From positions 1-64,000 of the forward strand of contig RZZS01000002.1 of NCBI GenBank assembly GCA_009929775.1: a DNA stretch of 64,000 nt. Direction: 5' to 3'. The DNA comes from Alphaproteobacteria bacterium. Lineage in GTDB: Bacteria > Pseudomonadota > Alphaproteobacteria > Micavibrionales > Micavibrionaceae. Positions 1 to 64,000 of this stretch are shown here, in pieces. The notes under the pieces were generated by a model, which was given only the letters and a program-made list of their open reading frames with translations, was not told the origin of the DNA and did no database searches. Every line of letters starts with the position of its first letter. Within the stretch, counting starts at the first letter, position 1. The translations under genes and the position numbers were made by a program.

Positions 1-1547
1 AACGAGATGTTGAGCGGCACGTTTTCCCATCGCCGTCCGGCTTGCTCCGCCTTGCGCCGAAGATCGGCGCGCATGCGCTCGAACTCTTCCGGCGCGGCGC
101 GCTGGAAGCTGTATATGGATTGCTTGACGTCGCCGACGGTGAACAGGGTGCGGGCCCGGTCGTCGCGTGCTCCGGCCCCGGCGAAGAACTCGTCGCAAAG
201 TGCCTCGACGATTCGCCATTGCTCGGGGTTGGTGTCCTGCGCCTCGTCGATCAGAATGTGGTCGAGTCCCTGATCGAGCTTGTAGAGCACCCAGGCGGCC
301 GACTTGCCGAGCCCTGCCATGCTCTCGCCCTTCAGCAGCGCGAGCGTCTTGAGGATGAGGTCGTCGTAGTCGAGCACGCCCCGGCGTTCCTTGTCGGCCT
401 GATAGGCGTCGACGATTTCTCCGCCAAGCTCGAACAGGTCGCGGGTCAACGCGGCGCAACGCACCGCCTTGCAGGATTCGAGAACGGAGACGAGGCGGTC
501 GGATTCCGCGCGCAGGATCCGCTCGCAGTCGGGGAAGGCGGCCTTGACGCTTTTGGTCGGGAAATGGTGGGTGCGCGGCAGGCCGTCGGATTTTTTGATG
601 AAATTGGCGATATGCGCTTTCCAGAATTCCACCCGGTCTTCGCCGGCGCAGTCGAGCCAGACCTGAAGCATCAGGGCGCTCGTTTTGTCGGTCTGTGTGC
701 CGCAGGCGAGAGCCGTGCAGGCGCGGCGCAGATCGCTTGCCGCAAAGGCCCTTTCATCGCATGCCGCGCGGACCAGCGCATCCGCGGTGTCGGTCTGGTT
801 GACCGCGAAAAACTCGCACAGGGCGGCGTGCAGTCCTCCGGGCGACCAGAATTTTTCGAGCGCGCTCTTCATCTGGTTGCGCTCGGAGGTCAGGTTCTTC
901 AGGAGGGCCCTGAACTGCTCCTCGTTCTGGTCCCCGGCGACGCTTGCAAGCGCGGCGTGGAGCGGCGACCCGGTTTCCGCGCGCGCCCTGTCCAGCACCC
1001 GGTTCAGTGCGCCCTGAAGCAGCTTTGCCGCAAGCTCCTCGTCCAGTACCTCGGACCCGGGCGGTACGCCTGCCTCGAGCGGAAACCGCCCGAGCACCGA
1101 CTGGCAGAAGGAATGGATGGTCATGATCTTGAGACCGCCGGGCACGTCGAGGACGCGCGCGAAGAGCTTGCGGGCTTCCTCGCATTCGCGCGGGGTCGGT
1201 GCGCGGCCGAGAAGGTTTCGCTCGAGGTCGGCGCGCAGTGCGTCCTCGTCCGCCACCGCCCATCGCGACAGGCGTTTGTTGAGGCGCAGGCTCATTTCGC
1301 TGGCGGCGGCCTTCGTGAAGGTCAGGCAAAGAATTTTGTGCGGCGCGGTGCCGGGCGTGCCGTCCCGCGCGGGTAGCAGCAGGCGCAGGACGCGGTCGGT
1401 CAGGACTTTCGTTTTGCCCGTTCCCGCCGACGCACTGACCCAGGCGCACGCGGCCGGATCGGAAGCCTTGCGTTGCAGGACGTTGGGGTCGACGTCCCGG
1501 TTCGATGAGGCGTCAGATTCGGGTTGCAGATTCGGTGCGTGAACCAT
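1..1547 (-). CDS. addA: AddA helicase-nuclease subunit, N-terminal part (gene cut by window edge)
   Basis: This is the UvrD/Rep-family (SF1) helicase subunit of the AddAB complex, which resects double-strand breaks for RecA recombination in the cytoplasm. About 515 codons are present and the C-terminal helicase and nuclease parts lie outside the window. The reading frame starts with ATG at 1547-1545 and shows Walker A (ASAGTGKT, about residues 39-46), helicase motif Ia (LCLTFTKAAASEM), motif Ic (TIHSFC) and the Walker B/motif II line IDEAQDTNPEQW near residue 415, followed by GDVKQSIYSFQRA (motif III). It begins one base after the addB stop, so the two are almost certainly cotranscribed. Family assignment is firm; only completeness is unknown. 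Confidence 0.95.
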   Translation of the reverse strand, partial: MVHAPNLQPESDASSNRDVDPNVLQRKASDPAACAWVSASAGTGKTKVLTDRVLRLLLPARDGTPGTAPHKILCLTFTKAAASEMSLRLNKRLSRWAVADEDALRADLERNLLGRAPTPRECEEARKLFARVLDVPGGLKIMTIHSFCQSVLGRFPLEAGVPPGSEVLDEELAAKLLQGALNRVLDRARAETGSPLHAALASVAGDQNEEQFRALLKNLTSERNQMKSALEKFWSPGGLHAALCEFFAVNQTDTADALVRAACDERAFAASDLRRACTALACGTQTDKTSALMLQVWLDCAGEDRVEFWKAHIANFIKKSDGLPRTHHFPTKSVKAAFPDCERILRAESDRLVSVLESCKAVRCAALTRDLFELGGEIVDAYQADKERRGVLDYDDLILKTLALLKGESMAGLGKSAAWVLYKLDQGLDHILIDEAQDTNPEQWRIVEALCDEFFAGAGARDDRARTLFTVGDVKQSIYSFQRAAPEEFERMRADLRRKAEQAGRRWENVPLNIS

Positions 1548-1548
1548 G

Positions 1549-4548
1549 TTATGCCGCCTCCTCCGTATCCCCGAGTGCGGCCCATTCCTTTACGCGCGCG
1601 AGATGTTCGAAATCGTTGAAACGCGGCGGTTTGTCCGGTCGCGGGATGCTCAGGTAAGGCGTGTCCGGATTGTCGAAGGCGGTGACGAGACCGCGCAGGC
1701 CGTCTTCAGCGCGGGCGGCGATGCTTGCGATGTCATCCGATTCCAGCACCCGGCACTCGCCCGGGGTCGTTCCCCCGGTAAGCACCCAGTAACATAGGGC
1801 TTTTACACCCATCGCCGGAACGCCCTCAAAGCCGCCCGCCTGCAGCATAGCGGCTTCCAGAGGCAATTGCGGCAAAGAGGCGTTTTCGATCGCTTTCAGG
1901 GGATAATTCCCACCTGTCTTGTAGTCAATGATCGTCGCGCCGCCTTCGTGCAGAAGGTCGATGCGGTCGGCGCGGGCGGTGAGTTCGAACCGACCGCCGG
2001 GGGCTTCAAGTGTCATCGAGCCGCTTGCCTCATTCTTCAAGGGCCGGGCGCGTTCGCGCCAGCTTTGCTCACAGGCGAGCACCCAGCTCCCGATGCGCTC
2101 GATGCGCGGCCACCAGAACGCCCAGTCGTTCGGGTCTTCGTGCGCGGCCTCGAGTTCTTCGCGGGCGATGGACAAAAACAGGCTTTCCGCGTCGGGCGTG
2201 TCCGTAAATTCAGACGTGAACCGTTCCATGACCGCATGGAGGAGCGTGCCGCGGTCGGCGGCTTCGACGGGTTTTTCAAGCGGCTCCAGCTTGCGGAGCT
2301 TCAGGACCGTGCTTGCGTAAATCTGGTACGGGTCGGAAAGCCACGGCTCGATCCTGGTAACGGAGAGCTTGCGCGGGCGGGCTTCGAGCGGCGGCCTTGG
2401 CTCCGGGCGGCGGCAGGGGGTGACGCTGTCTTGCGACTCCAGTGCCTTCGCGTAAGCGCGGTGGGGGCCTTCCTGAATAACGTCAGGGGGAAAGCCGCAG
2501 GCCTGTAGAACGGTGTCCAGCCGTTGCAGCCAGCGCGAGGGCACCGTCGGCGCGCCGTCGACCCGGGCCGAGCGGGTGAGCAGGACGCGCGGCGCACAGA
2601 AGCACTGGACGAAGTCGTGAGCGCTCTGACCCGTTCGGCGCTCGGCGGCGGGCAGGCCGAATTCCTGCTTCATCGGGCGCGACATCCATGGATCGTGGCC
2701 GGTGTCGGGCGGCCAGCATTTCTCGTTGAGCCCGCCGAGAATGACCAGGTCGGCCTGCTGCAGGCGGGCTTCCATCGTGCCCAGAATGGACAGGCGCGGG
2801 TGTGTGCCGTAGGCGGGGCGCACCGTAACCGGAATCATGAGCTGTTCGAGCAGGGCAAGGTAGTCGTCGGCATTCACAGGCGCAATCTCCGCGGCCTGCG
2901 TGCGCAGTTCGGCCAGAAACACGGCGGCGGCTTCGCCGTCTTCGCCTGTCCACAGGCGCGCCGCCCCCGCCTCGGTATCCGTCGCGGCGAGCGCTTCGGC
3001 GGTTTCGATATGCGCGTCGAGCCACGCGTCGAAAGGCGCTTGATTCTCCGCGCAGATTTCTGTGACGGGCTTCAGAATCGGTTCAAGATGGCTCACAAAT
3101 CTGTGGATATGATCCGCATCGAATTTTCCGGAGTCTTGACTTCCGACCTTCTTGATGAGCGCGCGGCGAATGCCGTCCAGTCCGCGCGGGGGCTTGAGGC
3201 CGCGCAAGGCATTTTCATCAAGCGTGCGCACGTTGGCGCGCCAGTCCTTCTGCGCCATGCCGCCCGCAGCGAGCGTATGTTTGAGAAGCGAGAGCAGGGA
3301 GACCGGCGCGTAGCCGTCGGCGCAGGCGCGGCAGACAAGGCGCAAAAATCCGCCGACGCGCGTTTGGGCAAGCGGCTGGCCGCCGGAATCGTCGATCCGG
3401 ATTCCCCAGCGCGAGCAGGCCATGGCAACGCGCCGGGCGAGCGTGCGGTCCGGTGTGACGAGGGCGGCGGTCGTGTTCGGGCCGCGTTCGAGCGTTTCGC
3501 GCATCGCGGTGGCGATCACCAGCGCTTCCTCTTGCGGGGTCTCGCAATCGGCGCGCTCGATGGTCGTCAGCGAGCGTGCGAATGTTTCCCGGCGTGCCGT
3601 GCCGGTGAGGTCGATCGTCTGCCAGGCTGCGCTTGTTGCGGCGGGGCGCATGGTCTCACGAATGAGCCTGCGGCGATCCTCAAGCCCGGCGCCGGACTCG
3701 CAGGCGGGCCAGAGCTTTACATCCGCGCGGCTTGCTTCGCATACGGCCAGCAACTGACGCAGCATGAACTGCGGATGCGACTCGTCAAGTGCGCGCCAGC
3801 TGTCTTCGTCGATCCCCGCATCGAGCCCCGGCAGGACGAGCGCGCCGTCCGGAAGATGCGCGACGACAGCGAGCAGTTCTGCGGTGGCGGGAATCGAGCC
3901 GGTCGAGCCGGCGGCGACAATACGGTGTTTCGGCGGCGCTTTTCGCCAGCTTTCCGCCTGGGCCCGGATGAGGCGGTTGCGGCGGTCGGCGGCATCGATG
4001 GCCCCGCGCTCGGCGAGAATCTCGTCCCAGTATCGCCCGACGATCTCGTCGAGAAACCGGATCGAGATTTGCCAGTGGTTCGAAAAATCCTCCGGGACCA
4101 GCTTCGAGAGGTCGCGAAGGCTGAGACCGTTGATGACGATCTCATCCATCAGCTTCCCGAGCGCGGCGGCGAGCGCCATCGCCTGCGCGGGGCGGTCTTT
4201 GTAAGTCTCCTGCGCGCCGATCAGCCTTGCGAGCAAAATCTGGCGCTCGAGCGGGGAAAAGGCGCGGGGCAGGTTCAACTCGTCGCCCGCAAGACCCCTG
4301 ATTTCAAGCTCCTCCTCCTCCACGTCTCCCACCGGCTGCATCACGGGCAGAAGCAACGGCGCGCCACCCGTCTGCCGCAGGAAAGCCTCCCGCAACGCCC
4401 GGCACGCCCGCCGCGTGGGCAGCAACACGCGGATCTTGGCAAGCTCTTCGCTCCGTCCCCCGGCTTCGGCCATAAGTCCCTTCGCCAGCGCATCGGCAAA
4501 CGGCACGCCGGAAGGGATGTTGTAAATGGTCGGGGTACGGGTGGTCAT
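1549..4548 (-). CDS. addB: AddB, second subunit of AddAB double-strand break repair helicase/nuclease
   Basis: The 999-residue protein matches alphaproteobacterial AddB in length. Its N-terminus carries the inactivated-helicase style motif LLPTRRACRALREAF. The C-terminal PD-(D/E)XK (RecB-family) nuclease domain is marked by IIDYKTGGNYP near residue 870 and an upstream GTLLHAVMERF segment. With AddA it processes broken DNA ends for RecA loading. Start is the first ATG, 180 bp after the end of the MurU-like gene; that gap contains no convincing gene. Order tsaE, sugar nucleotidyltransferase, addB, addA is a classic alphaproteobacterial arrangement, which supports the call. Confidence 0.95.
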   Translation of the reverse strand: MTTRTPTIYNIPSGVPFADALAKGLMAEAGGRSEELAKIRVLLPTRRACRALREAFLRQTGGAPLLLPVMQPVGDVEEEELEIRGLAGDELNLPRAFSPLERQILLARLIGAQETYKDRPAQAMALAAALGKLMDEIVINGLSLRDLSKLVPEDFSNHWQISIRFLDEIVGRYWDEILAERGAIDAADRRNRLIRAQAESWRKAPPKHRIVAAGSTGSIPATAELLAVVAHLPDGALVLPGLDAGIDEDSWRALDESHPQFMLRQLLAVCEASRADVKLWPACESGAGLEDRRRLIRETMRPAATSAAWQTIDLTGTARRETFARSLTTIERADCETPQEEALVIATAMRETLERGPNTTAALVTPDRTLARRVAMACSRWGIRIDDSGGQPLAQTRVGGFLRLVCRACADGYAPVSLLSLLKHTLAAGGMAQKDWRANVRTLDENALRGLKPPRGLDGIRRALIKKVGSQDSGKFDADHIHRFVSHLEPILKPVTEICAENQAPFDAWLDAHIETAEALAATDTEAGAARLWTGEDGEAAAVFLAELRTQAAEIAPVNADDYLALLEQLMIPVTVRPAYGTHPRLSILGTMEARLQQADLVILGGLNEKCWPPDTGHDPWMSRPMKQEFGLPAAERRTGQSAHDFVQCFCAPRVLLTRSARVDGAPTVPSRWLQRLDTVLQACGFPPDVIQEGPHRAYAKALESQDSVTPCRRPEPRPPLEARPRKLSVTRIEPWLSDPYQIYASTVLKLRKLEPLEKPVEAADRGTLLHAVMERFTSEFTDTPDAESLFLSIAREELEAAHEDPNDWAFWWPRIERIGSWVLACEQSWRERARPLKNEASGSMTLEAPGGRFELTARADRIDLLHEGGATIIDYKTGGNYPLKAIENASLPQLPLEAAMLQAGGFEGVPAMGVKALCYWVLTGGTTPGECRVLESDDIASIAARAEDGLRGLVTAFDNPDTPYLSIPRPDKPPRFNDFEHLARVKEWAALGDTEEAA

Positions 4549-4728
4549 GGCGGGGTGACGTTAACCGTGAAGATCGATGGAAATTTCCTGAAAAGCCTGT
4601 TCCTGTGTCGTCCCGGCGACAGATGGAAGGTATACAATACAGGTTCGTCCGATCCTGTGAAAGTTGCGATCGCCGCGGTTCGTGATATTTCGGGCCTTCC
4701 GGCAGATTTCATGCGGCGGAAACCCGGT

Positions 4729-5463
4729 TCACGACCCGTTTTCCTGATCCGCAATCGCGCGGTTCACTTCGCTTAAGTCTTTGGCTGTGCTGATATGATG
4801 CCATGCTCCTGTGTGGATCAGTCCGTAGAGGCGGTGCTCCTTTTCGGCCTTGTCCATGAGCTGCAGGAAAGAGAAGGGGCCGTCCGGTGCGCCGGCGAAC
4901 ACGCGGGGGTGAACGATACGAATCCCGGCAAACATATGCTCACCGGACTTTTCCGGAGATCTCCGGGCCTGTCCATCCTCTAAAATGGTATAATCACCCA
5001 CGCCGGCGGTCAGGGTCATTTGCGCGACAGGCTGCAGGAGCAGAAGGATGTCCATGATCTCGGGGTTGAAGCGCTGTGCGAGGCGGTGGAAAACGCCTGA
5101 GGGACTCTTGCCGGAGTCTTCCGTCCAGAAGGCATCGCCGTTTATCAGGTAAAACGGGGCTTCCTCCATTAAAGGGAGCGCATTTTTCACACCGCCGCCG
5201 GTCTCGAGCAAATCGTTCTCGCGTGAAAAAAGTATTCGCGGTTTCTCACGGCGCTGCAGGTGCGACTCCAGAATCGATCCGAGGTGATGCAGGTTGATCA
5301 CGCAATTTTCCACGCCTGCGCCGACCAGTTTATCGAGTATGTGATCGATAATCGGCTTGCCCGCGACGGAGACCATCGGCTTCGGCAGGCGGTCGGTATG
5401 GGGTTTGAGGCGCGTGCCCTTTCCGGCGGCGAGGATGAAGGCCTGACTGGGGATCCTATCCAT
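4729..5463 (-). CDS. murU: Sugar-1-phosphate nucleotidyltransferase, MurU-like
   Basis: A 244-residue nucleotidyltransferase of the GT-A fold. The N-terminal signature AAGKGTRLKP (residues about 12-21) followed by LPKPMVSVAGKP is the nucleotide-binding loop, and NGDAFW supplies the metal-binding aspartate. In the tsaE-addB neighbourhood such proteins are usually annotated as MurU (N-acetylmuramate-1-phosphate uridylyltransferase of cell-wall recycling), though mannose-1-phosphate guanylyltransferase activity cannot be excluded. The ATG at 5463 is preferred over a start 26 codons upstream because the upstream residues are low-similarity translation of the tsaE 3' end. The coding region overlaps tsaE by 8 bp, indicating translational coupling. 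The AmgK kinase that normally makes the MurU substrate is not beside it. Confidence 0.75.
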   Translation of the reverse strand: MDRIPSQAFILAAGKGTRLKPHTDRLPKPMVSVAGKPIIDHILDKLVGAGVENCVINLHHLGSILESHLQRREKPRILFSRENDLLETGGGVKNALPLMEEAPFYLINGDAFWTEDSGKSPSGVFHRLAQRFNPEIMDILLLLQPVAQMTLTAGVGDYTILEDGQARRSPEKSGEHMFAGIRIVHPRVFAGAPDGPFSFLQLMDKAEKEHRLYGLIHTGAWHHISTAKDLSEVNRAIADQENGS

Positions 5464-5926
5464 TCCTGCCCCTTGCTCCGTCCTCTCCCCACGGGGGAAG
5501 GTTGCTTCGTTCGACCTCGATGAGACGCGCTTCCGGTTCATCCTTTACAGGCGAAAATGTTACGCGGCTTGCGTTCCGCGGGACATACGGGCCAAGGCGT
5601 TCGGGCCATTCGACAAGGACGATGCCGTCATGAAGCGCTTCCTCCCAGCCCAACTCAAAAATCTCTTCCGGGTCCTTAAGCCGGTAGAGGTCGAAATGAC
5701 AGAGCGGCCCGAGCGGCGTTTCATAGGTCTGGAGCAGCGTGAAGGTCGGCGAAGGGACGTCCATGTCCGGGTCGCCGCACAGCGTGCGGATCAGGCTGCG
5801 CGCGAAGACGCTTTTGCCCATACCGAGCGTGCCCTCCAGCAGGAAGGTCTCGCGCCCGCTCATACCGACGCCAAGGCGGCGGGCGAGGTTTTCGGTGTCA
5901 TTTTCGCTGTACGACCGGAACTCCAT
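5456..5926 (-). CDS. tsaE: tRNA threonylcarbamoyladenosine biosynthesis ATPase TsaE
   Basis: A 156-residue P-loop ATPase that works with TsaB and TsaD to make t6A37 on ANN-decoding tRNAs. Visible motifs are Walker A (EGTLGMGKSVFAR, residues about 31-43), SPTFTLLQTYE and the Walker B-like HFDLYRL followed by EWPERL, all diagnostic of the family. Length is typical. The ATG at 5926-5924 lies in a CATATG palindrome whose other half is the ATG of the divergent reductase gene, so no intergenic DNA separates the two. No Shine-Dalgarno is visible on this strand, so the message may be leaderless or start inside the divergent gene. The C-terminal tail is a short extension (PPWGEDGARGRNG). Confidence 0.93.
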   Translation of the reverse strand: MEFRSYSENDTENLARRLGVGMSGRETFLLEGTLGMGKSVFARSLIRTLCGDPDMDVPSPTFTLLQTYETPLGPLCHFDLYRLKDPEEIFELGWEEALHDGIVLVEWPERLGPYVPRNASRVTFSPVKDEPEARLIEVERSNLPPWGEDGARGRNG

Positions 5927-5929
5927 ATG
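5924..5929. other. CATATG palindrome giving both divergent start codons
   Basis: The six bases hold the tsaE ATG on the minus strand (5926-5924) and the reductase ATG on the plus strand (5927-5929). If both starts are right, each gene's ribosome-binding and promoter sequences must lie inside the other coding region. A GGAA at 5917-5920 gives a plausible plus-strand ribosome-binding site; nothing comparable is seen for the minus strand. Confidence 0.6.
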
Positions 5930-6982
5930 ATTAATAAATACGCGATGAGCACATTTCACAAGACCGATGTCGCGATTGTGGGCGCCGGGCCTGTGGGCCT
6001 TTTTTCGGTGTTTGAATGCGGCATGCTCGGCATGCGCGCGCATGCGATCGACGCGCTTCCCGAGATCGGCGGGCAGTGCAGCGCGCTCTATCCCGAAAAA
6101 CCCATTTACGACATTCCGGGCCTGCCCGCGGTGAGTGCGGCGGATCTGATCGCAAGCCTCGAGACGCAGGCGGCGGCGTTCGAGCCGGTTTATTCGCTGG
6201 GCCAGACCGTTCTGAAGCTTGCGCGCGCCGGGGAATTCTGGCGGCTCGAGACGTCTGCGGGAACGGTCGTCGAGGCGAAAGCCGTGATTATCGCCGCCGG
6301 GGCCGGGGCGTTCGGGCCGAACCGGCCGCCGCTCGCCGGGATCGACGGGTACGAGGGAACCTCGGTATTTTATATGGTGCGCCGCCGCGACGCGTTTGCG
6401 GGCAGGCGCATTGTGATCGCGGGAGGCGGGGACAGCGCGGTCGACTGGGCGCTCTCGCTCAGTCATGTGGCGGCAAAAATATTCGTGGTGCATCGGCGGG
6501 CCAGATTTCGCGCTGCGCCGGAGAGCGTCACGCAATTGCACAGGCTGGCCGAAGCCGGGCGGATCGAACTTGTCACACCTTTTCAGCTCAAGGCGCTTGA
6601 GGGCGATGGCTCGAGGCTGAGCGGCGTGCGGGTCGTGTCGATGGAGGGCGACGAGCGTTTAATCGAGGCGGATACGCTGCTGCCGTTTTTCGGGCTGGCG
6701 AACGATCTCGGGCCGGTTGCGCAGTGGGGCCTCTCCGTCGAGCGCCATCACGTCACAATCGACCCGGCGACTTCGGAAACGAGCGTACCGGGAATTTTTG
6801 CGGCGGGCGATGTCGCGGGGTACCCCGGCAAGCTCAAGCTGATTCTCACCGGTTTCGCCGAGGCGGCCCGCGCGGCGCACAGCGCCTACAATCTGGTCTA
6901 CCCGGGCCGGGCCCTGCATTTCGAGTATTCCACCTCGAAAGGTCTTCCGGGTGGTCCGCCCGGCGAATCCGGCGTACAATGA
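5927..6982 (+). CDS. Ferredoxin/flavodoxin-NADP+ reductase, thioredoxin-reductase-like (YumC type)
   Basis: A 351-residue FAD/NAD(P)-dependent reductase. The FAD-binding Rossmann motif is DVAIVGAGPVGLFSVFECG near residue 14, the NADPH-binding motif is RRIVIAGGGDSAVDWAL near residue 165, and the second FAD motif is GIFAAGDVAGYPGK near residue 290. The CxxC redox pair of true thioredoxin reductase is missing from its expected place before the NADPH motif, and with the C-terminal extension this points to the homodimeric YumC-type ferredoxin-NADP+ reductase. The start is either the ATG at 5927 (chosen because GGAA precedes it) or the ATG at 5945. A small secreted protein follows after 4 bp and may be cotranscribed. 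Confidence 0.85.
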   Translation: MINKYAMSTFHKTDVAIVGAGPVGLFSVFECGMLGMRAHAIDALPEIGGQCSALYPEKPIYDIPGLPAVSAADLIASLETQAAAFEPVYSLGQTVLKLARAGEFWRLETSAGTVVEAKAVIIAAGAGAFGPNRPPLAGIDGYEGTSVFYMVRRRDAFAGRRIVIAGGGDSAVDWALSLSHVAAKIFVVHRRARFRAAPESVTQLHRLAEAGRIELVTPFQLKALEGDGSRLSGVRVVSMEGDERLIEADTLLPFFGLANDLGPVAQWGLSVERHHVTIDPATSETSVPGIFAAGDVAGYPGKLKLILTGFAEAARAAHSAYNLVYPGRALHFEYSTSKGLPGGPPGESGVQ

Positions 6983-6986
6983 AGCC

Positions 6987-7388
6987 ATGAGGTACATGGC
7001 GCGGGCCTTCCGGCCGCTTTCTTTGATGGGTCTTGTTTTGCTGGCGGGAATTCCGGCACGCGCGCAGAACGTCACGGCGGAACCGATTTGTTTCTCAGTG
7101 CGGAACACCGCGCCCTACATGGTTTTCGGCACCCTCGCGACGGATCTTTACACGCGCGACGACGGGATGAGGGCGCGGCACCGCTCGAATTTCCGTCTCG
7201 ACACCGGGCAGCGGGATGAGTTTTGCGCGTCGGGACCTTTTTTTCCGGGCGGCAAGCTCGAGCTGACGCTGCGCTCGCTGGTGCCGCTCTTTTCGTGCCG
7301 GACGCGCGTGGATCAGGGCGAGATCCTCGTCAAGGGCATGTTGAAACAGGACGGGACAACGCAGACCTGGGCGGAATGTTACGAGTGA
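6987..7388 (+). CDS. Small secreted protein of unknown function, four cysteines
   Basis: A 133-residue protein with a clear Sec signal peptide (basic start, hydrophobic LSLMGLVLLAG, then a PARA-Q cleavage site near residue 27). The mature part has four cysteines (ICFSV, EFCASG, LFSCRT, AECYE), consistent with two periplasmic disulphides. I do not recognise a named family; similar short proteins described only as hypothetical occur in other alphaproteobacteria. It follows the reductase by 4 bp, so it is probably expressed with it, although no functional link is obvious. ATG at 6987 is preferred; ATG at 6996 is also possible. Confidence 0.7.
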   Translation: MRYMARAFRPLSLMGLVLLAGIPARAQNVTAEPICFSVRNTAPYMVFGTLATDLYTRDDGMRARHRSNFRLDTGQRDEFCASGPFFPGGKLELTLRSLVPLFSCRTRVDQGEILVKGMLKQDGTTQTWAECYE

Positions 7389-7398
7389 ACAAACTCCT

Positions 7399-9744
7399 CT
7401 ATGCCTTTCCGCTTTTCCCGTCGGGTTGCGGCAAACGGATGATCACGTCCGTGCCGCGGCCCGGTTCGCTCTTGATGGCGATCGTTCCGCCATGCAGTTC
7501 GATAATGTTTTTTACAAGGGACAAACCAAGGCCCGCACCACCGCGCGCCGTGACGCCGTCCTGACGGGTGACGTTCTGGACGCGTTCGAAGGGCTGGAAA
7601 ATGCGTTCCTGATCCTCCGGTTTGATACCGACTCCCGTGTCCGAAACGATGATGGTGACGACAGCGTCGTTCCGGGTGACCGCAAGCCTTATCTTGCCGC
7701 CTTGCGGCGTGAAGCTGATCGCGTTGCGAATCAGGTTCAGAAGAACCTGTTTGAGCCGTCGTTCGTCGGCGGTGATCGCACCGATATCCCGCGGGCAGTC
7801 GAGTTCGATATCGACATGTTCCTTGCGCGCCCATTCGCGCACCAGATCGAGCAGGCGCGCCAGCATCTTGCGGACCCTGATCTCCTCCAGCTCCAGAGAC
7901 AGGTATCCGGCCTCGATCGTCGAAAGATCGAGAATGTCGTTGATGAGGCCGAGGAGGCGCTCGCTGGCCTCGTACATGCTCTTCGTGTACTCCTTCTGGC
8001 GCGAATTGAGTTCACCGAAATACTCCTTGTCGAGGATTTCCGTGAACCCCATGATCGCGCTCAGGGGCGTGCGGAGCTGGTAGGAGACGTTCGCGAGGAA
8101 ATCGAGCTTGAGCCGCTCGGCCGTTTCCAGCGCGGCGTTTTTTTCGCGCAGGGCGTTTTCGACCCGCACCGTGTCCGTGACGTCGGCCCACGAAATAAGG
8201 ACGCCGCCGTCGGGGAGCGGAACGGTCGTGTAGTCAAGGACGCTGCCGTCGCGGCGGATGACGCGCCCCTCTTTCTGGCGACGTTCGAGCCCGAGCTTGA
8301 CCATTCGGTCGCGTTGCTCGTCCCAGCTCGGCGCCTCGAACAAGTTGGCGCGTTTGTCGATAATCCGGGTGATGTGCGGCTCGCCGTCGAGGTCCTCGGG
8401 ATTGAGGCCCCACATCCTCGCGTAGGAAGGGTTCCAGAGCTTGATGCGGCCGTCCGAACCGAACACGACAACGCCCTCGGCGAGATTGTCGAGCGTTTCC
8501 TTCTGAACTGCGATCAGGGTGTTGTACGAGCTTTCAAGTTCGAGGCGGCTCGTAACGTCCTCAAAGGTCATCATCAGTCCGCCCATAGGGTGCGGGATCG
8601 CCAACATGCGCAGGGCGCTGCCGTCGGGCAGGTGCAGCATGTCTTCATGAGGGTCGATCAGGCTCGTGAACATGGTGAGCCAGCTCTGCTTGTATTTGCG
8701 AAAATCAGCCTGTTCTGGCAGGCGGCGGGTTTCGCGCAGCTTCTCCATGATTTCGGAAAGGCGCGGCTGGCTGTTGAGCCACTGGTCGTTGAGGTCCCAG
8801 AGCTGGGCGAAAGCGGAGTTGTAGAATTCGAGTTTCTGGTCCGCTCCGAAGATTGAAATGGCCGTCCGGAGCTGTTCGAGCAGTTCCTTGTTGGCCGAGA
8901 CATAGCGTTTGAGTTCGCTTTCGAGTTCCTCCTCGCGGGTTACGTCCCGGCCGGTTCCGAAGCAGATCCGGAACTCGGCAATCGGTGTTTCGGTGATGTC
9001 GAGGAGGCGGCGCTTGCCTTTTATGATGCTGTGGGATCGCAGGGTTTTGGTCTCGTCGTCTTTTATCGCGTCTTTCGCCAGAGCCCTCAGCGGGCGGGAC
9101 GTGCCGCCTTTGCCTTTGCGCGCGGCTGTGGTCGATAGCTCCAGTTGCCGCGCGATGACGGTCGCCGGGGTGGAGTCGAGCGAATCGGCGTAGGCCTTGT
9201 TACACCAGACGAACTCGGTGTCCTCATTGCGCATCCATAGCGGAAAGGCGACCCGGTCGAGGGCACCCTGGAGGCGCTGAAGATCTTCGGCAGTTTTTTC
9301 GCAGCGTGTTTCGAGCCGCTTTTTCTCCCATGTCTCGTCGGTAATGTCCTCGACCCAGTAGACGTCGTAACGATCTTCGCCGGACAGATCGTAGCCGCGC
9401 GCGCCCGAGAGTTTTAACGTTTTTTCGCCATCGAATGTTTCGACGACGATGCTGAAGCCCTGACTGCGCTCTCGCAGACGTGTCGCCATGCTCTCCAGCG
9501 CGGCGGCGCTTCCCGGGGCGAGGCAGTTCTGGATGTCCTGAAGGTTCTCAATGCGGCGGAGTTTCAGGATCTCGGCAAAGCCCCGGCTGAAAGCGGGCGT
9601 GCCTTCCGCGGAGAACCCGCAATATTCGCCGGGGACGGCTGCAAGAAAGGCCTCAAGGCGAGCTCGCTCCGCCTCGGCTTGATCCGCGCCGCAGATCTGG
9701 GCCAGAAGCCTGCCAATCAATGATTTATGCTTTTTGCTCGCCAC
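7399..9744 (-). CDS. divL: DivL-like PAS-domain histidine-kinase homologue with tyrosine at the phosphorylation site
   Basis: A 781-residue cytoplasmic sensor with no membrane segments. Several PAS-like regions occupy about residues 20-530 (for example 285-400 and 410-525), followed by a DHp domain (about 535-612) and a HATPase domain (about 625-775) with N box (LLNLIRNAISF), G1 (DTGVGI) and G2 (GGAGLGLSLV). In the H box, where histidine is expected, the sequence reads FLANVSYQLRTPL, putting Tyr at residue 555. This replacement is the hallmark of DivL, the cell-cycle pseudokinase that controls CckA and CtrA and binds DivK. Length fits Caulobacter DivL. The start is GTG at 9744, and purU ends in the opposite flank. 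Placement near tsaE and ahcY is also seen for such PAS kinases in other alphaproteobacteria. Confidence 0.85.
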   Translation of the reverse strand: MASKKHKSLIGRLLAQICGADQAEAERARLEAFLAAVPGEYCGFSAEGTPAFSRGFAEILKLRRIENLQDIQNCLAPGSAAALESMATRLRERSQGFSIVVETFDGEKTLKLSGARGYDLSGEDRYDVYWVEDITDETWEKKRLETRCEKTAEDLQRLQGALDRVAFPLWMRNEDTEFVWCNKAYADSLDSTPATVIARQLELSTTAARKGKGGTSRPLRALAKDAIKDDETKTLRSHSIIKGKRRLLDITETPIAEFRICFGTGRDVTREEELESELKRYVSANKELLEQLRTAISIFGADQKLEFYNSAFAQLWDLNDQWLNSQPRLSEIMEKLRETRRLPEQADFRKYKQSWLTMFTSLIDPHEDMLHLPDGSALRMLAIPHPMGGLMMTFEDVTSRLELESSYNTLIAVQKETLDNLAEGVVVFGSDGRIKLWNPSYARMWGLNPEDLDGEPHITRIIDKRANLFEAPSWDEQRDRMVKLGLERRQKEGRVIRRDGSVLDYTTVPLPDGGVLISWADVTDTVRVENALREKNAALETAERLKLDFLANVSYQLRTPLSAIMGFTEILDKEYFGELNSRQKEYTKSMYEASERLLGLINDILDLSTIEAGYLSLELEEIRVRKMLARLLDLVREWARKEHVDIELDCPRDIGAITADERRLKQVLLNLIRNAISFTPQGGKIRLAVTRNDAVVTIIVSDTGVGIKPEDQERIFQPFERVQNVTRQDGVTARGGAGLGLSLVKNIIELHGGTIAIKSEPGRGTDVIIRLPQPDGKSGKA

Positions 9745-9785
9745 GGTGGACCAGTGTAAAGCCAGCTTCGGGCTCGAACAAGTCT

Positions 9786-10655
9786 CTAAAGGACGATCGT
9801 CCGGCGACCCTGAAGGAAAATGCGGCGTTCGGCGAAGGCGAGAATGGCGCGAGACAGGACGCGGGCCTCGATGTCTTTGCCGAGGACCTGAAGCTTTTCA
9901 GGCGTCTTTGTATGGTCGATGCGTACGGTTTCCTGTTCGATGATCGGGCCTTCGTCAAGGTCGCTGGTCGCAAAATGGGCGGTGGCGCCGACAATTTTTA
10001 CGCCGCGCTCGTACGCTTGATGATATGGCTTCGCTCCCTTGAAACCGGGCAGGAAGGAATGGTGGATGTTAATGACGCGGCCTTCGTGCGTCCGGCAGAA
10101 CGGGTCGGACAGTATCTGCATGTAACGGGCCAGCGCTACAAGTTCGCTGTCCGTCTCGCGGATCAGGGCGGCGAGGTTTTCTTCCTGGGCCTCTTTGGTG
10201 TCCTTTGTGACGGGCAGATGCACGAAGCGCAGCCCGCGGTCCTCGACGAGCTTCCGATTGTTCTCGTGATTCGAGACGACGGCCGTGATATCGACCGGCA
10301 AGTGGCCGGTGCGCCAGCGGTAGAGGATGTCGTTGAGGCAGTGATCGGCTTTCGACACCATGACGAGCGTGCGCACTTTCCGGGCGCAATCGTGCAGGGA
10401 CCAGCGCATGGCGTATTTGTCGGCGAGCGGCTCGAGCGCCTTGCGGAGTCGTTCAATGCTCGCGCCGTCCTCGTATGGACGTACGACCGTACGCATGAAA
10501 AAATGCCCGGAAAGCTTGTCGTTGAACTGGGAGGATTCGTCGATATTGCATCCGTAGTCGCGCAGCGTTCCCGCCACGGCGGCGACAATGCCGGGCTGGT
10601 CGGGGCAGTCGATGCACAAAATATGTTCGCCGCATTCGGTCATGAAGGCATGCAT
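9786..10655 (-). CDS. purU: Formyltetrahydrofolate deformylase
   Basis: The 289-residue enzyme hydrolyses 10-formyl-THF to formate and THF, balancing one-carbon pools. An N-terminal ACT domain (about residues 8-80, CIDCPDQPGIVAAVAG) precedes the formyltransferase fold. The active-site stretch is NIHHSFLPGFKGAKPY near residue 220, with catalytic His and the downstream GATAHFAT and DLDEGPII segments. Length matches PurU. The ATG at 10655 fits the ACT-domain start; a second ATG lies four codons downstream. It follows the glycosyltransferase gene by 20 bp on the same strand, so it may be the last gene of that operon. Confidence 0.93.
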   Translation of the reverse strand: MHAFMTECGEHILCIDCPDQPGIVAAVAGTLRDYGCNIDESSQFNDKLSGHFFMRTVVRPYEDGASIERLRKALEPLADKYAMRWSLHDCARKVRTLVMVSKADHCLNDILYRWRTGHLPVDITAVVSNHENNRKLVEDRGLRFVHLPVTKDTKEAQEENLAALIRETDSELVALARYMQILSDPFCRTHEGRVINIHHSFLPGFKGAKPYHQAYERGVKIVGATAHFATSDLDEGPIIEQETVRIDHTKTPEKLQVLGKDIEARVLSRAILAFAERRIFLQGRRTIVL

Positions 10656-10675
10656 AACCCGATCCGGTGCCGCCG

Positions 10676-11674
10676 TCAATTGCCGGGAGGGGAATCGCGG
10701 GTTGTTTCGTCCATGTCGATCGACGGGTGGATCGCGCGCGTCGGCGTTGCGGAAATGTCGTACTGGAGAAACGAGAGTAAAAGCTGTACGCCGATCAGAA
10801 CGGGAAGCGCGCTGAGCATCACCGTGCCGGGAGTGGCCGGGACTCCTTCGGCCAGCGACACGTTCCAACTCGCAAGGCCGAAGACGAGGCCGAATGTCAG
10901 GAGCAGCGTGCCGAGCACGAGCTCGAGCGAGGCGATGGAAAAATTCCTCAGGAAATAGTTGTAAACGATCCGCTTGTGGAAGTTTCTCATATGGCCGGTG
11001 AAAAAGGGAAGCAGGATGTTGCCGATCCTGAGGTTGCTTCTCTCGTCCGCGTACACGGCCTGCATCGGAATGTCGCGGACGCAGGCATGCACGGTGTTGA
11101 GGCGAAAGAGAATGTCGCTTTCGAAGAAGTAGCGTTCGCTGAGCTTTTCAAGCGGAAGGGCGCGCAGGACGGAGGCATGAATCGCCGTGTAGCCGTTCGT
11201 CGAGTCGAACAGATGCCAGTACCCGCTCGAGAGCTTTGTCATGAAGCTCAGGACCGCGTTGCCGAAGATCCGTACGGGCGGCATGCCGCGTACGTCCTCG
11301 ATGCGGTAGAAACGGTTGCCTTTCGTGTAGTCGGCTTCGCCCGCGAGAATCGGCCGGACGAAGGCGGAAATGAGCGCCGGGTCCATTTGTCCGTCGCCGT
11401 CGATCTTGACCACGATGTCCGCTCTGTCTTCGAGCGCGGCGCGGTAACCGGTGACGACCGCGCCGCCAACGCCCTTGTTGACTTCGTGGGAGAGCAGGCG
11501 TACGCGCGGATCGGACAGCGCCCGGATCGCCTCGCCCGACCCGTCGGGACAGGCGTCATCGACGCAATAGATTCGCTTGATCTGCGGCGGGATCGCGGAC
11601 ACGACCTCCGCGATCTTCTCTCTGACGCGAAAGCACGGGATGACGACCGCGATGTCGGGTTTCCGGGCGCTCAT
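10676..11674 (-). CDS. Family 2 glycosyltransferase with C-terminal membrane segments (DPM1/GtrB type)
   Basis: A 332-residue protein starting with a GT-A domain: VVIPCFRVREKI near residue 10, VDDACPDGSGE, and the metal-binding KIDGDGQMD near residue 92. Two hydrophobic segments follow at about residues 245-270 and 285-308, anchoring it in the inner membrane. This architecture fits polyprenyl-phosphate sugar synthases, which charge a lipid carrier with a hexose for a membrane GT such as the PMT-like protein encoded two genes upstream. ATG at 11674 overlaps the preceding stop by 4 bp (ATGA), so the cassette is translationally coupled. The sugar and the final acceptor are unknown. Confidence 0.85.
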   Translation of the reverse strand: MSARKPDIAVVIPCFRVREKIAEVVSAIPPQIKRIYCVDDACPDGSGEAIRALSDPRVRLLSHEVNKGVGGAVVTGYRAALEDRADIVVKIDGDGQMDPALISAFVRPILAGEADYTKGNRFYRIEDVRGMPPVRIFGNAVLSFMTKLSSGYWHLFDSTNGYTAIHASVLRALPLEKLSERYFFESDILFRLNTVHACVRDIPMQAVYADERSNLRIGNILLPFFTGHMRNFHKRIVYNYFLRNFSIASLELVLGTLLLTFGLVFGLASWNVSLAEGVPATPGTVMLSALPVLIGVQLLLSFLQYDISATPTRAIHPSIDMDETTRDSPPGN

Positions 11675-12048
11675 TTGGCGGACGCGGTAATCAGGCCGAG
11701 GCCGAGAATGATGAACCCGACACCTGCCGCGTAGCCGAGCGTCAGGGTTTCTTTGAAGAACAGCCACGAGGCAAGCGGCACGAGGACAAACCCGAGCGCC
11801 ATGAACGGGTAGGCAAGCGAAAGCGGCACGGTCTGGAGGATCATGATCCACAGAAGCGTCGCCGCGCCGTAGAGCATGAGCGCCAGCCAGAACCACGGGT
11901 TAAAGGCAAGCGCCGTCAGCCCCTCGATCGAGGCAAGGGGCGCAGAGAGCGTTGACGCGGTCTGTTTGAAGAGAATCTGGCCCGTCGCCAGAAGAAAGGC
12001 AAAGCCGGTCAGATGGAAGACCTGAATCATCGAAAGAGCGTTCGTCAC
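11671..12048 (-). CDS. Small EamA/SMR-like membrane transporter (possible lipid-linked sugar flippase)
   Basis: The 125-residue protein has four predicted transmembrane helices and ends in an EamA-like half (TVPLSLAYPFMALGFVLVP, then FKETLTLGYAAGVGFIILG). Proteins of this size next to a GT2 and an ArnT-like transferase are often ArnE/ArnF-type flippases that move lipid-linked sugars across the inner membrane; that role is inferred from context. The chosen start is the GTG at 12048, which overlaps the stop of the upstream gene (GTGA); ATG at 12030 is an alternative. It overlaps the GT2 gene downstream by 4 bp. Confidence 0.75.
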   Translation of the reverse strand: MTNALSMIQVFHLTGFAFLLATGQILFKQTASTLSAPLASIEGLTALAFNPWFWLALMLYGAATLLWIMILQTVPLSLAYPFMALGFVLVPLASWLFFKETLTLGYAAGVGFIILGLGLITASAK

Positions 12049-13463
12049 TGCACCCCGTCCTGTTTCCTGAAGCGCCTTGCGGCCAGATCGTACGCCCAGA
12101 GTAACGCGACCGACGCGCCGATGGCAAGGCAGGGAACGAGAATCAGGTTGTAACGCACGACGCCCACGCTCGTAAACGCATGGAAGCCCGCCATGTACCA
12201 TCCGGGCAGCGAATAGAGGATGAAGGATCCCCATCGCCGGCGCAGGGCGGCGAAGAAAACCGCCAGAAACAGCGGAATGGCGACCATGCCCCAATACTTG
12301 CTGACCCACACACCCCGCCAGAGCAGCGAAAAGGTGACGGCAATATGCTTGCCGGGATTGCCGAGGACTTCCTTTTCGATCAGATAACCGAGAAGCCTGT
12401 CCTCGTCGCCGGCTTCCTCAAGCATGTCGTCGCGGAAAGCGCGGTTGCCAAGCTGGTAATAACCCTCGGGATTGGCATAGTCCAGGCGCTCGAATCGCTC
12501 TGGCGGGAAAAGATCCCCGGCGAGCGAGTCTCCGAAATCGGGCAGGCCGTAGATGAATGAAGCGCGCCATTCGTCCCAGCTCATCCGGTTGAAGGAGGCG
12601 CGCTGGACGAAAATGTAGCCGGCATAGCCTTTCGATATGGCGAGGTCGCCAAATGTCACGAAGTTCCGGATCATCCACGGGCCCGCCGCCAGCCCGTAGC
12701 CGACGAGAAACAGAAGCGGAATTAAGGCGCGCCTGCGCCAGTCGAGAGTTCTCAAAAAAGCCATGGCGACAATCAGAGCGGGCAGAGCGCCATAAAGAAG
12801 ATAGGCAAAGCCGGGTCGTGTCAGGGCGGCGGCACCAAGAAGAACGCCTGCCAGCATCCAGAGGGCGGGGCTTTTGCGTTTCCAGCCCGCGGCAGCGGCA
12901 AGGCTTGCGCCCGTAAAAAACAGAAAGGTCAGGGTCTCGGTCATCATGATGCCGGCGAAATAAGCGTACGCTTCGGCGCCGAGCGCCAGGATCATGGCAA
13001 GCCATGCGGCGACCTTGCGTTCGGTGATGACAGTCGCCGACAGCCATACGAGAAAAGCGGTGATCGCCGCAAGAACCGCCTGCGTATAAACAAGGGCGGA
13101 AAACGGTCCGCAGGAATCCCAGCCCCGATCGAACAGCACGCAACGCGCCGATTCCGCAAACGGTTCGCTCACGACCATCAGCCCGGCGAGAAACGCCGGA
13201 AAGACGGGGGCAAAGAACATGCCCTTGCCATTTTCGTCCGTCATACCCCCGTCGGTAAATACGCCGTCCGTATAAAGTTCATAACCGACGCGAAGATACT
13301 CGTCCGAATCCTCGTCAAGCGTCGGCGGCGGGGCGAGGTGCAATTGCAGGACAACGACGCCAAGCGCGACCAGGAAAACAAAAATAGGGACAGTTACTTT
13401 TTCCTTCAAAAAGTAACTGTCCCGGGTTAATGTAAATTTTTTAGAATTAGGAAAAAGCCTCAT
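12045..13463 (-). CDS. ArnT/PMT-like membrane glycosyltransferase; N-terminus encoded by a transposon hairpin
   Basis: A 472-codon integral membrane protein with about ten hydrophobic segments and the acidic first loop (TLDEDSDEYLRVGYELY) that in GT-C enzymes holds catalytic Asp/Glu residues, followed by a second loop with KGMFFAPVFPAFLAG. This matches ArnT/PMT-family transferases that move a sugar from a polyprenyl phosphate onto a periplasmic acceptor. The GT2 and flippase-like genes overlap it downstream, making a three-gene cassette. Oddly, the first ~25 codons read straight through the REP hairpin at 13387-13423 and into the transposase start, so the native start was probably lost or shifted by the insertion. 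The ATG at 13463 overlaps the transposase ATG. Confidence 0.75.
   Translation of the reverse strand: MRLFPNSKKFTLTRDSYFLKEKVTVPIFVFLVALGVVVLQLHLAPPPTLDEDSDEYLRVGYELYTDGVFTDGGMTDENGKGMFFAPVFPAFLAGLMVVSEPFAESARCVLFDRGWDSCGPFSALVYTQAVLAAITAFLVWLSATVITERKVAAWLAMILALGAEAYAYFAGIMMTETLTFLFFTGASLAAAAGWKRKSPALWMLAGVLLGAAALTRPGFAYLLYGALPALIVAMAFLRTLDWRRRALIPLLFLVGYGLAAGPWMIRNFVTFGDLAISKGYAGYIFVQRASFNRMSWDEWRASFIYGLPDFGDSLAGDLFPPERFERLDYANPEGYYQLGNRAFRDDMLEEAGDEDRLLGYLIEKEVLGNPGKHIAVTFSLLWRGVWVSKYWGMVAIPLFLAVFFAALRRRWGSFILYSLPGWYMAGFHAFTSVGVVRYNLILVPCLAIGASVALLWAYDLAARRFRKQDGVQ
13387..13423. repeat. REP-like hairpin, left flank of the transposase
   Basis: A perfect 16-bp inverted repeat, GGGACAGTTACTTTTT, with a 5-base loop (CCTTC). 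It has the same stem as the hairpin at the other end of the transposase gene and is followed by GGTTAA, as is the right copy. It lies inside the annotated N-terminal codons of the PMT-like gene. Confidence 0.95.
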
Positions 13464-14094
13464 GCCCCGCTCGTCCAGACTGGTCGTTCCCGGTTATCCG
13501 CATCATGTCATACAAAGGGGAAACCGCCGTCAACAGACTTTTTTTAACGACAATGATTACCGGTATTATCTCGACCTTCTCGACGAATGGTGTCAGGCCG
13601 GAAAGACAAGCCTTTGGGCGTATTGCCTGATGCCGAATCACGTACATCTCGTCATGGTCCCTGAAACGGAGGACTCCTTGCGCCTGACCGTTTCCCAGAT
13701 TCACAGACGCTATACGATGATGGTGAACAAACGGGAAGGCTGGACGGGGCATCTGTGGCAGGCGCGTTTCGCCTCTTATGTGATGGACGAGGCATATACG
13801 CTGGCCGCTGTCCGGTATATCGAGATGAATCCGGTCGCGTCCGGAATCGTGGGGAATCCGGGGGATTACAGGTGGAGCAGCGCAGCGGCGCATCTCGGCC
13901 TGTATCATCCCGATGTCCGTCTTGCGATGTCGCCTTTAACGGACATGATTCCCTGCTGGGCGGAGTTTCTGGGACGGGAAGTCAAACCTGGAATCATTGA
14001 GGATATAAGGAAGAGCGAATCGTCCGGCCATCCGCTCGGCAGCAAAGCATTTGTCGATAATCTTGGGACAGTTACTTTTTCGTCGAAAAAGTAA
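13462..14094 (+). CDS. REP-associated tyrosine transposase (RAYT, Y1 family)
   Basis: A 210-residue IS200-like HUH endonuclease. The HUH metal site is the NHVHLV in YCLMPNHVHLVMV (about residues 58-63), with conserved HHVIQRGNRRQ at the N-terminus, HLWQARFAS and RYIEMNPVASG further on; the nucleophilic tyrosine is likely the one in AAVRYIEMNP. RAYTs cut and join REP hairpins as single strands. AGGA at 13449-13452 precedes the ATG at 13462, whose ATG overlaps the divergent PMT-like start (CATG). The coding sequence runs into the right hairpin, and its stop codon TAA lies within the second stem arm. The gene looks intact. Confidence 0.92.
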   Translation: MPRSSRLVVPGYPHHVIQRGNRRQQTFFNDNDYRYYLDLLDEWCQAGKTSLWAYCLMPNHVHLVMVPETEDSLRLTVSQIHRRYTMMVNKREGWTGHLWQARFASYVMDEAYTLAAVRYIEMNPVASGIVGNPGDYRWSSAAAHLGLYHPDVRLAMSPLTDMIPCWAEFLGREVKPGIIEDIRKSESSGHPLGSKAFVDNLGTVTFSSKK

Positions 14095-14101
14095 CTGTCC
14101 C
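14065..14101. repeat. REP-like hairpin, right flank of the transposase
   Basis: A perfect palindrome with an 18-bp stem (GGGACAGTTACTTTTTCG) and a single central T. The stem's first 16 bases are identical to those of the left hairpin. It encodes the last residues and stop codon of the transposase and could also act as a bidirectional transcription barrier towards the convergent ahcY end. Confidence 0.95.
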
Positions 14102-14110
14102 AGGTTAAGA

Positions 14111-15421
14111 TCAATATCTGTAGAGGTCGCTCTTGAACGGGCCTTTAACGTCCACGCCGATATAGTCGGCCTGTTTCCGGCTGAGTTGTTCCAGTTTGAC
14201 GCCGAGTTTTTCAAGGTGGAGCCTTGCGACTTTTTCGTCGAGGTGTTTGGGGAGGACGTACACCTGATTCTCGTATTTGTCGTGGTTCTTCCAGAGTTCG
14301 ATTTGCGCGAGCACCTGATTGGTGAAAGACGCGCTCATCACGAAGCTCGGGTGGCCGGTGGCGCAGCCGAGATTGACGAGGCGGCCCTCGGCCAGAAGGA
14401 TAATCCGCTTGCCGTCCGGGAATTCGATTTCGTCGACCTGCGGTTTGACGTTGTGCCATTTCATGTTGCGTAGCGGCTCGACCTGAATTTCGTTGTCGAA
14501 ATGGCCGATATTGCACACGATCGCACCGTCCTTCATCGCGCGCATGTGGTCGACCGTGATGACGTCGACGTTCCCGGTCGTGGTCACGAAGATATCACCG
14601 CGCGGCGCGGCCTCGGTCATTGTCGTGACTTCGAAGCCTTCCATGGCGGCCTGAAGCGCGCAGATCGGGTCGATTTCGGTGACGAGGACGCGCGCGCCCG
14701 CGTTGCGCAGCGATTCGGCGCTGCCCTTGCCGACATCCCCGAAGCCGGCGCAGACCGCGACCTTGCCCGCCATCATAACGTCGGTGGCGCGGCGGATGCC
14801 GTCGACGAGGCTCTCGCGGCAGCCGTATTTGTTGTCGAATTTGGACTTGGTGACGCTGTCGTTGACGTTGATCGCCGGGACCTTGAGCGTGCCTTTTTTC
14901 GCCATTTCATACAGGCGGTGGACGCCGGTCGTGGTCTCTTCGGAAATGCCTTTCACGTCTTTGAGGAGTTCCGGATATTTCTCGTGCATCCGCAGCGTCA
15001 GGTCGCCCCCGTCGTCGAGGATCATGTTCGGTGTCCAGCCGTTCGGGCCTTTGATCGTCATATCGATCGCCCACCAGAATTCCTCTTCGTTCATGCCTTT
15101 CCATGCATAGACGGGGATCCCGGCGGCGGCGATGGCCGCGGCGGCGTGGTCCTGAGTCGAGAAGATATTGCACGAGCTCCAGCGGACCTCCGCGCCCAGC
15201 TCGACCAGCGTTTCGATCAGCACGGCCGTCTGGATCGTCATGTGCAGACAGCCCGCGATGCGCGCGCCCTTGAGCGGCTGTTCCTTTGTGTACTCATCGC
15301 GCGTGGCCATCAGGCCCGGCATTTCCTTTTCGGCGAGGACGATCTCCTTACGCCCCCATTCCGCAAGGGCAATATCCTTAACTTTGTGGTCATTCTCAAC
15401 GACTTGCGGAGAAGTTGGCAT
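14111..15421 (-). CDS. ahcY: Adenosylhomocysteinase (S-adenosylhomocysteine hydrolase)
   Basis: A 436-residue NAD-dependent enzyme that splits SAH into adenosine and homocysteine, relieving methyltransferase inhibition. Visible features are the substrate-domain segments [16 protein letters not shown] and [15 protein letters not shown], the NAD-binding [14 protein letters not shown] near residue 220, [10 protein letters not shown], and the C-terminal DLYRY typical of the family. The ATG at 15421 is chosen because AGGAAGAGG lies about 8 bases upstream. The leader region to 15557 shares space with a divergent gene; I saw no clear SAM or SAH riboswitch there. The gene ends 10 bp from the transposase element. 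Confidence 0.97.
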
Positions 15422-15557
15422 TTTGAATTCCTCTTCCTGTATAATGTGCTTAATCGGATCTTCACCTTTCCGTGCGAGTGTTATCGGAAAGGAAAAGAGA
15501 AAAAGCAAGGTAAAGCTTCCGCGAAGATCGTACAAGGATCAAGGTCGAGACGAAGGC

Positions 15558-15935
15558 ATGAGCAACGCTGATTTTAACGAAGAGGCCGTCCGGCCGAAAT
15601 ACGCGTTTCGGAAGGACGCCGCGAACCCGAAATCGTTCTGGATTTTGCAGTGGAGCGATGCGGTTTCCGATTACGCTCCCTTCGGCGAATATGTGGTGGT
15701 CGATGCGGAAGAGAGCGAAAACCTGTCCGAAAAGCGCGTGGCGAATCTTGTTGGTGCGCTGAACGAAAAGCGGCGGCTTGAGGATCTCTCGGACGAGACG
15801 AAGTCGCGCACGCTTTACCACGTCACGCCCGAAAAAGACGCGGACGGACGCTCGAAAGTTGTCTTCCGCACCTTTACGGGCGAGGGTGTGTCGAAGGAAA
15901 ATGCACTTTTTACATTTGAGGGTGATGTAGAATGA
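15558..15935 (+). CDS. Acidic protein of unknown function
   Basis: A 125-residue soluble protein without signal peptide or membrane segment, rich in Glu/Asp (for example VVVDAEESENLSEKR) and with a Lys/Arg-containing middle (ALNEKRRLEDLSDETKSR). I recognise no domain. It is divergent from ahcY, and its stop overlaps the start of a 37-codon gene (ATGA), suggesting a two-gene transcript. Base composition resembles the neighbours, so it is unlikely to be noise. The ATG at 15558 is the only start that avoids running antisense through ahcY. Confidence 0.6.
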   Translation: MSNADFNEEAVRPKYAFRKDAANPKSFWILQWSDAVSDYAPFGEYVVVDAEESENLSEKRVANLVGALNEKRRLEDLSDETKSRTLYHVTPEKDADGRSKVVFRTFTGEGVSKENALFTFEGDVE

Positions 15936-16045
15936 CAACGCTTAGCAAGTCAGTATTTGGTTTGGCTGCCGCCGCCGCTTCCGCGCCGGTCGCATCGCAA
16001 ATGGTGACACCCGGATATAGCGGGCCGAAAACGCCGGGCCTGTAA
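15932..16045 (+). CDS. Very small hydrophobic protein (37 aa), unknown
   Basis: The ATG overlaps the stop of the preceding gene by 4 bp. The product begins MTTLSKSVFGLAAAAASAP and ends with a short polar tail (MVTPGYSGPKTPGL). The Ala-rich stretch could be a signal peptide or membrane anchor, but it is short. It ends 1 bp before the convergent rapZ stop. The coupling to the upstream gene is the main reason to believe it; no family is known to me. Confidence 0.4.
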   Translation: MTTLSKSVFGLAAAAASAPVASQMVTPGYSGPKTPGL

Positions 16046-16046
16046 C

Positions 16047-16895
16047 TTAAGCCGGCATATCCCGGTGCACGATATGCACCGGCAGTTTCCTATGTTCGAG
16101 CCACTCGGCCAGACGTTCCGCGACATAAACCGACCGGTGTTTGCCGCCGGTGCAGCCGATGGCGATCGTGAGATAGGTTTTTCCCTCGTGGGCGTAGCGC
16201 GGCAGCGCGACCGCCAGCGTTTTTTTCAGATTTTCGATGAAAGGGGCAAAATTTTCGTCCTCTTCGATATAAGCCCCCACTTTCTTTTGTTTTCCGGTCA
16301 GTGGTTTCAGTTTCGGGTCCCAGTGCGGGTTGCGCAGGAAGCGTACGTCCATGACGATATCGGCCTCGCGCGGCAGGCCGTTGCGGTAACCGAAGGACAT
16401 GATCGTGGTCGTAAGCCGTCCTTCGGGCGAGCCGTAATACCCCTCCATCATGCGCCGCAGATCGTGGATTGACAGGCCGCTCGTGTCGATGACGAGATGC
16501 GCCCGGGCCTGGACCGGTTCGAGCAGCGTGTGCTCCAGCCGGATGCCGTCCTTGACGGGCTTGTCTTTGGCCATCGGGTGTTTGCGGCGCGTTTCGGTGA
16601 AGCGCTTTTGCAGCACGGCGTCGTCGCAGGTCATGAAAAGAAGCTCCGCGCCGCGGCGGTCGACCGTGTCGATGAGCGCGACAGGGCTGAAGCCGCGCGT
16701 GCGCGAGTCGATCCCGACGGCGATACGCCTTCCTTCCGTTTCCTCCTGATCGAGCAGCGGGTCGAGCAGCGGTATCGGAAAATTGTCGAGGACCTCGTAG
16801 CCGAAATCCTCGAGGCTTTTGAGTGCCGACGACATACCAGCCCCGGACAGGCCGGTGACGATGAGAAGTTTTTCCGGATGCTGGCTGGCCGACAT
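16047..16895 (-). CDS. rapZ: RapZ-family nucleotide-binding protein with altered Walker A
   Basis: A 282-residue protein of the RapZ (YvcJ) family. In enterobacteria RapZ is an RNA-binding adaptor that senses glucosamine-6-phosphate and directs sRNA decay; in alphaproteobacteria the gene usually sits with PTS genes between chvG and ahcY. Seen here are the Walker A position GLSGAGMSSALKSLEDFGYE (residue 21 is Met where Lys is expected), the family segment FPIPLLD, and the conserved C-terminal IGCTGGKHRSVYVAE. ATG at 16895 is chosen over one 17 codons upstream because AGAGGAGAAGAT precedes it. The missing Walker lysine argues against normal GTP/ATP hydrolysis. The stop is 1 bp from a convergent small gene. 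Confidence 0.9.
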   Translation of the reverse strand: MSASQHPEKLLIVTGLSGAGMSSALKSLEDFGYEVLDNFPIPLLDPLLDQEETEGRRIAVGIDSRTRGFSPVALIDTVDRRGAELLFMTCDDAVLQKRFTETRRKHPMAKDKPVKDGIRLEHTLLEPVQARAHLVIDTSGLSIHDLRRMMEGYYGSPEGRLTTTIMSFGYRNGLPREADIVMDVRFLRNPHWDPKLKPLTGKQKKVGAYIEEDENFAPFIENLKKTLAVALPRYAHEGKTYLTIAIGCTGGKHRSVYVAERLAEWLEHRKLPVHIVHRDMPA

Positions 16896-17116
16896 ATCTT
16901 CTCCTCTGCGGGACGTATTCGGGCGTAGGGAACCCGGACCAATCATAAGCCGTTTGCAAAGTGCGTCCAGTGGGTAAATCCGGTCGCAGGTTTATCCCCG
17001 TTATTATTGGTGGCGCAAGGCCCTTTATGTGGACCTTCGCGGTCGACCTTCCTACCCTGATCCTTGAAATTCCGTTGTTTCGAAATTGGCGCAGAGCCAA
17101 GAACAGGGGTACGGGC

Positions 17117-17857
17117 ATGAAGCGACCGGGTCTGACATCCGAGCTCGGCTATTTACGGAACTACGATCCCGAGCGTTACGCGCGACCGAACGTCCGCGTG
17201 GAAGTGGCTGTTTTCACCATCTTTGATGGGGCGTTGCATGTGCTGCTGCGCAAGCGACAAAGCCTCCCGTTTCTCGGGGCGTGGTCTTTGGCTGGTGGAT
17301 TTGTCGATATGGAGAGGGATTTTAACCTTGAGGGCGCCGCACGGCGTGCGGTTACGGAAAAATGCGGGCTTCGGCCGACCTATATCGAGCAGCTTTTCAC
17401 GGCGGGGGACGCGGGGCGGGATCCCCGGTACTGGACCGTCTCCTGTCTTTATATGGCGCTGAGCCCTGATTCGGTGCTTCCTCCTCCTGCCGCGAACGTA
17501 GCGCCGCTTCGCTGGATCCGTGTTCAGGACGGAGGAATCGACGGTGCGCTCGCCTTCGATCATGCGGAGATTCTGGCAAAAGCGTGCGGGAGGCTCAGGG
17601 AGCGTGCTCTCACGACGAGTTCGCCGCTCTTTCTTCTGCCGGAGGTCTTCTCGCTCGGCGACGCGCAAGTCGTTTACGAGATCGTTCTGGGTCAGCGGCT
17701 CGACGCGAAGTCGTTCCGGCGGCGTATGCTCTCGGCGAATGTCGTTGAAGAAACGGGCGCGTTTCGAGACAGCGGGCGCAGACCCGCGAAGCTGTACCGG
17801 CTCGTGAACCGCGAAAATCCGCATCTGTTCTTGCGCGCGATCGAGGGGGTCGGATGA
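17117..17857 (+). CDS. NrtR-like transcriptional regulator: degenerate Nudix domain plus winged helix
   Basis: A 246-residue protein with an N-terminal Nudix fold (about residues 25-150) and a C-terminal winged-helix region (about 165-240, FSLGDAQVVYEIVLGQ, then SANVVEETGAFRDSG and RPAKLYRL). This is the NrtR architecture, in which the Nudix part binds ADP-ribose and controls NAD or sugar metabolism genes. The Nudix box reads GGFVDMERDF...RAVTEKCGL: two of the acidic residues of the REx2EE core are replaced (Ala and Lys), so it is probably a ligand sensor, not a hydrolase. No NAD biosynthesis gene is adjacent. ATG at 17117 is preferred over an upstream in-frame start. Confidence 0.85.
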   Translation: MKRPGLTSELGYLRNYDPERYARPNVRVEVAVFTIFDGALHVLLRKRQSLPFLGAWSLAGGFVDMERDFNLEGAARRAVTEKCGLRPTYIEQLFTAGDAGRDPRYWTVSCLYMALSPDSVLPPPAANVAPLRWIRVQDGGIDGALAFDHAEILAKACGRLRERALTTSSPLFLLPEVFSLGDAQVVYEIVLGQRLDAKSFRRRMLSANVVEETGAFRDSGRRPAKLYRLVNRENPHLFLRAIEGVG

Positions 17858-17943
17858 ACGTCGGGATTCAAAGGGTTGCTGTGTCTCCGTTGTTCCCGTC
17901 TTTTCTGTTGACATAGTGCGTGCCGCATGGTCTTTGCCTGGTC

Positions 17944-18567
17944 ATGTCGCACGATTTTGCACAAAGTGAGAAATTCTTGCTCGTCGACCATGCCTCGACT
18001 CCGGAATTGCGGCACCTCGTTCATGCATTTCGGAAAGCGGAATTCATCGACCGGCAAGGGTACGAGGCTGACGACATCCGGGTCGAGGACGGGGGTGAGT
18101 ATGATAGCGCCGACCATGACGCTACAATGCACATTGTCAGTTTCCGCGAGGACCGGATTGTCGGATGTTTGCGTCTTGTACCAACGACACGTCGTTATCT
18201 TCTCGAGATGTTTCCGTCGCTCACGAGATCGGTGGATTACAGGAATGGCAACGTCTGGGACATAAGCCGTCTGGGGACGGGGGGTGAGGAAAGGCTCGGC
18301 GAAAAGATCCTCTGTGCGTGCTTTGAACTCGCGCAGAACCGAGGCATAGAGGCCCTTGTCACATTTACAACCGACGCACGAAGGGACGTTCTGCGCGGCA
18401 TCGGACTGGAGGTCGAACAACTCGGAGCGGAACAGGTCGTGTCTGGCCGCGACGACGAATTCTGGACGGCCGTCGGCTTGCGGATGAGGGTTAACGACCA
18501 TCAGCACAAAGCTCTTCAAACTTACATCCGGGATGATCGAACGTTCTGGCCCGAGCTCAGCCGATAA
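17944..18567 (+). CDS. LuxI-like autoinducer synthase family protein (orphan)
   Basis: A 207-residue acyltransferase-fold protein. Nearly the whole LuxI signature is present: Arg30, Phe34, Tyr40 (Trp in LuxI), the EYDSAD block (Glu52, Asp54, Asp57), RLVPTT with Arg77, Phe90, and WDISR with Asp106 (Glu in most LuxI) and Arg109. LuxI enzymes make acyl-homoserine lactones from SAM and acyl-ACP. The conservative changes W to Y and E to D leave activity open. No LuxR-type gene is in the window, so it is an orphan here. ATG at 17944 is used; GTG at 17920 is also possible, and neither has a good ribosome-binding site. A GNAT enzyme with another product is the main alternative. Confidence 0.7.
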   Translation: MSHDFAQSEKFLLVDHASTPELRHLVHAFRKAEFIDRQGYEADDIRVEDGGEYDSADHDATMHIVSFREDRIVGCLRLVPTTRRYLLEMFPSLTRSVDYRNGNVWDISRLGTGGEERLGEKILCACFELAQNRGIEALVTFTTDARRDVLRGIGLEVEQLGAEQVVSGRDDEFWTAVGLRMRVNDHQHKALQTYIRDDRTFWPELSR

Positions 18568-18589
18568 CGGCTTTCCATGGGGACCCGCC

Positions 18590-18651
18590 GGGGACACAAT
18601 AACTTTATGTGTCCCCACTGCAATGGGGACACATAAAGTTATTGTGTCCCC
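18590..18651. repeat. Paired REP-like palindromes (GGGGACACAATAA family)
   Basis: Two 27-base arms (18590-18616 and 18625-18651) are perfect inverted copies separated by 8 bases. Each arm is itself nearly palindromic, starting GGGGACACA and ending TGTGTCCCC. It lies between the LuxI-like gene and the end of chvG, which converge on it, so it could also act as a bidirectional terminator. Related single units lie at 45034-45060 and 61949-61975. Confidence 0.9.
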
Positions 18652-18672
18652 GATGAGGGCGGGGATGGAATC

Positions 18673-20430
18673 TCAGGCGGGGTGGAGGATGACGGTGAAG
18701 CGGGCGCCTTTGACGGCCTTGTCGTCGCCGATGATGTTGGAGGCGAAGATCTCGCCGCCGTGATTGTCAACGATCTGACGGGCGATGGAGAGACCGAGAC
18801 CGGAGTGGCTGCCGTATTTCTCGTGTTGCGGGCGTTCGGTGTAAAACCGGTCGAAGATCGAGCTCAGTTTGCTTTCCGGTATGCCGGGTCCCTGATCCTC
18901 GATGTGAACCGCGACGGTCAGCTTGTTTGGCTCGACCCGGATCGTCACAATGCCGCCGGGCGGCGAAAAGGACAGGGCGTTGGTGATCAGATTTCGGAAA
19001 ACTTGCGCAAGGCGGCTCTGGTTGCCCTTGACGAGGAACGACTCGTTTTCCGGAATGTCGAGAACGATATTTTGTCTCTCGAGGTCGACATTGGTTGCTT
19101 CCTTGCTGTTGTCGGCGCGCTCGAGCGGGGTACGCATTGCGTCCAGAAGCTGGAGCAATATGGCGCGCAGATCGACCGTCCCAAGTTCCTCGCGCGACAG
19201 CTCCGCGTCCAGCCGCGAGGCGTTGGAGATGTCGCTGATCAGTCGGTCGAGCCGCTGCACGTCATGAAGGACGATCTCCATCAGCCTGTCGCGCTTCCCG
19301 GGGTCCGTGAGGCGGGCTGCGGTCTCGACAGCGCTCCGCAGCGAGGTCAGCGGGTTCTTGATCTCGTGCGAGACGTCGGCGGCAAAGCGCTCGATCGTAT
19401 CCATCCGGCTCCAGAGCGCGTTGGTCATTTCCCGCAGGGCGGTTGACAGTTCGCCGATCTCGTCGCGGCGTTCGGAGAGGTCGGGAATCTGGGTGTCCCG
19501 GCCCTTGCCGAGTCGCACGGCTTCCGCCGCAACGGCAAGCTTTTTCAGCGGGCGGCCGATGACGCTGGAGAGGTACAGCGACAAAAGCACGGTAATCGAC
19601 AGGGTTCCGAAAAAGACGCGCAGGATATCCATCCGCACGCGGGCAATCGCGGCCTCGATGTTCGTGCCGTCGCGGGTCAGCAGGACGACGCCGAGAACCT
19701 GCTTGATCTTCTGCACCGGTGCGGCGGCCGAGAGGGTGATCGACCCGTCGGCGTTACGCCACGCGGAGGCGGCGATGTTGCCTTCCATGGCTGCCCGGGC
19801 GTCGGGATAGGCTTGTGCCTTGCCGGTCCGGTTTTGCGGCCAGTTCGGCAGGGTAATGTTTTGCGGCAGCAGCGCCGTGAAAACGCGCGTAATGTTCTCT
19901 GCCAGTTTTTCGGCCGTGAAACCGGTTTCGGGGGCGTCCAGCGGGATGATCTGGACGATTCCGCCCGGACCCATGAGCTGATGGGAATCGCCGATCAGAT
20001 TGCCCTTCGAGTCGAACAGCCTTGTGCGGGCCTGCGTCGTCTCCGAGAGACGCCGGACCATGCGGCGGGAAAGCTCGGGGATCAGGGCTTCGGTTTCGGA
20101 CGGGTCCTGAAAGATGATCGCCTCGGCCGACACGGCGGGGCGAACCGCGCCTTCCGCAATGGCTCCGGCGAAGAGCTGGGACTGTGCCTTCAGGGTCTCA
20201 AGCTCCGCCTGTACGAGGCTTTCCTTGTACTGACCGAGATAGAGGATCGAAAAGCCGAGAATGAGGATCGGTACGACATTGACGCCGAGTATCCGCGGCG
20301 CAAGACCGACCGGGCTGCGCCCCGCGCGGGTCCAGCGTTTCCTGAGGGCGGGCGACAACTCGTCCGTTCCGGCCTTTCGGTTCCGTTTGCGGAAAATGTT
20401 ACGCGTCCTTGTAGCGATACCCCACGCCAT
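18673..20430 (-). CDS. chvG: Sensor histidine kinase ChvG
   Basis: A 585-residue membrane kinase. After a basic N-terminus come a transmembrane segment ([19 protein letters not shown]), a periplasmic domain of about 250 residues, a second segment ([19 protein letters not shown]), HAMP, a DHp domain with the phospho-His in [19 protein letters not shown], and HATPase boxes ([33 protein letters not shown]). ChvG with ChvI senses acid and envelope stress in alphaproteobacteria. The start is uncertain: ATG at 20430 lies 30 bp inside chvI and gives a length close to known ChvG; no better codon is seen after the chvI stop. It is cotranscribed with chvI. Confidence 0.92.
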
Positions 20431-21097
20431 AGAGCGTTTCGATCTGGTTGAATTCCTCGTCGACGGCCTTGAACTTCTTCCGAACCCGCTTAATGTGCGA
20501 ATCGATCGTCCGGTCATCGACATAGATATTCTCACCATAGGCCATATCAATCAACTGATCCCGGTTCTTGACGTGTCCGGGACGCTGGGCGAGCGATTTG
20601 ACGAGCAGATATTCCGTTACAGTCAGGTTGACCGGCTCACCTTTCCAGGTGCACAGGTGCCGCGCGTCGTCAAGTTCGAGCTGGCCGCGGACGACCTTTT
20701 CACCGCTTTCGGGCTCGGACGGCTGGTTGCGGAGCGATTCGCGGCGCAGCAGGGCGCGGATGCGCTCGATCAGGAGGCGCTGTGAGAACGGTTTGGTGAT
20801 GTAGTCGTCGGCGCCCATGCGAAGACCCAGAACCTCATCGATCTCGTCGTCCTTGGAGGTCAGAAAGATGACCGGTACGGCGCTCTTTTCGCGCAGTTTG
20901 GTCAGAACCTCCATTCCGTCCATGCGCGGCATCTTGATGTCGAGAACGACCAGATCCGGCGTCCTTTCCATGATGCCGAGATAGCCTTCCTCGCCGTCAT
21001 TGTAGGTGCGCACGTCATAGCCTTCTGCGTCGAGCGCCATGGAGACGGAGGTGGTAATATTCTGGTCGTCGTCGACGAGAACGATTTGCTGGGTCAT
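20399..21097 (-). CDS. chvI: Response regulator ChvI (OmpR family)
   Basis: A 232-residue regulator with an N-terminal REC domain (acidic pocket VLVDDDQN, phosphoacceptor Asp in [12 protein letters not shown] near residue 52, Lys in YITKPFS near residue 103) and a C-terminal winged helix ([44 protein letters not shown]). This sequence layout is typical of ChvI, the essential or nearly essential partner of ChvG in many alphaproteobacteria. It overlaps chvG. The 87 bp upstream to folC carries its likely promoter. Confidence 0.95.
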
Positions 21098-21184
21098 GTG
21101 GGTCTGCTCGTTTGTAAGAAATTATTCTTTGTCTTGAAGACTATAACGCGGTTTACGGCAATTTTTCGCCCGCAATGTTGCAAA

Positions 21185-22573
21185 TTAGGGAAGAAAATCT
21201 GTTTTTTCAATTTTTTCCATACCTTCGGTAGCGAGAACGTCTCCGGCAAGGTAGAGCGAGCCGCAGATCAGCAGTCGTCCCGGCCCGTCATGCCGTGCGA
21301 AGAAGGCGGAAAGGCCCGCGCCAATTGTTTTTTCGTCAAGCGAGTCGACCGGTGTTCCGAGTTTGGCCGCAAGCTCCCCGGGCGTGAACGACTCGTCCGC
21401 GGCGCAGGGTATGGTCATGGCCGAAAGGGTGGCGGCGTGGGGGACCAGCGGCTGCAGGAAAGGACGCGGATCCTTTTTCTTCAGCATCCCGGCGAGGATG
21501 TGCAGCGGCAGGCCGTCGCGCGCGCTCCAGTTCCGGGCTTGTGCGGCGAGGACGTCACCGGCCGAGTCGTTGTGGCCGCCATCGACATAGACCTCCCAGC
21601 CGGGCGGTATCACGTTTTTGAGGGCGCCATCGCCGATCCTTTGCAAACGCGCCGGCCAGCGAACGGACAGAAGGCCTTTACTGACAGCCTCTCCTCCGAA
21701 AATCCGGACCTGAAGGGCGGGCGGGAGAACGTGTAACGTGGCAAGTGCCGCGCCCGCGTTGAGAACCTGATGGTCTCCGGCGAGGTTCGGGCGAGGAAGA
21801 GAAATCATCCTCTCTCCGAACCGAAAACGCATCCGGTTATCCTCGCCGGATTCGCACGACCAGTCGCTACCCGCCTTGTACAGGGGAATCCCGCGGTCCC
21901 GCGCCTTGCTTTCGAACACGGGGACGACGCCGCTCCGAAGGCCTTCCCCGGTCTGGTAACCGAGAACGGCCGGGGAGCCTGGCTTGAAGATCCCGGCCTT
22001 TTCTCCGGCGATGTCGGTGAGGCTCTCACCGAGAAATTCCTGGTGGTCTCGGGATATCGTCGTAATCACGGTGGCGAGCGGGCGCGTTACGACATTCGTA
22101 CAGTCGAGCCGCCCGCCCAGGCCGACCTCAAGCAGGCAGATATCGGCAGGCGACCGCGCGAATGCCGCAAAGGCGATGGCGGTCGTGATTTCGAAGAAGG
22201 TGATCGCGCCGTCGCCGTTTTTCTCCAGCGCCTCGTCGATCAGTGCTTCAAGCGGGCCGTCGCCGATTTCCTCACCGGCAAGAACAATCCGTTCGTTGAA
22301 GCGGATCAGATGCGGCGAGGTATAGACGTGAACGCGCAGTCCGGCGGCTTCGAGAATCGCGCGCAGGGTGGCGATCACCGATCCCTTGCCGTTCGTGCCC
22401 GCGACATGGATGACAGGCGGCAGTTTTTCGTGGGGATTGCCGAACGCGGCCAACAGATCGAGATAGGGTCTCCGGAAACCGAGATCGACCGTCTTGTCGC
22501 GGTTAAGAACGTACAGGGTCCGGAGCTTGTCTTCCAGCGTACGGTTCGGGTGGTGCAGGTCCGCCGCGTGCAT
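21185..22573 (-). CDS. folC: Bifunctional dihydrofolate/folylpolyglutamate synthase
   Basis: A 462-residue Mur-ligase-fold enzyme that adds glutamate to dihydropteroate and to folates. The P-loop is HVAGTNGKGSV near residue 57, followed by TSPHLIRFNERI and CLLEVGLGGRLDCTN (the metal and substrate loop), and DGGHNDSAG in the C-terminal domain. Length is as expected. Its ATG (22573-22571) immediately follows the accD stop codon with no spacing, so translation is coupled. accD-folC is a conserved pair. Confidence 0.95.
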   Translation of the reverse strand: MHAADLHHPNRTLEDKLRTLYVLNRDKTVDLGFRRPYLDLLAAFGNPHEKLPPVIHVAGTNGKGSVIATLRAILEAAGLRVHVYTSPHLIRFNERIVLAGEEIGDGPLEALIDEALEKNGDGAITFFEITTAIAFAAFARSPADICLLEVGLGGRLDCTNVVTRPLATVITTISRDHQEFLGESLTDIAGEKAGIFKPGSPAVLGYQTGEGLRSGVVPVFESKARDRGIPLYKAGSDWSCESGEDNRMRFRFGERMISLPRPNLAGDHQVLNAGAALATLHVLPPALQVRIFGGEAVSKGLLSVRWPARLQRIGDGALKNVIPPGWEVYVDGGHNDSAGDVLAAQARNWSARDGLPLHILAGMLKKKDPRPFLQPLVPHAATLSAMTIPCAADESFTPGELAAKLGTPVDSLDEKTIGAGLSAFFARHDGPGRLLICGSLYLAGDVLATEGMEKIEKTDFLP

Positions 22574-23659
22574 CTAGCCGCCAGCGGCAGACTTGCGCGG
22601 GCGCGCCGTGTTTTCGGCTTGTTCTGCCACTACCGCCGTCTTGCGGGTGCGCTCTTTCTTTTTGTCTTCGAGTGAGGCGACCGTTCCGGCCGTACGTGCG
22701 GCGCTTGCATAATCGATCGGGGCGGATCTGTAGACTTTGGACGGGCCGGATTTTTTCCCGTTGCCGTTCCTGTTCTTGCGTCCGCCGCCGCCGTTTCCGT
22801 TCTCTTTCCGGACGTTCATCAGCAGATCGAGAATACGGCCGATGGTGGCCTTGAGGTCCTTGCGCTCCACGACCATGTCGATCATGCCGTGTTCGAGCAG
22901 GTATTCCGCTGTCTGGAAGCCTTCGGGAAGTTTTTCGCGAATGGTTTCCTCGATGACGCGCTTGCCCGCGAAGCCGATCATGGCGCCGGGCTCGGAAATG
23001 TGGATGTCGCCGACCATGGCGAAGGAGGCGCTGACCCCCCCGGTCGTCGGGTCTGTGAGGAGAACGAGATAAGGCAGGCCCGCTTCCTTGACCATGTCGA
23101 CCGCGATGATCGAGCGCGGCATCTGGATCAGCGAGAGCATGCCTTCCTGCATGCGCGCCCCGCCCGAAGCCGGGATGACGAGCAGAGCGGCGTGCTCGCG
23201 TACAGCGGTTTCGGCTGCGCGTACGAGGCCTTCCCCGACGGCCGTTCCCATCGATCCGCCCATGAAGGAGAAATCGAATCCGGCGATGACGACGGGAGCG
23301 CCTTCGATGGTTCCTTTTGCGACGATAATGGCTTCGTCCCGTCCTGTCCTGCTCTGGGTTTCCTTCAGGCGGTCGGCGTACTTCTTCCTGTCTTTGAACT
23401 TGAGCGGATCGTGCGGAACGTCAGGCAGGGCAATTTTCTCGTACCGGCCCTCGTCAAAAAGCAGTTCGAGGCGCTTGAAGATATCGATTTTCAGGTGGTG
23501 GCCGCAGTGATAGCAGACATTGAGGCTGTTTTCGAGGTCGCGGTGAAACAGCATGCCTTCGCAGCCCGGGCATTTTTGCCACAAATTGTCCGGTACCTCT
23601 TTTTGCTGGTGCACGAAGGAGCGGATTTTCGGGCGGATAATGTTGCTTATCCAGTTCAT
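22574..23659 (-). CDS. accD: Acetyl-CoA carboxylase carboxyltransferase beta subunit, with basic Gly/Asn-rich tail
   Basis: A 361-residue AccD, which with AccA transfers carboxyl from biotin to acetyl-CoA at the start of fatty-acid synthesis. A zinc ribbon uses Cys30, Cys33, Cys49 and Cys52, and the crotonase-like core shows GGARMQEGMLSLIQM and LTDPTTGGVSASFAM. The enzyme core ends near residue 280. About 75 extra residues follow, rich in Gly, Asn, Lys and Arg (ENGNGGGGRKNRNGNGKK) and ending with an Ala/Lys/Arg-rich stretch. A disordered C-terminal extension of this size is not part of the usual fold. The gene lies 32 bp after trpA. Confidence 0.96.
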   Translation of the reverse strand: MNWISNIIRPKIRSFVHQQKEVPDNLWQKCPGCEGMLFHRDLENSLNVCYHCGHHLKIDIFKRLELLFDEGRYEKIALPDVPHDPLKFKDRKKYADRLKETQSRTGRDEAIIVAKGTIEGAPVVIAGFDFSFMGGSMGTAVGEGLVRAAETAVREHAALLVIPASGGARMQEGMLSLIQMPRSIIAVDMVKEAGLPYLVLLTDPTTGGVSASFAMVGDIHISEPGAMIGFAGKRVIEETIREKLPEGFQTAEYLLEHGMIDMVVERKDLKATIGRILDLLMNVRKENGNGGGGRKNRNGNGKKSGPSKVYRSAPIDYASAARTAGTVASLEDKKKERTRKTAVVAEQAENTARPRKSAAGG

Positions 23660-23691
23660 TTTTCTCTCCTGGGAAGGGGCGGGTGACGCTC

Positions 23692-24507
23692 TTAAGACAT
23701 TGTCTCCTGGTCGAGCGCTTCACGCAGTGCTTTTACCTGTTCCAATACCTTTTGTGGCATGTCCGGGGCATCGAGGTGGTCAGCGATCGTTGTAACGATG
23801 GCCGAACCGACCACCACCGCGTCTGCCGCTTTCGCCATTTCAGCGGCATCGCCGGGCGTCTTTATACCAAAACCGACGGCAACAGGCAAATCGCTCGATT
23901 GCCGCAGGCGCGCGACGCTCACCGCCACTTTTGAGGCGTCGGCGCTGGCCGTGCCGGTGACGCCCGTGATCGAGACGAAATAGAGGAAACCTCCCGCCCC
24001 TTTCAGAACGACGGGCAGGCGCGCGTCGTCGGTTGTCGGGGCGACGAGACGGATGATATGGATGTCCCGCTCTCTGGCCAGCACGCGGATGTCCACGTCT
24101 TCCTCCGGCGGCAGATCGACGATGATGAGTCCGTCCACGCCGGATTCGGCGGCCTCGTCCATGAAGGCCAGCGGCCCGAAGGCGAGAACCGGGTTGAGAT
24201 AGCCCATCAGCACGAGCGGTGTCTTCTTGTGCCCCTCGCGAAAGGCGCGGACCATCTGGAACGTCTGTTTCATGTTCGCGCCGCTTTTGAGGGCGCGCTG
24301 GCTTGCCGCCTGAATCGCCGGTCCGTCGGCCATCGGGTCGGAAAACGGCATGCCCAGTTCGATCAGATCGGCCCCTGCGCCGGGCAGCGCGTTCAAAATC
24401 TCAAGGCTGCGCGCGTAATCCGGGTCGCCAGCCGTGACAAAGGTCACAAGTCCGGAGCGGCCCTTGGTCTTGAGCGAATTGAAACGTCTGTCGATGCGGT
24501 TTGTCAT
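23692..24507 (-). CDS. trpA: Tryptophan synthase alpha subunit
   Basis: A 271-residue TIM barrel that cleaves indole-3-glycerol phosphate to indole, passed to TrpB. The catalytic Glu is in LIELGMPFSDPMADGP near residue 50 and the catalytic Asp in IIVDLPPEE near residue 130; phosphate-binding glycines are in VGFGIKTPGDA and VVVGSAIV. It follows trpB by 49 bp in the trpF-trpB-trpA order. Confidence 0.96.
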   Translation of the reverse strand: MTNRIDRRFNSLKTKGRSGLVTFVTAGDPDYARSLEILNALPGAGADLIELGMPFSDPMADGPAIQAASQRALKSGANMKQTFQMVRAFREGHKKTPLVLMGYLNPVLAFGPLAFMDEAAESGVDGLIIVDLPPEEDVDIRVLARERDIHIIRLVAPTTDDARLPVVLKGAGGFLYFVSITGVTGTASADASKVAVSVARLRQSSDLPVAVGFGIKTPGDAAEMAKAADAVVVGSAIVTTIADHLDAPDMPQKVLEQVKALREALDQETMS

Positions 24508-24556
24508 GATCAGCGCCTTTATAACCGGGAAGCGGCGTTCGGCGAAAGGGTTTTCA

Positions 24557-25771
24557 TCAGATCGTTACCCCCAGCTTCTCCGCCACCGTGAATATGTCCT
24601 TGTCCCCCCGGCCGCTCATGTTGAGGACGATGATGTGGTCCTTTGGCAACTCCGGGGCCATACGCATGACATGGGCGAAGGCGTGGGCAGGTTCGAGGGC
24701 GGGGATGATGCCCTCGAGCTTCGCGCAAAGCTGGAAAGCCTCCATCGCTTCGTCGTCCGTGACAGAGACGTACTGTACGCGTTTGCGGTCGAACAGCCAG
24801 GCGTGTTCGGGGCCGATGCCGGGATAGTCGAGTCCGGCGGAGATTGAGTGGGCTTCCTGTATCTGCCCGTCCTCGTCCTGAAGAAAATAGCTTTGCATGC
24901 CGTGCAGTACACCCGCCTTGCCGCCGTTCAGCGAGGCGGCGTGCTTGCCGGTTTCGATGCCGTACCCGGCAGCCTCGACGCCGAACATCTTTACGTCGGA
25001 ATCGTCCAGGAACGGATGGAACAGGCCGATGGCGTTCGAGCCGCCGCCGATACAGGCGACGAGGCTGTCGGGCAGGCGGCGCTCGCGTTCCAGTATCTGC
25101 GTACGCGTTTCCTTGCCGATCACCGACTGGAAATCGCGAACCATGGCCGGATACGGGTGCGGCCCCCCGACCGTGCCAATCAGGTAGTACGTGTCCTCGA
25201 CATTGGCGACCCAGTCCCGCAAGGCCTCGTTCATCGCGTCTTTCAGGGTGGAGGAGCCGCTTGTAACCGGGCGGACTTCGGCGCCCAGGAGCTTCATGCG
25301 AAAGACGTTGGGTTTCTGGCGCTCGATATCGGTCGCGCCCATGAAGACGGTGCAAGGCAGGTCGAACAGCGCGCAGACGGTGGCCGTCGCCACGCCGTGC
25401 TGGCCCGCGCCGGTTTCAGCGATGATGCGGGTCTTGCCCATACGTTTGGCGAGCAGGATCTGCCCGAGGCAATGGTTGATCTTGTGCGCGCCGGTGTGGT
25501 TGAGCTCTTCGCGCTTGAAATAAATTTTCGCGCCGCCGAAATGGCGCGTTGTCGCCTCGGCGAAATAGAGAGGGCTCGGCCGGCCGATATAATCGCGCGC
25601 AAGCCCCTCGAATTCCGCCCAGAAACCGGGATCGTTGCGTGCCTCTCCCCATGCCTTCTCGACGCTCAGGATCAAGGGCATCAGCGTTTCCGCGACATAG
25701 CGCCCGCCATAGGGGCCGAAATGGCCCTTCTCGTCGGGTCCGGCGCGGTAGGTGTTGGGTTTGAGCGTCAT
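24557..25771 (-). CDS. trpB: Tryptophan synthase beta subunit
   Basis: A 404-residue PLP enzyme joining indole and serine. The PLP lysine is in [11 protein letters not shown] near residue 95, the phosphate-binding loop is GGGSNAIG near residue 235, and the family start [17 protein letters not shown] is complete. ATG at 25771 is preferred over one 19 codons upstream because it matches family length. trpF precedes it, with 86 bp between the trpF stop and this start. Confidence 0.97.
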
Positions 25772-25857
25772 GATCGTTCTCCGGGCGTTGCAGCCTTCAT
25801 AGGTACCGACTCGCGCGCGCAGGGGCAAGATTCAAATGTGTCCGCCAGTGGTGGACG

Positions 25858-26532
25858 CTATGTCGCCTTGAGATAATTCGGCTTGAATCGGCGCGTCCGT
25901 TTCATCACGTCGAAGAACTCGGCGATTTTTTCGGGGGATTTGCGTCCCGGTTCGTCCTCGACGCCGCTCGCGAGGTCGACGACGTCGGGAGCGAGGGTCT
26001 CTAGGGCCTGCTCGATATTGGCGGCGTTCAGGCCGCCTGAGAGCATCCATGGTTTCGGGCACTCATAGCCCGCGAGAATATTCCAGTCGAAGCTTTGGCC
26101 GGTGCCGCCCGGAAGCGCTGCGTCCGCAGGCCGCGCGTCGAACAGGAACCAGTCGGCGACGGACTCGAAATCGCGCGTTGCAGCGAGATCTTCCGGAGCG
26201 GCCAGACGAAAAGCCTTGATGACCGGAACGCCGAATTTTTCCCGAATCGCCCGTACGCGTTCCGGGCTCTCGCCTCCGTGGAGCTGGATAAGGTCGAGCC
26301 ATGCGTACTCCACGGGACCCGCGAGGTCGTCGTCGGTCGGGTCGACGAACAAGCCGACGACCTTGACCTGATCCGGGCACAGGCCCGACAGCGTTACGGC
26401 CGTTTCAATGGGTACGAAGCGCGGTGACGGCGGATAGAAATTCAGCCCGATATAATTCGTTCCGCCCCTGACAGCAGCTTTGAGCGCGTACGGATCGTTA
26501 ATGCCGCAAATCTTGACATCGACCGGGGTCAA
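25858..26532 (-). CDS. trpF: Phosphoribosylanthranilate isomerase, apparent TTG start
   Basis: A 224-residue TIM barrel for the Amadori step of tryptophan synthesis. The catalytic Cys is in VKICGIN (residue about 8) and the catalytic Asp in VVDLASGVED near residue 190, with GLNFYPPSPRFV between. No ATG or GTG fits the domain start; the TTG at 26532 overlaps the pyrF stop by 4 bp (TTGA) and gives exactly the usual length. A longer frame reading back through pyrF is a shadow. The non-ATG start and overlap imply that trpF is expressed only by coupling to pyrF. Confidence 0.9.
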   Translation of the reverse strand: MTPVDVKICGINDPYALKAAVRGGTNYIGLNFYPPSPRFVPIETAVTLSGLCPDQVKVVGLFVDPTDDDLAGPVEYAWLDLIQLHGGESPERVRAIREKFGVPVIKAFRLAAPEDLAATRDFESVADWFLFDARPADAALPGGTGQSFDWNILAGYECPKPWMLSGGLNAANIEQALETLAPDVVDLASGVEDEPGRKSPEKIAEFFDVMKRTRRFKPNYLKAT

Positions 26533-27236
26533 GGCAGTTCGTCCAGAATCGCGCGCGCCGCCGCGCCGGGGTCGCCGGCTTTTGTGATCGGGCGGCCGAT
26601 GACGAGGTGGGTGGCACCTTTGGCCAGTGCCTCGCGCGGCGTCATGACGCGTTTCTGGTCCTGTACGTCCGCGCCCGCCGGGCGAATGCCGGGGACCATT
26701 AGCGCAAAATCGTTTCCGCACGCTTTTCGGAGCGTTTCGATCTCGTGGCTCGAACAGACGACGCCGTCCAGATCCGCTTCCCGGGCGAGGAGCGCGAGCC
26801 GCTCGACCTGCGCGGCGGCAGGGCGGTTTTGGCCGACTTGCTCGAGACTGGTGTCGTCGAGGCTGGTGAGTACCGTGACGGCCAGAAGCTTCGTTCCCGG
26901 CGCGCAGGAATCGCGTGCCGCGCGCATCATCTCAAGGCCGCCTGACGCGTGGACGTTGATGTACGCTGGATGCAGGCGGTTCGAAACGGCATGTACGGCC
27001 CCCGCTACCGTATTTGGAATGTCGTGGAATTTCAGGTCGAGGAACAGACGTGCGTCCGCGCGATTCTCAAGAAGCCGTTCAATTCCGTCCGTACCGCGGG
27101 CGCTGAAAAATTCCAGACCGCACTTGATACCGATTCGATCCAGAGGAAGCGAATCGACGAGTGTCCGGGCGACCGTAAGGTCCGGCGTGTCGATGGCACA
27201 GAATATCCGGGGAAGGGAGTTCGTCGTTGTCGTCAT
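26529..27236 (-). CDS. pyrF: Orotidine 5'-phosphate decarboxylase
   Basis: A 235-residue barrel enzyme completing UMP synthesis. The catalytic motif is LFLDLKFHDIPNTV near residue 66, with FCAIDTPD at the N-terminus and VPGIRPAG and THLVIGRPIT at the phosphate site. Its start overlaps the LapA-domain gene stop (ATGA) and its stop overlaps the trpF start, so it is embedded in the long ihfB-to-folC operon. Confidence 0.96.
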   Translation of the reverse strand: MTTTTNSLPRIFCAIDTPDLTVARTLVDSLPLDRIGIKCGLEFFSARGTDGIERLLENRADARLFLDLKFHDIPNTVAGAVHAVSNRLHPAYINVHASGGLEMMRAARDSCAPGTKLLAVTVLTSLDDTSLEQVGQNRPAAAQVERLALLAREADLDGVVCSSHEIETLRKACGNDFALMVPGIRPAGADVQDQKRVMTPREALAKGATHLVIGRPITKAGDPGAAARAILDELP

Positions 27237-27577
27237 TGAAGCGTCCTGGGGCCCTCAAGCTGATAGGGCGGGGCGGTGGATTCGCCGCCGGAAGAACCGG
27301 CAAGAGCGCTTTCCGATTCCAGCTCACGCTCGAGTTTGCGGATCGCTTTTTGTTGCTTCCTGCGCTCGCGGCGGATGGGAAAATGGTCGATCCAGACGAT
27401 AAAACTGCCTGCCACAAAGCCGATAACGAGCGCGGCAAGGCAGACGAGCGAGAGCGGCATCGTCATATCGGGATGGAACGGGCTCCAGGTCACAGGAACT
27501 GGCGCGGAGTTGGCGACCGCGAAGGAGACCGCCAGAAAACCGAGCAGAGCGCCTGAAACCCAGCGGATAACGCGCAT
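27233..27577 (-). CDS. LapA-domain (DUF1049) small membrane protein
   Basis: A 114-residue protein with two transmembrane helices (about residues 5-25 and 42-65) and a charged coiled-coil-like tail (RRERRKQQKAIRKLERELE). This matches LapA/YciS-like proteins; in enterobacteria LapA works with LapB on LPS assembly. A gene of this type between ihfB and pyrF or trpF is common in alphaproteobacteria. It starts 4 bp after ihfB and overlaps pyrF by 4 bp. Confidence 0.85.
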   Translation of the reverse strand: MRVIRWVSGALLGFLAVSFAVANSAPVPVTWSPFHPDMTMPLSLVCLAALVIGFVAGSFIVWIDHFPIRRERRKQQKAIRKLERELESESALAGSSGGESTAPPYQLEGPRTLQ

Positions 27578-27581
27578 TGAT

Positions 27582-27866
27582 TTATTCTTCGTCGTTCAGC
27601 CGTTCGCGCAGGGCTTTTCCTGTTTTGAAAAAGGGTAGTCGCTTGGCTTCGACTTCGACAGTATCGCCGGTGCGCGGGTTGCGTCCTGTACGGGCCTCGC
27701 GTTCCTTGACCGAGAATGCGCCAAAGCCACGCAGTTCGACGCGGTTTCCTTCAGCCAGCGCGCGCGTGATTTCCTCGAACACGGTGTCGACGATTTTTTC
27801 AACGTCGCGCATGTAGAGGTGTGGGTTTCGCTCGGCGAGGCGCTGGACGAGTTCTGACTTGGTCAT
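27582..27866 (-). CDS. ihfB: Integration host factor beta subunit
   Basis: A 94-residue HU/IHF-family DNA-bending protein. It shows the N-terminal [24 protein letters not shown] dimer helices and the arm sequence [22 protein letters not shown] whose proline inserts into DNA. The NPHL segment and position directly after rpsA identify the beta subunit, not HU or IHF alpha. The region 27867-28016 should hold its promoter, since a terminator follows rpsA. Confidence 0.93.
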
Positions 27867-28016
27867 GCAGTCTCCTCTTGAAAATCCTTTTTGATGAGGC
27901 CTTTACCTAACAACGGCAGCAAGGCGATAAAGTTCAATTCGTCTGAGTTACCGGATAACTTGCAATAGTTGACGCCCGTTCGTCAAGTGAAAGTCATTGA
28001 TCGTAAAGCATATTTC

Positions 28017-28055
28017 AAAAAAAGCGAAGGCCGGTGCGGAAACCGCACCGGCCTT
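28017..28055 (-). terminator. Rho-independent terminator after rpsA
   Basis: A 13-bp perfect stem, AAGGCCGGTGCGG, with a 3-base loop. On the minus strand it is followed by CGC and a run of seven T residues. It lies 50 bp past the rpsA stop. Confidence 0.9.
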
Positions 28056-28104
28056 GTCCTGTGGATATCGCTGAAGGCGGTGAATCGCCGCGCCTAACTT
28101 GGGA

Positions 28105-29898
28105 TTATTCGCCTTTTTCGTTCGACTCGTCCGATTCGGCTTTCGCCTTCTTCGCCCTGGGCTTCTTTTCCGCCTTCTCTTCCCTGGTGGCGGCATCTCC
28201 GCCGCTCTGAAGGGCGGCGCCGAGAATGTCGCCGAGGGACGCGCCGCTTTCCGTGGAGCCGAAGGCTTCCATGGCGGCTTTGTCTTCCTCGATTTCACGG
28301 GCCTTGATCGACAAACCCAGTTTGCGGGTTTTCTTCTCGATCGACACGACTTTGGCGTCGACTTTTTCGCCGACAGCGAAGCGGTCCGGACGCTGCTCGG
28401 AGCGTTCGCGAGAGAGATCCGACTTCTTGATGAAGCCCGTCACACCATCGGCGACCTCGACCTCGATACCGCCCGAGGTGATCTCGGTGACGGTTCCGGT
28501 GACGACCGCACCCTTGGCGATTCCACTCATCGCGCCTTCGAACGGGTCTTCGGTCAGTTGCTTGATACCGAGTCCAATCCGTTCCTTTTCAGGCTCCAGA
28601 TCGAGGATTTTCGCCTTGACGATGTCGCCCTTGTTGAAGGCCTTGAGCGCGTCTTCGCTCTGATCTTCCCAGGAAACGTCTGACAGGTGAACCATGCCAT
28701 CGATTTCGTCGGTGAGGCCCACGAAGATCCCGAATTCCGTGACGTTGCGGACTTCGCCTTCGATGAGGTCGCCGGGCTTGTGTTCAGAGGCATATTTCTC
28801 CCACGGATTTTCCTGCGTTTGCTTGAGTCCGAGAGAGATACGGCGCTTGTCGGTGTCGACGTCCAGGATCTTGACTTCCACTTCCTGCGACGTGGAAACG
28901 ATCTTGCCGGGCGGCACGTTCTTCTTTGTCCACGACATTTCCGAAACGTGCACGAGGCCTTCGATGCCGGGCTCGAGCTCGACGAACGCGCCGTAGTCGG
29001 TGATGTTCGTGACGCGGCCCGTGAAGTTGACGCCGATCGGGAAGCGCGCTTCGACGCCTTCCCACGGATCGCTCTCAAGCTGCTTCATGCCGAGGGAGAT
29101 GCGCTGGTTTTCCTCGTTGTAGCGGATAACCTGAACTTCGACGTTCTGGCCGATTTGCAGGGCCTCGGTCGGGTGGTTGATGCGCTTCCACGAAATGTCC
29201 GTGACGTGCAGGAGACCGTCAACGCCGCCGAGGTCGACGAACGCGCCGTAATCGGTGATGTTCTTGACGACGCCGGTGAGAACCTGGCCTTCCTTGAGGT
29301 TTTCGAGCAGGTCGCTCCGCGCCTCTTCGCGGCTTTCCTCGAGAACTGCGCGGCGAGAGACGACGATGTTGCCCCGGCTGCGGTCCATTTTGAGAATGTG
29401 GAACGGCTGCGGCGTGCCCATCAGCGGGGAAACGTCGCGGATCGGGCGGATATCGACCTGGCTTCCGGGCAGGAACGCCACCGCTCCACCAAGATCGACC
29501 GTGAAGCCGCCCTTGACGCGCCCAAAAATGACGCCGGTGACCCGTTCGCCCTTCTCGCGGCTCTTTTCGAGTTCGATCCAGACTTCTTCGCGGCGGGCTT
29601 TCTCGCGGGACAGCATGGCTTCGCCCTGGCGATTTTCCATGCGCTCAACGAACACTTCGACCTTGTCGCCAACGCGAAGTTCCGTTTCCTGACCCGGAGT
29701 ATTAAATTCTTTCAGGGCAACCCGACCTTCGCTCTTGAGGCCAACGTCGACGACGACATGATCGTCCTCGACCGCGATGATGCGGCCCTCGACAACCTTG
29801 CCTTCGAAATTCCCTCTTTGCTGCATCTGTTCATCGAGGAGGGCAGCGAACTCCTGCGAATTGTCTCTGTCTTGTAGGTTTGCGGCTGCGTGTGCCAT
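28105..29898 (-). CDS. rpsA: 30S ribosomal protein S1
   Basis: A 597-residue protein with six S1 (OB-fold) repeats, seen as recurring VxxITDYGAFVDL, VHVSEMSW and LGLKQ segments between about residues 35 and 550, then a Lys/Glu/Ala-rich tail. S1 binds mRNA upstream of start codons on the small subunit. cmk lies 88 bp upstream and a strong terminator follows. The cmk-rpsA-ihfB order is conserved across proteobacteria. Confidence 0.97.
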   Translation of the reverse strand: MAHAAANLQDRDNSQEFAALLDEQMQQRGNFEGKVVEGRIIAVEDDHVVVDVGLKSEGRVALKEFNTPGQETELRVGDKVEVFVERMENRQGEAMLSREKARREEVWIELEKSREKGERVTGVIFGRVKGGFTVDLGGAVAFLPGSQVDIRPIRDVSPLMGTPQPFHILKMDRSRGNIVVSRRAVLEESREEARSDLLENLKEGQVLTGVVKNITDYGAFVDLGGVDGLLHVTDISWKRINHPTEALQIGQNVEVQVIRYNEENQRISLGMKQLESDPWEGVEARFPIGVNFTGRVTNITDYGAFVELEPGIEGLVHVSEMSWTKKNVPPGKIVSTSQEVEVKILDVDTDKRRISLGLKQTQENPWEKYASEHKPGDLIEGEVRNVTEFGIFVGLTDEIDGMVHLSDVSWEDQSEDALKAFNKGDIVKAKILDLEPEKERIGLGIKQLTEDPFEGAMSGIAKGAVVTGTVTEITSGGIEVEVADGVTGFIKKSDLSRERSEQRPDRFAVGEKVDAKVVSIEKKTRKLGLSIKAREIEEDKAAMEAFGSTESGASLGDILGAALQSGGDAATREEKAEKKPRAKKAKAESDESNEKGE

Positions 29899-29986
29899 GT
29901 TTACGTACTTCCTTTCGAGATGAAATCACCGCAACGCCATCCCTTTTTACAGGCGGTAAGCCCAGGGAAGCGAAGGATGTTCGTGT

Positions 29987-30643
29987 TTAAGCGGAGTGAA
30001 CGATTTCCAGCGCTTTTTCAAGCACTTCATCCGGATCCATCGTCGACGTGTCAAGAATGACCGCATCGTCAGCCGGTTTCAGCGGGGCTGCGGCCCTGCC
30101 GGAATCTCGTGCGTCACGCTTGCGCATGTCCGCCAAAACGGCCTCATATGTAACGTCTATGCCCTTGGATTGCAACTCCTTATATCGGCGCTCGGCCCTC
30201 ACTTCCGTGTCGGCGATGACAAAGAGCTTTACCTTCGCGTTCGGACAAACAACTGTGCCAATGTCGCGCCCGTCCAGAACCGCGCCCTTGCGTCCGGCGG
30301 GAGGCTCGGCGGCGAAGTCCTGTTGCAGGGCGAGCAGCGCTGCGCGCACCTCCGGAAAGACGGAAACCTTCGAGGCCGCCTCGCCGACATCGTCGCGGGT
30401 CAGGTCCGGGTTGGCCAGCATGTCGAGCGAGAACACCTCGCGTACGTCTCTGGCGGCTTTTACGGCGGTGGTTTCATCGCCAGGATCGCCCTCGTCCCGC
30501 AGCACCCGCCATCCCACAACGCGGTAGAGCTTGCCGGTATCGAGATAGGCGTAATCCAGCTTCTCCGCCAGATTGCGCGCCAGCGTTCCCTTCCCGCTGG
30601 CGGCGGGGCCGTCGATGGCGACTACGTTATCTTTGCAGGTCAC
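29987..30643 (-). CDS. cmk: Cytidylate kinase
   Basis: A 218-residue nucleoside-monophosphate kinase that phosphorylates CMP and dCMP. P-loop GPAASGKGTLARNLA (about residues 12-26), DTGKLYRVVGW for acceptor binding, and GRDIGTVVCPNAKVK near residue 128 with the family Arg/Asp pair. Length is normal. aroA lies 123 bp upstream and rpsA 88 bp downstream. Confidence 0.96.
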   Translation of the reverse strand: MTCKDNVVAIDGPAASGKGTLARNLAEKLDYAYLDTGKLYRVVGWRVLRDEGDPGDETTAVKAARDVREVFSLDMLANPDLTRDDVGEAASKVSVFPEVRAALLALQQDFAAEPPAGRKGAVLDGRDIGTVVCPNAKVKLFVIADTEVRAERRYKELQSKGIDVTYEAVLADMRKRDARDSGRAAAPLKPADDAVILDTSTMDPDEVLEKALEIVHSA

Positions 30644-30696
30644 TCGGTTTCCTCTTCCTTCATGATCGTCTTCCCGAGCGAGGCCGCAAGGCCGAC

Positions 30697-30739
30697 GAGG
30701 GATCTCCAGACGCCTTCGCTCTGCAACGTGAGATCCCTC
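30697..30739. repeat. Inverted repeat in the aroA-cmk gap
   Basis: A 10-bp perfect inverted repeat, GAGGGATCTC and GAGATCCCTC, separated by 23 bases, followed by GCGTTCGGGATGACA. The combination resembles short palindromic repeats (GAGATCCCTC near CGGGATGACA) scattered in many alphaproteobacterial genomes. No T run follows on either strand, so it is not a standard terminator. Confidence 0.5.
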
Positions 30740-30766
30740 ACATGCGTTCGGGATGACAGCCTTATA

Positions 30767-32107
30767 TTAACCGTCCCCTTCAATCTCCGCCCCCAGACCA
30801 TTCATCAATTCCACGAAGCCGGGGAAGCTGGTGGCGATGGGGCGGTGGTCGTCGATTTCGATAGGCTCTTCGGATGCGCACCCAAGCACGAGGAAGCTCA
30901 TCGCGATACGGTGATCGAGCTCGGTGGCGATAGCCGGGCCGCCGTTTGGCGGTTTGCCGGTGCCGTGGATGGTCAGGCTGTCTTCGCCCATTTCAACGTT
31001 TACGCCGCATTCCTTCAATCCCTCGGCCACGAGCAGCAGGCGGTCGCTTTCCTTGACGCGCAGTTCGGCAAGGCCGCTCATGCGGGTTGTGCCTTGTGCG
31101 CAGGCGGCGGCCATGGCCAGCACAGGGAATTCGTCGACCATGCGCGGGACGATGGAGGCCGGAACGTCGATGCCTTTGAGGGGGCCGGTGCCTCGGGCGG
31201 TGATCGTGGCGATCGGCTCGCCCGCGTCCGTCCTTTGGCCGGACAATTCAATGTCGGCTCCCATTTCCCGAAGGACCTCGATCAGGCCGGTGCGCAAGGG
31301 GTTCATGCCGACGCGCGGCAGGGTTACTTCCGATCCTTCGGTGATCAGGGCGGCAACAAGCGGAAAGGCGGCGGAGCTGATGTCGGCGGGGACGTCAATT
31401 GCGCAGGGCTGAAGCTCCAGCTGACCAGTCACGGAAATGGCAGTTGCGCCATCCTCGAGCGTCTCCGTTGTTACTTCAACGCCGAAATGGCGCAGCATAT
31501 TTTCGGTATGATCGCGTGTCGGGTGGGCTTCGATGACGGTCGTCCGGCCGCGTGCGGACAGCCCTGCGAGCAGAACCGCGCTTTTGACCTGTGCCGAGGC
31601 GACGGGCAGGCGGTATTCGATCTGCAGCACCTCTTTCGCGCCCATCACGCCGAGCGGCAGGCGTCCTTCACTGCGGGTCATGAAGCTTGCGCCCATGTCG
31701 GTGAGCGGCGCAATCACCCTCTTCATCGGGCGCTTGATGAGTGATTTGTCGCCGGTAAAAAAGGCCGTGATGTTATGTCCCGCGACGAGCCCGATCAGCA
31801 GACGGGTCGAGGTGCCGCTGTTGCCCATGTCGAGGACTTCGGCGGGCTCGTGCAGTCCGCCAATGCCAACGCCGTAGGTATGCCAGAGGCCGTCGTCGGA
31901 CTTGTATATTCTCGCGCCCATCGCTTTCATCGCGGCGGCGGTGGCGAGCACGTCCTCGCCTTCGAGCAGGCCGGAAATAATTGTTTCCCCCACGGTCATG
32001 CCGCCGAGCATCAGCGCGCGGTGCGAAATGGACTTGTCGCCGGGGATGCGGGCGGATCCGGAAAGCGCGCCAGCTTTTTTCGATTTCAATGCATATGGAC
32101 CAGACAT
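30767..32107 (-). CDS. aroA: 3-phosphoshikimate 1-carboxyvinyltransferase (EPSP synthase)
   Basis: A 446-residue shikimate-pathway enzyme that transfers enolpyruvate to shikimate-3-phosphate. Visible are GDKSISHRALMLGG near residue 22, DMGNSGTSTRLLIG near residue 95, the substrate loop RTGLIEVLREMGAD, and RVKESDRL near residue 345. ATG at 32107 fits the family; an ATG two codons upstream is equally in frame. Neither has a strong ribosome-binding site. It lies 52 bp after the GGDEF/EAL gene. Confidence 0.95.
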   Translation of the reverse strand: MSGPYALKSKKAGALSGSARIPGDKSISHRALMLGGMTVGETIISGLLEGEDVLATAAAMKAMGARIYKSDDGLWHTYGVGIGGLHEPAEVLDMGNSGTSTRLLIGLVAGHNITAFFTGDKSLIKRPMKRVIAPLTDMGASFMTRSEGRLPLGVMGAKEVLQIEYRLPVASAQVKSAVLLAGLSARGRTTVIEAHPTRDHTENMLRHFGVEVTTETLEDGATAISVTGQLELQPCAIDVPADISSAAFPLVAALITEGSEVTLPRVGMNPLRTGLIEVLREMGADIELSGQRTDAGEPIATITARGTGPLKGIDVPASIVPRMVDEFPVLAMAAACAQGTTRMSGLAELRVKESDRLLLVAEGLKECGVNVEMGEDSLTIHGTGKPPNGGPAIATELDHRIAMSFLVLGCASEEPIEIDDHRPIATSFPGFVELMNGLGAEIEGDG

Positions 32108-32159
32108 GCCCATAGAAGTAACGCGAGGGCTGGAAAAGGGCAACGAAAAGAAGAAGCCG

Positions 32160-34322
32160 TCAATCGAAACTGGACAGGTCGCCGTTATATCCTTTAACGA
32201 ACTCCACAAACTGGTCGGCAGGAACCGGCCTTGAGTATCGAAATCCCTGTACCTCGTCGCATCCCTCGGTCACCAGGAAGCGCTCGTGATCCTGCGTTTC
32301 AACGCCTTCAGCGATGACCTTGAGGTTCAGCGAATGGCCGAGACCGACAATCGTGCGGGCGATCGAGGCATCGTCGGGATTGTTCAGCGCGTTGCGGATG
32401 AAGGATTGGTCGATCTTGAGGCGATCGATCGGAAATTGCCGCAGATAGGACAGCGACGAGTATCCGGTGCCAAAGTCGTCAATCGCAAGTTCCACGCCAA
32501 TCGAGTGGAGGTGCTGGAGCACCTGGATTGTATGGTTGATATCGTCCATGAAGACGCTTTCCGTGACTTCCATCTCGAGCTGCCGGGCCGGAAGGCCGGT
32601 CTCTTCGAGCACCTGCTCGACGAGCGCGCAGAGATCGCTCTGGTGGAACTGGGCGCCTGATACGTTGACGGCGACGCGCACCGGATGTTCGGAGTGTTCG
32701 CGCCATGTCATGGCTTTTTCGCAGGCCTCGCGCAGGACCCACTCGCCGATGGGCACGATTAAACCGGATTGCTCGGCGATCGGGATGAATTCGACGGGTG
32801 GAATAAAGTGGCCGCCCTCTTTGCTGTTGTCGGGCTTCCACCAGCGAAGAAGCGCTTCGGCGCCGATCAGCCTGCCGGTGCGAAGGTCGAGTTGAGGCTG
32901 GTAATAAAGCGAGAGCTGACCGTGTTCGAGCGCGTCGCGCAGGTCCCGCAGCATCTGGAAACGCAACTGGACCGCAATGTCGAAGTCCTCCGAATATTCC
33001 TTCAGACAATCCCGCCCTTCTTCCTTGGCGCGGTTCAGAGCAATGTCCGCGTTTTTGAGGACCTGGTCGGGGTCGATGCCGTCGTCCGGATATGTCGCGA
33101 CACCGATGGAGGCGCGAACCTGGAAGTTTTCGTTGAAGACCTTGAACGGTTCCGAGCGGATGACGCCGAGGATCCTCTCGCCAACATCCCGCGCGGTCGT
33201 TACATCGGAGTTCAGCGGCATCATGATGGCAAACTCGTCCTCTCCCGCCTTGGCGACAATGGCCGTCGGGGGCAGGGCAGCCCGCAGTCGTTTGCCGACG
33301 GCACGGAGGATGGCGTCGCCTACATTGTGGCCCATCGAGTCGTTGATGTCCTTGAAGTGGTCGAGGTCCATTGTGATGACGGCGAAATGCGAGTTGGACC
33401 GGTCTTCAGTGAGGCGGGCCTGTTCCGAGAGTTTTTGAACGAACAGTGTGCGGTTCGGCAGGCCGGTGAGCGTGTCGTAATAGGCGAGCTTGTGAATCTG
33501 GTCCTCGGCAGCGGCCTTGATCCGGCGGATGTTGTCGGCGTTTTGGCGGATCAGGCGCTGGGCAATCGAGATCGCGCCGCCGATTTCGTCGTTCGGGTTG
33601 TAGGGCGAATCCTGAATATTCGGATTTTCGGGGTCTTCCGAGGCCGAAAGGAGGTTGTCGCGCATAAAAAGAATCGGTTCGAGCAGCCAGTGGCCAAGCG
33701 CAAGCATCAGGACACTGGTGACGAAAGCAGACATGAGCAGCATGACGAGAATCGTCTGTTCGACGTAGGCATTTACAATATCGCCGATTTCGTCCGAGTT
33801 CAGGCGCGCCACGACAATGTACGGGCGCTGCAGATCGTTCGGGCGGAAGACCACTTCGTAGGAACTCCCGTCCACCGTCCGGTAGGTTTGGGCGAGACTC
33901 TCGCGGTCGAGCATCGTCAGAACGATTGGTTCGCCATAGGTCCGAATCAGATTCAGTTCGGCGGAATACACGGCGATGCCGTTAACGAGGGTTGTCGAAA
34001 TGAGCCGGTTGGCGTCCTCGTCGTTGATCGGCGAAACGAACTGGCTCGTTGTGCGCGGATCGATCAGCGGGACGATCGCAGAGCGACCCGCTTCCACGAG
34101 CTCGCCAAGGCGGGCCTGTTCGTAGTCCCGCAGGGTCAGGGCCATAATGCCCGCCTGAACCGCCATGATGGTGAGGAACACGGCGAGCGTAATACGCCAG
34201 CTCAGCCGGCTCTTCCATATCTGGGCAGGAGCCGACGACAGCCCGAGAATCGTTTTCAGTTTCGTTGACTGGGACACGCTGGAAGACCACTCCGGGTTTA
34301 TGCGTTTTGAATCCGAGTTCAT
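32160..34322 (-). CDS. Membrane GGDEF-EAL protein, probable c-di-GMP phosphodiesterase
   Basis: A 720-residue inner-membrane protein. Two transmembrane segments (about residues 43-65 and 190-212) bracket a periplasmic sensor of about 125 residues; a HAMP-like linker follows. The GGDEF domain (about 278-440) has the active-site motif changed to AGEDEF, so the first Gly is Ala and cyclase activity is doubtful. The EAL domain (about 455-705) keeps EALLRW, EVTESVF, DDFGTGYSSLSYL, DRLKIDQSF and IAEGVET, so phosphodiesterase activity is likely. It lies just upstream of aroA and may be cotranscribed, although a functional link is not apparent. Confidence 0.9.
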   Translation of the reverse strand: MNSDSKRINPEWSSSVSQSTKLKTILGLSSAPAQIWKSRLSWRITLAVFLTIMAVQAGIMALTLRDYEQARLGELVEAGRSAIVPLIDPRTTSQFVSPINDEDANRLISTTLVNGIAVYSAELNLIRTYGEPIVLTMLDRESLAQTYRTVDGSSYEVVFRPNDLQRPYIVVARLNSDEIGDIVNAYVEQTILVMLLMSAFVTSVLMLALGHWLLEPILFMRDNLLSASEDPENPNIQDSPYNPNDEIGGAISIAQRLIRQNADNIRRIKAAAEDQIHKLAYYDTLTGLPNRTLFVQKLSEQARLTEDRSNSHFAVITMDLDHFKDINDSMGHNVGDAILRAVGKRLRAALPPTAIVAKAGEDEFAIMMPLNSDVTTARDVGERILGVIRSEPFKVFNENFQVRASIGVATYPDDGIDPDQVLKNADIALNRAKEEGRDCLKEYSEDFDIAVQLRFQMLRDLRDALEHGQLSLYYQPQLDLRTGRLIGAEALLRWWKPDNSKEGGHFIPPVEFIPIAEQSGLIVPIGEWVLREACEKAMTWREHSEHPVRVAVNVSGAQFHQSDLCALVEQVLEETGLPARQLEMEVTESVFMDDINHTIQVLQHLHSIGVELAIDDFGTGYSSLSYLRQFPIDRLKIDQSFIRNALNNPDDASIARTIVGLGHSLNLKVIAEGVETQDHERFLVTEGCDEVQGFRYSRPVPADQFVEFVKGYNGDLSSFD

Positions 34323-34385
34323 TCAGCCCATGATATCTTAGGTTTCGCTGACCGAAGCTGCAATCCCTCTTCCTTCCCGAAAAAT

Positions 34386-34414
34386 GGAAAAAGCGGTCAT
34401 AGGCCGCATTTTCC
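34386..34414 (-). terminator. Possible terminator after hisI
   Basis: An inverted repeat GGAAAA-A-GCGG / CCGC-A-TTTTCC with one A-A mismatch and a 7-base loop. On the minus strand the inner GCGG/CCGC stem is followed by TTTTT. It lies 120 bp past the hisI stop in an AT-rich gap, before the start of the GGDEF/EAL gene. Confidence 0.4.
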
Positions 34415-34533
34415 CTTCAATATTAGCTAAAAGTTATTAAGAAGGAATTTAAAATTTATGAAAAGAGCTAGCCCCCCGGCGACATCCACTCCAGTATGGA
34501 TTCGATGGTTCGGGAAGTAAAAAGAAAAAACGC

Positions 34534-34908
34534 CTATTCGGAAAAAATCAGGCTCCGTCCGTCCGAATTAAGAGTGCGATAAAAACAGGTTCTCCGCCCG
34601 GTATGGCATGCACCGGATCCGGTTTGCTCTGCCTTGACGAGAAGCGCGTCCTGGTCGCAGTCGGTGCGTATCTCGCGAACGATCTGAATGTTGCCGCTCT
34701 CCTCGCCTTTAAGCCAAAGGCGGTTTCGCGATCGGCTCCAGTAATAAACTTTTCCGGTCTCAAGCGTTTTCGCAAGTGCTTCTGCGTTCATCCAGGCGAG
34801 CATCAGCACCTCGCCCGTTCCGGCATCCGTCGTCACGACGGGAATAAGCCCCGATTCATTGAATCGGGGTTCGAACGACGTCGTTTCCTCGGTTTCGGGG
34901 TTGTGCAT
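34534..34908 (-). CDS. hisI: Phosphoribosyl-AMP cyclohydrolase (stand-alone HisI)
   Basis: A 124-residue zinc enzyme opening the adenine ring of PR-AMP in histidine synthesis. The catalytic and metal-binding residues are in [14 protein letters not shown] near residue 83 and [15 protein letters not shown] near residue 97, with [10 protein letters not shown] and [11 protein letters not shown] at the N-terminus. It lacks the HisE domain, as is usual in alphaproteobacteria. No other his gene is near. A 49-codon gene of unknown function lies 30 bp upstream on the same strand. Confidence 0.95.
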
Positions 34909-34938
34909 GAAAGGGAAAGACCTTATGCCGGTGTATTC

Positions 34939-35088
34939 CTATTTTGGGTCTTTATCCTTCTCGGCGCCGGGGGCATCGCCCTTGATCTTCTTGAGCGCCT
35001 GCTCATTCAGCTTCGTGAAGTAGTCTTCCTCGTTCAGGCTTGCGCCGCCTTTTTTGGATTTATTGCCGTCGTCGCGCCGTGTAACCAT
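34939..35088 (-). CDS. Small charged protein (49 aa), unknown
   Basis: The product is very polar (starts MVTRRDDGNKSKKGGASLNE, ends with GAEKDKDPK) and has a short amphipathic middle (YFTKLNEQALKKIKG). It is preceded by a near-perfect Shine-Dalgarno, AAGGAGG, 5-6 bases before the ATG, and is followed by hisI after 30 bp. No family is recognised. The strong ribosome-binding site and codon use like its neighbours are the evidence that it is expressed. Confidence 0.6.
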   Translation of the reverse strand: MVTRRDDGNKSKKGGASLNEEDYFTKLNEQALKKIKGDAPGAEKDKDPK

Positions 35089-35248
35089 GGGCAACCTCCT
35101 TATTACCTACTAGAAGAATAGCATGAGCGTATTAACATTTCCATTTAAATGACCGGACCGATTTCGCCCTGGTTTTGCTCCCGGCGTTGCGAATTGCCGC
35201 ATTTTGTGGGAAAATGATCAAAGCGCGCGTCAAAACAGGCTGTTCTTT

Positions 35249-36643
35249 ATGAAATTTCCTCGTTTCGGTTTTTTCGCCTTTTGTCTTTTGGTCTTCTCGC
35301 CACAAACCTCGACAGCCCAGCTCGCCGGGAGCGATACCGCGCCGGGTGCTTCCTGCGCGGGGTTCCCGACGGGCGCAACCCGTCTGGTGGCCGATGCGGA
35401 CGGCAACGGCGCAGATGTCACGCTCGTCTGTGACGGGACTAACTGGCAGGCTGCCGGGGTCAGGGTGGGAAACGATACGGCGTCTTGCGTAGCCGCCAAG
35501 GAGGGAACGATCCGCTATACCGGAGGTTCTCCGGCCTGGGAGTATTGTGACGGGAGTGGCTGGCTCCCTTTTGAGTCAGCCGGGGGCGGCGGATGTTCGG
35601 CCCCGGCTGACTGCCCCGACCCCGGAGACACTTGCACGGACGGGAGTAAATTCGCGGGCTTCGTGAACATCGGAGAAGCGTGCGAGGTTCTTTATGTTGC
35701 TGCGGCAGATCAGGTCAGCGATCAAACTGACGCCTGGGGCCTTACGGGCGATACTGGCGCGGATGACTGGGAGAACGGGGTTACCAATCACCGGTGGATC
35801 GTCGCGAACAGAACGCTAAGCAGCTATCCGGCATTTGAGACCTGCGCCAATCTCTCTCTTCATACCCATGACGACTGGTATCTGCCGGCCTATCAGGAAT
35901 TCTTTACGCTGACGCAAAACAGCAGCGCGATCACCGGTTTCGAGTTTAGCGAGGATTACTGGATCTCCACGGAGTACAATGGCATTAACGGCAATGCCTT
36001 CATGGGAAAAGCTGGTCCGCCGGGGGGCTCGAATACTGTAAAGACGGCGACGAACAATGTGCGTTGCGTCCGCCGCGAAGGGGCGTGCCCGGACGTGGGA
36101 AATGTGTGCGGGGACGGAACGGTTTACGCCGGGTTCAGCCCGGACGGGGATGTGCCGATGTTTACGATGCCCGCGGATGCGGGGCAGATCGACTGGAATA
36201 ACGGCACCGGCAATCTGATAGACACATCAATGGTGAATTGCGCAAATGCAACGCCGGGTACCTCGCCTAGCTGCCAGACGGGGGAAGATAACACGACCTT
36301 CCTGGTAGGTCTGTCCAATGCGGACGCGCCTTACGAGGCGGCTCTTTTTTGCCATTGTCTTGGGAAAGATACGACGGGCGTTTGCGCGAGCGATCCCGCA
36401 AGCGGTTTCAATGCCTATGGTTACAGCGACTGGTATCTTCCTGCGCAGGACGAACTGTACGAGCTTAGGGTCAACAGAACGGCGATCGGCGGATTCGACG
36501 TAACGGGTGCCTGGCCCTCCGGATTTTACTGGTCGTCTTCCGAAAGCGGTGCTTCGGGCGCTGCGCGGCAGCGGTTTGATAACGGTACGCAGGGAACGAC
36601 CAACAAGAATAATACGCTCTCTGTCCGCTGTGTCCGGAAGTGA
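35249..36643 (+). CDS. Secreted Cys-rich protein with two DUF1566/Lcl-type domains (copy A)
   Basis: A 464-residue secreted protein. The signal peptide (FGFFAFCLLVFSPQTSTA-Q) is followed by a repeat-like module with LVCDGTNWQAAGVRVG and TIRYTGG...EYCDGSGW, then two DUF1566-type domains of C-lectin-like character: the first with DDWYLPAYQEF, DYWISTEY and NNVRCVRR, the second with DWYLPAQDEL, FYWSSSES and SVRCVRK. Many cysteines imply disulphides. Function is unknown; such domains occur in surface proteins and in targets of diversity-generating retroelements, but no retroelement is visible. A close paralogue follows 68 bp downstream. Confidence 0.75.
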   Translation: MKFPRFGFFAFCLLVFSPQTSTAQLAGSDTAPGASCAGFPTGATRLVADADGNGADVTLVCDGTNWQAAGVRVGNDTASCVAAKEGTIRYTGGSPAWEYCDGSGWLPFESAGGGGCSAPADCPDPGDTCTDGSKFAGFVNIGEACEVLYVAAADQVSDQTDAWGLTGDTGADDWENGVTNHRWIVANRTLSSYPAFETCANLSLHTHDDWYLPAYQEFFTLTQNSSAITGFEFSEDYWISTEYNGINGNAFMGKAGPPGGSNTVKTATNNVRCVRREGACPDVGNVCGDGTVYAGFSPDGDVPMFTMPADAGQIDWNNGTGNLIDTSMVNCANATPGTSPSCQTGEDNTTFLVGLSNADAPYEAALFCHCLGKDTTGVCASDPASGFNAYGYSDWYLPAQDELYELRVNRTAIGGFDVTGAWPSGFYWSSSESGASGAARQRFDNGTQGTTNKNNTLSVRCVRK

Positions 36644-36711
36644 TACCTGACATCCGGGGCGGGCTTTGGAACATGGAATGTGACAAGTTGAAAACCGAAC
36701 TCGAGGCCGCT

Positions 36712-38049
36712 ATGCGAAACGTGTCGAAATACTCTCTCGCAGTCGCGATTTTCGCGTGCGCGGTTCTGCCGACCAGCGCTCTCGCCCAGCTTGCCGGGAC
36801 CGACACAGCGCCGGGAGCGTCTTGCGCCGGGTTTCCGACGGGTGCAACCCGCGTGGTGGCCGACGCAGACGGAAACGGGGCGGAGGTAACGCTTGTCTGC
36901 GATGGCACGAACTGGCAGGCGGCCGGGGTCAGGGTCGGTGCGGATAGCGCTGCATGCGGCTCGGCTAATGAGGGGACGATTCGCTACACCGGAGGGACGC
37001 CTCCCTTCGAATATTGCGACGGCAGCGACTGGACCGAATTTGACGAGACGGGCGGCGGTGGATGCACCGCCCCGGTGGATTGTTCCACGCCCGGGGCCAC
37101 ATGTTCGGACGGCAGCAAGTTCGCGGGATTCGTCATTGACGGGACATCCTGCGCAGCCCTCTATGTCGCCGCGTCCGACCAGGTTAGCGACCAGTCGGAT
37201 GCGTGGGGTCCGGGATCAACCGATACCGGTGCCGACGACTGGGAAAACGGGGCAGCCAATCACCGATGGATCGTCGCGAACACAACGCTCAGTAGTTATC
37301 CGGCCTTCGAGACCTGCGCGAACCTGTCGCTGCACAGCAAGACCGACTGGTATCTGCCCTCAGGCCACGAGATGATCGTTCTGGTGAAAAACCGCAGCGC
37401 TATCGGAGGTTTCGAGGGGGGAGAAGACTATTGGACGTCGACGGAGCTTATAGCGAACAATGGCATCGAAGGTGTGTTTGGTCCGGTCGGGTTCTCCAAT
37501 GACCTCAAGACGAGGACGAATAACGTCCGCTGCGTCCGCCGCGAAGGCGCGTGTCCGGACGTGGGAAATGTGTGCGAGGACGGAACGGTTTACGCCGGGT
37601 TCAGCCCGGATGGTAATGTGCCGATGTTTACGACGCCGGCTGACCAAAGTTCAGGCGCTGCTTGGGGGACATACAATTTCCCGACGGGTTCAACCTCTAC
37701 GATTACAGGGGCCACCAACACCGCGGATATCTATGCCCATGTCTCGAACGGCGATGGTCTTTACAATCCCGGGGACGGCACGACGTCTAACGCCTTTGTT
37801 GTTTGTGCGGAACTAGGTGCCTACAGGCATTCCGACTGGTATGTTCCCGCGCTCGACGAGCTTGAGGTTTTGGTAACAAACCGAAGCGCCATCGGCGGGT
37901 TTGACACGACGTCGGGTTACCCCGTTAGCTACTACTGGTCTTCCTCGGAGAGCAGCGGCGACGTTGCACAGCGTTGGGACTTCGGAACGCCATGGCCCGG
38001 TACCAATAACAAGAACATAATGTTGTCCGTGCGCTGTGTCAGAAAATAG
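36712..38049 (+). CDS. Secreted Cys-rich protein with two DUF1566/Lcl-type domains (copy B)
   Basis: A 445-residue paralogue of the preceding gene with the same plan: signal peptide (SLAVAIFACAVLPTSALA-Q), LAGTDTAPGASCAGFP module, LVCDGTNWQAAGVRVG, EYCDGSDW, then two DUF1566-type domains with DWYLPSGHEM...DYWTSTE...NNVRCVRR and DWYVPALDEL...YYWSSSES...SVRCVRK. Divergence is greatest in the middle of the second domain; the linker between domains is almost identical in DNA to copy A. ATG at 36712 is preferred because it starts the signal peptide; an in-frame ATG at 36673 would add 13 residues. Confidence 0.75.
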   Translation: MRNVSKYSLAVAIFACAVLPTSALAQLAGTDTAPGASCAGFPTGATRVVADADGNGAEVTLVCDGTNWQAAGVRVGADSAACGSANEGTIRYTGGTPPFEYCDGSDWTEFDETGGGGCTAPVDCSTPGATCSDGSKFAGFVIDGTSCAALYVAASDQVSDQSDAWGPGSTDTGADDWENGAANHRWIVANTTLSSYPAFETCANLSLHSKTDWYLPSGHEMIVLVKNRSAIGGFEGGEDYWTSTELIANNGIEGVFGPVGFSNDLKTRTNNVRCVRREGACPDVGNVCEDGTVYAGFSPDGNVPMFTTPADQSSGAAWGTYNFPTGSTSTITGATNTADIYAHVSNGDGLYNPGDGTTSNAFVVCAELGAYRHSDWYVPALDELEVLVTNRSAIGGFDTTSGYPVSYYWSSSESSGDVAQRWDFGTPWPGTNNKNIMLSVRCVRK

Positions 38050-38082
38050 TTATGAAGCGCGATGTTTGACCCAGGGGATATT

Positions 38083-38636
38083 ATGCGATTCGCCTTTCAG
38101 CTGTCCGGATTTATCATTGTTGGCAACCTCTCCTCTGTATGGCGGCCTTTTTCCCGCTTTCGCTCAGCTTGCGGGGACCGACACGGCGCTGGGAGCTTCC
38201 TGTGCAGGGTTTCCTGTGGGGGCAAGCCGTGTCGTCGCGGATGCGGACGGGAACGGCCTCGTCGTGCCGGACGGGGGAAGCGAACACGACCTATCTGGTT
38301 TGGCTGTCGGATACGGCCTCGCCTTACGAGGCGGCGCTGTACTGTTACTGCCTTGGCAAGCCTGCGACGGGGACCTGTTCGAGCGACCCGACAGGCGGAG
38401 CCGACGGTTACGGTTATAGCGACTGGTATCTGCCGGCTCAGGACGAAATTGATGTGATGTACGACAACAAGACGTCTATTGGCGGATTTAACACGACCGG
38501 ATTTCCGCCCGCTGGCAATTACTGGTCGTCGTCAGAGGTGTCTTCCATGGCGGCAAAGCACCAGCCCTTCAGTAGCGGCCTTCAAAGCGGTTCTCCCAAG
38601 TCAAACGCGGCATCCGTGCGCTGCGTCCGGCGATGA
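38083..38636 (+). pseudogene. Degenerate third copy of the DUF1566 protein
   Basis: The 5' part encodes a frameshifted signal peptide (MRFAFQLSGFIIVGNL in one frame, then AQLAGTDTALGASCAGFP in another). Near 38255 the reading frame jumps from VADADGNG directly to the equivalent of the second domain (CRTGEANTTYLVWLSD...DWYLPAQDEI...YWSSSE...SVRCVRR), so roughly 800 bp found in copies A and B are missing and the frame changes again. At least two lesions make a functional secreted product unlikely, although the last 120 codons form an intact open frame. It directly follows copy B, so the cluster arose by tandem duplication and decay. Confidence 0.8.
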
Positions 38637-38773
38637 TGAGATTTTCCGCTATTCTCGATGTTTTCCGGATGTTGAATCTCTCGCTGTCCTTGCAACGATA
38701 AAAAGAAAATTAATCATTTCATTCAATAATATGTTCGGGGCGATCTATCGTCCCGTTCTTTAACGAGGATGAA

Positions 38774-39679
38774 ATGAAGGTCATACAGGAAAGTTCCGAA
38801 CACCATTTCCTGACCTGTCTGGAGAGTCTCAAGGCCGATCCGTCCGGGTGGGTCACGATGCATTTCAGTTTTTCGCGGCGTCTCGACCACGATTCGATCA
38901 TTGAAGATCCCGAGCGGATTAGCGAGAAGCTTGCAAAAATGCGGACGGCGAGCGAGGCGTTTTTGGCGGACCTGCTGCGCTGCGCGCGGTCGTATGAGGA
39001 TGGCCTGCTCTACCTCTTTGCCGACAATGACGTGTTGCTGCTTGCAAAAGCCGCAAACACCGACAAACAGGCGCGCGCCCGGGAAATTTTCAGATGCGCG
39101 ACCGACAGGTTCGGCGGGAAGCAGGCCGATTACGGGCATCTGTCCGACGATCTTTACCTGTTTCAGAGGCTGGCGGACGAGAAGTTCCTGACCGCGAGGC
39201 GGCTCGCCGCGTACCGCATGATGGCCGAAGTCAATACGGTTGCCAGCATCGGCGTCCGCCGAAAGCGGCGCGAAGATCCGCTGGTCCTGATTGTTGAAGA
39301 TGATCGCTTTACGGCGTCGTACGCCTCTAACATTCTGAACAAGCAGTATGACGTACTTCTGGCCAGAACGGGCGAGGAGGGCATCATCTATTATATCGAA
39401 AGCGCCCCGGACATCGTCTTTCTCGATATCCACCTGCCCGGTCTCACGGGGCACCAGACCTTGAACGCGATCAAAAAGGCAGATCCGGAAGCCTTTGCGA
39501 TTATGCTGAGCGTCGACACGGAGAAGACCAACGTTCTGAACGCGCACGTCAACGGCGCGCACGGGTTTCTCAAGAAGCCGTTCTCCAAAGACCGGTTGCT
39601 CGCAACCGTCCAGAAATCACCCTTCATCCGCCGCGTGAAGGCAGCGGGCCATCCTTCGCAGACAGATTTCTACAGCTAG
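38774..39679 (+). CDS. Response regulator with unknown N-terminal domain and C-terminal receiver
   Basis: A 301-residue cytoplasmic protein. Residues 1-160 are an unrecognised helical domain (LLRCARSYEDGLLYLFADNDVLLLAKA, then LYLFQRLADEKFLTARRLAAYRMM). Residues 168-285 are a receiver domain with the acidic pair Asp176/Asp177, phosphoacceptor Asp218 in VFLDIHLPG and Lys268 in FLKKPF. There is no output domain after REC, so the N-terminal part may be the output or an adaptor. No kinase gene is adjacent; it stands alone between the DUF1566 cluster and the LysM gene. Start ATG 38774 has GAGGA just upstream. Confidence 0.8.
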   Translation: MKVIQESSEHHFLTCLESLKADPSGWVTMHFSFSRRLDHDSIIEDPERISEKLAKMRTASEAFLADLLRCARSYEDGLLYLFADNDVLLLAKAANTDKQARAREIFRCATDRFGGKQADYGHLSDDLYLFQRLADEKFLTARRLAAYRMMAEVNTVASIGVRRKRREDPLVLIVEDDRFTASYASNILNKQYDVLLARTGEEGIIYYIESAPDIVFLDIHLPGLTGHQTLNAIKKADPEAFAIMLSVDTEKTNVLNAHVNGAHGFLKKPFSKDRLLATVQKSPFIRRVKAAGHPSQTDFYS

Positions 39680-39764
39680 TCTCCCGGGGGGGGGCGATTC
39701 CGGCGCGGTTATTCTCCGCCCAAATTCGACAAGCGGTTCGGATATTTTTAATAATTATGGCGTA

Positions 39765-39784
39765 ACTTATGTATAACCATAAGT
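39765..39784. promoter_or_regulatory. Palindrome just before the LysM gene
   Basis: A 7-bp perfect inverted repeat, ACTTATG and CATAAGT, around a 6-base TATAAC centre, 15 bases before the ATG at 39800 in a locally AT-rich stretch. Its position fits an operator or a short 5'-leader hairpin. Confidence 0.35.
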
Positions 39785-39799
39785 CAGGGCGAGGGTGTT

Positions 39800-41473
39800 A
39801 TGCCAGAAGAGAGAGCAGGAACAGGAGGCGAGGACGCGGCTGCCGAGTATCTTGTTCGCGGTGGCGACAACCTGTCCGAAATCGCCCGAAGGCATGGCGT
39901 TGCGGATTGGCAGGCGCTTGTCAAACTGAACAAGGACAGGTATCCGGGGCTTGAAGAGAATCCTGGCAATATCCAGCCCGGATGGGTTCTTCGGCTGAGG
40001 GATGGCGAACCTCTCGGCAACGCGCAAAATATCATGCCTCAGGGCGATCACGCGGAGACAACTGAAACCTATACAGTTAAGGGCGGCGACAATCTGTCGA
40101 CTATTGCGGCAAAAAACGGAATCAGCGACTGGCAAAGCCTTGTCGAATGGAACCGCGACCGATATCCAGGCCTCGTCGACAGGCCGGAGGAGATCAAGGC
40201 AGGTTGGGAGTTGAGACTTGAAGGTACCGCGCCGCGGGGGCATGCTGCGGCACCTCGTCCGGATTTGCGCGCAGATCTTCCGAGGCCTGCGGAACATTTC
40301 GCTGTGGCGGCCCTCCAGCAGCCACGTCCGCCGGATTCCGTCGAAACGTATACTGTCGAAGGCGGCGACAGCCTGTCGACTATTGCGGCAAAAAACGGGA
40401 TTAGCGACTGGCGCGAACTTGTTGCCCTCAACAAGGACACGTATCCCGGTCTGGTTGATGATCCGGGGAATATCCAAAAAGGATGGAAACTGAAACTTCG
40501 GGAAGCTGCGGGACCAGCCGTGGGTAACGGTATGGTGGCAGAGGATCCGGGCGTTGCCGGAGGTGCAGAGGAAGAATTCCTCGCGGATGTTCGGCAAAAC
40601 GTTGAGGAAGCGCTTGATGTTGCCGGTGTGGGCGCTCCAGCGGAAGGCATCTCTGGAGGTAGTGGCAACCCATTCCGTCTAAGGGGTAAGCTGGCCGAGC
40701 TGGCCGGGGCACTCGAAGGTGTCGATCCCGTGCGGGCCGCAATCGTGCTTCAAGGAGCGTCCCACCTGGGGGTGAAGGAAACCGGGGAGAACAGGGGCCC
40801 CGACGTTGATCGGTATATCACGCAAGCGGATGGGCGGATGCGCTCAGGTGTTCCCTGGTGCGCGGTTTACGGCAGTTGGTCCATCGACCAGGTTGAGCGC
40901 TTCGCGGGAATTGGCAAAGACGAGTTCGTTAAGGGAAGTATGAGAAATCATGAAGTTATGGGCTGGATTCGAAAGAACCATCCCGATGCGATCCGGTCGT
41001 TGTCGGAATATACGCCTCAGCCCGGAGACTTCGCCATTATCGATCGTGTCGATCCCGAGAAGCCGGATCACTTTACCCTTTTTGCCTATGCGAAACGCGG
41101 CGAGGGCGGAACGATCGAAGCGGTTACCATCGACGGGAACTCGGACGACAGCGTTGCGAGCACCGAGCGGACGATTGATACGACAAAGTCCGTTGGTGGC
41201 GGGAAGGGCGTTGAATATGACGAAGGCGAGAACATGTATGTTGTCGATATCAGTCGACTGCCAAATTATGACCGGTTGCAAAGCCGGTTCAACGCAAGGG
41301 CCGCGAGCTTCCAACCGGTTGCTCCGATCGATGCCGGTTATCAGCCTGATGCGGGTTCGTTCCAAAAAGTCTTCGATTTCATCGCATCGGCAAGGCAGCC
41401 GCCCCTTCCGGAAGGGATCGCCGATGCAGGTCCCGGCGCTGTCAGAACGAATACGATGACACCGCCGCTTTAG
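39800..41473 (+). CDS. Triple-LysM protein with CHAP-like (NlpC/P60-related) domain
   Basis: A 557-residue protein with three LysM repeats (about residues 16-67, 89-140, 183-233), each with YxVxGGDNLSxIA and DRYPGL-type ends, then a linker and a CHAP-like domain starting VLQGASHLGVKETGENRGP near residue 317. The likely nucleophile is Cys354 in GVPWCAVYGSW and the His is in PDHFTLFAY. Such proteins bind and cut peptidoglycan. There is no signal peptide, which is unexpected for a wall-active enzyme; export by another route or release by lysis is possible. Repeats 2 and 3 share almost identical DNA. The stop overlaps the convergent folE stop. Confidence 0.8.
   Translation: MPEERAGTGGEDAAAEYLVRGGDNLSEIARRHGVADWQALVKLNKDRYPGLEENPGNIQPGWVLRLRDGEPLGNAQNIMPQGDHAETTETYTVKGGDNLSTIAAKNGISDWQSLVEWNRDRYPGLVDRPEEIKAGWELRLEGTAPRGHAAAPRPDLRADLPRPAEHFAVAALQQPRPPDSVETYTVEGGDSLSTIAAKNGISDWRELVALNKDTYPGLVDDPGNIQKGWKLKLREAAGPAVGNGMVAEDPGVAGGAEEEFLADVRQNVEEALDVAGVGAPAEGISGGSGNPFRLRGKLAELAGALEGVDPVRAAIVLQGASHLGVKETGENRGPDVDRYITQADGRMRSGVPWCAVYGSWSIDQVERFAGIGKDEFVKGSMRNHEVMGWIRKNHPDAIRSLSEYTPQPGDFAIIDRVDPEKPDHFTLFAYAKRGEGGTIEAVTIDGNSDDSVASTERTIDTTKSVGGGKGVEYDEGENMYVVDISRLPNYDRLQSRFNARAASFQPVAPIDAGYQPDAGSFQKVFDFIASARQPPLPEGIADAGPGAVRTNTMTPPL
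40094..40412 (+). repeat. Two near-identical 40-bp direct repeats inside LysM units 2 and 3
   Basis: The copies are at 40094-40133 and 40373-40412 and differ at only two bases. They encode LSTIAAKNGISDW in both LysM units, showing a recent internal duplication or gene conversion. Confidence 0.9.
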
Positions 41474-42084
41474 GCGATTGTTCTCGTTGCATCCAGAAAG
41501 CGCTGTCTTGCGTCCAGATTCGCTAGGAAGATCCCTGTAAACTTTGTCGTGAGGGTCGAGGAGTCGATTTTTTGCGCGCCGCGCGTGCTCATGCACTGGT
41601 GGTTGGCGTCGATCAGGACAGCAACGCCTTTCGGGGAGAGGGTCTGATCGATTGCTTCCGCGATCTCGCGGGTCATGTTTTCCTGGGATACAAGGCGCTT
41701 TGCGAAAATATCGACGACGCGCGCGAGCTTGGATATGCCGACGATCCTCTCGCCCGGCCAGTAGGCGACGTGCGCCTTGCCGATGATAGGCACGATGTGG
41801 TGCTCGCAATGGGCGACGAAATCGATGTTCTTCACGAGGACCATGTCGTCATAGCCCGTGATGTCCTCGAACGTTTTGCCCAGGATCTTTGCCGGGTCTT
41901 CATCATAGCCTGAAAAAAACTCGTCGAAAGCGCGTACGAAGCGGGCCGGAGTTTCAATCAGGCCGTCCCGCATCGGGTCCTCGCCGATATAGCGCAGCAG
42001 CGTGCGCACGGCTTCCTCGGCCTCTTCGCGCGAAGGGGTCTCGTCATTCCTGTTTACAGGCATCTTGACAGCTTCTATGGTCAT
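41470..42084 (-). CDS. folE: GTP cyclohydrolase I
   Basis: A 204-residue enzyme converting GTP to dihydroneopterin triphosphate at the head of folate synthesis. Zinc ligands are in [13 protein letters not shown] and [11 protein letters not shown], and the catalytic region [21 protein letters not shown] is complete. The ATG at 42084 is chosen because CGGAAG precedes it at good spacing; an upstream TTG at 42120 would add 12 residues. It is divergent from cysS with only 48 bp between starts, which must hold both promoters. Its stop overlaps the convergent LysM gene stop by three bases. Confidence 0.95.
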
Positions 42085-42132
42085 GGCTTCCGTAATACTG
42101 AACTCAATGCGAAAAGCCAAGTTTATTCCGCC

Positions 42133-43515
42133 ATGAACGACTTAAGTCTCTATAACAGCCTGACCCGTCGGAAAGAGGTCTTTACGCCGATCGATGGAAG
42201 TCATGTCCGCATGTATGCCTGCGGGCCGACCGTTTACAACTACGCCCATATCGGCAACGCGCGGATGGCGGTGGTGTTCGATCTGTTCGCGCGGTTGCTC
42301 CGTACGCTGTACCCGAAGGTGACGTACGTCTCGAACATTACGGATATCGAGGACAAAATTATCGCGGCGGCGGAGGCGTCCGGCGAGACGGTCGAAACCA
42401 TCACCCGCCGCTATGCCGGTATCTACAACAGCGATATGGCCGCGCTCGGCGTTCGCGAGCCGGATTTCCAGCCGCGCGCGACCGAGACGATTCCCGAAAT
42501 GCTGAACCTGATCGGGTCGTTGATTCAACAGGGGCATGCGTACGCCGCCGAGGGGCATGTCCTCTTCCACGTGCCCTCCTTTGCCAATTACGGCGGGTTG
42601 TCGGGCCGTCCACGCGACGAGCAGATCGCCGGCGCGCGGGTCGAGGTGGCCCCCTACAAGCGGGACCCCGCCGATTTCGTCCTCTGGAAGCCGAGCGCGC
42701 CGCACCAGCCGGGCTGGGACAGCCCCTGGGGACGCGGTCGCCCGGGCTGGCACATCGAGTGTTCGGCGATGAGCGAGAAGCTTCTCGGCCTGCCCTTCGA
42801 CGTCCATGGTGGCGGCGCGGACCTGAAGTTTCCGCACCACGAAAACGAGATCGCCCAGAGCTGTTGCGCCCACGGAACCGAAGACGACCTGGCGTCCTTC
42901 GCAAAGATCTGGGTTCATAACGGTTTTCTCACGGTCGAGGGTGAGAAGATGTCGAAGTCGCTTGGCAATGTGATCCTTGCGCATGACGTGTTAAAGCGCA
43001 TGCCCGGCGAAGCGATCCGCTACATGCTCCTGACCGCCCATTACCGCCAGCCGCTCGACTGGACCGAAGACGGGCTGCAGCAATCGAAACGTACGCTCGA
43101 CCGGATGTATCAGCGCCTGCGCGAACTGAAAGGCGCTGATGTGCCGGAGAATCTGGCGGTTCCGGAAACGGTGCTGGAGGCGCTGTGCGACGACCTCAAC
43201 ACACCAAGGGCGCTTGCGGCGCTGAACGCACTGGTGAGGAGTGACGAAGACCCGTCGGTTCTGAAAGGCCGCATCGTCGCCGCGGGAGGTCTTCTCGGTT
43301 TGTTGCAGCAGGACCCGGACGCATGGCTCGGTTACGGGCAGGCCGACGCGGGCGACACCGTGGACGCAGAGCGGATCGGCAAGCTGCTCGAAGAGCGTCA
43401 ACAGGCCCGCAAGGACCGCAACTTCGCCCGCGCCGACGAGATTCGGGACCAGCTCGCCTCAGAGGGCATTGCCATTGAGGACACGCCGCAAGGGTCGCAG
43501 TGGAAGAAGGCTTGA
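42133..43515 (+). CDS. cysS: Cysteinyl-tRNA synthetase
   Basis: A 460-residue class I synthetase that charges tRNA-Cys. The HIGH motif is AHIGNAR near residue 38, KMSKS is at about residue 275 ([11 protein letters not shown]), and the zinc ligands are Cys30, Cys in HIECSAM, and His/Glu in [10 protein letters not shown]. The C-terminal anticodon domain ends normally ([22 protein letters not shown]). The gene ends 6 bp before the convergent prepilin-like gene stop. Confidence 0.97.
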
Positions 43516-43521
43516 TTGGCG

Positions 43522-44229
43522 CTACCGCGCGATCAACACATGAAAGTAGTGGTACGTATTGGCCGGGGGCGTGGTCGTTCCCTCGAAACAGGCGGCGCGC
43601 GCGCCGCGGACGGAGGCCGGGAGGTCGAGGGTTTCGACGGGCGTGGGGTTTCCGTAGGCTCCGGTGAAGATATTCGCGTAGCTCTTGATTGTGTCGGCTT
43701 CCTCGGGAGGCTCGCCTGACGGGTTGGTCACGCCGAGATGGTCGTTGATCGCCTTGCATATTTCCTGTCGGACGTAGGGAAGAAACAGAATGAGATCCGG
43801 CGTGGCGTCGTCGCCGATCTGTTCGGCGGTGTTGTTGCCGGAGACGACCCATACGCCATAGCCCGGGTTGCCTGTCTGCGTCGTATCGAGCCATTCGGCC
43901 GGGGGCGTCTTGTAGATCACCGCGCCGCCGTCGATATGGAAGATTTTGCAGATATCGTCGGTGCAATTCGCGTTGGCATAGCCGCCGGCGAAGTCGTTCT
44001 CGAAGCTGACGGCCGTATCGGCAAAGCCCCGCAGGCGAATCTGGCCTGTTGCCGCGCCGACGGTGTTGGCGAACTCGATGATTTCGGCGGCGGCAAGTTT
44101 GGAGCGTTCGGAGGTAAGGGCAAGATTGTTGCCCCGGTTGCTTTGCGAGACGGCGAAACCGAGCGCCGCAAACAGGGTTACGCCGATCAGAATGTAGATA
44201 AGGGCGTTTCCGCTTTCAGAGCTTCTCAT
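43522..44229 (-). CDS. Prepilin-like membrane-anchored protein, unknown
   Basis: A 235-residue protein starting MRSSESGNALIYILIGVTLF: a short charged leader, Gly, then a hydrophobic helix (about residues 8-28), as in type IV pilin-like precursors. The Glu usually at position +5 after the cleavage Gly is Tyr. The rest is a periplasmic domain with three cysteines (NCTDDICKIF and ARAACFEG) and a region ICKAINDHLGV. I recognise no named family. No pilus assembly genes are adjacent, so it may be an isolated pseudopilin or simply an anchored periplasmic protein. A hypothetical protein gene lies 7 bp upstream on the same strand. Confidence 0.65.
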   Translation of the reverse strand: MRSSESGNALIYILIGVTLFAALGFAVSQSNRGNNLALTSERSKLAAAEIIEFANTVGAATGQIRLRGFADTAVSFENDFAGGYANANCTDDICKIFHIDGGAVIYKTPPAEWLDTTQTGNPGYGVWVVSGNNTAEQIGDDATPDLILFLPYVRQEICKAINDHLGVTNPSGEPPEEADTIKSYANIFTGAYGNPTPVETLDLPASVRGARAACFEGTTTPPANTYHYFHVLIAR

Positions 44230-44236
44230 CGCCCTA

Positions 44237-44671
44237 CTATACGCCATCGGCGAAATGTTTGAAATCCCCGGCGTGAGCCGCCGGAATATGGACCGGAATG
44301 GTTTCGGCGCCAAGGGCCGCAAGGGTCAGGAACAAGGCCTTTCCGCTGCCGATTTCGACGTTGTCGAGAAGGCCGATGCCGAGGATGGGAATTTCCAGCG
44401 AGCGGCCGTTTTTTATATCCGCTTCGATCGCCTGTCTTTTGAGGCGTTCTCCCTCCGGCAGGTCTTCGGGTGCCCGGATGGAGAGGTCGGGCTGCAGCCA
44501 TTCAAAGCTGAACAACGAGTCCCGCCAGCTTTTCAGGACGGGCTTGACCCGGACGCGGACGGTCACGTAATGGTGCTCGCGTCCCTCGATGACAGGGTTG
44601 TCTATGAATGTAAGGTCCATAGGCGCGGACATGGCACGACTTTCGCTGAAGGGCAATGGACTTGCACCCAT
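44237..44671 (-). CDS. Hypothetical protein, weakly ParB/sulfiredoxin-like end
   Basis: A protein of up to 144 residues with no signal or membrane segment. The C-terminal ILGIGLLDNVEIGSGKALFL then GAETIPVHIP resembles the ParB-like fold's G-H-R and VPV.I ending only loosely; the key GxxR is absent, so function is unknown. The start is uncertain: ATG at 44671 or 44632, neither with a clear ribosome-binding site. It precedes the prepilin-like gene by 7 bp, so the two are probably one transcript. Confidence 0.55.
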   Translation of the reverse strand: MGASPLPFSESRAMSAPMDLTFIDNPVIEGREHHYVTVRVRVKPVLKSWRDSLFSFEWLQPDLSIRAPEDLPEGERLKRQAIEADIKNGRSLEIPILGIGLLDNVEIGSGKALFLTLAALGAETIPVHIPAAHAGDFKHFADGV

Positions 44672-44719
44672 TCAGTTATATTTGTAGAAAGATAAGAAAA
44701 CCTTAAAGTCAGAAGAGCC

Positions 44720-44890
44720 ATGCGAGCGGACGCGCCCGAAAAAATCCTCGTCGACCGGAATGCCGATGAAGTGAGCTGCGATGGCGGTCTGGGACCGCTC
44801 GGACATCCGGTGGTCTTTTATGCGTTCGCCGGGGCCGACACGGTTCGCTGCGGCTATTGCGACCGGATGTTTATTCGGAAGCCGGACTGA
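44720..44890 (+). CDS. Zinc-finger protein of the NDUFS6/zf-CHCC type
   Basis: A 56-residue protein with the pattern VSCDGG, LGHPVVF and VRCGYCDR: Cys20, His29, Cys44 and Cys47 form the CHCC zinc site of NDUFS6-like proteins, which are widespread in alphaproteobacteria and related to the mitochondrial complex I subunit. AGAAGAG lies just upstream of the ATG. It is divergent from the hypothetical gene at 44237-44671, with 48 bp between. The cellular role in bacteria is not well defined. Confidence 0.85.
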   Translation: MRADAPEKILVDRNADEVSCDGGLGPLGHPVVFYAFAGADTVRCGYCDRMFIRKPD

Positions 44891-45168
44891 CGGGTTTCCG
44901 TGGAGAGAACCTCTCTCCAGCAATTTCAAACCGCGCCTTCCGCCCTGTATTCGTGTGAATTGGTGTTCATTCGTGGTTCGAATCGTTCCGGTTTCGAGAG
45001 GACGTTTTATCGGAGAGACGGCCGGGGGCAACTGGGGACACAATAACTTATTGTGTCCCCGGTGGTGCAATGCCGAAAGTCCCCTCACCACTGCGGCTAA
45101 CGCCTTGCTTCCCTGCGAGGCGGATCCTCGTTGCCTTTCCCGGGGAGTAACAACCCCTCTCGCCGACA
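44891..45168. other. Gene-free stretch before hsp20
   Basis: No coding sequence is seen. It contains a GTGAATTGGTGTTCATTCGTGG motif-like patch at about 44957-44978 and the REP-like palindrome at 45034-45060. The downstream end joins the hsp20 promoter. Confidence 0.5.
45034..45060. repeat. Single REP-like palindrome (GGGGACACAATAA family)
   Basis: A perfect palindrome: 13-base arms GGGGACACAATAA around one central C. It belongs to the family at 18590-18651 and 61949-61975. Confidence 0.9.
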
Positions 45169-45198
45169 CTTGAAAACCCGCAATATAGGGCGATATAA
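45169..45198 (+). promoter_or_regulatory. Probable heat-shock (sigma-32) promoter of hsp20
   Basis: CTTGAA at 45169-45174, 16 bases, then CGATATAA at 45191-45198. The -35 matches the alphaproteobacterial RpoH consensus exactly and the -10 partly. It lies 66 bp before the Hsp20 ATG. The leader ends with TTGCT (45245-45249) four bases before AGGAGG, the arrangement seen in ROSE RNA thermometers. Confidence 0.55.
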
Positions 45199-45263
45199 TA
45201 AGGGTGCGGTGCCGCAATCAGGTGGGCCGCAATGACATAGAAACTTGCTCAAAGGAGGAGTTT

Positions 45264-45764
45264 ATGAATACGACCAGATTGTCCCTGTTCGACAGCCCGT
45301 TGTTCCTTGGATTCGACCAGTTCGAAAAGACGTTCGACCGTATGCGAAAGGCTGCGGCTGATGGTTACCCGCCTTACAATATCGAGCAAACCGGCGAGAA
45401 CGGTCTGCGTATTACGCTTGCGGTCGCCGGGTTTTCGATGGACGATCTCGAAATCGAAATCGATAACAACCAGCTTACGATCCGGGGACGCCAGCAGGAA
45501 GACGAGGGCGAGCGGATTTACCTGCATCGCGGCATTGCTGCGCGTCAGTTCCAGCGCTCGTTCGTGCTTGCCGACGGAATCGAGATCCGTGGCGCGGTAC
45601 TCGATAATGGTCTTCTGCACATCGATATGGAACGCGTTCAGCCGGAATCGCGGGCCCGCAAGATTGAGATTTCCGCGCCTGCGGGCGTGGAAAACGGCGG
45701 TTCGCATCCAAAGGCAATCGATGTCGAGGACGCGGGCGAGGCTTCTGAAAGGCGCAGGAAGTAA
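45264..45764 (+). CDS. Small heat-shock protein, Hsp20/IbpA family
   Basis: A 166-residue alpha-crystallin-domain chaperone that holds unfolded proteins. The domain spans about residues 35-135: YNIEQTGENGLRITLAVAGF at the start, QLTIRGRQ in the middle and the C-terminal beta-strand LLHIDMER. The N-terminus (SPLFLGFDQFEKTFDRM) is typical of alphaproteobacterial Hsp20. The ATG follows a strong AGGAGG. The C-terminal tail is unusually long and acidic/basic, without a clear IxI motif, though KIEISAPA is close. It precedes a DUF1150 gene, its usual partner. Confidence 0.93.
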   Translation: MNTTRLSLFDSPLFLGFDQFEKTFDRMRKAAADGYPPYNIEQTGENGLRITLAVAGFSMDDLEIEIDNNQLTIRGRQQEDEGERIYLHRGIAARQFQRSFVLADGIEIRGAVLDNGLLHIDMERVQPESRARKIEISAPAGVENGGSHPKAIDVEDAGEASERRRK

Positions 45765-45811
45765 GCGCTTTTTACCCTTTGTTAAGGCGAAATTAGCCTC
45801 TTCAATGCAAT

Positions 45812-46066
45812 ATGGCTATTATGGGACTTATGATTATGACCGATAATGGAGTTTCCGCTCGCGAAATCCTGAAGAATCTCTCGGCCCGGGATTTCCTGAG
45901 CTTTGGTGTACAACAGATCGCCTACGTTCGTCCGGTTCGCGTGGACGAAAAAACGGCCTGGTCTGTGCACGCGGCTGATGGAACGCCTTTGACGGTGCTC
46001 GACTCGCTCGATATCGCCGAGGCCCTCATCCGTCATAACGAGCTCGAGCCGGTTACCGTTCAGTAG
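45812..46066 (+). CDS. DUF1150 family protein
   Basis: An 84-residue protein with the family core LSARDFLSFGVQQIAYVRPVRVDEKTAWSVHAADGTPL split around short loops. DUF1150 genes regularly follow hsp20 in alphaproteobacteria, so it is probably a heat-shock-coexpressed protein of unknown role. The start may be ATG at 45812 or at 45833. A terminator follows 28 bp after the stop. Confidence 0.85.
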   Translation: MAIMGLMIMTDNGVSAREILKNLSARDFLSFGVQQIAYVRPVRVDEKTAWSVHAADGTPLTVLDSLDIAEALIRHNELEPVTVQ

Positions 46067-46094
46067 GGGTTACCGGACCGGCAGGAACAACAAG

Positions 46095-46122
46095 AAGGGC
46101 AGGCGCGAGACCTGCCCTTTTT
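46095..46122 (+). terminator. Rho-independent terminator after the hsp20-DUF1150 pair
   Basis: A 9-bp stem AAGGGCAGG/CCTGCCCTT with a 7-base loop (CGCGAGA), followed by TTT on the plus strand (five T in all from 46118). It also lies just past the convergent ptsN stop. Confidence 0.85.
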
Positions 46123-46142
46123 CGTTTGATTCCTGACGCATC

Positions 46143-46604
46143 TTACGCCGCATGGTGCAGGATGTCCGGCGAGCTGATTACATCGCGGATTGTATTGTCG
46201 TTTTTTGCGGCTCTCAGGCGGCGACAGACGGAAGCGTCGCGGAAGAGGCGTGTGGCGCGGGAGAGGCGGCGCAGGTGATAGGGGCCATCCTCTTCGGGCG
46301 ACAGAAGGAAATAAACCAGGTCGACCGGCTGGTTGTCTACAGCGTCGAAGTCCACCGGTTCCGGCAGCCGGGCGAAGATCGAGAAGGGTGCTGGAACACC
46401 GGGTAGGCGCAGGTGTGGGATCGCCACGCCGTCGCCGATACCCGAAGGAAGTTCCCGCTCGAATTTAGTCATGAGCGAGAAGATCATGTCCTGGCAGATG
46501 CTGAGGTTGGCGGCAGCCTTCCTGGACAGGAAGCGTAGAACCTGCTTTTTGTTCGCGGCTTTGAGGTCCGGGTAAATCGAATTCACAGGAATGGGGTATG
46601 TCAT
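46143..46604 (-). CDS. ptsN: PTS-Ntr enzyme IIA (EIIA-Ntr)
   Basis: A 153-residue regulatory phosphocarrier of the nitrogen-PTS. The phospho-His is in GIGDGVAIPHLRLPG near residue 64, with the NLSICQDMIFSLMTKFE helix before it. It regulates potassium transport, RpoN-linked and other functions by its phosphorylation state. It lies in the conserved rpoN-hpf-ptsN order, 143 bp after hpf. No HPr, EI-Ntr or HPr-kinase gene is in the window. Confidence 0.92.
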   Translation of the reverse strand: MTYPIPVNSIYPDLKAANKKQVLRFLSRKAAANLSICQDMIFSLMTKFERELPSGIGDGVAIPHLRLPGVPAPFSIFARLPEPVDFDAVDNQPVDLVYFLLSPEEDGPYHLRRLSRATRLFRDASVCRRLRAAKNDNTIRDVISSPDILHHAA

Positions 46605-46747
46605 TGAAAGCCTCGCTTGCTATTCGTAGCGATTAAATACGCGAAATGCTTTCCCGGTTCCATAGTTTTTTTTATAAAAAGTACCAAGCAAGGCCTAAAT
46701 ATGACAGCCTTGCTATAATATAAAGTTCCTGTTTGGAAAAGTCCGGC

Positions 46748-47350
46748 CTAGGCCGTTTCCGCAAGATCGACCCAGCCGACATTGCCGTCGGGGCGGCGGT
46801 AGACGAGATTGAGGCCGCTATGTTTCGCATTACGAAACAGGAGCGCGTTCTCGCCGGCGAGATCCATACGCATGACGGCGTCCGACACGCTCAAGGTCTC
46901 GATATTCTTCGCAGTCTCCGCGATGATGGCCGGATCGTCTCCAAGCGGCACGCCGTCAGAGTCGTTTTCATCGGTCTCCGGCGATGAGGCGAGGAGGAAG
47001 TCGCGGGCCTTGAGAATTTCGGCTTCGGGCGATTGTTCCTGACGCTCGTGGTGATCGCGGAGCTTGCGCTTGTAGCGGCGAAGCTGTTTGGCGATTTTGT
47101 CGGCGGCGACGTCAAAGCTGGCGTAAGGATCGCTGGTTTCATTTTCGGCAACGACCATGATGTTCCGGCCGACGCGTATCGAAATCTGGCAGCGGAACTG
47201 TCCGTGACCGTGTCCCTCTTTCGAGAAGGATACCGTTGCGTCGATGGCGCGGTTGAAGTACTTGCTGTTGATGTCTTCGAGTTTTTCGCCCACATGCGTG
47301 CGCAGCGCGTCGCCGACATCCATCTGTTTGCCTTGTACGGTCAATTGCAT
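46748..47350 (-). CDS. hpf: Ribosome hibernation-promoting factor, long form
   Basis: A 200-residue protein with an N-terminal S30AE domain (about residues 1-100: LTVQGKQMDVGDALRTHVGEKL split, FRCQISIRV, DPYASFDVAADKIAKQLRRYK) and a C-terminal dimerisation domain (about 140-195, MRMDLAGENALLFRN and NLVYRRPDGNVGWVDL). Long HPFs form 100S ribosome dimers in stationary phase. A Lys/Asp/Glu-rich linker joins the parts. It lies between rpoN and ptsN on the same strand, with 429 bp to rpoN because of the small gene at 47586-47783 on the opposite strand. Confidence 0.95.
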   Translation of the reverse strand: MQLTVQGKQMDVGDALRTHVGEKLEDINSKYFNRAIDATVSFSKEGHGHGQFRCQISIRVGRNIMVVAENETSDPYASFDVAADKIAKQLRRYKRKLRDHHERQEQSPEAEILKARDFLLASSPETDENDSDGVPLGDDPAIIAETAKNIETLSVSDAVMRMDLAGENALLFRNAKHSGLNLVYRRPDGNVGWVDLAETA

Positions 47351-47585
47351 GCTATTTCTACCTTGTGTTTTCAGTTCCGAAAGAAGCCGTTAGGTTTTAC
47401 CGCTTCCCTATGGCTCTTGCAAGGGTAATCCGGTCTCCCTTCGGCCCCGGTTGCGGGAACGCCGGGCTTTTGAAAGAGTTTATCCCAAGGCGGAAGATAG
47501 TTGAATTTTCGAACAGTCCTTTCCGCAGGCCTCGAAATTTGCTAAACAATTCTGTTATCCATTTTTCCGCAGACAGGAGATCGCG

Positions 47586-47783
47586 ATGGCCGACCCCGAG
47601 ATGAAGGACACCAAGGACACCGGAGACACCAAGGCGCGCAAGACCAAAGTATCTGCCGAATCCGGCAGCGGCTTTGATGTTGAGAGCGCCAAGGCCTTTA
47701 TGCTCAAGGAAGTGACGATCAACGCGCCGATGTGGGCTCTGGTCCTGATCGGTATTCTTGTGCTGGGTCTGCTGCTCAGTTAG
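47586..47783 (+). CDS. Small membrane-anchored protein (65 aa), unknown
   Basis: The N-terminal 45 residues are very charged (MADPEMKDTKDTGDTKARK, then SGSGFDVESAKAF) and the last 20 form one hydrophobic helix (APMWALVLIGILVLGLLLS), so it is a tail-anchored cytoplasmic-facing protein. ACAGGAGATCGCG precedes the ATG. The stop overlaps the convergent rpoN stop by 4 bp. It lies opposite to, and between, rpoN and hpf. No family is recognised. Confidence 0.6.
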   Translation: MADPEMKDTKDTGDTKARKTKVSAESGSGFDVESAKAFMLKEVTINAPMWALVLIGILVLGLLLS

Positions 47784-49237
47784 TCGGCATTCCGCTTTCG
47801 TTTGCGTCGCTGTACGCTTGAGGGGATGTGCAAGGCCTCGCGATATTTGGCGACAGTCCGCCGGGCGATGTCGATTCCGTCTTTTTGAAGCATTTCCGCG
47901 ATTGTGTCATCCGACAGGATCTTTTGTGGATCCTCAGCATCGACCAGCGATTTGATGCGGGCTTTGACGGCTTCAGAGGAATGGCTTATCCCCCCTTCGC
48001 CGCCGAGCGAGGAGGAAAAGAAGTACTTCAGTTCGAACAGGCCCCGCGGCGTGCCGATATATTTGTTTGTCGTCACGCGGCTGACGGTGCTTTCATGCAT
48101 GTCGATCTTTTCGGCTATGTCGCGCAGCGTCATGGGGCGCAGGAATTCGATACCGTAAAGGAAAAAGCCGTTCTGTTCCTCGACGATTTCGCTGGCCACC
48201 TTCAGGATCGTCTGGGCCCGCTGGTCGAGCGCTCTGGCCAGCCAGTTGGCGTTGGAGAGCTGGTGCTCGATATATTGCCGGTCTTTCCCGTCCCGCGCGC
48301 CCGAGGCGACTTCGGCGTAGTAGCTGTTGTTAACGAGCACTTTGGGCAACGTCTCGCTGTTCAACTCCACCCGCCAGCCGCCTCCGACATGTTTGGGGAG
48401 TGGCTTCATGACGACGTCGGGGATGACCGTCTGAACGACAAAATGGTCGAACTTGCTGGCGGGCTTTGGATTGAGCTCCCGAAGTTCGGAGACCATGTCC
48501 ACAAGATAGGCGTCGTTCACGCCGCACACGTCCGCCAGCTTCTTCATGTCGCGATCGGCCAGAAGATCGAGATGGTCGAGCAACGCATTCATCGGTGCAT
48601 CGAGACGCCCCTGCTCGGCAAGTTGCAGGGCGAGGCATTCCTCAAGGTTGGCAGCGAAGACGCCGGTCGGGTCGAAGCCCTTGAGCGTTCGAAGGAGGTT
48701 GTTCAGCCGTTCTCCGGAACAGAAGAGTCGCTCGCGCAGCTCCTGAGTTGACGAGCGCAGATAGCCGTTTTCGTCCAGCATGTCGATCAGAAGCGTGCCG
48801 AGCATACGGTCGCGCCCATCGTCGAACGCGACATGGAGCTGGTCGAGCAAATGTTCACGCAGGGTCTGCTCGCGGGTGAGCGTGTTCTCAAGGCCCCCGT
48901 CCGGTCCTTCAAAGCTGAGGCTGCCGCCCTTGCCGTACTGCGTGGCGCCAACGTCGAAAGCGACCGTCGCTTCATTGCCGGTCCAGGCCTCGTCGAATTC
49001 GGCGGTCATTTCGTCTTTGTCTTCGCGGGGAGTTGATTCCTTTTCGTCGGAAGCGGGGTCGGAGTCCGGCTGGCGCTCGTCTTTTTCAAGCAGGGGATTT
49101 TGCGCGAGTTCACCCTCGATGTATTCGGCGAGCTCGACATTATTGAGCTGCAGCAACTTGATCGCCTGCTGCAGTTGCGGGGTCATGACGAGATTTTGGG
49201 ACTGGCGGAGGTCGAGCCGCTGGGACAACTTGGTCAT
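47780..49237 (-). CDS. rpoN: RNA polymerase sigma-54 factor
   Basis: A 485-residue sigma factor. Region I (LRQSQNLVMTPQLQQAIKLLQ split, LAEYIEGELAQNPLLE) binds activators, an acidic region II follows, the core-binding and HTH regions include LRDIAEKIDMHESTVSRVTTNKYI, and the RpoN box ARRTVAKYRE lies near the C-terminus. It directs nitrogen, motility and other EBP-controlled promoters. Length and motif order are normal. The usual lptB neighbour upstream is replaced by a REC/GGDEF-like protein. Confidence 0.96.
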   Translation of the reverse strand: MTKLSQRLDLRQSQNLVMTPQLQQAIKLLQLNNVELAEYIEGELAQNPLLEKDERQPDSDPASDEKESTPREDKDEMTAEFDEAWTGNEATVAFDVGATQYGKGGSLSFEGPDGGLENTLTREQTLREHLLDQLHVAFDDGRDRMLGTLLIDMLDENGYLRSSTQELRERLFCSGERLNNLLRTLKGFDPTGVFAANLEECLALQLAEQGRLDAPMNALLDHLDLLADRDMKKLADVCGVNDAYLVDMVSELRELNPKPASKFDHFVVQTVIPDVVMKPLPKHVGGGWRVELNSETLPKVLVNNSYYAEVASGARDGKDRQYIEHQLSNANWLARALDQRAQTILKVASEIVEEQNGFFLYGIEFLRPMTLRDIAEKIDMHESTVSRVTTNKYIGTPRGLFELKYFFSSSLGGEGGISHSSEAVKARIKSLVDAEDPQKILSDDTIAEMLQKDGIDIARRTVAKYREALHIPSSVQRRKRKRNAD

Positions 49238-49288
49238 GAATCGATTCTATCAGAAGAACCGGGAGTTTTCAGCGCCGTTTTTGAGTCC

Positions 49289-50113
49289 CTAGCCGTTGCT
49301 TGCGGGCCCGATCCGGTGACGGACGTGAAGGGCGCCGACCGGCAGGTCCACGAGCTCGACCGCGATTTTTACATCGCTCATGCCCGAGCGAAGAAGATCG
49401 TCGATTTTGGCCAGTGATTCCGCGAAACGGTTTGCGGCTTCGAGCGGTTCGGTTTCGTATTGCGGGCGTTGCAGCAGAAGGGCGTATTCCGACTTGCCGG
49501 TCTGACCGATGATATCGCTCTGGCGGCGCAGACGCACAAGGTTCTGGGATAGTTTGGCGACCGCAAAATCGGCAGCGTACGGTCCGTCGTTCTCAAATAT
49601 GTCTCCGTAATTGGCGACAGAGATGAACAGCAGGAAGGTGCGCTCGCCATAGCGGTCGGCGCGATCCATGGCGGAAAGGAAGAGCTGGTTGAAAGCAGAC
49701 TTGGCGATCACGCCGCCTGCGCTCGGATAGTCCTCGGAGTCGTCGCCGATGCGCGTGACCAGAGAAACAAGGCGCTTTGCATTGTCGACACATTTCTCAA
49801 GGTCTTCGCCGTTGAGCGGCTTGGAAACAACGTCATTCGTTCCGGCGCGAATGGCTTCCTCCTGATTGGCTTCGGTCGCCATCAGGACAATATAGGGGTA
49901 ACGACGGATCGAACGGCGGATGCCGAGGATGATCGGGCGCGGATTTGTGAGCGGCGAGGGATCGATGAAAACGGCATCGAACTCTTCTCGTCCAATGCGC
50001 TCGAGCGCTTCGTTTTTTACGGCTTCCTCGATAATGGTATGGCCCTTGGGGGCAAGCCTTGAGGCAAACATCTGGGTGGAGAGGCGGTCACGATCGACGA
50101 CTAGAATTTTCAT
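49289..50113 (-). CDS. REC protein with degenerate GGDEF-like C-terminus
   Basis: A 274-residue protein. Residues 1-115 are a receiver domain with Asp7, Asp51 in FDAVFIDPSPL and Lys98 in VVSKPLNG. Residues 140-265 resemble a GGDEF domain (RADRYGERTFLLFISVANYG, then IIGQTGKSEYALLLQRP) but the GGDEF signature reads GKSEY, so cyclase activity is not expected. It may be a phosphorylation-dependent adaptor. It lies 51 bp upstream of rpoN on the same strand. Start ATG at 50113. Confidence 0.75.
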   Translation of the reverse strand: MKILVVDRDRLSTQMFASRLAPKGHTIIEEAVKNEALERIGREEFDAVFIDPSPLTNPRPIILGIRRSIRRYPYIVLMATEANQEEAIRAGTNDVVSKPLNGEDLEKCVDNAKRLVSLVTRIGDDSEDYPSAGGVIAKSAFNQLFLSAMDRADRYGERTFLLFISVANYGDIFENDGPYAADFAVAKLSQNLVRLRRQSDIIGQTGKSEYALLLQRPQYETEPLEAANRFAESLAKIDDLLRSGMSDVKIAVELVDLPVGALHVRHRIGPASNG

Positions 50114-50480
50114 GGGGTCCCCGGAAATCGGATTGTCAAACTAGTTAAAACGGTACAACCAATGTTGTACCATCATCGTTAAGATTCGTAAAAAAAGCCA
50201 GCCCCGTAAAGCGGAAAATGCATTTTTAACCGATGAACCCTGTCCTGAAGAGATCGTCTGGCACGGAGACCGTTCTGTGGCGTTGGCCGGGACGGAGGAG
50301 AAAAGAAAGAGAGGGACCAAGGTGCAGCCGCCGTTTAAGGGATTTCGTCGCCGGGCGGTGAACGAGCAGTTTAACGAAAGCAGTCTTCTATTCGAGTCCG
50401 ACGACCACGAACCCGCCATCCGGAAATATCTGAGGGCAAAAGGAGATTTGCGGTAGAACAGTGGCCTGGACAGGTTTGCG
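50114..50480. other. Gap between the REC gene and the TerD gene
   Basis: AT-rich at the 50140-50220 end (likely promoter of the minus-strand REC gene) and GC-richer later. It holds only the weak small reading frame at 50277-50456 on the plus strand. No repeat or RNA gene is recognised. Confidence 0.5.
50277..50456 (+). CDS. Candidate small basic protein (about 59 aa)
   Basis: An open frame starting with GTG at 50277 (a later GTG is at 50322) gives a product ending FNESSLLFESDDHEPAIRKY... with many Lys and Arg. ACGGAG lies just upstream of the first GTG. No ATG exists in the frame and no family is recognised; it may be chance. It converges with the TerD gene. Confidence 0.25.
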   Translation: MALAGTEEKRKRGTKVQPPFKGFRRRAVNEQFNESSLLFESDDHEPAIRKYLRAKGDLR

Positions 50481-51254
50481 CTAACGCGCGGCGGGTACCT
50501 TCTCGCCTTCTTCCCATTCCAGCCCGAACCCGAAGGCCCGGTCCATTTCAGCGTGCCCGGGATAGTATTCGGTGTAGTTGGACAAACGCAAGCCGCCGCG
50601 TACGTTCTCGATGCCGGCCAGCGCGCACAGGGCAAGCTCGGAGCGGCTCGTGCGGAGTGTGACAATCATCGGATTTTCGCCGGGGATGCGCACGTGAATT
50701 TGCGGTCTGAGGGAGGCCCAGTGCGGCGCGCCGTCATAAATATAGACATAAAAAACAACGCGCTTGATCCGGTCCCAGTTCTTCCCGGAGATCGTCATGC
50801 ATTCGTCATCGCCCTCTTCGTCGCCCTCGCGTTCGTCGCCCGAAAGCTGGATGAAGGGCGGCGCGTCGAGCGCGCCGAAGGTTCTGCCGAAAGGCTGCAG
50901 CGCCCCGCGCGTTCCGTCTGCAAGTTCATAAAGACAGCCGAGATCGAGATCGACATTTTGCAGCTTCTTCGTCCGGAGAAGACCGAACAGCGACTCTTTT
51001 TCGACCACCATCTGGTCCCAGGCGAGACCGATCGTGAAATCCGGAAAGCCGCCTTCCGGCCTGTTCACCGAAAGGCCGCACCCGCTTTCGGTCAGAAAAT
51101 CGCACTGGATCGTCGCCGCATCGGGATCCTGATATCCGGCCGCGCCTTTTGAATTGCCATGGCCCGAAAAGCGGGCCCGGCTGCGCGTTGCCTCGGCGAG
51201 GGAGTCGGTGGAATTGCTCTGGCGCACCATTGTTGCGGTCCTTCTTGTGTTCAC
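50481..51254 (-). CDS. TerD/TerA-family calcium-binding-like stress protein
   Basis: A 257-residue protein. After about 45 polar residues comes a TerD-type beta-sandwich: [20 protein letters not shown] split around [25 protein letters not shown] (the acidic metal-binding loop), then [13 protein letters not shown] and [14 protein letters not shown]. The family includes TerA, TerD and TerZ, linked to tellurite and other stress resistance. The rest of a ter operon is not nearby. The start at 51254 is not certain; an ATG at 51230 is also possible. Confidence 0.8.
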
Positions 51255-51554
51255 GATGCTAGTAATCTAGACCGATTTCGAGCGGAAGGCCAATCCGAAC
51301 CTGATCGTCCAGCAATTCTAAACCGGGCCGATTCTGAGGTTCATTTTCTAACACGAAATCACGAGGGCACGAGGTTCACAAAAAAAGCGCGCCGCCAGGC
51401 GCTTAAATATGTTGAAACGGAACCGGTTCGGACCACCTCTTGTAGCAATTCTGAAATCGAAGGAAAGGGGCGCCGTCACCGCGCCTTTGCATTCGGGGGA
51501 CGCTTCCTTTATAAAGTCCGCTCGTTCCGTTTTTCGCAAGAAGGAAGAGAAGAT
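51255..51554. other. Intergenic region upstream of ettA
   Basis: Three hundred bases with no gene. It contains an ACACGAAATCACGAGGGCACG patch at about 51352-51372, similar to short repeats seen in many genomes, and must include both the ettA promoter and that of the divergent TerD gene. Confidence 0.45.
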
Positions 51555-53234
51555 ATGGCCTCCTACCAGTATGTTTACGTCATGAACGGTCTTTCCAAGA
51601 CGTATCCCGGCGGCAAGAAGGTGCTGGAAAACGTCACGCTCAGCTTCTTTCCCGGCGCGAAGATCGGCGTGCTCGGGCCGAACGGGGCGGGGAAATCGAC
51701 CTTGCTGCGGATCATGGCGGGGCAGGACAAGGAATACACGGGCGAGGCCTGGGCCGCCGAAGGCGCGCGCGTCGGCTATCTGCCGCAGGAGCCGCAACTC
51801 GACGACAGCAAGACGGTTCATGAAAACGTCGTCAAGGGTCTTGCGGAAACCAAGGCGATGGTCGACCGCTACAACCAGATCAGCGCCGAAATGGCCGACC
51901 CCGAAGCCGACATGGACAAGCTCATGGAGGAAATGGGAGATTTGCAGGAGAAGATTGATGCCGCCGACGGCTGGGAGCTGGACCGGACAGTCGAGATCGC
52001 CATGGACGCGCTGCGCTGCCCGCCGGGCGACGCGCCGGTCAAAAGCCTTTCCGGGGGCGAGCGTCGCCGCGTTGCGCTCTGCCGCCTGCTGCTCGAAAAG
52101 CCGGACCTTTTGCTGCTCGACGAACCGACGAACCACCTTGACGCTGAAAGCGTGGCGTGGCTGCAGCGCTTTCTGGCCGATTATCACGGCACGGTCGTCA
52201 TGGTTACGCACGACCGCTATTTCCTCGACAATGTGACGGGCTGGATTCTCGAACTCGACCGCGGGCAGGGCATTCCGTACGAAGGCAATTATTCCGCCTA
52301 TCTCGAGAAGAAGGCCAAGCGCCTTGAGCAGGAGGCCAGACAGGAGCAATCGCGCCAGAAGACGCTCGAAAGAGAACTGGAATGGATCCGCCAGTCCCCG
52401 GAGGGTCGCCGCAAGAAGTCGAAGGCGCGCGTCTCCGCCTATGACCAGCTTTTGGCCGACTCGCAAAAACAGACGAACCGCAGCACCCAGATTGTCATCC
52501 CCACCCCCCCGCGTCTTGGCGATCTTGTGATTACAGCCGAGAACCTCCGCAAGGGTTTCGGCGACCGCCTGCTTGTCGAGGACCTGTCCTTCAAGCTGCC
52601 GCCGGGCGGCATCGTCGGGGTCATCGGCCCGAACGGGGCAGGGAAAACCACGCTTTTCCGGATGATCACGGGGCAGGAACAGCCCGACGAGGGCTCGTTT
52701 GCAGTCAGCGAAACCGTCAAGCTCGGCTATGTGGACCAGAGCCGCGACTCCCTCGATGGCAGCAAGACTGTCTGGGAGGAAATCTCGGACGGGCTCGATA
52801 TCCTCAAACTCGGCAAGGTTGAGGTGCAGAGCCGGGCCTATGTGGCCTCCTTCGGCTTCCGCGGTCCCGATCAGCAACAGAAAGTCGGGCTGCTCTCGGG
52901 CGGGCAGCGAAACCGTGTGCATCTGGCTAAAATGCTTAAGAGCGGCGCGAACGTCCTGCTGCTCGACGAGCCGACCAACGACCTCGATACGGAGACGCTG
53001 GCCGCGCTGGAGGAAGCGCTCGAAGTTTTCCCGGGCTGTGCGGTTGTCATCAGCCACGACCGCGCCTTCCTCGACCGTCTCGCCACGCACATTCTCGCCT
53101 TCGAAGGCAACTCGCATGTCGAGTGGTTCGAGGGGAATTACGAGGAGTACGAAAAGGACTACAAGCGCCGGATGGGCCACGACGCCGACCAGCCTCACCG
53201 GATCAAATACAAACCGCTGCGCCGCGCCGGTTGA
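51555..53234 (+). CDS. ettA: Energy-dependent translational throttle protein EttA (ABC-F)
   Basis: A 559-residue ABC-F protein that gates early elongation on the ribosome by ATP level. Two ABC domains: Walker [10 protein letters not shown] near residue 40 and GPNGAGKTT near 360, signatures [13 protein letters not shown] and [13 protein letters not shown], Walker [13 protein letters not shown] and [12 protein letters not shown]. The 'arm' insert ([18 protein letters not shown]) and the linker ([21 protein letters not shown]) are typical of EttA, not Uup. ATG at 51555 follows AAGGAAGAGAAG. A weak 7-bp hairpin (53286-53306) lies 50 bp beyond the stop. Confidence 0.95.
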
Positions 53235-53450
53235 CGGCTTCGACGGGAAATAGCCACAATTCCGCCACTTCCGCGCCCCGTTAATCCGGAAATTCGTATT
53301 TTCCGGTAACGCTTGGTATTATGCTCTAAGAGGGAAATATGTGTCTGGAAATTGGCGTAAAATGTCCGAAGCATGGTATTTTTAATTAATTTTGGGAGAA
53401 TGTGAGCTATCCTGAAATAAGACGGGCTATGAAGGGGCGGTGTATCCAGA

Positions 53451-56345
53451 GTGTACAGCATTAGTGCAAAGAAAGTAGCAGGTTATGTACTCCTGCCCGG
53501 GATTGTTCCGCGGCTGAGGGCGTTCAGCACCAGCGGGTTCGGCTATCTCGCGTTCCTTATCGCATCCCTTTACGTTATGGTCCGGATTCTTCCAGTCAGC
53601 CATCCCTACAACAATCCGCAGAACATGGGGAAATTCGGCATTCGGCACGTCATTGCCGAAGCGGCCAATCACATTACCTTCAACCGCAAGAACGCGGACC
53701 AGATTTTCATTTTCTTTGTATCGATTGCGGCGTTCCTGCTTCTGGCCGCGCAAATCGCTGTCCTGCTCTTCGGGCTTTTCTTCCAGACGGCGACGGCCGG
53801 AGGCATTCCCTATGCCGGACTTTTCGAAACGCCCGATCCGGAAAACGATATCGCGTTCCTCCTGCTCGATCAGGTTTTTGGCGTTCCTCAGTTTTTCTGC
53901 AATACGTCCGGTACCTGCACGTCGATCCAGGGCGAATTGCCGTGGCCGTTCCACAGCGCACTGCACACGATGTTCGAGTTTTACTCGCTGGCGATCCTGC
54001 TTTTTGCTGTCATCATTTTCCTCTACTATGTTCTCGTCGTCGTCGCCGAAACGGCCATGACGGGGACGCCCTTCGGGCGCCGGTTCAATCACATCTGGGC
54101 TCCGCTTCGTCTGGTTATCGCGGTCGGCGCTCTCGTCCCGCTCAATTACGGCCTGAATTCCGGCCAGTACATCGCGCTGGCCGCCGCAAAATACGGGTCG
54201 AGCGTCGCCACAAACGGCTGGCTGACCTATAACCGCACCGTTCAGGCCTCGATGGGCGGCAATTACAATCCGATCGGCGAGCGTCCAAACGGCGAATCTC
54301 TCGCTGCCTATCCGAACGCTCCGGATATCCAGCCCCTCGTCTCGTTCATGACGGTGGTGGTAACGTGCCGCCGGGCCTATGAAGAAAACGCGAACCTGCA
54401 GACTGGCGAGACCATTGAGATAGAACCGTATCTCGTCAAGCACGAAAATAATGCTGAGCGGCAACTGGTAGGCGCGGGGACTGATTTCCTTGACGCTCTG
54501 GCTTTCTACAATAACGGCGATGTCGTCATCCGGTTCGGCGAACACGACGACCTGGAGCATCTGGAGGAAAAGGGCCACGTGGAGCCCTATTGCGGCGAAC
54601 TCCTGTTTCACACAACGGAGATCAACCAGCAGGAAGGCTCCTTCGAAATGCAGGAAGCCTACTGGGACATGGTTCTCGATCTCTGGGATGACGACCAGAT
54701 CAACGAAATTGCCAGGGGCTTTACCTGGGCCCACGACATTCGCCAGGAAGATACGAACGGTTGCGATGCCAATATCAACCCCGGTGAAAATCCGTCCTGT
54801 GCAGACCCCACCGACGGTACCTTCAAGCCGCCGCTCTCGGAGTCTCGTCAGGAGCTCATCAACTGGTATCAAGCGCTGACCGAATTCGAGCTGGAATTCG
54901 CCTGGGAACAGATGCGCGCCAGCGACATTTTCGAAATGAGCGACGATATTATCGAGCGGGGCTGGGGCGGCGCAGGTATCTGGTACAACAAGATCGCGCA
55001 GATGAACGGTTCGTGGATTGCCGCGGTCCATATGCTTCCTTCGCCGAGCAAGCTCCCGATCGTGATGGAGAAGGTCCGGGACTCCGCGGCTGCGCATGAC
55101 GGGGAGGCGACGGGAGCCGACGTTTACAGGCCGCGCCAGTCCAACGAAACGCCTTTCCAGCCGGACGGCGCCCAGTACCATATCGCCAAGACGCTGTATG
55201 AAGTTACGAAATGGTTCATGGACGACGATCCGAACCAGGCTTCGCTTGAGATAACCGACGATCCGAACATCATTTTCAAGACGATGAACGTCCTGTTCGG
55301 TACCTACAGTCTGTTCAATATCCGCAACGAGCAAAACGAATTTATCCATCCGCTTGCCCAGCTTGTCGGGATCGGAAAAGGGCTTGTCGACAGCGCGATT
55401 CGCAACCTTGCTTTCTCTGTCCTGTTCGCCGTGGGCGAAGGTGCTGCCGGATCGCTGGGTTATACCGGGTTCGGCGCTGTCTTTCAGGCGCTCAGCGGCA
55501 TGATGCTTTCGATTACGATGATCGGTATGGTCGCCGGGTTTATTCTCTATTACATTCTGCCTTTCCTGCCGTTCATGTACTTTTACTTTGCTGTGGCGGG
55601 CTGGGTTAAGAGCGTTTTCGAGGCCATGGTCGGCGTTCCGCTCTGGGCGCTTGCGCATCTGCGGATTGACGGGAACGGGTTCCCGGGCGATCAGGCCGCG
55701 AATGGCTACTTCCTGATTCTCGAGATATTTATCCGGCCGATCCTGTGCGTTTTCGGACTTCTGGCGGGGATCGCCATCTTTGCCGCGCAGGCCCGCGTTC
55801 TTCACGATGTCTTCAGTCTCGTAATCGATAACCTCACCGGCTTTGACGACCGGTCCTACAATGTCGAGGGCCAGCTTGCCACCGACCGCACCGACCTTGG
55901 CGACGAAATTGACAACCTCATCGGTCTCAACACCTTCAAGCGGGATGTCGTGGACGAGTTTTTCTTTACGATCCTCTACACCATTGTCCTATGGATGATG
56001 GCGACGGCGTCCTTCAAGCTTATCGACGCTATTCCGAACAGCATTCTGCGCTGGATTGGTTCGGGTGTTTCGTCGTTCGGCGACAACCGGGACGACCCGA
56101 CTGACGGTCTCGTTCGCTACGCGGCCATCGGCGGCGCGACGATCGGTAGCCAGGTCGCCGGCGGTCTGCAGCAAATGGGCAAGACGATGGGCATGGTCGG
56201 GGGCGCCGGTCTCAAGGGCCTCGGCCTTGGCAAGACGGGCGGAGGGACCGTGACGTCGCCGAATCCACCCGGTCAGGGGGCAAGGACAGTGACCGACCAA
56301 TCGGGCAGGATAACGGCTACAATAAACAATCCCAGGGGAGACTAG
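53451..56345 (+). CDS. DotA/TraY-family membrane protein, first of three
   Basis: A 964-residue polytopic inner-membrane protein. Hydrophobic segments lie at about residues 30-49, 85-111, 175-199 and 221-236; a large loop follows (about 240-640, with several Cys); then a dense membrane region (about 650-785) and a last segment near 838-860, with a Gly-rich tail. The core TPFGRRFNHIWAPLR then GLNSGQYIALAA is the DotA/TraY pattern (G+..N.VW.PLR, GxxxxQ). The conserved FEAMVGVPLWALAHLRIDG is in all three paralogues. DotA is an inner-membrane part of type IVB secretion; TraY is its IncI conjugation counterpart. Start GTG at 53451 matches the paralogues' N-termini. No substrate or partner is known here. 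Confidence 0.8.
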   Translation: MYSISAKKVAGYVLLPGIVPRLRAFSTSGFGYLAFLIASLYVMVRILPVSHPYNNPQNMGKFGIRHVIAEAANHITFNRKNADQIFIFFVSIAAFLLLAAQIAVLLFGLFFQTATAGGIPYAGLFETPDPENDIAFLLLDQVFGVPQFFCNTSGTCTSIQGELPWPFHSALHTMFEFYSLAILLFAVIIFLYYVLVVVAETAMTGTPFGRRFNHIWAPLRLVIAVGALVPLNYGLNSGQYIALAAAKYGSSVATNGWLTYNRTVQASMGGNYNPIGERPNGESLAAYPNAPDIQPLVSFMTVVVTCRRAYEENANLQTGETIEIEPYLVKHENNAERQLVGAGTDFLDALAFYNNGDVVIRFGEHDDLEHLEEKGHVEPYCGELLFHTTEINQQEGSFEMQEAYWDMVLDLWDDDQINEIARGFTWAHDIRQEDTNGCDANINPGENPSCADPTDGTFKPPLSESRQELINWYQALTEFELEFAWEQMRASDIFEMSDDIIERGWGGAGIWYNKIAQMNGSWIAAVHMLPSPSKLPIVMEKVRDSAAAHDGEATGADVYRPRQSNETPFQPDGAQYHIAKTLYEVTKWFMDDDPNQASLEITDDPNIIFKTMNVLFGTYSLFNIRNEQNEFIHPLAQLVGIGKGLVDSAIRNLAFSVLFAVGEGAAGSLGYTGFGAVFQALSGMMLSITMIGMVAGFILYYILPFLPFMYFYFAVAGWVKSVFEAMVGVPLWALAHLRIDGNGFPGDQAANGYFLILEIFIRPILCVFGLLAGIAIFAAQARVLHDVFSLVIDNLTGFDDRSYNVEGQLATDRTDLGDEIDNLIGLNTFKRDVVDEFFFTILYTIVLWMMATASFKLIDAIPNSILRWIGSGVSSFGDNRDDPTDGLVRYAAIGGATIGSQVAGGLQQMGKTMGMVGGAGLKGLGLGKTGGGTVTSPNPPGQGARTVTDQSGRITATINNPRGD

Positions 56346-56376
56346 GCCGGGTTGAAAGCGGCATATAGGGAATGAA

Positions 56377-59037
56377 ATGAACATAACAGCGAAACGCATA
56401 TTCAAATATACGGTGATGCCGGGAGTGGTCCCGATGTTTCGCGATCTCGCGCAATCGGGGTTCTCGAATGTTGCCTTTTTGATGGCGCAAATACTGAATA
56501 TGGCGAAGCTTCTTCCGGCCGGTCACCCGTATTTGCGCGCCGTCAATATGGGCCGGTTCGGCATCCGGCACGTCCTCGCGGAATCCGGGCGCAATCTGAC
56601 CTTCGATCGGTCGCATATCGATCAGATTGTGATCTATTTCGCGATTCTGCTTGCCTTCGTCCTGCTGGTGGTTCAATGCGCGCTGCTGCTGCTTTCCCTT
56701 CTTGTACAGCCGGCTCTTGCCGCGATGCCCGCCAACTACGGTGAATTCTTCGTCACGGACAACCCGCTTTACGACATTGCATTTATTTTGCTGGACAGCG
56801 TCTTTGGCGTGCCGGACATGTTTGAGTCCTGTGTTGAGCAAATGGTCGCCTGCAACCACAATCCGCTTGACGGCAACCCTGGCATGGATGCTTCCGGCCC
56901 GGTATATACATCGTTCCCGTCGGCATTCCATCTCGGTCTACAGCAGCTTTTCCGGCTTTACAGCATAACGCTGATGATTATTGCCGTGCTGATTTTCTGC
57001 TATTTCATCGTAACGATGATCGGGGAGACGGCGCAGGACGGTACGCCTTTCGGTCGCCGGTTCAACCATGTCTGGGCTCCTTTGCGCATGGTCGTGGCTC
57101 TTGGCCTTTTGGTCCCGATTGGAACCTTTGGTCTTAATTCCGGGCAGTACATTACCCTGTTTGCGGCCAAATGGGGTTCCGGTTTCGCGACCAACGCCTG
57201 GATTCTGTTCAACGATACCCTGACCGGCACCTATCTCGGCGATCAGGAGGATCTTATTGCCCAGCCCAAAATCCCGGATCTGGATCAACTGATCAAGTTC
57301 ATGCTTGTGGCGCAGACCTGTAGGCACGCCTATGCAAATGTTCACGAGGACATGGCCATAGGCCAGACCAACGAAATCCGACCCTACCTCGTCCGGGATC
57401 CCTTGATGGCTCCGATAGCACAGCTCTGGATTGGAACGACCTGGGATCAGGGCGTCAGGTGGAGTCAAAACCGAACGATGGTCGTTCATTGGGGTTACCA
57501 AAATCCGGAGGGGGCGCCCGGTGTCAAAGGCAACGTTGCTCCTCTCTGCGGTGCCTTGAATCTTCCGATGGTCGACATGGACGAGCCGGGCGCTGTCTAC
57601 CTTCAGCGTTTTTATTACACCTTTCTACAAAATCTTTATCAAGCCTTTGATAACGATGGGCGAATCATCGCCAGACGTAATGCGGCCACTATCAATGACC
57701 CCCAGCAAGCTGCGGCGGAAACCGACCGTTACCAGCGCATTGAAATGTATTATGCGCAAATGCGCATTGCTCTCGAGAATGGTGTCGCTATACAGCGCGC
57801 CTCTGCTGAAGTGGAGGCCGATGCGCTCGAACTTTACGGCTGGGCAGGGGCTTCGATATGGTACAACAAGGTCGCCCAGATGAACGGGGCTGTGACAAAT
57901 GCGGTCTTCAACATTCCCCGCCCGAAATTATGGCCTCATGTGCTTGAGAAGGTGTTGAAGGAGAAGCAGCAGACCGACTCGTCCTTTACAGAGGCAACGA
58001 AATTTGATCGCCGACTCGGTGGTGACAAGGACACCGTTGATTTCTCCGAATTCGAGCACGACCTGTACGAAGCGACGAGCGACGCATATAAAATTCTTAA
58101 GGAAGACGGCGGCCGCTTGATGGACGAGCATTCGAGCACGACCGGTAACTGGCTGGTCGACATGATTAATTTTCTTCTGGGCACAGAAGGGCTGATGAAT
58201 ATCCGCGAAAATGTGGACGTCCACCCGCTGGCGCAGCTCTCGGCCATAGGCAAGTCGCTTATCGAAAGCACGATCCGCAATCTGGCGCTTGCAACGGGTG
58301 CCGGTATCGTAACCGTGGCGACCAGCTCGGGCGTGACCCAGGTCGCCAGCAGCCTTCTGGTCACGTTCGCGATGATCGGTCTTACGGCGGGGTTCGCCTT
58401 GCACTACGTCATTCCGTTCCTGCCGTTCCTTTACTTCTTCTTTTCCGTCGGCGGTTGGATCAAGGGGATTTTTGAAGCGATGGTCGGCGTTCCGCTATGG
58501 GCGCTCGCGCACATTCGCATCGATGGGCAGGGGCTTCCGGGGGATGCCGCCGTCAACGGGTACTTCCTGATTTTTGAAGTGTTCCTGCGGCCTATCCTCA
58601 TGCTCTTCGGTCTTCTGGGCAGTATCCTGATTTTCGCGGCCGCCGTGCGCGTACTCAACGACATCTGGGACCTTGTGATCCATAACGTCGGTGGCTTCGA
58701 CCTCGAGAATCAGGCCGATCCCGATCTCACGGATATTGAGTTCTATCGCAACGCGATCGATCAGTTCTTCTTCCTGATTATTTACACGATCATGGTCTAC
58801 CTGCTCGGTATTTCGAGCTTCAAGATGGTCTATCTCGTGCCGAACAACATCCTGCGCTGGATGGGCGCGAGCGTTGCGACCTTCGGCGACCAAAGCCAGG
58901 ATCCGACCGAAGGTCTGATGCAAACCGTCGCGATCGGCGGCGGCAGTGTTTCCAGCCAGCTTTCCGGAGCAGCCAAACAGGGTGGTGCGGCAGCCCAGGG
59001 TCTGGCCGATATGGCAACCGGTCGCAAGCCGACTTAA
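56377..59037 (+). CDS. DotA/TraY-family membrane protein, second of three
   Basis: An 886-residue paralogue beginning MNITAKRIFKYTVMPGVVP. It has the same layout: four N-terminal hydrophobic segments, the DotA signature TPFGRRFNHVWAPLRMVVAL then GLNSGQYITLFAAKWGSGFA, a periplasmic-type loop of about 380 residues, GWAGASIWYNKVAQMNGA, HPLAQLSAIGK, the membrane block with FEAMVGVPLWALAHIRIDG, and a final segment before LRWMGASVATFGD. AGGGAA precedes the ATG. It lies 31 bp after the first copy and 9 bp before the third, so one transcript is likely. Confidence 0.82.
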   Translation: MNITAKRIFKYTVMPGVVPMFRDLAQSGFSNVAFLMAQILNMAKLLPAGHPYLRAVNMGRFGIRHVLAESGRNLTFDRSHIDQIVIYFAILLAFVLLVVQCALLLLSLLVQPALAAMPANYGEFFVTDNPLYDIAFILLDSVFGVPDMFESCVEQMVACNHNPLDGNPGMDASGPVYTSFPSAFHLGLQQLFRLYSITLMIIAVLIFCYFIVTMIGETAQDGTPFGRRFNHVWAPLRMVVALGLLVPIGTFGLNSGQYITLFAAKWGSGFATNAWILFNDTLTGTYLGDQEDLIAQPKIPDLDQLIKFMLVAQTCRHAYANVHEDMAIGQTNEIRPYLVRDPLMAPIAQLWIGTTWDQGVRWSQNRTMVVHWGYQNPEGAPGVKGNVAPLCGALNLPMVDMDEPGAVYLQRFYYTFLQNLYQAFDNDGRIIARRNAATINDPQQAAAETDRYQRIEMYYAQMRIALENGVAIQRASAEVEADALELYGWAGASIWYNKVAQMNGAVTNAVFNIPRPKLWPHVLEKVLKEKQQTDSSFTEATKFDRRLGGDKDTVDFSEFEHDLYEATSDAYKILKEDGGRLMDEHSSTTGNWLVDMINFLLGTEGLMNIRENVDVHPLAQLSAIGKSLIESTIRNLALATGAGIVTVATSSGVTQVASSLLVTFAMIGLTAGFALHYVIPFLPFLYFFFSVGGWIKGIFEAMVGVPLWALAHIRIDGQGLPGDAAVNGYFLIFEVFLRPILMLFGLLGSILIFAAAVRVLNDIWDLVIHNVGGFDLENQADPDLTDIEFYRNAIDQFFFLIIYTIMVYLLGISSFKMVYLVPNNILRWMGASVATFGDQSQDPTEGLMQTVAIGGGSVSSQLSGAAKQGGAAAQGLADMATGRKPT

Positions 59038-59046
59038 GGAATATGA

Positions 59047-61845
59047 ATGCAGGTCACGAAAGGGCAAATCGCACGCTACACGCTTCTCCCCGGAATTCTG
59101 CCTCGATTTTTCGAGATGTTCGGTCCGGGGCAGGGCCTTATTGCCTCCTGGATGGCGCTGATTTACGGTTCCGTCCGGCTTCTTCCCCCGGCGCACCCGT
59201 ATCTTCGACCCTCCAGCCGCGGCAAGTTCGGCGTTCGCCATGTGATTGGCGAAGCGGGTCGGAACCTGATCTGGGACCTGAAGCATGTAGACCAGATTAT
59301 CGTCTATTTTACGTTGCTTGCCGGGTTTCTCATGCTTCTCTTGCAGTTCCTGTTCTTTGCCGGGGCACTCTTCATTCTTCCTGCCTTCGCGATCGAGAAT
59401 TACATCGGGATTGATATTCCGACGTCGCCGCTGGAAATTTTCGTGACGGACAACCCGCAGCAGGACATCGCTTTCATCCTTCTGGATCTTGTCTTCGGCG
59501 TCCCGGATTCGGGTGGCGGGGCATCCAGCTTTTTCGGTTCGTGCATCGGGACGGGAGGCACGGGTTGTACCGATACTCAAGGCAACGTTTTGCCCCATGA
59601 CGGATCGGCGTTTCCGTTTCCTTTCCATGAAGCGCTTCGGGAAGTCTGGGCTCTTTACAGCTACGGACTGTTCCTCGTTGGCTGCCTGATCATTATTTAT
59701 CTCGTCATTACGACGGCGGGCGAAATGGCCGCGAGCGGTACGCCGTTCGGGCGCCGCTTTAACCGGGTCTGGGCGCCCATCCGGTTGATGTTTTTCTTTT
59801 TCCTGATCGTTCCGATCGTCCACAATCTGAACATTGCGCAAATGGCAACGCTGCACATCGCGAAGTTCGGGTCGAGCATGGCGACGAATGCGTGGATAGT
59901 TTTCAATGAGGCGCTGGTAACGGGGAACACGACTATCCTTTCGGGGAATACGGGCACTATGGGAGAACGATGGATTGTGGACCCCAACGTCCCCGAACCG
60001 GGAACGTCTTTCCAGTTTCTCCATACGGCCATGACCTGTAAGTATGCCGAACGCCTACTTCATAACCGGTATATCCAGCCGTATCTGGTTAAAGGCTCGC
60101 CAAATCCGGAAGCGCGATATTTTGCCAAGTACCCGGCAGATGATCACGTGACAGACGGAATAGAGCCGGCTGGAGCAACGCGTATAAATCTCGACGAGGC
60201 GCTAGCATTTTTCGACAATGGTGACATCGTCATTCGTTTCGGGGAATACAACCCGGATCTATACACAGATCATGCCGGCTATGTTTATCCTTGGTGCGGA
60301 GAACTTGTCCTGAGAAATCCGGGGCTCGCCTCTACGGACTATGGCGTTCCAGAAAAGACCGGAATCTGGATTGCGTTCATGGTCGGGTGGGATCTTCTTC
60401 AGCAAGTCTGGGCAACCGGAGGCCTTGCGCCTACCCTTCACGGTTCGGGATCCAATATTGCACGGAATTTCCTGTTGAGAGAAGGAAACGAGGTTTTGGC
60501 GTCGGATGATCTGCGCCAGATGATCGAGGTCTACAGGACGATCGCAAGCGGCTACATTGCCACTGCTGTAAGAAATCACAGAACAAGGCCAGAGTTCGTT
60601 GTGCCGGACGTCCTGATCGAAAAAGGATGGGCGGGGGCCGCAATATGGTACAGCCGGATCGCTCAGCTCAACGGCCAACTCATCGACGCGTCCAGTGCGG
60701 TGCCAGCTCCGAAGCTCTGGCCCTCGGCGCTTGAGCAGATCATGGAAGCGCGTCGCGCGAACAATATGAACAACACAGGCACGGATCGTTTCGACCCGAA
60801 CCTTGCAGACGGGAAACGGGTCCAGTTCGAGCGGGAGGAAGAAGTCGATGTGGCACGGGCGGAACGGTTTACGCACAATCTGTGGCTGGATGAAGTGAGT
60901 GAGGTTATCGCGGACGGACGCCCAAGTCGGTCTCACACTGTCATCCATAACCCGCTCATCGACTCCATTAATGCCATTTTCGGCACGCAAGGCCTGTTCG
61001 ATATGCGCGAAAATGCGGACGTCCATCCGCTGGCCCAGCTGACGGGGGCCGGGAAGATGCTTGTCGACAAGGCGTTTGTCGCTTTCGGCTTTTCGGCTGG
61101 CATGTCTCTGGGCGGAGGATTATGGGGAATCCTGAGTGGCAACCCGAGTCCGATGATTGCTTCCATGGCGTCCATTGCCAAGTATGTCGGGGTGGCGGGC
61201 CTGCTGTCCGGTATTATCCTGTATTACGTCGTGCCGTTCATGCCGTTCATCTATTTCTTCTTTGCCGTCATGGGCTGGGTCAAGGCGATTTTTGAGGCCA
61301 TGGTCGGGGTGCCGCTCTGGGCGCTCGCGCACCTGCGAATTGACGGGGACGGTTTGCCGGGGCCCACGGGGATGAACGGCTATTTCCTGCTCTTTGAAAT
61401 CTTTGTACGACCGGTCCTGATCGTGTTCGGGCTGGTGGCGTCTGTATCGGTGCTTGGCGCGGTCGTTTCCGTTCTGAACGAGATTTTCGAGCTTGTTGTG
61501 GTTAACCTTACAGGGAGGGACCCGAATGACGTTCAGGCCGACGATCCGACCCAGCTGGAGTTTTACCGCAACGCCGTCGACCAGTTTTTCTACACGATCA
61601 TCTATGTCATCATCGTTTATATGATGGCGCTCTCCTGCTTCAAGCTGATCGACCTCGTGCCGGGCAACATCATGCGCTGGCTCGGCGCAAGCATCGCGGT
61701 CTTCGGCGATGCCGAGAAGAACGCGGCCGGTCAGATCACCCGCCTGACCTCGATGGGAACGACGAGCGCGGGCATGCAGGTGAACGAAGGACTGAGCGGT
61801 CTCCAGCAAGGGGCCTTCATGGGCCACTTCTTCGGCGGGAAATGA
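59047..61845 (+). CDS. DotA/TraY-family membrane protein, third of three
   Basis: A 932-residue paralogue beginning MQVTKGQIARYTLLPGILP. It retains TPFGRRFNRVWAPIRLMFFF, the Q-containing successor GMxxNIAQMATLHIAKFGSSMA variant, GWAGAAIWYSRIAQLNG, HPLAQLTGAGK, FEAMVGVPLWALAHLRIDG and a final MRWLGASIAVFGD. In the first signature the LxSGQY of the other two is replaced by LNIAQM, so it is the most diverged at that site; its central loop also looks less GC-rich (60.0-60.9 kb). AAGGA precedes the ATG. Nothing else of a T4BSS follows; a REP palindrome and convergent mlaC come next. Confidence 0.8.
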   Translation: MQVTKGQIARYTLLPGILPRFFEMFGPGQGLIASWMALIYGSVRLLPPAHPYLRPSSRGKFGVRHVIGEAGRNLIWDLKHVDQIIVYFTLLAGFLMLLLQFLFFAGALFILPAFAIENYIGIDIPTSPLEIFVTDNPQQDIAFILLDLVFGVPDSGGGASSFFGSCIGTGGTGCTDTQGNVLPHDGSAFPFPFHEALREVWALYSYGLFLVGCLIIIYLVITTAGEMAASGTPFGRRFNRVWAPIRLMFFFFLIVPIVHNLNIAQMATLHIAKFGSSMATNAWIVFNEALVTGNTTILSGNTGTMGERWIVDPNVPEPGTSFQFLHTAMTCKYAERLLHNRYIQPYLVKGSPNPEARYFAKYPADDHVTDGIEPAGATRINLDEALAFFDNGDIVIRFGEYNPDLYTDHAGYVYPWCGELVLRNPGLASTDYGVPEKTGIWIAFMVGWDLLQQVWATGGLAPTLHGSGSNIARNFLLREGNEVLASDDLRQMIEVYRTIASGYIATAVRNHRTRPEFVVPDVLIEKGWAGAAIWYSRIAQLNGQLIDASSAVPAPKLWPSALEQIMEARRANNMNNTGTDRFDPNLADGKRVQFEREEEVDVARAERFTHNLWLDEVSEVIADGRPSRSHTVIHNPLIDSINAIFGTQGLFDMRENADVHPLAQLTGAGKMLVDKAFVAFGFSAGMSLGGGLWGILSGNPSPMIASMASIAKYVGVAGLLSGIILYYVVPFMPFIYFFFAVMGWVKAIFEAMVGVPLWALAHLRIDGDGLPGPTGMNGYFLLFEIFVRPVLIVFGLVASVSVLGAVVSVLNEIFELVVVNLTGRDPNDVQADDPTQLEFYRNAVDQFFYTIIYVIIVYMMALSCFKLIDLVPGNIMRWLGASIAVFGDAEKNAAGQITRLTSMGTTSAGMQVNEGLSGLQQGAFMGHFFGGK

Positions 61846-61948
61846 TGCACGCCGATAAGGAAGAAAGGCTCTTCGACAGGGCGAATGGAATTGCGGCAAT
61901 TCCAGGCCGGCTTTCGTGAACGAAATCCGTGCAAACGCCGTCTCCTTC

Positions 61949-61975
61949 GGGGACACAACAAGTTATTGTGTCCCC
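61949..61975. repeat. Single REP-like palindrome (GGGGACACAA family)
   Basis: A 27-base near-palindrome, GGGGACACAACAA around a central G, with one base departing from the 45034 unit. It lies between the third DotA-like gene and the end of mlaC. Confidence 0.85.
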
Positions 61976-62103
61976 ATTGCCCACGGCAATCGCTTGATCG
62001 CCGGTCCCACCCCCTTTTCAAGAGGTGGAGAGGTGTGGCGGCTCCTTTCTCCGCTCATCCGGGGGCGTCGTCAATTCCAATGGAAACGTCGAAGAGCCGA
62101 AAG

Positions 62104-62124
62104 AAAAAGGCCGGGTTACCGGCC
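62104..62124 (-). terminator. Rho-independent terminator after mlaC
   Basis: A GGCCGG/CCGGCC stem with a GTTA loop. On the minus strand it is followed by TTTTT. It begins 5 bases past the mlaC stop, and on the plus strand it is followed by ATTTTT, so it may work both ways. Confidence 0.85.
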
Positions 62125-62129
62125 ATTTT

Positions 62130-62819
62130 TCATTCGCCGGCCTGCGAGCGCAAATGCTCGAGCAGAACCTCGACCCGTCCGCCGCCTCGCTGGATGATCG
62201 AGGAAAAGTCCGAACGTTGCGTGATCGACATGCTGACGCCTTCGACGATGACGTCGACAATGCGGTAGCGTCCGTCCTTGTAGCGCACAAGCCAGTCGAC
62301 CCGGACTTCCGGATCACCCTGCGGCACGATATGGGATGTGACGAGAACGTCGCGTTTTCCTTCGGGCCGGTAGCTGCGGACCTCAAAGTTCTGGCCTTCA
62401 TAATCCTCGAATCGACGGGAATAGACATTGACGATCATGTCGTTAAAGAGCTTCGAATACTCATCCCGCTGTTGCGGCGTAGCCACCCGCCAGTAGGTGC
62501 CCAAAGCGAAGCGTCCAACGGTATTCATGTCGAAACTGTCTTCGAGGAGCTTCCGGAATTCGGTCTTCCGCTCCTTCTGGCTCATTGAGGCGTCGGATAG
62601 AAAACCTATGGCGCGCTTTCCAAGGCTATCGATGAAGTTCCGTGCTCCAGCAGCTTCTTCGTTCGAAACTCCGGCTTCGCTTGAGACCGTTATTGCAAGG
62701 GATGAAGCCGGAACGGTTGCCCTTTCCGCAGCGACGAAGGCATCGGAATCTGTCACCGCAAAGAACGTAAGAAGGAGGGAAATCGCCGTGCCGCAGGCGA
62801 ACTTTTTTCTGAATTTCAT
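62130..62819 (-). CDS. mlaC: MlaC-like periplasmic phospholipid-binding protein
   Basis: A 229-residue secreted protein with a signal peptide (ACGTAISLLLTFFAVTDSDA). The MlaC fold is indicated by FRKLLEDSFDMNTVGRFALGTYWR, FNDMIVNVYSRRFEDYEG and KDGRYRIVDVIVEGVSM. MlaC ferries phospholipids between MlaA in the outer membrane and the MlaFEDB ABC complex. It lies 66 bp after mlaA. ATG at 62819 has AAGTGAG upstream; GTG at 62828 is an alternative. Confidence 0.92.
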   Translation of the reverse strand: MKFRKKFACGTAISLLLTFFAVTDSDAFVAAERATVPASSLAITVSSEAGVSNEEAAGARNFIDSLGKRAIGFLSDASMSQKERKTEFRKLLEDSFDMNTVGRFALGTYWRVATPQQRDEYSKLFNDMIVNVYSRRFEDYEGQNFEVRSYRPEGKRDVLVTSHIVPQGDPEVRVDWLVRYKDGRYRIVDVIVEGVSMSITQRSDFSSIIQRGGGRVEVLLEHLRSQAGE

Positions 62820-62885
62820 AAAACTCACTTTCTAATACCGAACAATCGGGACAGTGATATCTGTGTCCTGTCCCGCAAATCAAGC

Positions 62886-63671
62886 CTATTCGAAATCGTC
62901 ATAGTCCGGAATTTCAGGGACGAAGGACTGATTGTCCGCCTGATCGCGCGTCAGCGATTCGCGGTGCTGGTAATGGGCACTGCGTAACGTTGCGTAATAA
63001 TCGAGCGAATTTTCCCTCAGGTCCTCAAGCGTGTCCAGAAGCTCCGCACGCTTGTCGATGCCCGTCATGACGAGACGGCCGTAATACAGTTCCTCCTGTT
63101 CCGTGTTGAACAGGTAAAGGCGAAGCGGGTCCGCGTAGGCGTCGATCGCCATGCCCGTATGATCCCGCAGGGAATTCGGACCCAGGACCGGAAGGACGAC
63201 GTACGGACCGTGGGGAACGCCCCAGACCGCAAGGGTCTGGCCGAAATCCTCCTGTTCGTATTCAAGCCGGGCCGCGCTCGCGACGTCGACAAGACCGAGA
63301 ACGCCGAACGTCACGTTGACGAGGCCGCGCGTGACGTCGCTCGCAAACCCCTCAATGTCGCCCTGAAGAAGCTGGTTCGCCGCGTTGACCGGTGTGCGCA
63401 GCGTCCGGAGCACGTTCGTGACGCCTTTGCGGGCCGGTCTGGGTACGACCGCCACGTACCCTTCGGCGACCGGTTTGGCAACCGCTTTGTCGAGTACGTC
63501 GTTGAATTCAAAAACAGCCCGGTTTACCGGTTCGAACGGGTCGTTATATCCAGTTTGGGCCGTCGTCGCCGCGCAGGCAGAGAGCCCGAGACACAGCGTC
63601 CCGAGTGTCAGGTATCTCAGCGTGTCTCTCATGCGTGAGGAAATCGCCTTGCCTTTAAATTCGTCCGTCAT
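62886..63671 (-). CDS. mlaA: MlaA (VacJ) outer-membrane lipoprotein
   Basis: A 261-residue lipoprotein. The lipobox is LGLSAC near residue 33, and the mature protein has the family motifs DPFEPVNRAVFEFND, VPRPARKGVTNVLRTLRTP, and DFGQTLAVWGVPHGPYVVLP with GPNSLRD. MlaA removes misplaced phospholipids from the outer leaflet and passes them to MlaC. The C-terminal acidic tail (SFVPEIPDYDDFE) is longer than in E. coli. GGAG lies 10 bases before the ATG. It shares a transcript with mlaC. Confidence 0.95.
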   Translation of the reverse strand: MTDEFKGKAISSRMRDTLRYLTLGTLCLGLSACAATTAQTGYNDPFEPVNRAVFEFNDVLDKAVAKPVAEGYVAVVPRPARKGVTNVLRTLRTPVNAANQLLQGDIEGFASDVTRGLVNVTFGVLGLVDVASAARLEYEQEDFGQTLAVWGVPHGPYVVLPVLGPNSLRDHTGMAIDAYADPLRLYLFNTEQEELYYGRLVMTGIDKRAELLDTLEDLRENSLDYYATLRSAHYQHRESLTRDQADNQSFVPEIPDYDDFE

Positions 63672-63838
63672 TGCCTCCCACTCCTTATCGGCAATTATTA
63701 TGCAGTCCCAAGTAAAGCAGTTTGTCGTTACCAGTTGGTTAAAAGAACATCCTGTCTTTTCAACCTGCTTGAAAACCGGCGATCACTATGCGCTTCCCGG
63801 TCCGGGCGGTCAACTGGCGACCGGCACCTTGCGCGTAT

Positions 63839-64000
63839 CTATCCATCCTCAAGATTGAGCATCACCCCGAGGCCGAGAAGAAACGCCATCATCGGTGCCG
63901 ACCAGGCGGCCAGAATGACGGGAATCTGGCCGGACGCGCCCAGAGCTTGCAGGTAGCTGGACACGAAAAAAATCACGAAGCCGAGCAGGATCCCACCCGA
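63839..64000 (-). CDS. lptG: LptG-like LPS export permease, C-terminal end (gene cut by window edge)
   Basis: The last 53 codons of a membrane permease: GILLGFVIFFVSSYLQALG, then LAAWSAPMMAFLLGLGVML and the ending EDG. This is the LptF/LptG (YjgP/YjgQ) C-terminal pattern, with A-AW and a terminal acidic residue, and it is nearer LptG. LptBFG pulls LPS from the inner membrane. The start lies beyond the right edge. The stop is 167 bp upstream of the mlaA start on the same strand. Confidence 0.85.
   Translation of the reverse strand, partial: SGGILLGFVIFFVSSYLQALGASGQIPVILAAWSAPMMAFLLGLGVMLNLEDG

Follow-up and report, generated by a model that had tools for sequence, protein, structure and literature searches.

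NrtR repressors normally sense NAD breakdown products, and ADP-ribose or NAD is the ligand known for the subfamily; their usual target is nadV, and linkage to genes of NAD metabolism is a usual, though not a strictly defining, feature. An impaired Nudix signature is a trait of the family, and DNA binding by the S. oneidensis member, SoNrtR, is suppressed by ADP-ribose (PMC4666351). MsNrtR was found experimentally to be an auto-repressor, which is released by ADP-ribose (PMC6800001). One NrtR-family regulator, BtAraR, has been turned to another pathway, where it senses arabinose and controls sugar genes (PMC4666351), and it provides a precedent for control outside NAD metabolism as proposed below. 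On the side of quorum sensing, M. aeruginosavorus ARL-13 is reported to have a single LuxI and two LuxRs, with no role known for any of them, and neither of the two phases examined showed expression of the LuxI (PMC3189940). Our literature search found no paper joining NrtR, quorum sensing and LuxI.

Here we describe an nrtR gene followed by a luxI-like gene in a 64-kb window (the whole stretch of DNA analysed, 64,000 nucleotides), which lies on contig C67 of a fragmented assembly of 2.99 Mb in 190 contigs. We infer that the genome belongs to an uncultured alphaproteobacterium of Micavibrionaceae type, a relative of Micavibrio; its GTDB family, as searched, comprised 104 genomes in 39 genera. 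Our best reading, held tentatively and at somewhat less than even confidence, is that an autoregulated, ADP-ribose/NAD-responsive NrtR also governs the luxI-like gene behind it, whose product would make a signal of the acyl-homoserine-lactone (AHL) type. The component families are already known, and what is new is the predicted NrtR operator in the promoter of nrtR-luxI. If true, our reading would give, as far as our searches show, the first case of an AHL synthase placed under a repressor that senses NAD status, and it would tie signalling to energy metabolism in a predatory lineage, for the quorum-sensing genes of which no role is known (PMC3189940). The unit is small and cheap to test, consisting of one protein, one 170-bp promoter and one enzyme.

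The NrtR protein and its predicted operators

The nrtR gene (17117-17857, plus strand, from the ATG at 17117 to the end of the stop codon at 17857) encodes a protein of 246 amino acids. The original prediction had located this gene and the luxI-like ORF correctly, and its naming of the upstream gene as an NrtR-like regulator was borne out by Pfam, in which an N-terminal NUDIX domain (39.3 bits, cut-off 21.1) and a C-terminal NrtR_WHD winged helix (70.1 bits, cut-off 27) were both over their cut-offs. The best solved structure in the PDB was 3gz5, a 'MutT/nudix family protein' (2e-45), while the NCBIfam NtrR model gave 204.5 bits, under its cut-off of 400. By inspection the Nudix box, GGFVDMERDFNLEGAARRAVTEKCGL, is degenerate and lacks the REUXEE glutamates, and hence the protein is probably not a hydrolase. 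In its domain make-up and in its degenerate Nudix box it is like SoNrtR (3gz5/3gz6) and MsNrtR, and in sequence it is nearer to the NAD-type SoNrtR than to AraR (158 vs 97 bits). The original prediction had offered either a nucleotide-sugar or ADP-ribose as the signal; judged by the ligand of the subfamily, ADP-ribose or NAD is the likelier and the nucleotide-sugar lost ground. It may be noted, though, that the protein lies on a long branch in our tree. Of the 55 columns that show at least 90% conservation across 82 other NrtRs, it keeps 45. The ten conserved positions lost are more than in any of the 82, and therefore its ligand may have changed from that of the family.

The GTDB family yielded three strong homologues of this NrtR (41-47%) and one weak match, and all three strong homologues were placed in prs-nadV-nrtR operons. 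By contrast, no NAD gene adjoins the window nrtR, a search of the genome with the nadV of a family relative (run without a positive control) came back empty, and the next gene is the luxI-like one. Loci with NrtR and without nadV were also seen elsewhere, namely in two deltaproteobacterial MAGs and on one Rhizobium plasmid (L114, L119 and L226). The neighbours on the Rhizobium plasmid are annotated as an SPFH-domain protein and a sugar kinase, those in the MAGs look similar, and these loci are perhaps another NrtR regulon.

For the operator we built a matrix from 38 distinct AT-flanked TGGC-N5-GCCA sites taken from 80 named NrtR loci (consensus TTAGTGGCTTAAAGCCACTAA). The motif was sought after a palindrome had already been noticed in the relatives and in the window; a narrower motif, TGGCAC-GTGCCA, proved too narrow and was widened to TGGC-N5-GCCA after the relatives were compared. 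The top site of the whole window was AAATTGGCGCAGAGCCAAGAA at 17083-17103 (17.5 bits), which ends 13 bp before the nrtR ATG. The second-best lies elsewhere, at 34420, and the third-best, TTGGTGGCGCAAGGCCCTTTA at 17007-17027 (11.3 bits), falls with the top site in the 170-bp divergent regulatory region (16947-17116) between rapZ on the minus strand and nrtR on the plus strand. Sites of at least 17.5 bits were absent from 6 Mb of simulated DNA and occurred once in 531 kb of other family loci, where sites of at least 11.3 bits occurred ten times. Most training sites score higher than the top site, at 22-34 bits, and exact cores with outer A/T occur at 12 places in the genome, not above the 17 of a control pattern. 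Among the family relatives, tandem sites of 25.2 and 23.9 bits stand 5' of prs in one prs-nadV-nrtR locus (L091, the same as L117 of the training set), a locus outside the training set (L090) has sites of 19.0 and 18.8 bits 5' of prs, and a third (L092) has a weaker site of 13.9 bits. The window NrtR thus resembles its family in having a palindromic operator, predicted and of the proteobacterial TGGC-N5-GCCA type, 5' of its own gene. Taken as a sequence match, this is strong evidence for a candidate NrtR operator at the nrtR promoter, in front of both genes, and NrtR probably also binds at 17007-17027.

The LuxI-like protein

The luxI-like gene (17944-18567, plus strand) encodes a divergent AHL synthase homologue of 207 amino acids. 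Its best start is the ATG at 17944, with a GTG at 17920 also possible, and the stop codon ends at 18567; the start codon has no clear ribosome-binding site. The LuxI-like identity held, with Autoind_synth (PF00765) at 40.2 bits against a cut-off of 24 and 3p2f, an 'AHL synthase', as the best solved structure in the PDB (9e-13), and no Pfam profile of another family was matched over its cut-off. The catalytic residues claimed for it, R30, F34, D54, D57, R77, F90 and R109, are all present, and six of the eight canonical LuxI residues (R, F, W, D, D, R, E, R) are retained. Both of the predicted substitutions are there as well. The W-to-Y change is Y40, and tyrosine is also found in 9 of 25 other LuxIs. 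The E-to-D change is D106, unique among the 26 sequences aligned, as the other 25 all have glutamate. Since an otherwise invariant residue is changed from Glu to Asp, AHL synthesis by this protein is uncertain; the conservative E106D may mean reduced or altered activity, or a changed acyl donor or acceptor. Thus, the protein is like the LuxI family (PF00765; 3p2f and LasI, 1ro5) in its profile match over cut-off and in most of the invariant catalytic residues, and unlike it in the E-to-D change at an invariant position, in having nrtR and no luxR adjacent, and in that no close relative was found.

In the family, in 385 class genomes and on plasmids we obtained only weak matches, at most 37% identical even over part of the sequence, and a peptide-pattern search of GTDB gave no relative. 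The plasmid search returned 53 records, at about 25-32% identity in those listed, and none covers 80% of the query. A single-sequence AlphaFold2 model was unusable (mean pLDDT 40).

The chvG-rapZ junction and the origin of the pair

As the original prediction had it, the pair lies between rapZ (16047-16946, minus strand; NCBIfam PRK05416.1, 317.7 bits, cut-off 244) and the sensor kinase gene chvG (18673-20550, minus strand; best NCBIfam match HistKinChvGCaul, 420.9 bits, under the cut-off of 740), both being native neighbours, and chvG is followed by chvI (20399-21097). The true start of rapZ is probably downstream of 16946, because alignments to RapZ relatives begin at residues 5-28 of the ORF, in most cases at 20-26. 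We compared 35 rapZ-anchored loci from other genomes of the family. The order chvI-chvG-rapZ on one strand was seen in 34 of them, the exception (L084) lacking chvI-chvG, and in most a conserved small gene and/or ahcY follows 3' of rapZ. In the family chvG and rapZ usually overlap slightly or lie some tens of bases apart. In some relatives the gap between them holds ORFs, hydrophobic ones of about 195-220 amino acids in L060, L063, L064 and L066 and different ones in L073, L075, L076 and L082, and none of these gap ORFs is an nrtR or a luxI. As unrelated ORFs occupy the gap in several genomes, the junction tolerates insertions and has received them repeatedly.

In many alphaproteobacteria hprK is found next to chvG, and it was from this position that the pair had been suggested to have replaced hprK and PTS genes, a signalling unit taking the place of a metabolic one. 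HprK (PF07475), however, was over cut-off in none of the 104 family genomes while the control genomes were positive, chvG usually abuts rapZ there, with unrelated gap ORFs in some genomes, and the pair is oriented the opposite way. We therefore rejected the replacement at the level of the family: with hprK found in none of those genomes and chvG normally abutting rapZ, the pair replaced nothing, and the idea is now very improbable.

The original prediction had named the failure of the two genes to occur together in relatives as an outcome that would count against it, and the pair was indeed found in the window genome alone (104 family genomes, 385 class genomes, plasmids, the GTDB peptide-pattern search and the best 80 NrtR loci in GTDB). 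As it is known from one fragmented assembly, conservation cannot support a linkage of nrtR with luxI. Among 24 genes tested, luxI had the lowest codon adaptation (0.589), and the next three were the gene of a RAYT transposase (0.613), nrtR (0.617) and a further ORF (0.617), which is consistent with gain of both genes from outside. The long branches of both proteins mean that their sources cannot be named. We regard nrtR-luxI as a real and intact pair, apparently gained in this one genome.

It may also be noted that an inverted pair of REP-like palindromes of 27 nt each, GGGGACACAATAACTTTATGTGTCCCC, lies at 18590-18651, between luxI and chvG. It is a genome-wide repeat, found also at 45034-45060 and 61949-61975 and at over 20 places in the genome, often as inverted pairs tens of bases apart, and a Y1 transposase (IS200-like/RAYT-type) encoded at 13462-14094 may mobilise it. 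A small ORF, 15558-15935 (plus strand), lies between rapZ and ahcY on the strand opposite to both and is conserved in the family at 33-46% identity.

Possible control of the luxI-like gene by NrtR

The nrtR and luxI-like genes are on the same strand with an 86-bp spacer (17858-17943), which has no intrinsic terminator, and the matrix scan gave no NrtR site directly 5' of the luxI-like gene. Because of these features, auto-repression of nrtR with luxI carried on its transcript would be the simplest arrangement. A two-gene cassette would have entered the chvG-rapZ junction, on the strand opposite to these two genes. NrtR would bind the promoter of its own gene, at 17083-17103 and probably at 17007-17027 too, until NAD turnover raised ADP-ribose (or NAD itself rose) and the ligand bound the Nudix domain; the ligand-bound protein would then leave the DNA, and both genes would be transcribed together. 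The LuxI-like enzyme would make an acyl-homoserine-lactone-type signal, and either the single LuxR, whose gene lies on a different contig, or other cells would read it. The claim of a regulator-synthase signalling unit thus stands in part, by virtue of the NrtR-type site predicted in the nrtR promoter, and falls as a substitute for hprK/PTS. The placing of this operator suggests that NAD status may control signal production. It is rather doubtful, in our view, that the synthase is directly under an NAD/ADP-ribose-sensing NrtR and not under a LuxR, so that its output would report NAD turnover and not cell density; in a presumed predator such a signal would perhaps be one of feeding state. The operator region could act on rapZ too, for which sigma-70-like boxes were seen at 16969-16942 (minus strand), since rapZ is divergent from nrtR and is separated from chvG by the insertion.

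Two other readings were weighed. The genes could be chance neighbours, with NrtR an ordinary, self-repressing NAD regulator of NAD genes elsewhere in the genome and the luxI-like gene transcribed from a promoter of its own, free of NrtR. Against joint control, no NrtR site belongs to luxI itself, which may be served by a separate promoter, as the spacer contains a perfect TTGACA box (17908-17913), with no good -10. Also, when we surveyed the best 80 NrtR loci in GTDB with flanks of up to 5 kb, a LuxI-like ORF was found within 5 kb in none of the 80. A regulator acting elsewhere sits less easily with the remaining exact-core sites of the genome, which score at most 10.7 bits against 17.5 here, or with the failure to find nadV in a search without positive control, and the shared atypical codon use and single insertion point fit a joint arrival of the two genes. 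We consider this reading quite possible, but on balance doubtful. It could also be that the LuxI-like protein is no longer an AHL synthase, being in decay or engaged in acyl transfer of another kind or to another acceptor. The long branches of both proteins together with E106D leave altered function or decay possible, and the low identity to 12 other LuxIs (23-29%) and a weak best NCBIfam match to an exosortase-associated acyltransferase (24.3 bits, cut-off 112) point the same way. Autoind_synth is, however, the sole Pfam family over its cut-off, with FeeM and Acetyltransf_5 below theirs, and decay would have eroded a frame that is intact and residues that are kept (R30, E52, D54, D57, G74, R77, P80, W105 and R109). 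This reading we take to be unlikely, and control of the luxI-like gene by NrtR remains the one we tentatively prefer.

The descriptions of the LuxI as an orphan and as having no LuxR partner were right for the neighbourhood, where no LuxR adjoins it, and wrong for the genome, which encodes one LuxR (PF03472), its only one, on contig C90 beside a second, canonical LuxI. Like ARL-13, this genome thus shows that the bacterial family carries LuxI/LuxR genes (PMC3189940; here C90). The window protein shares about 27% identity with the C90 LuxI and falls outside the clade of Micavibrio LuxI in the tree, in which branches are long; on these two grounds a recent duplication of the C90 gene was disfavoured. 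No lux-box-like palindrome was found 5' of the window luxI-like gene. At the C90 locus (L093, G000:C90, 6923-8745) the LuxR-LuxI pair is followed by an ORF of 107 amino acids and lies downstream of ORFs reading as phosphate-transport genes of pst type, and the palindrome AACGTGGCCACCTGGCCACTTT 5' of its luxI may be a lux-box.
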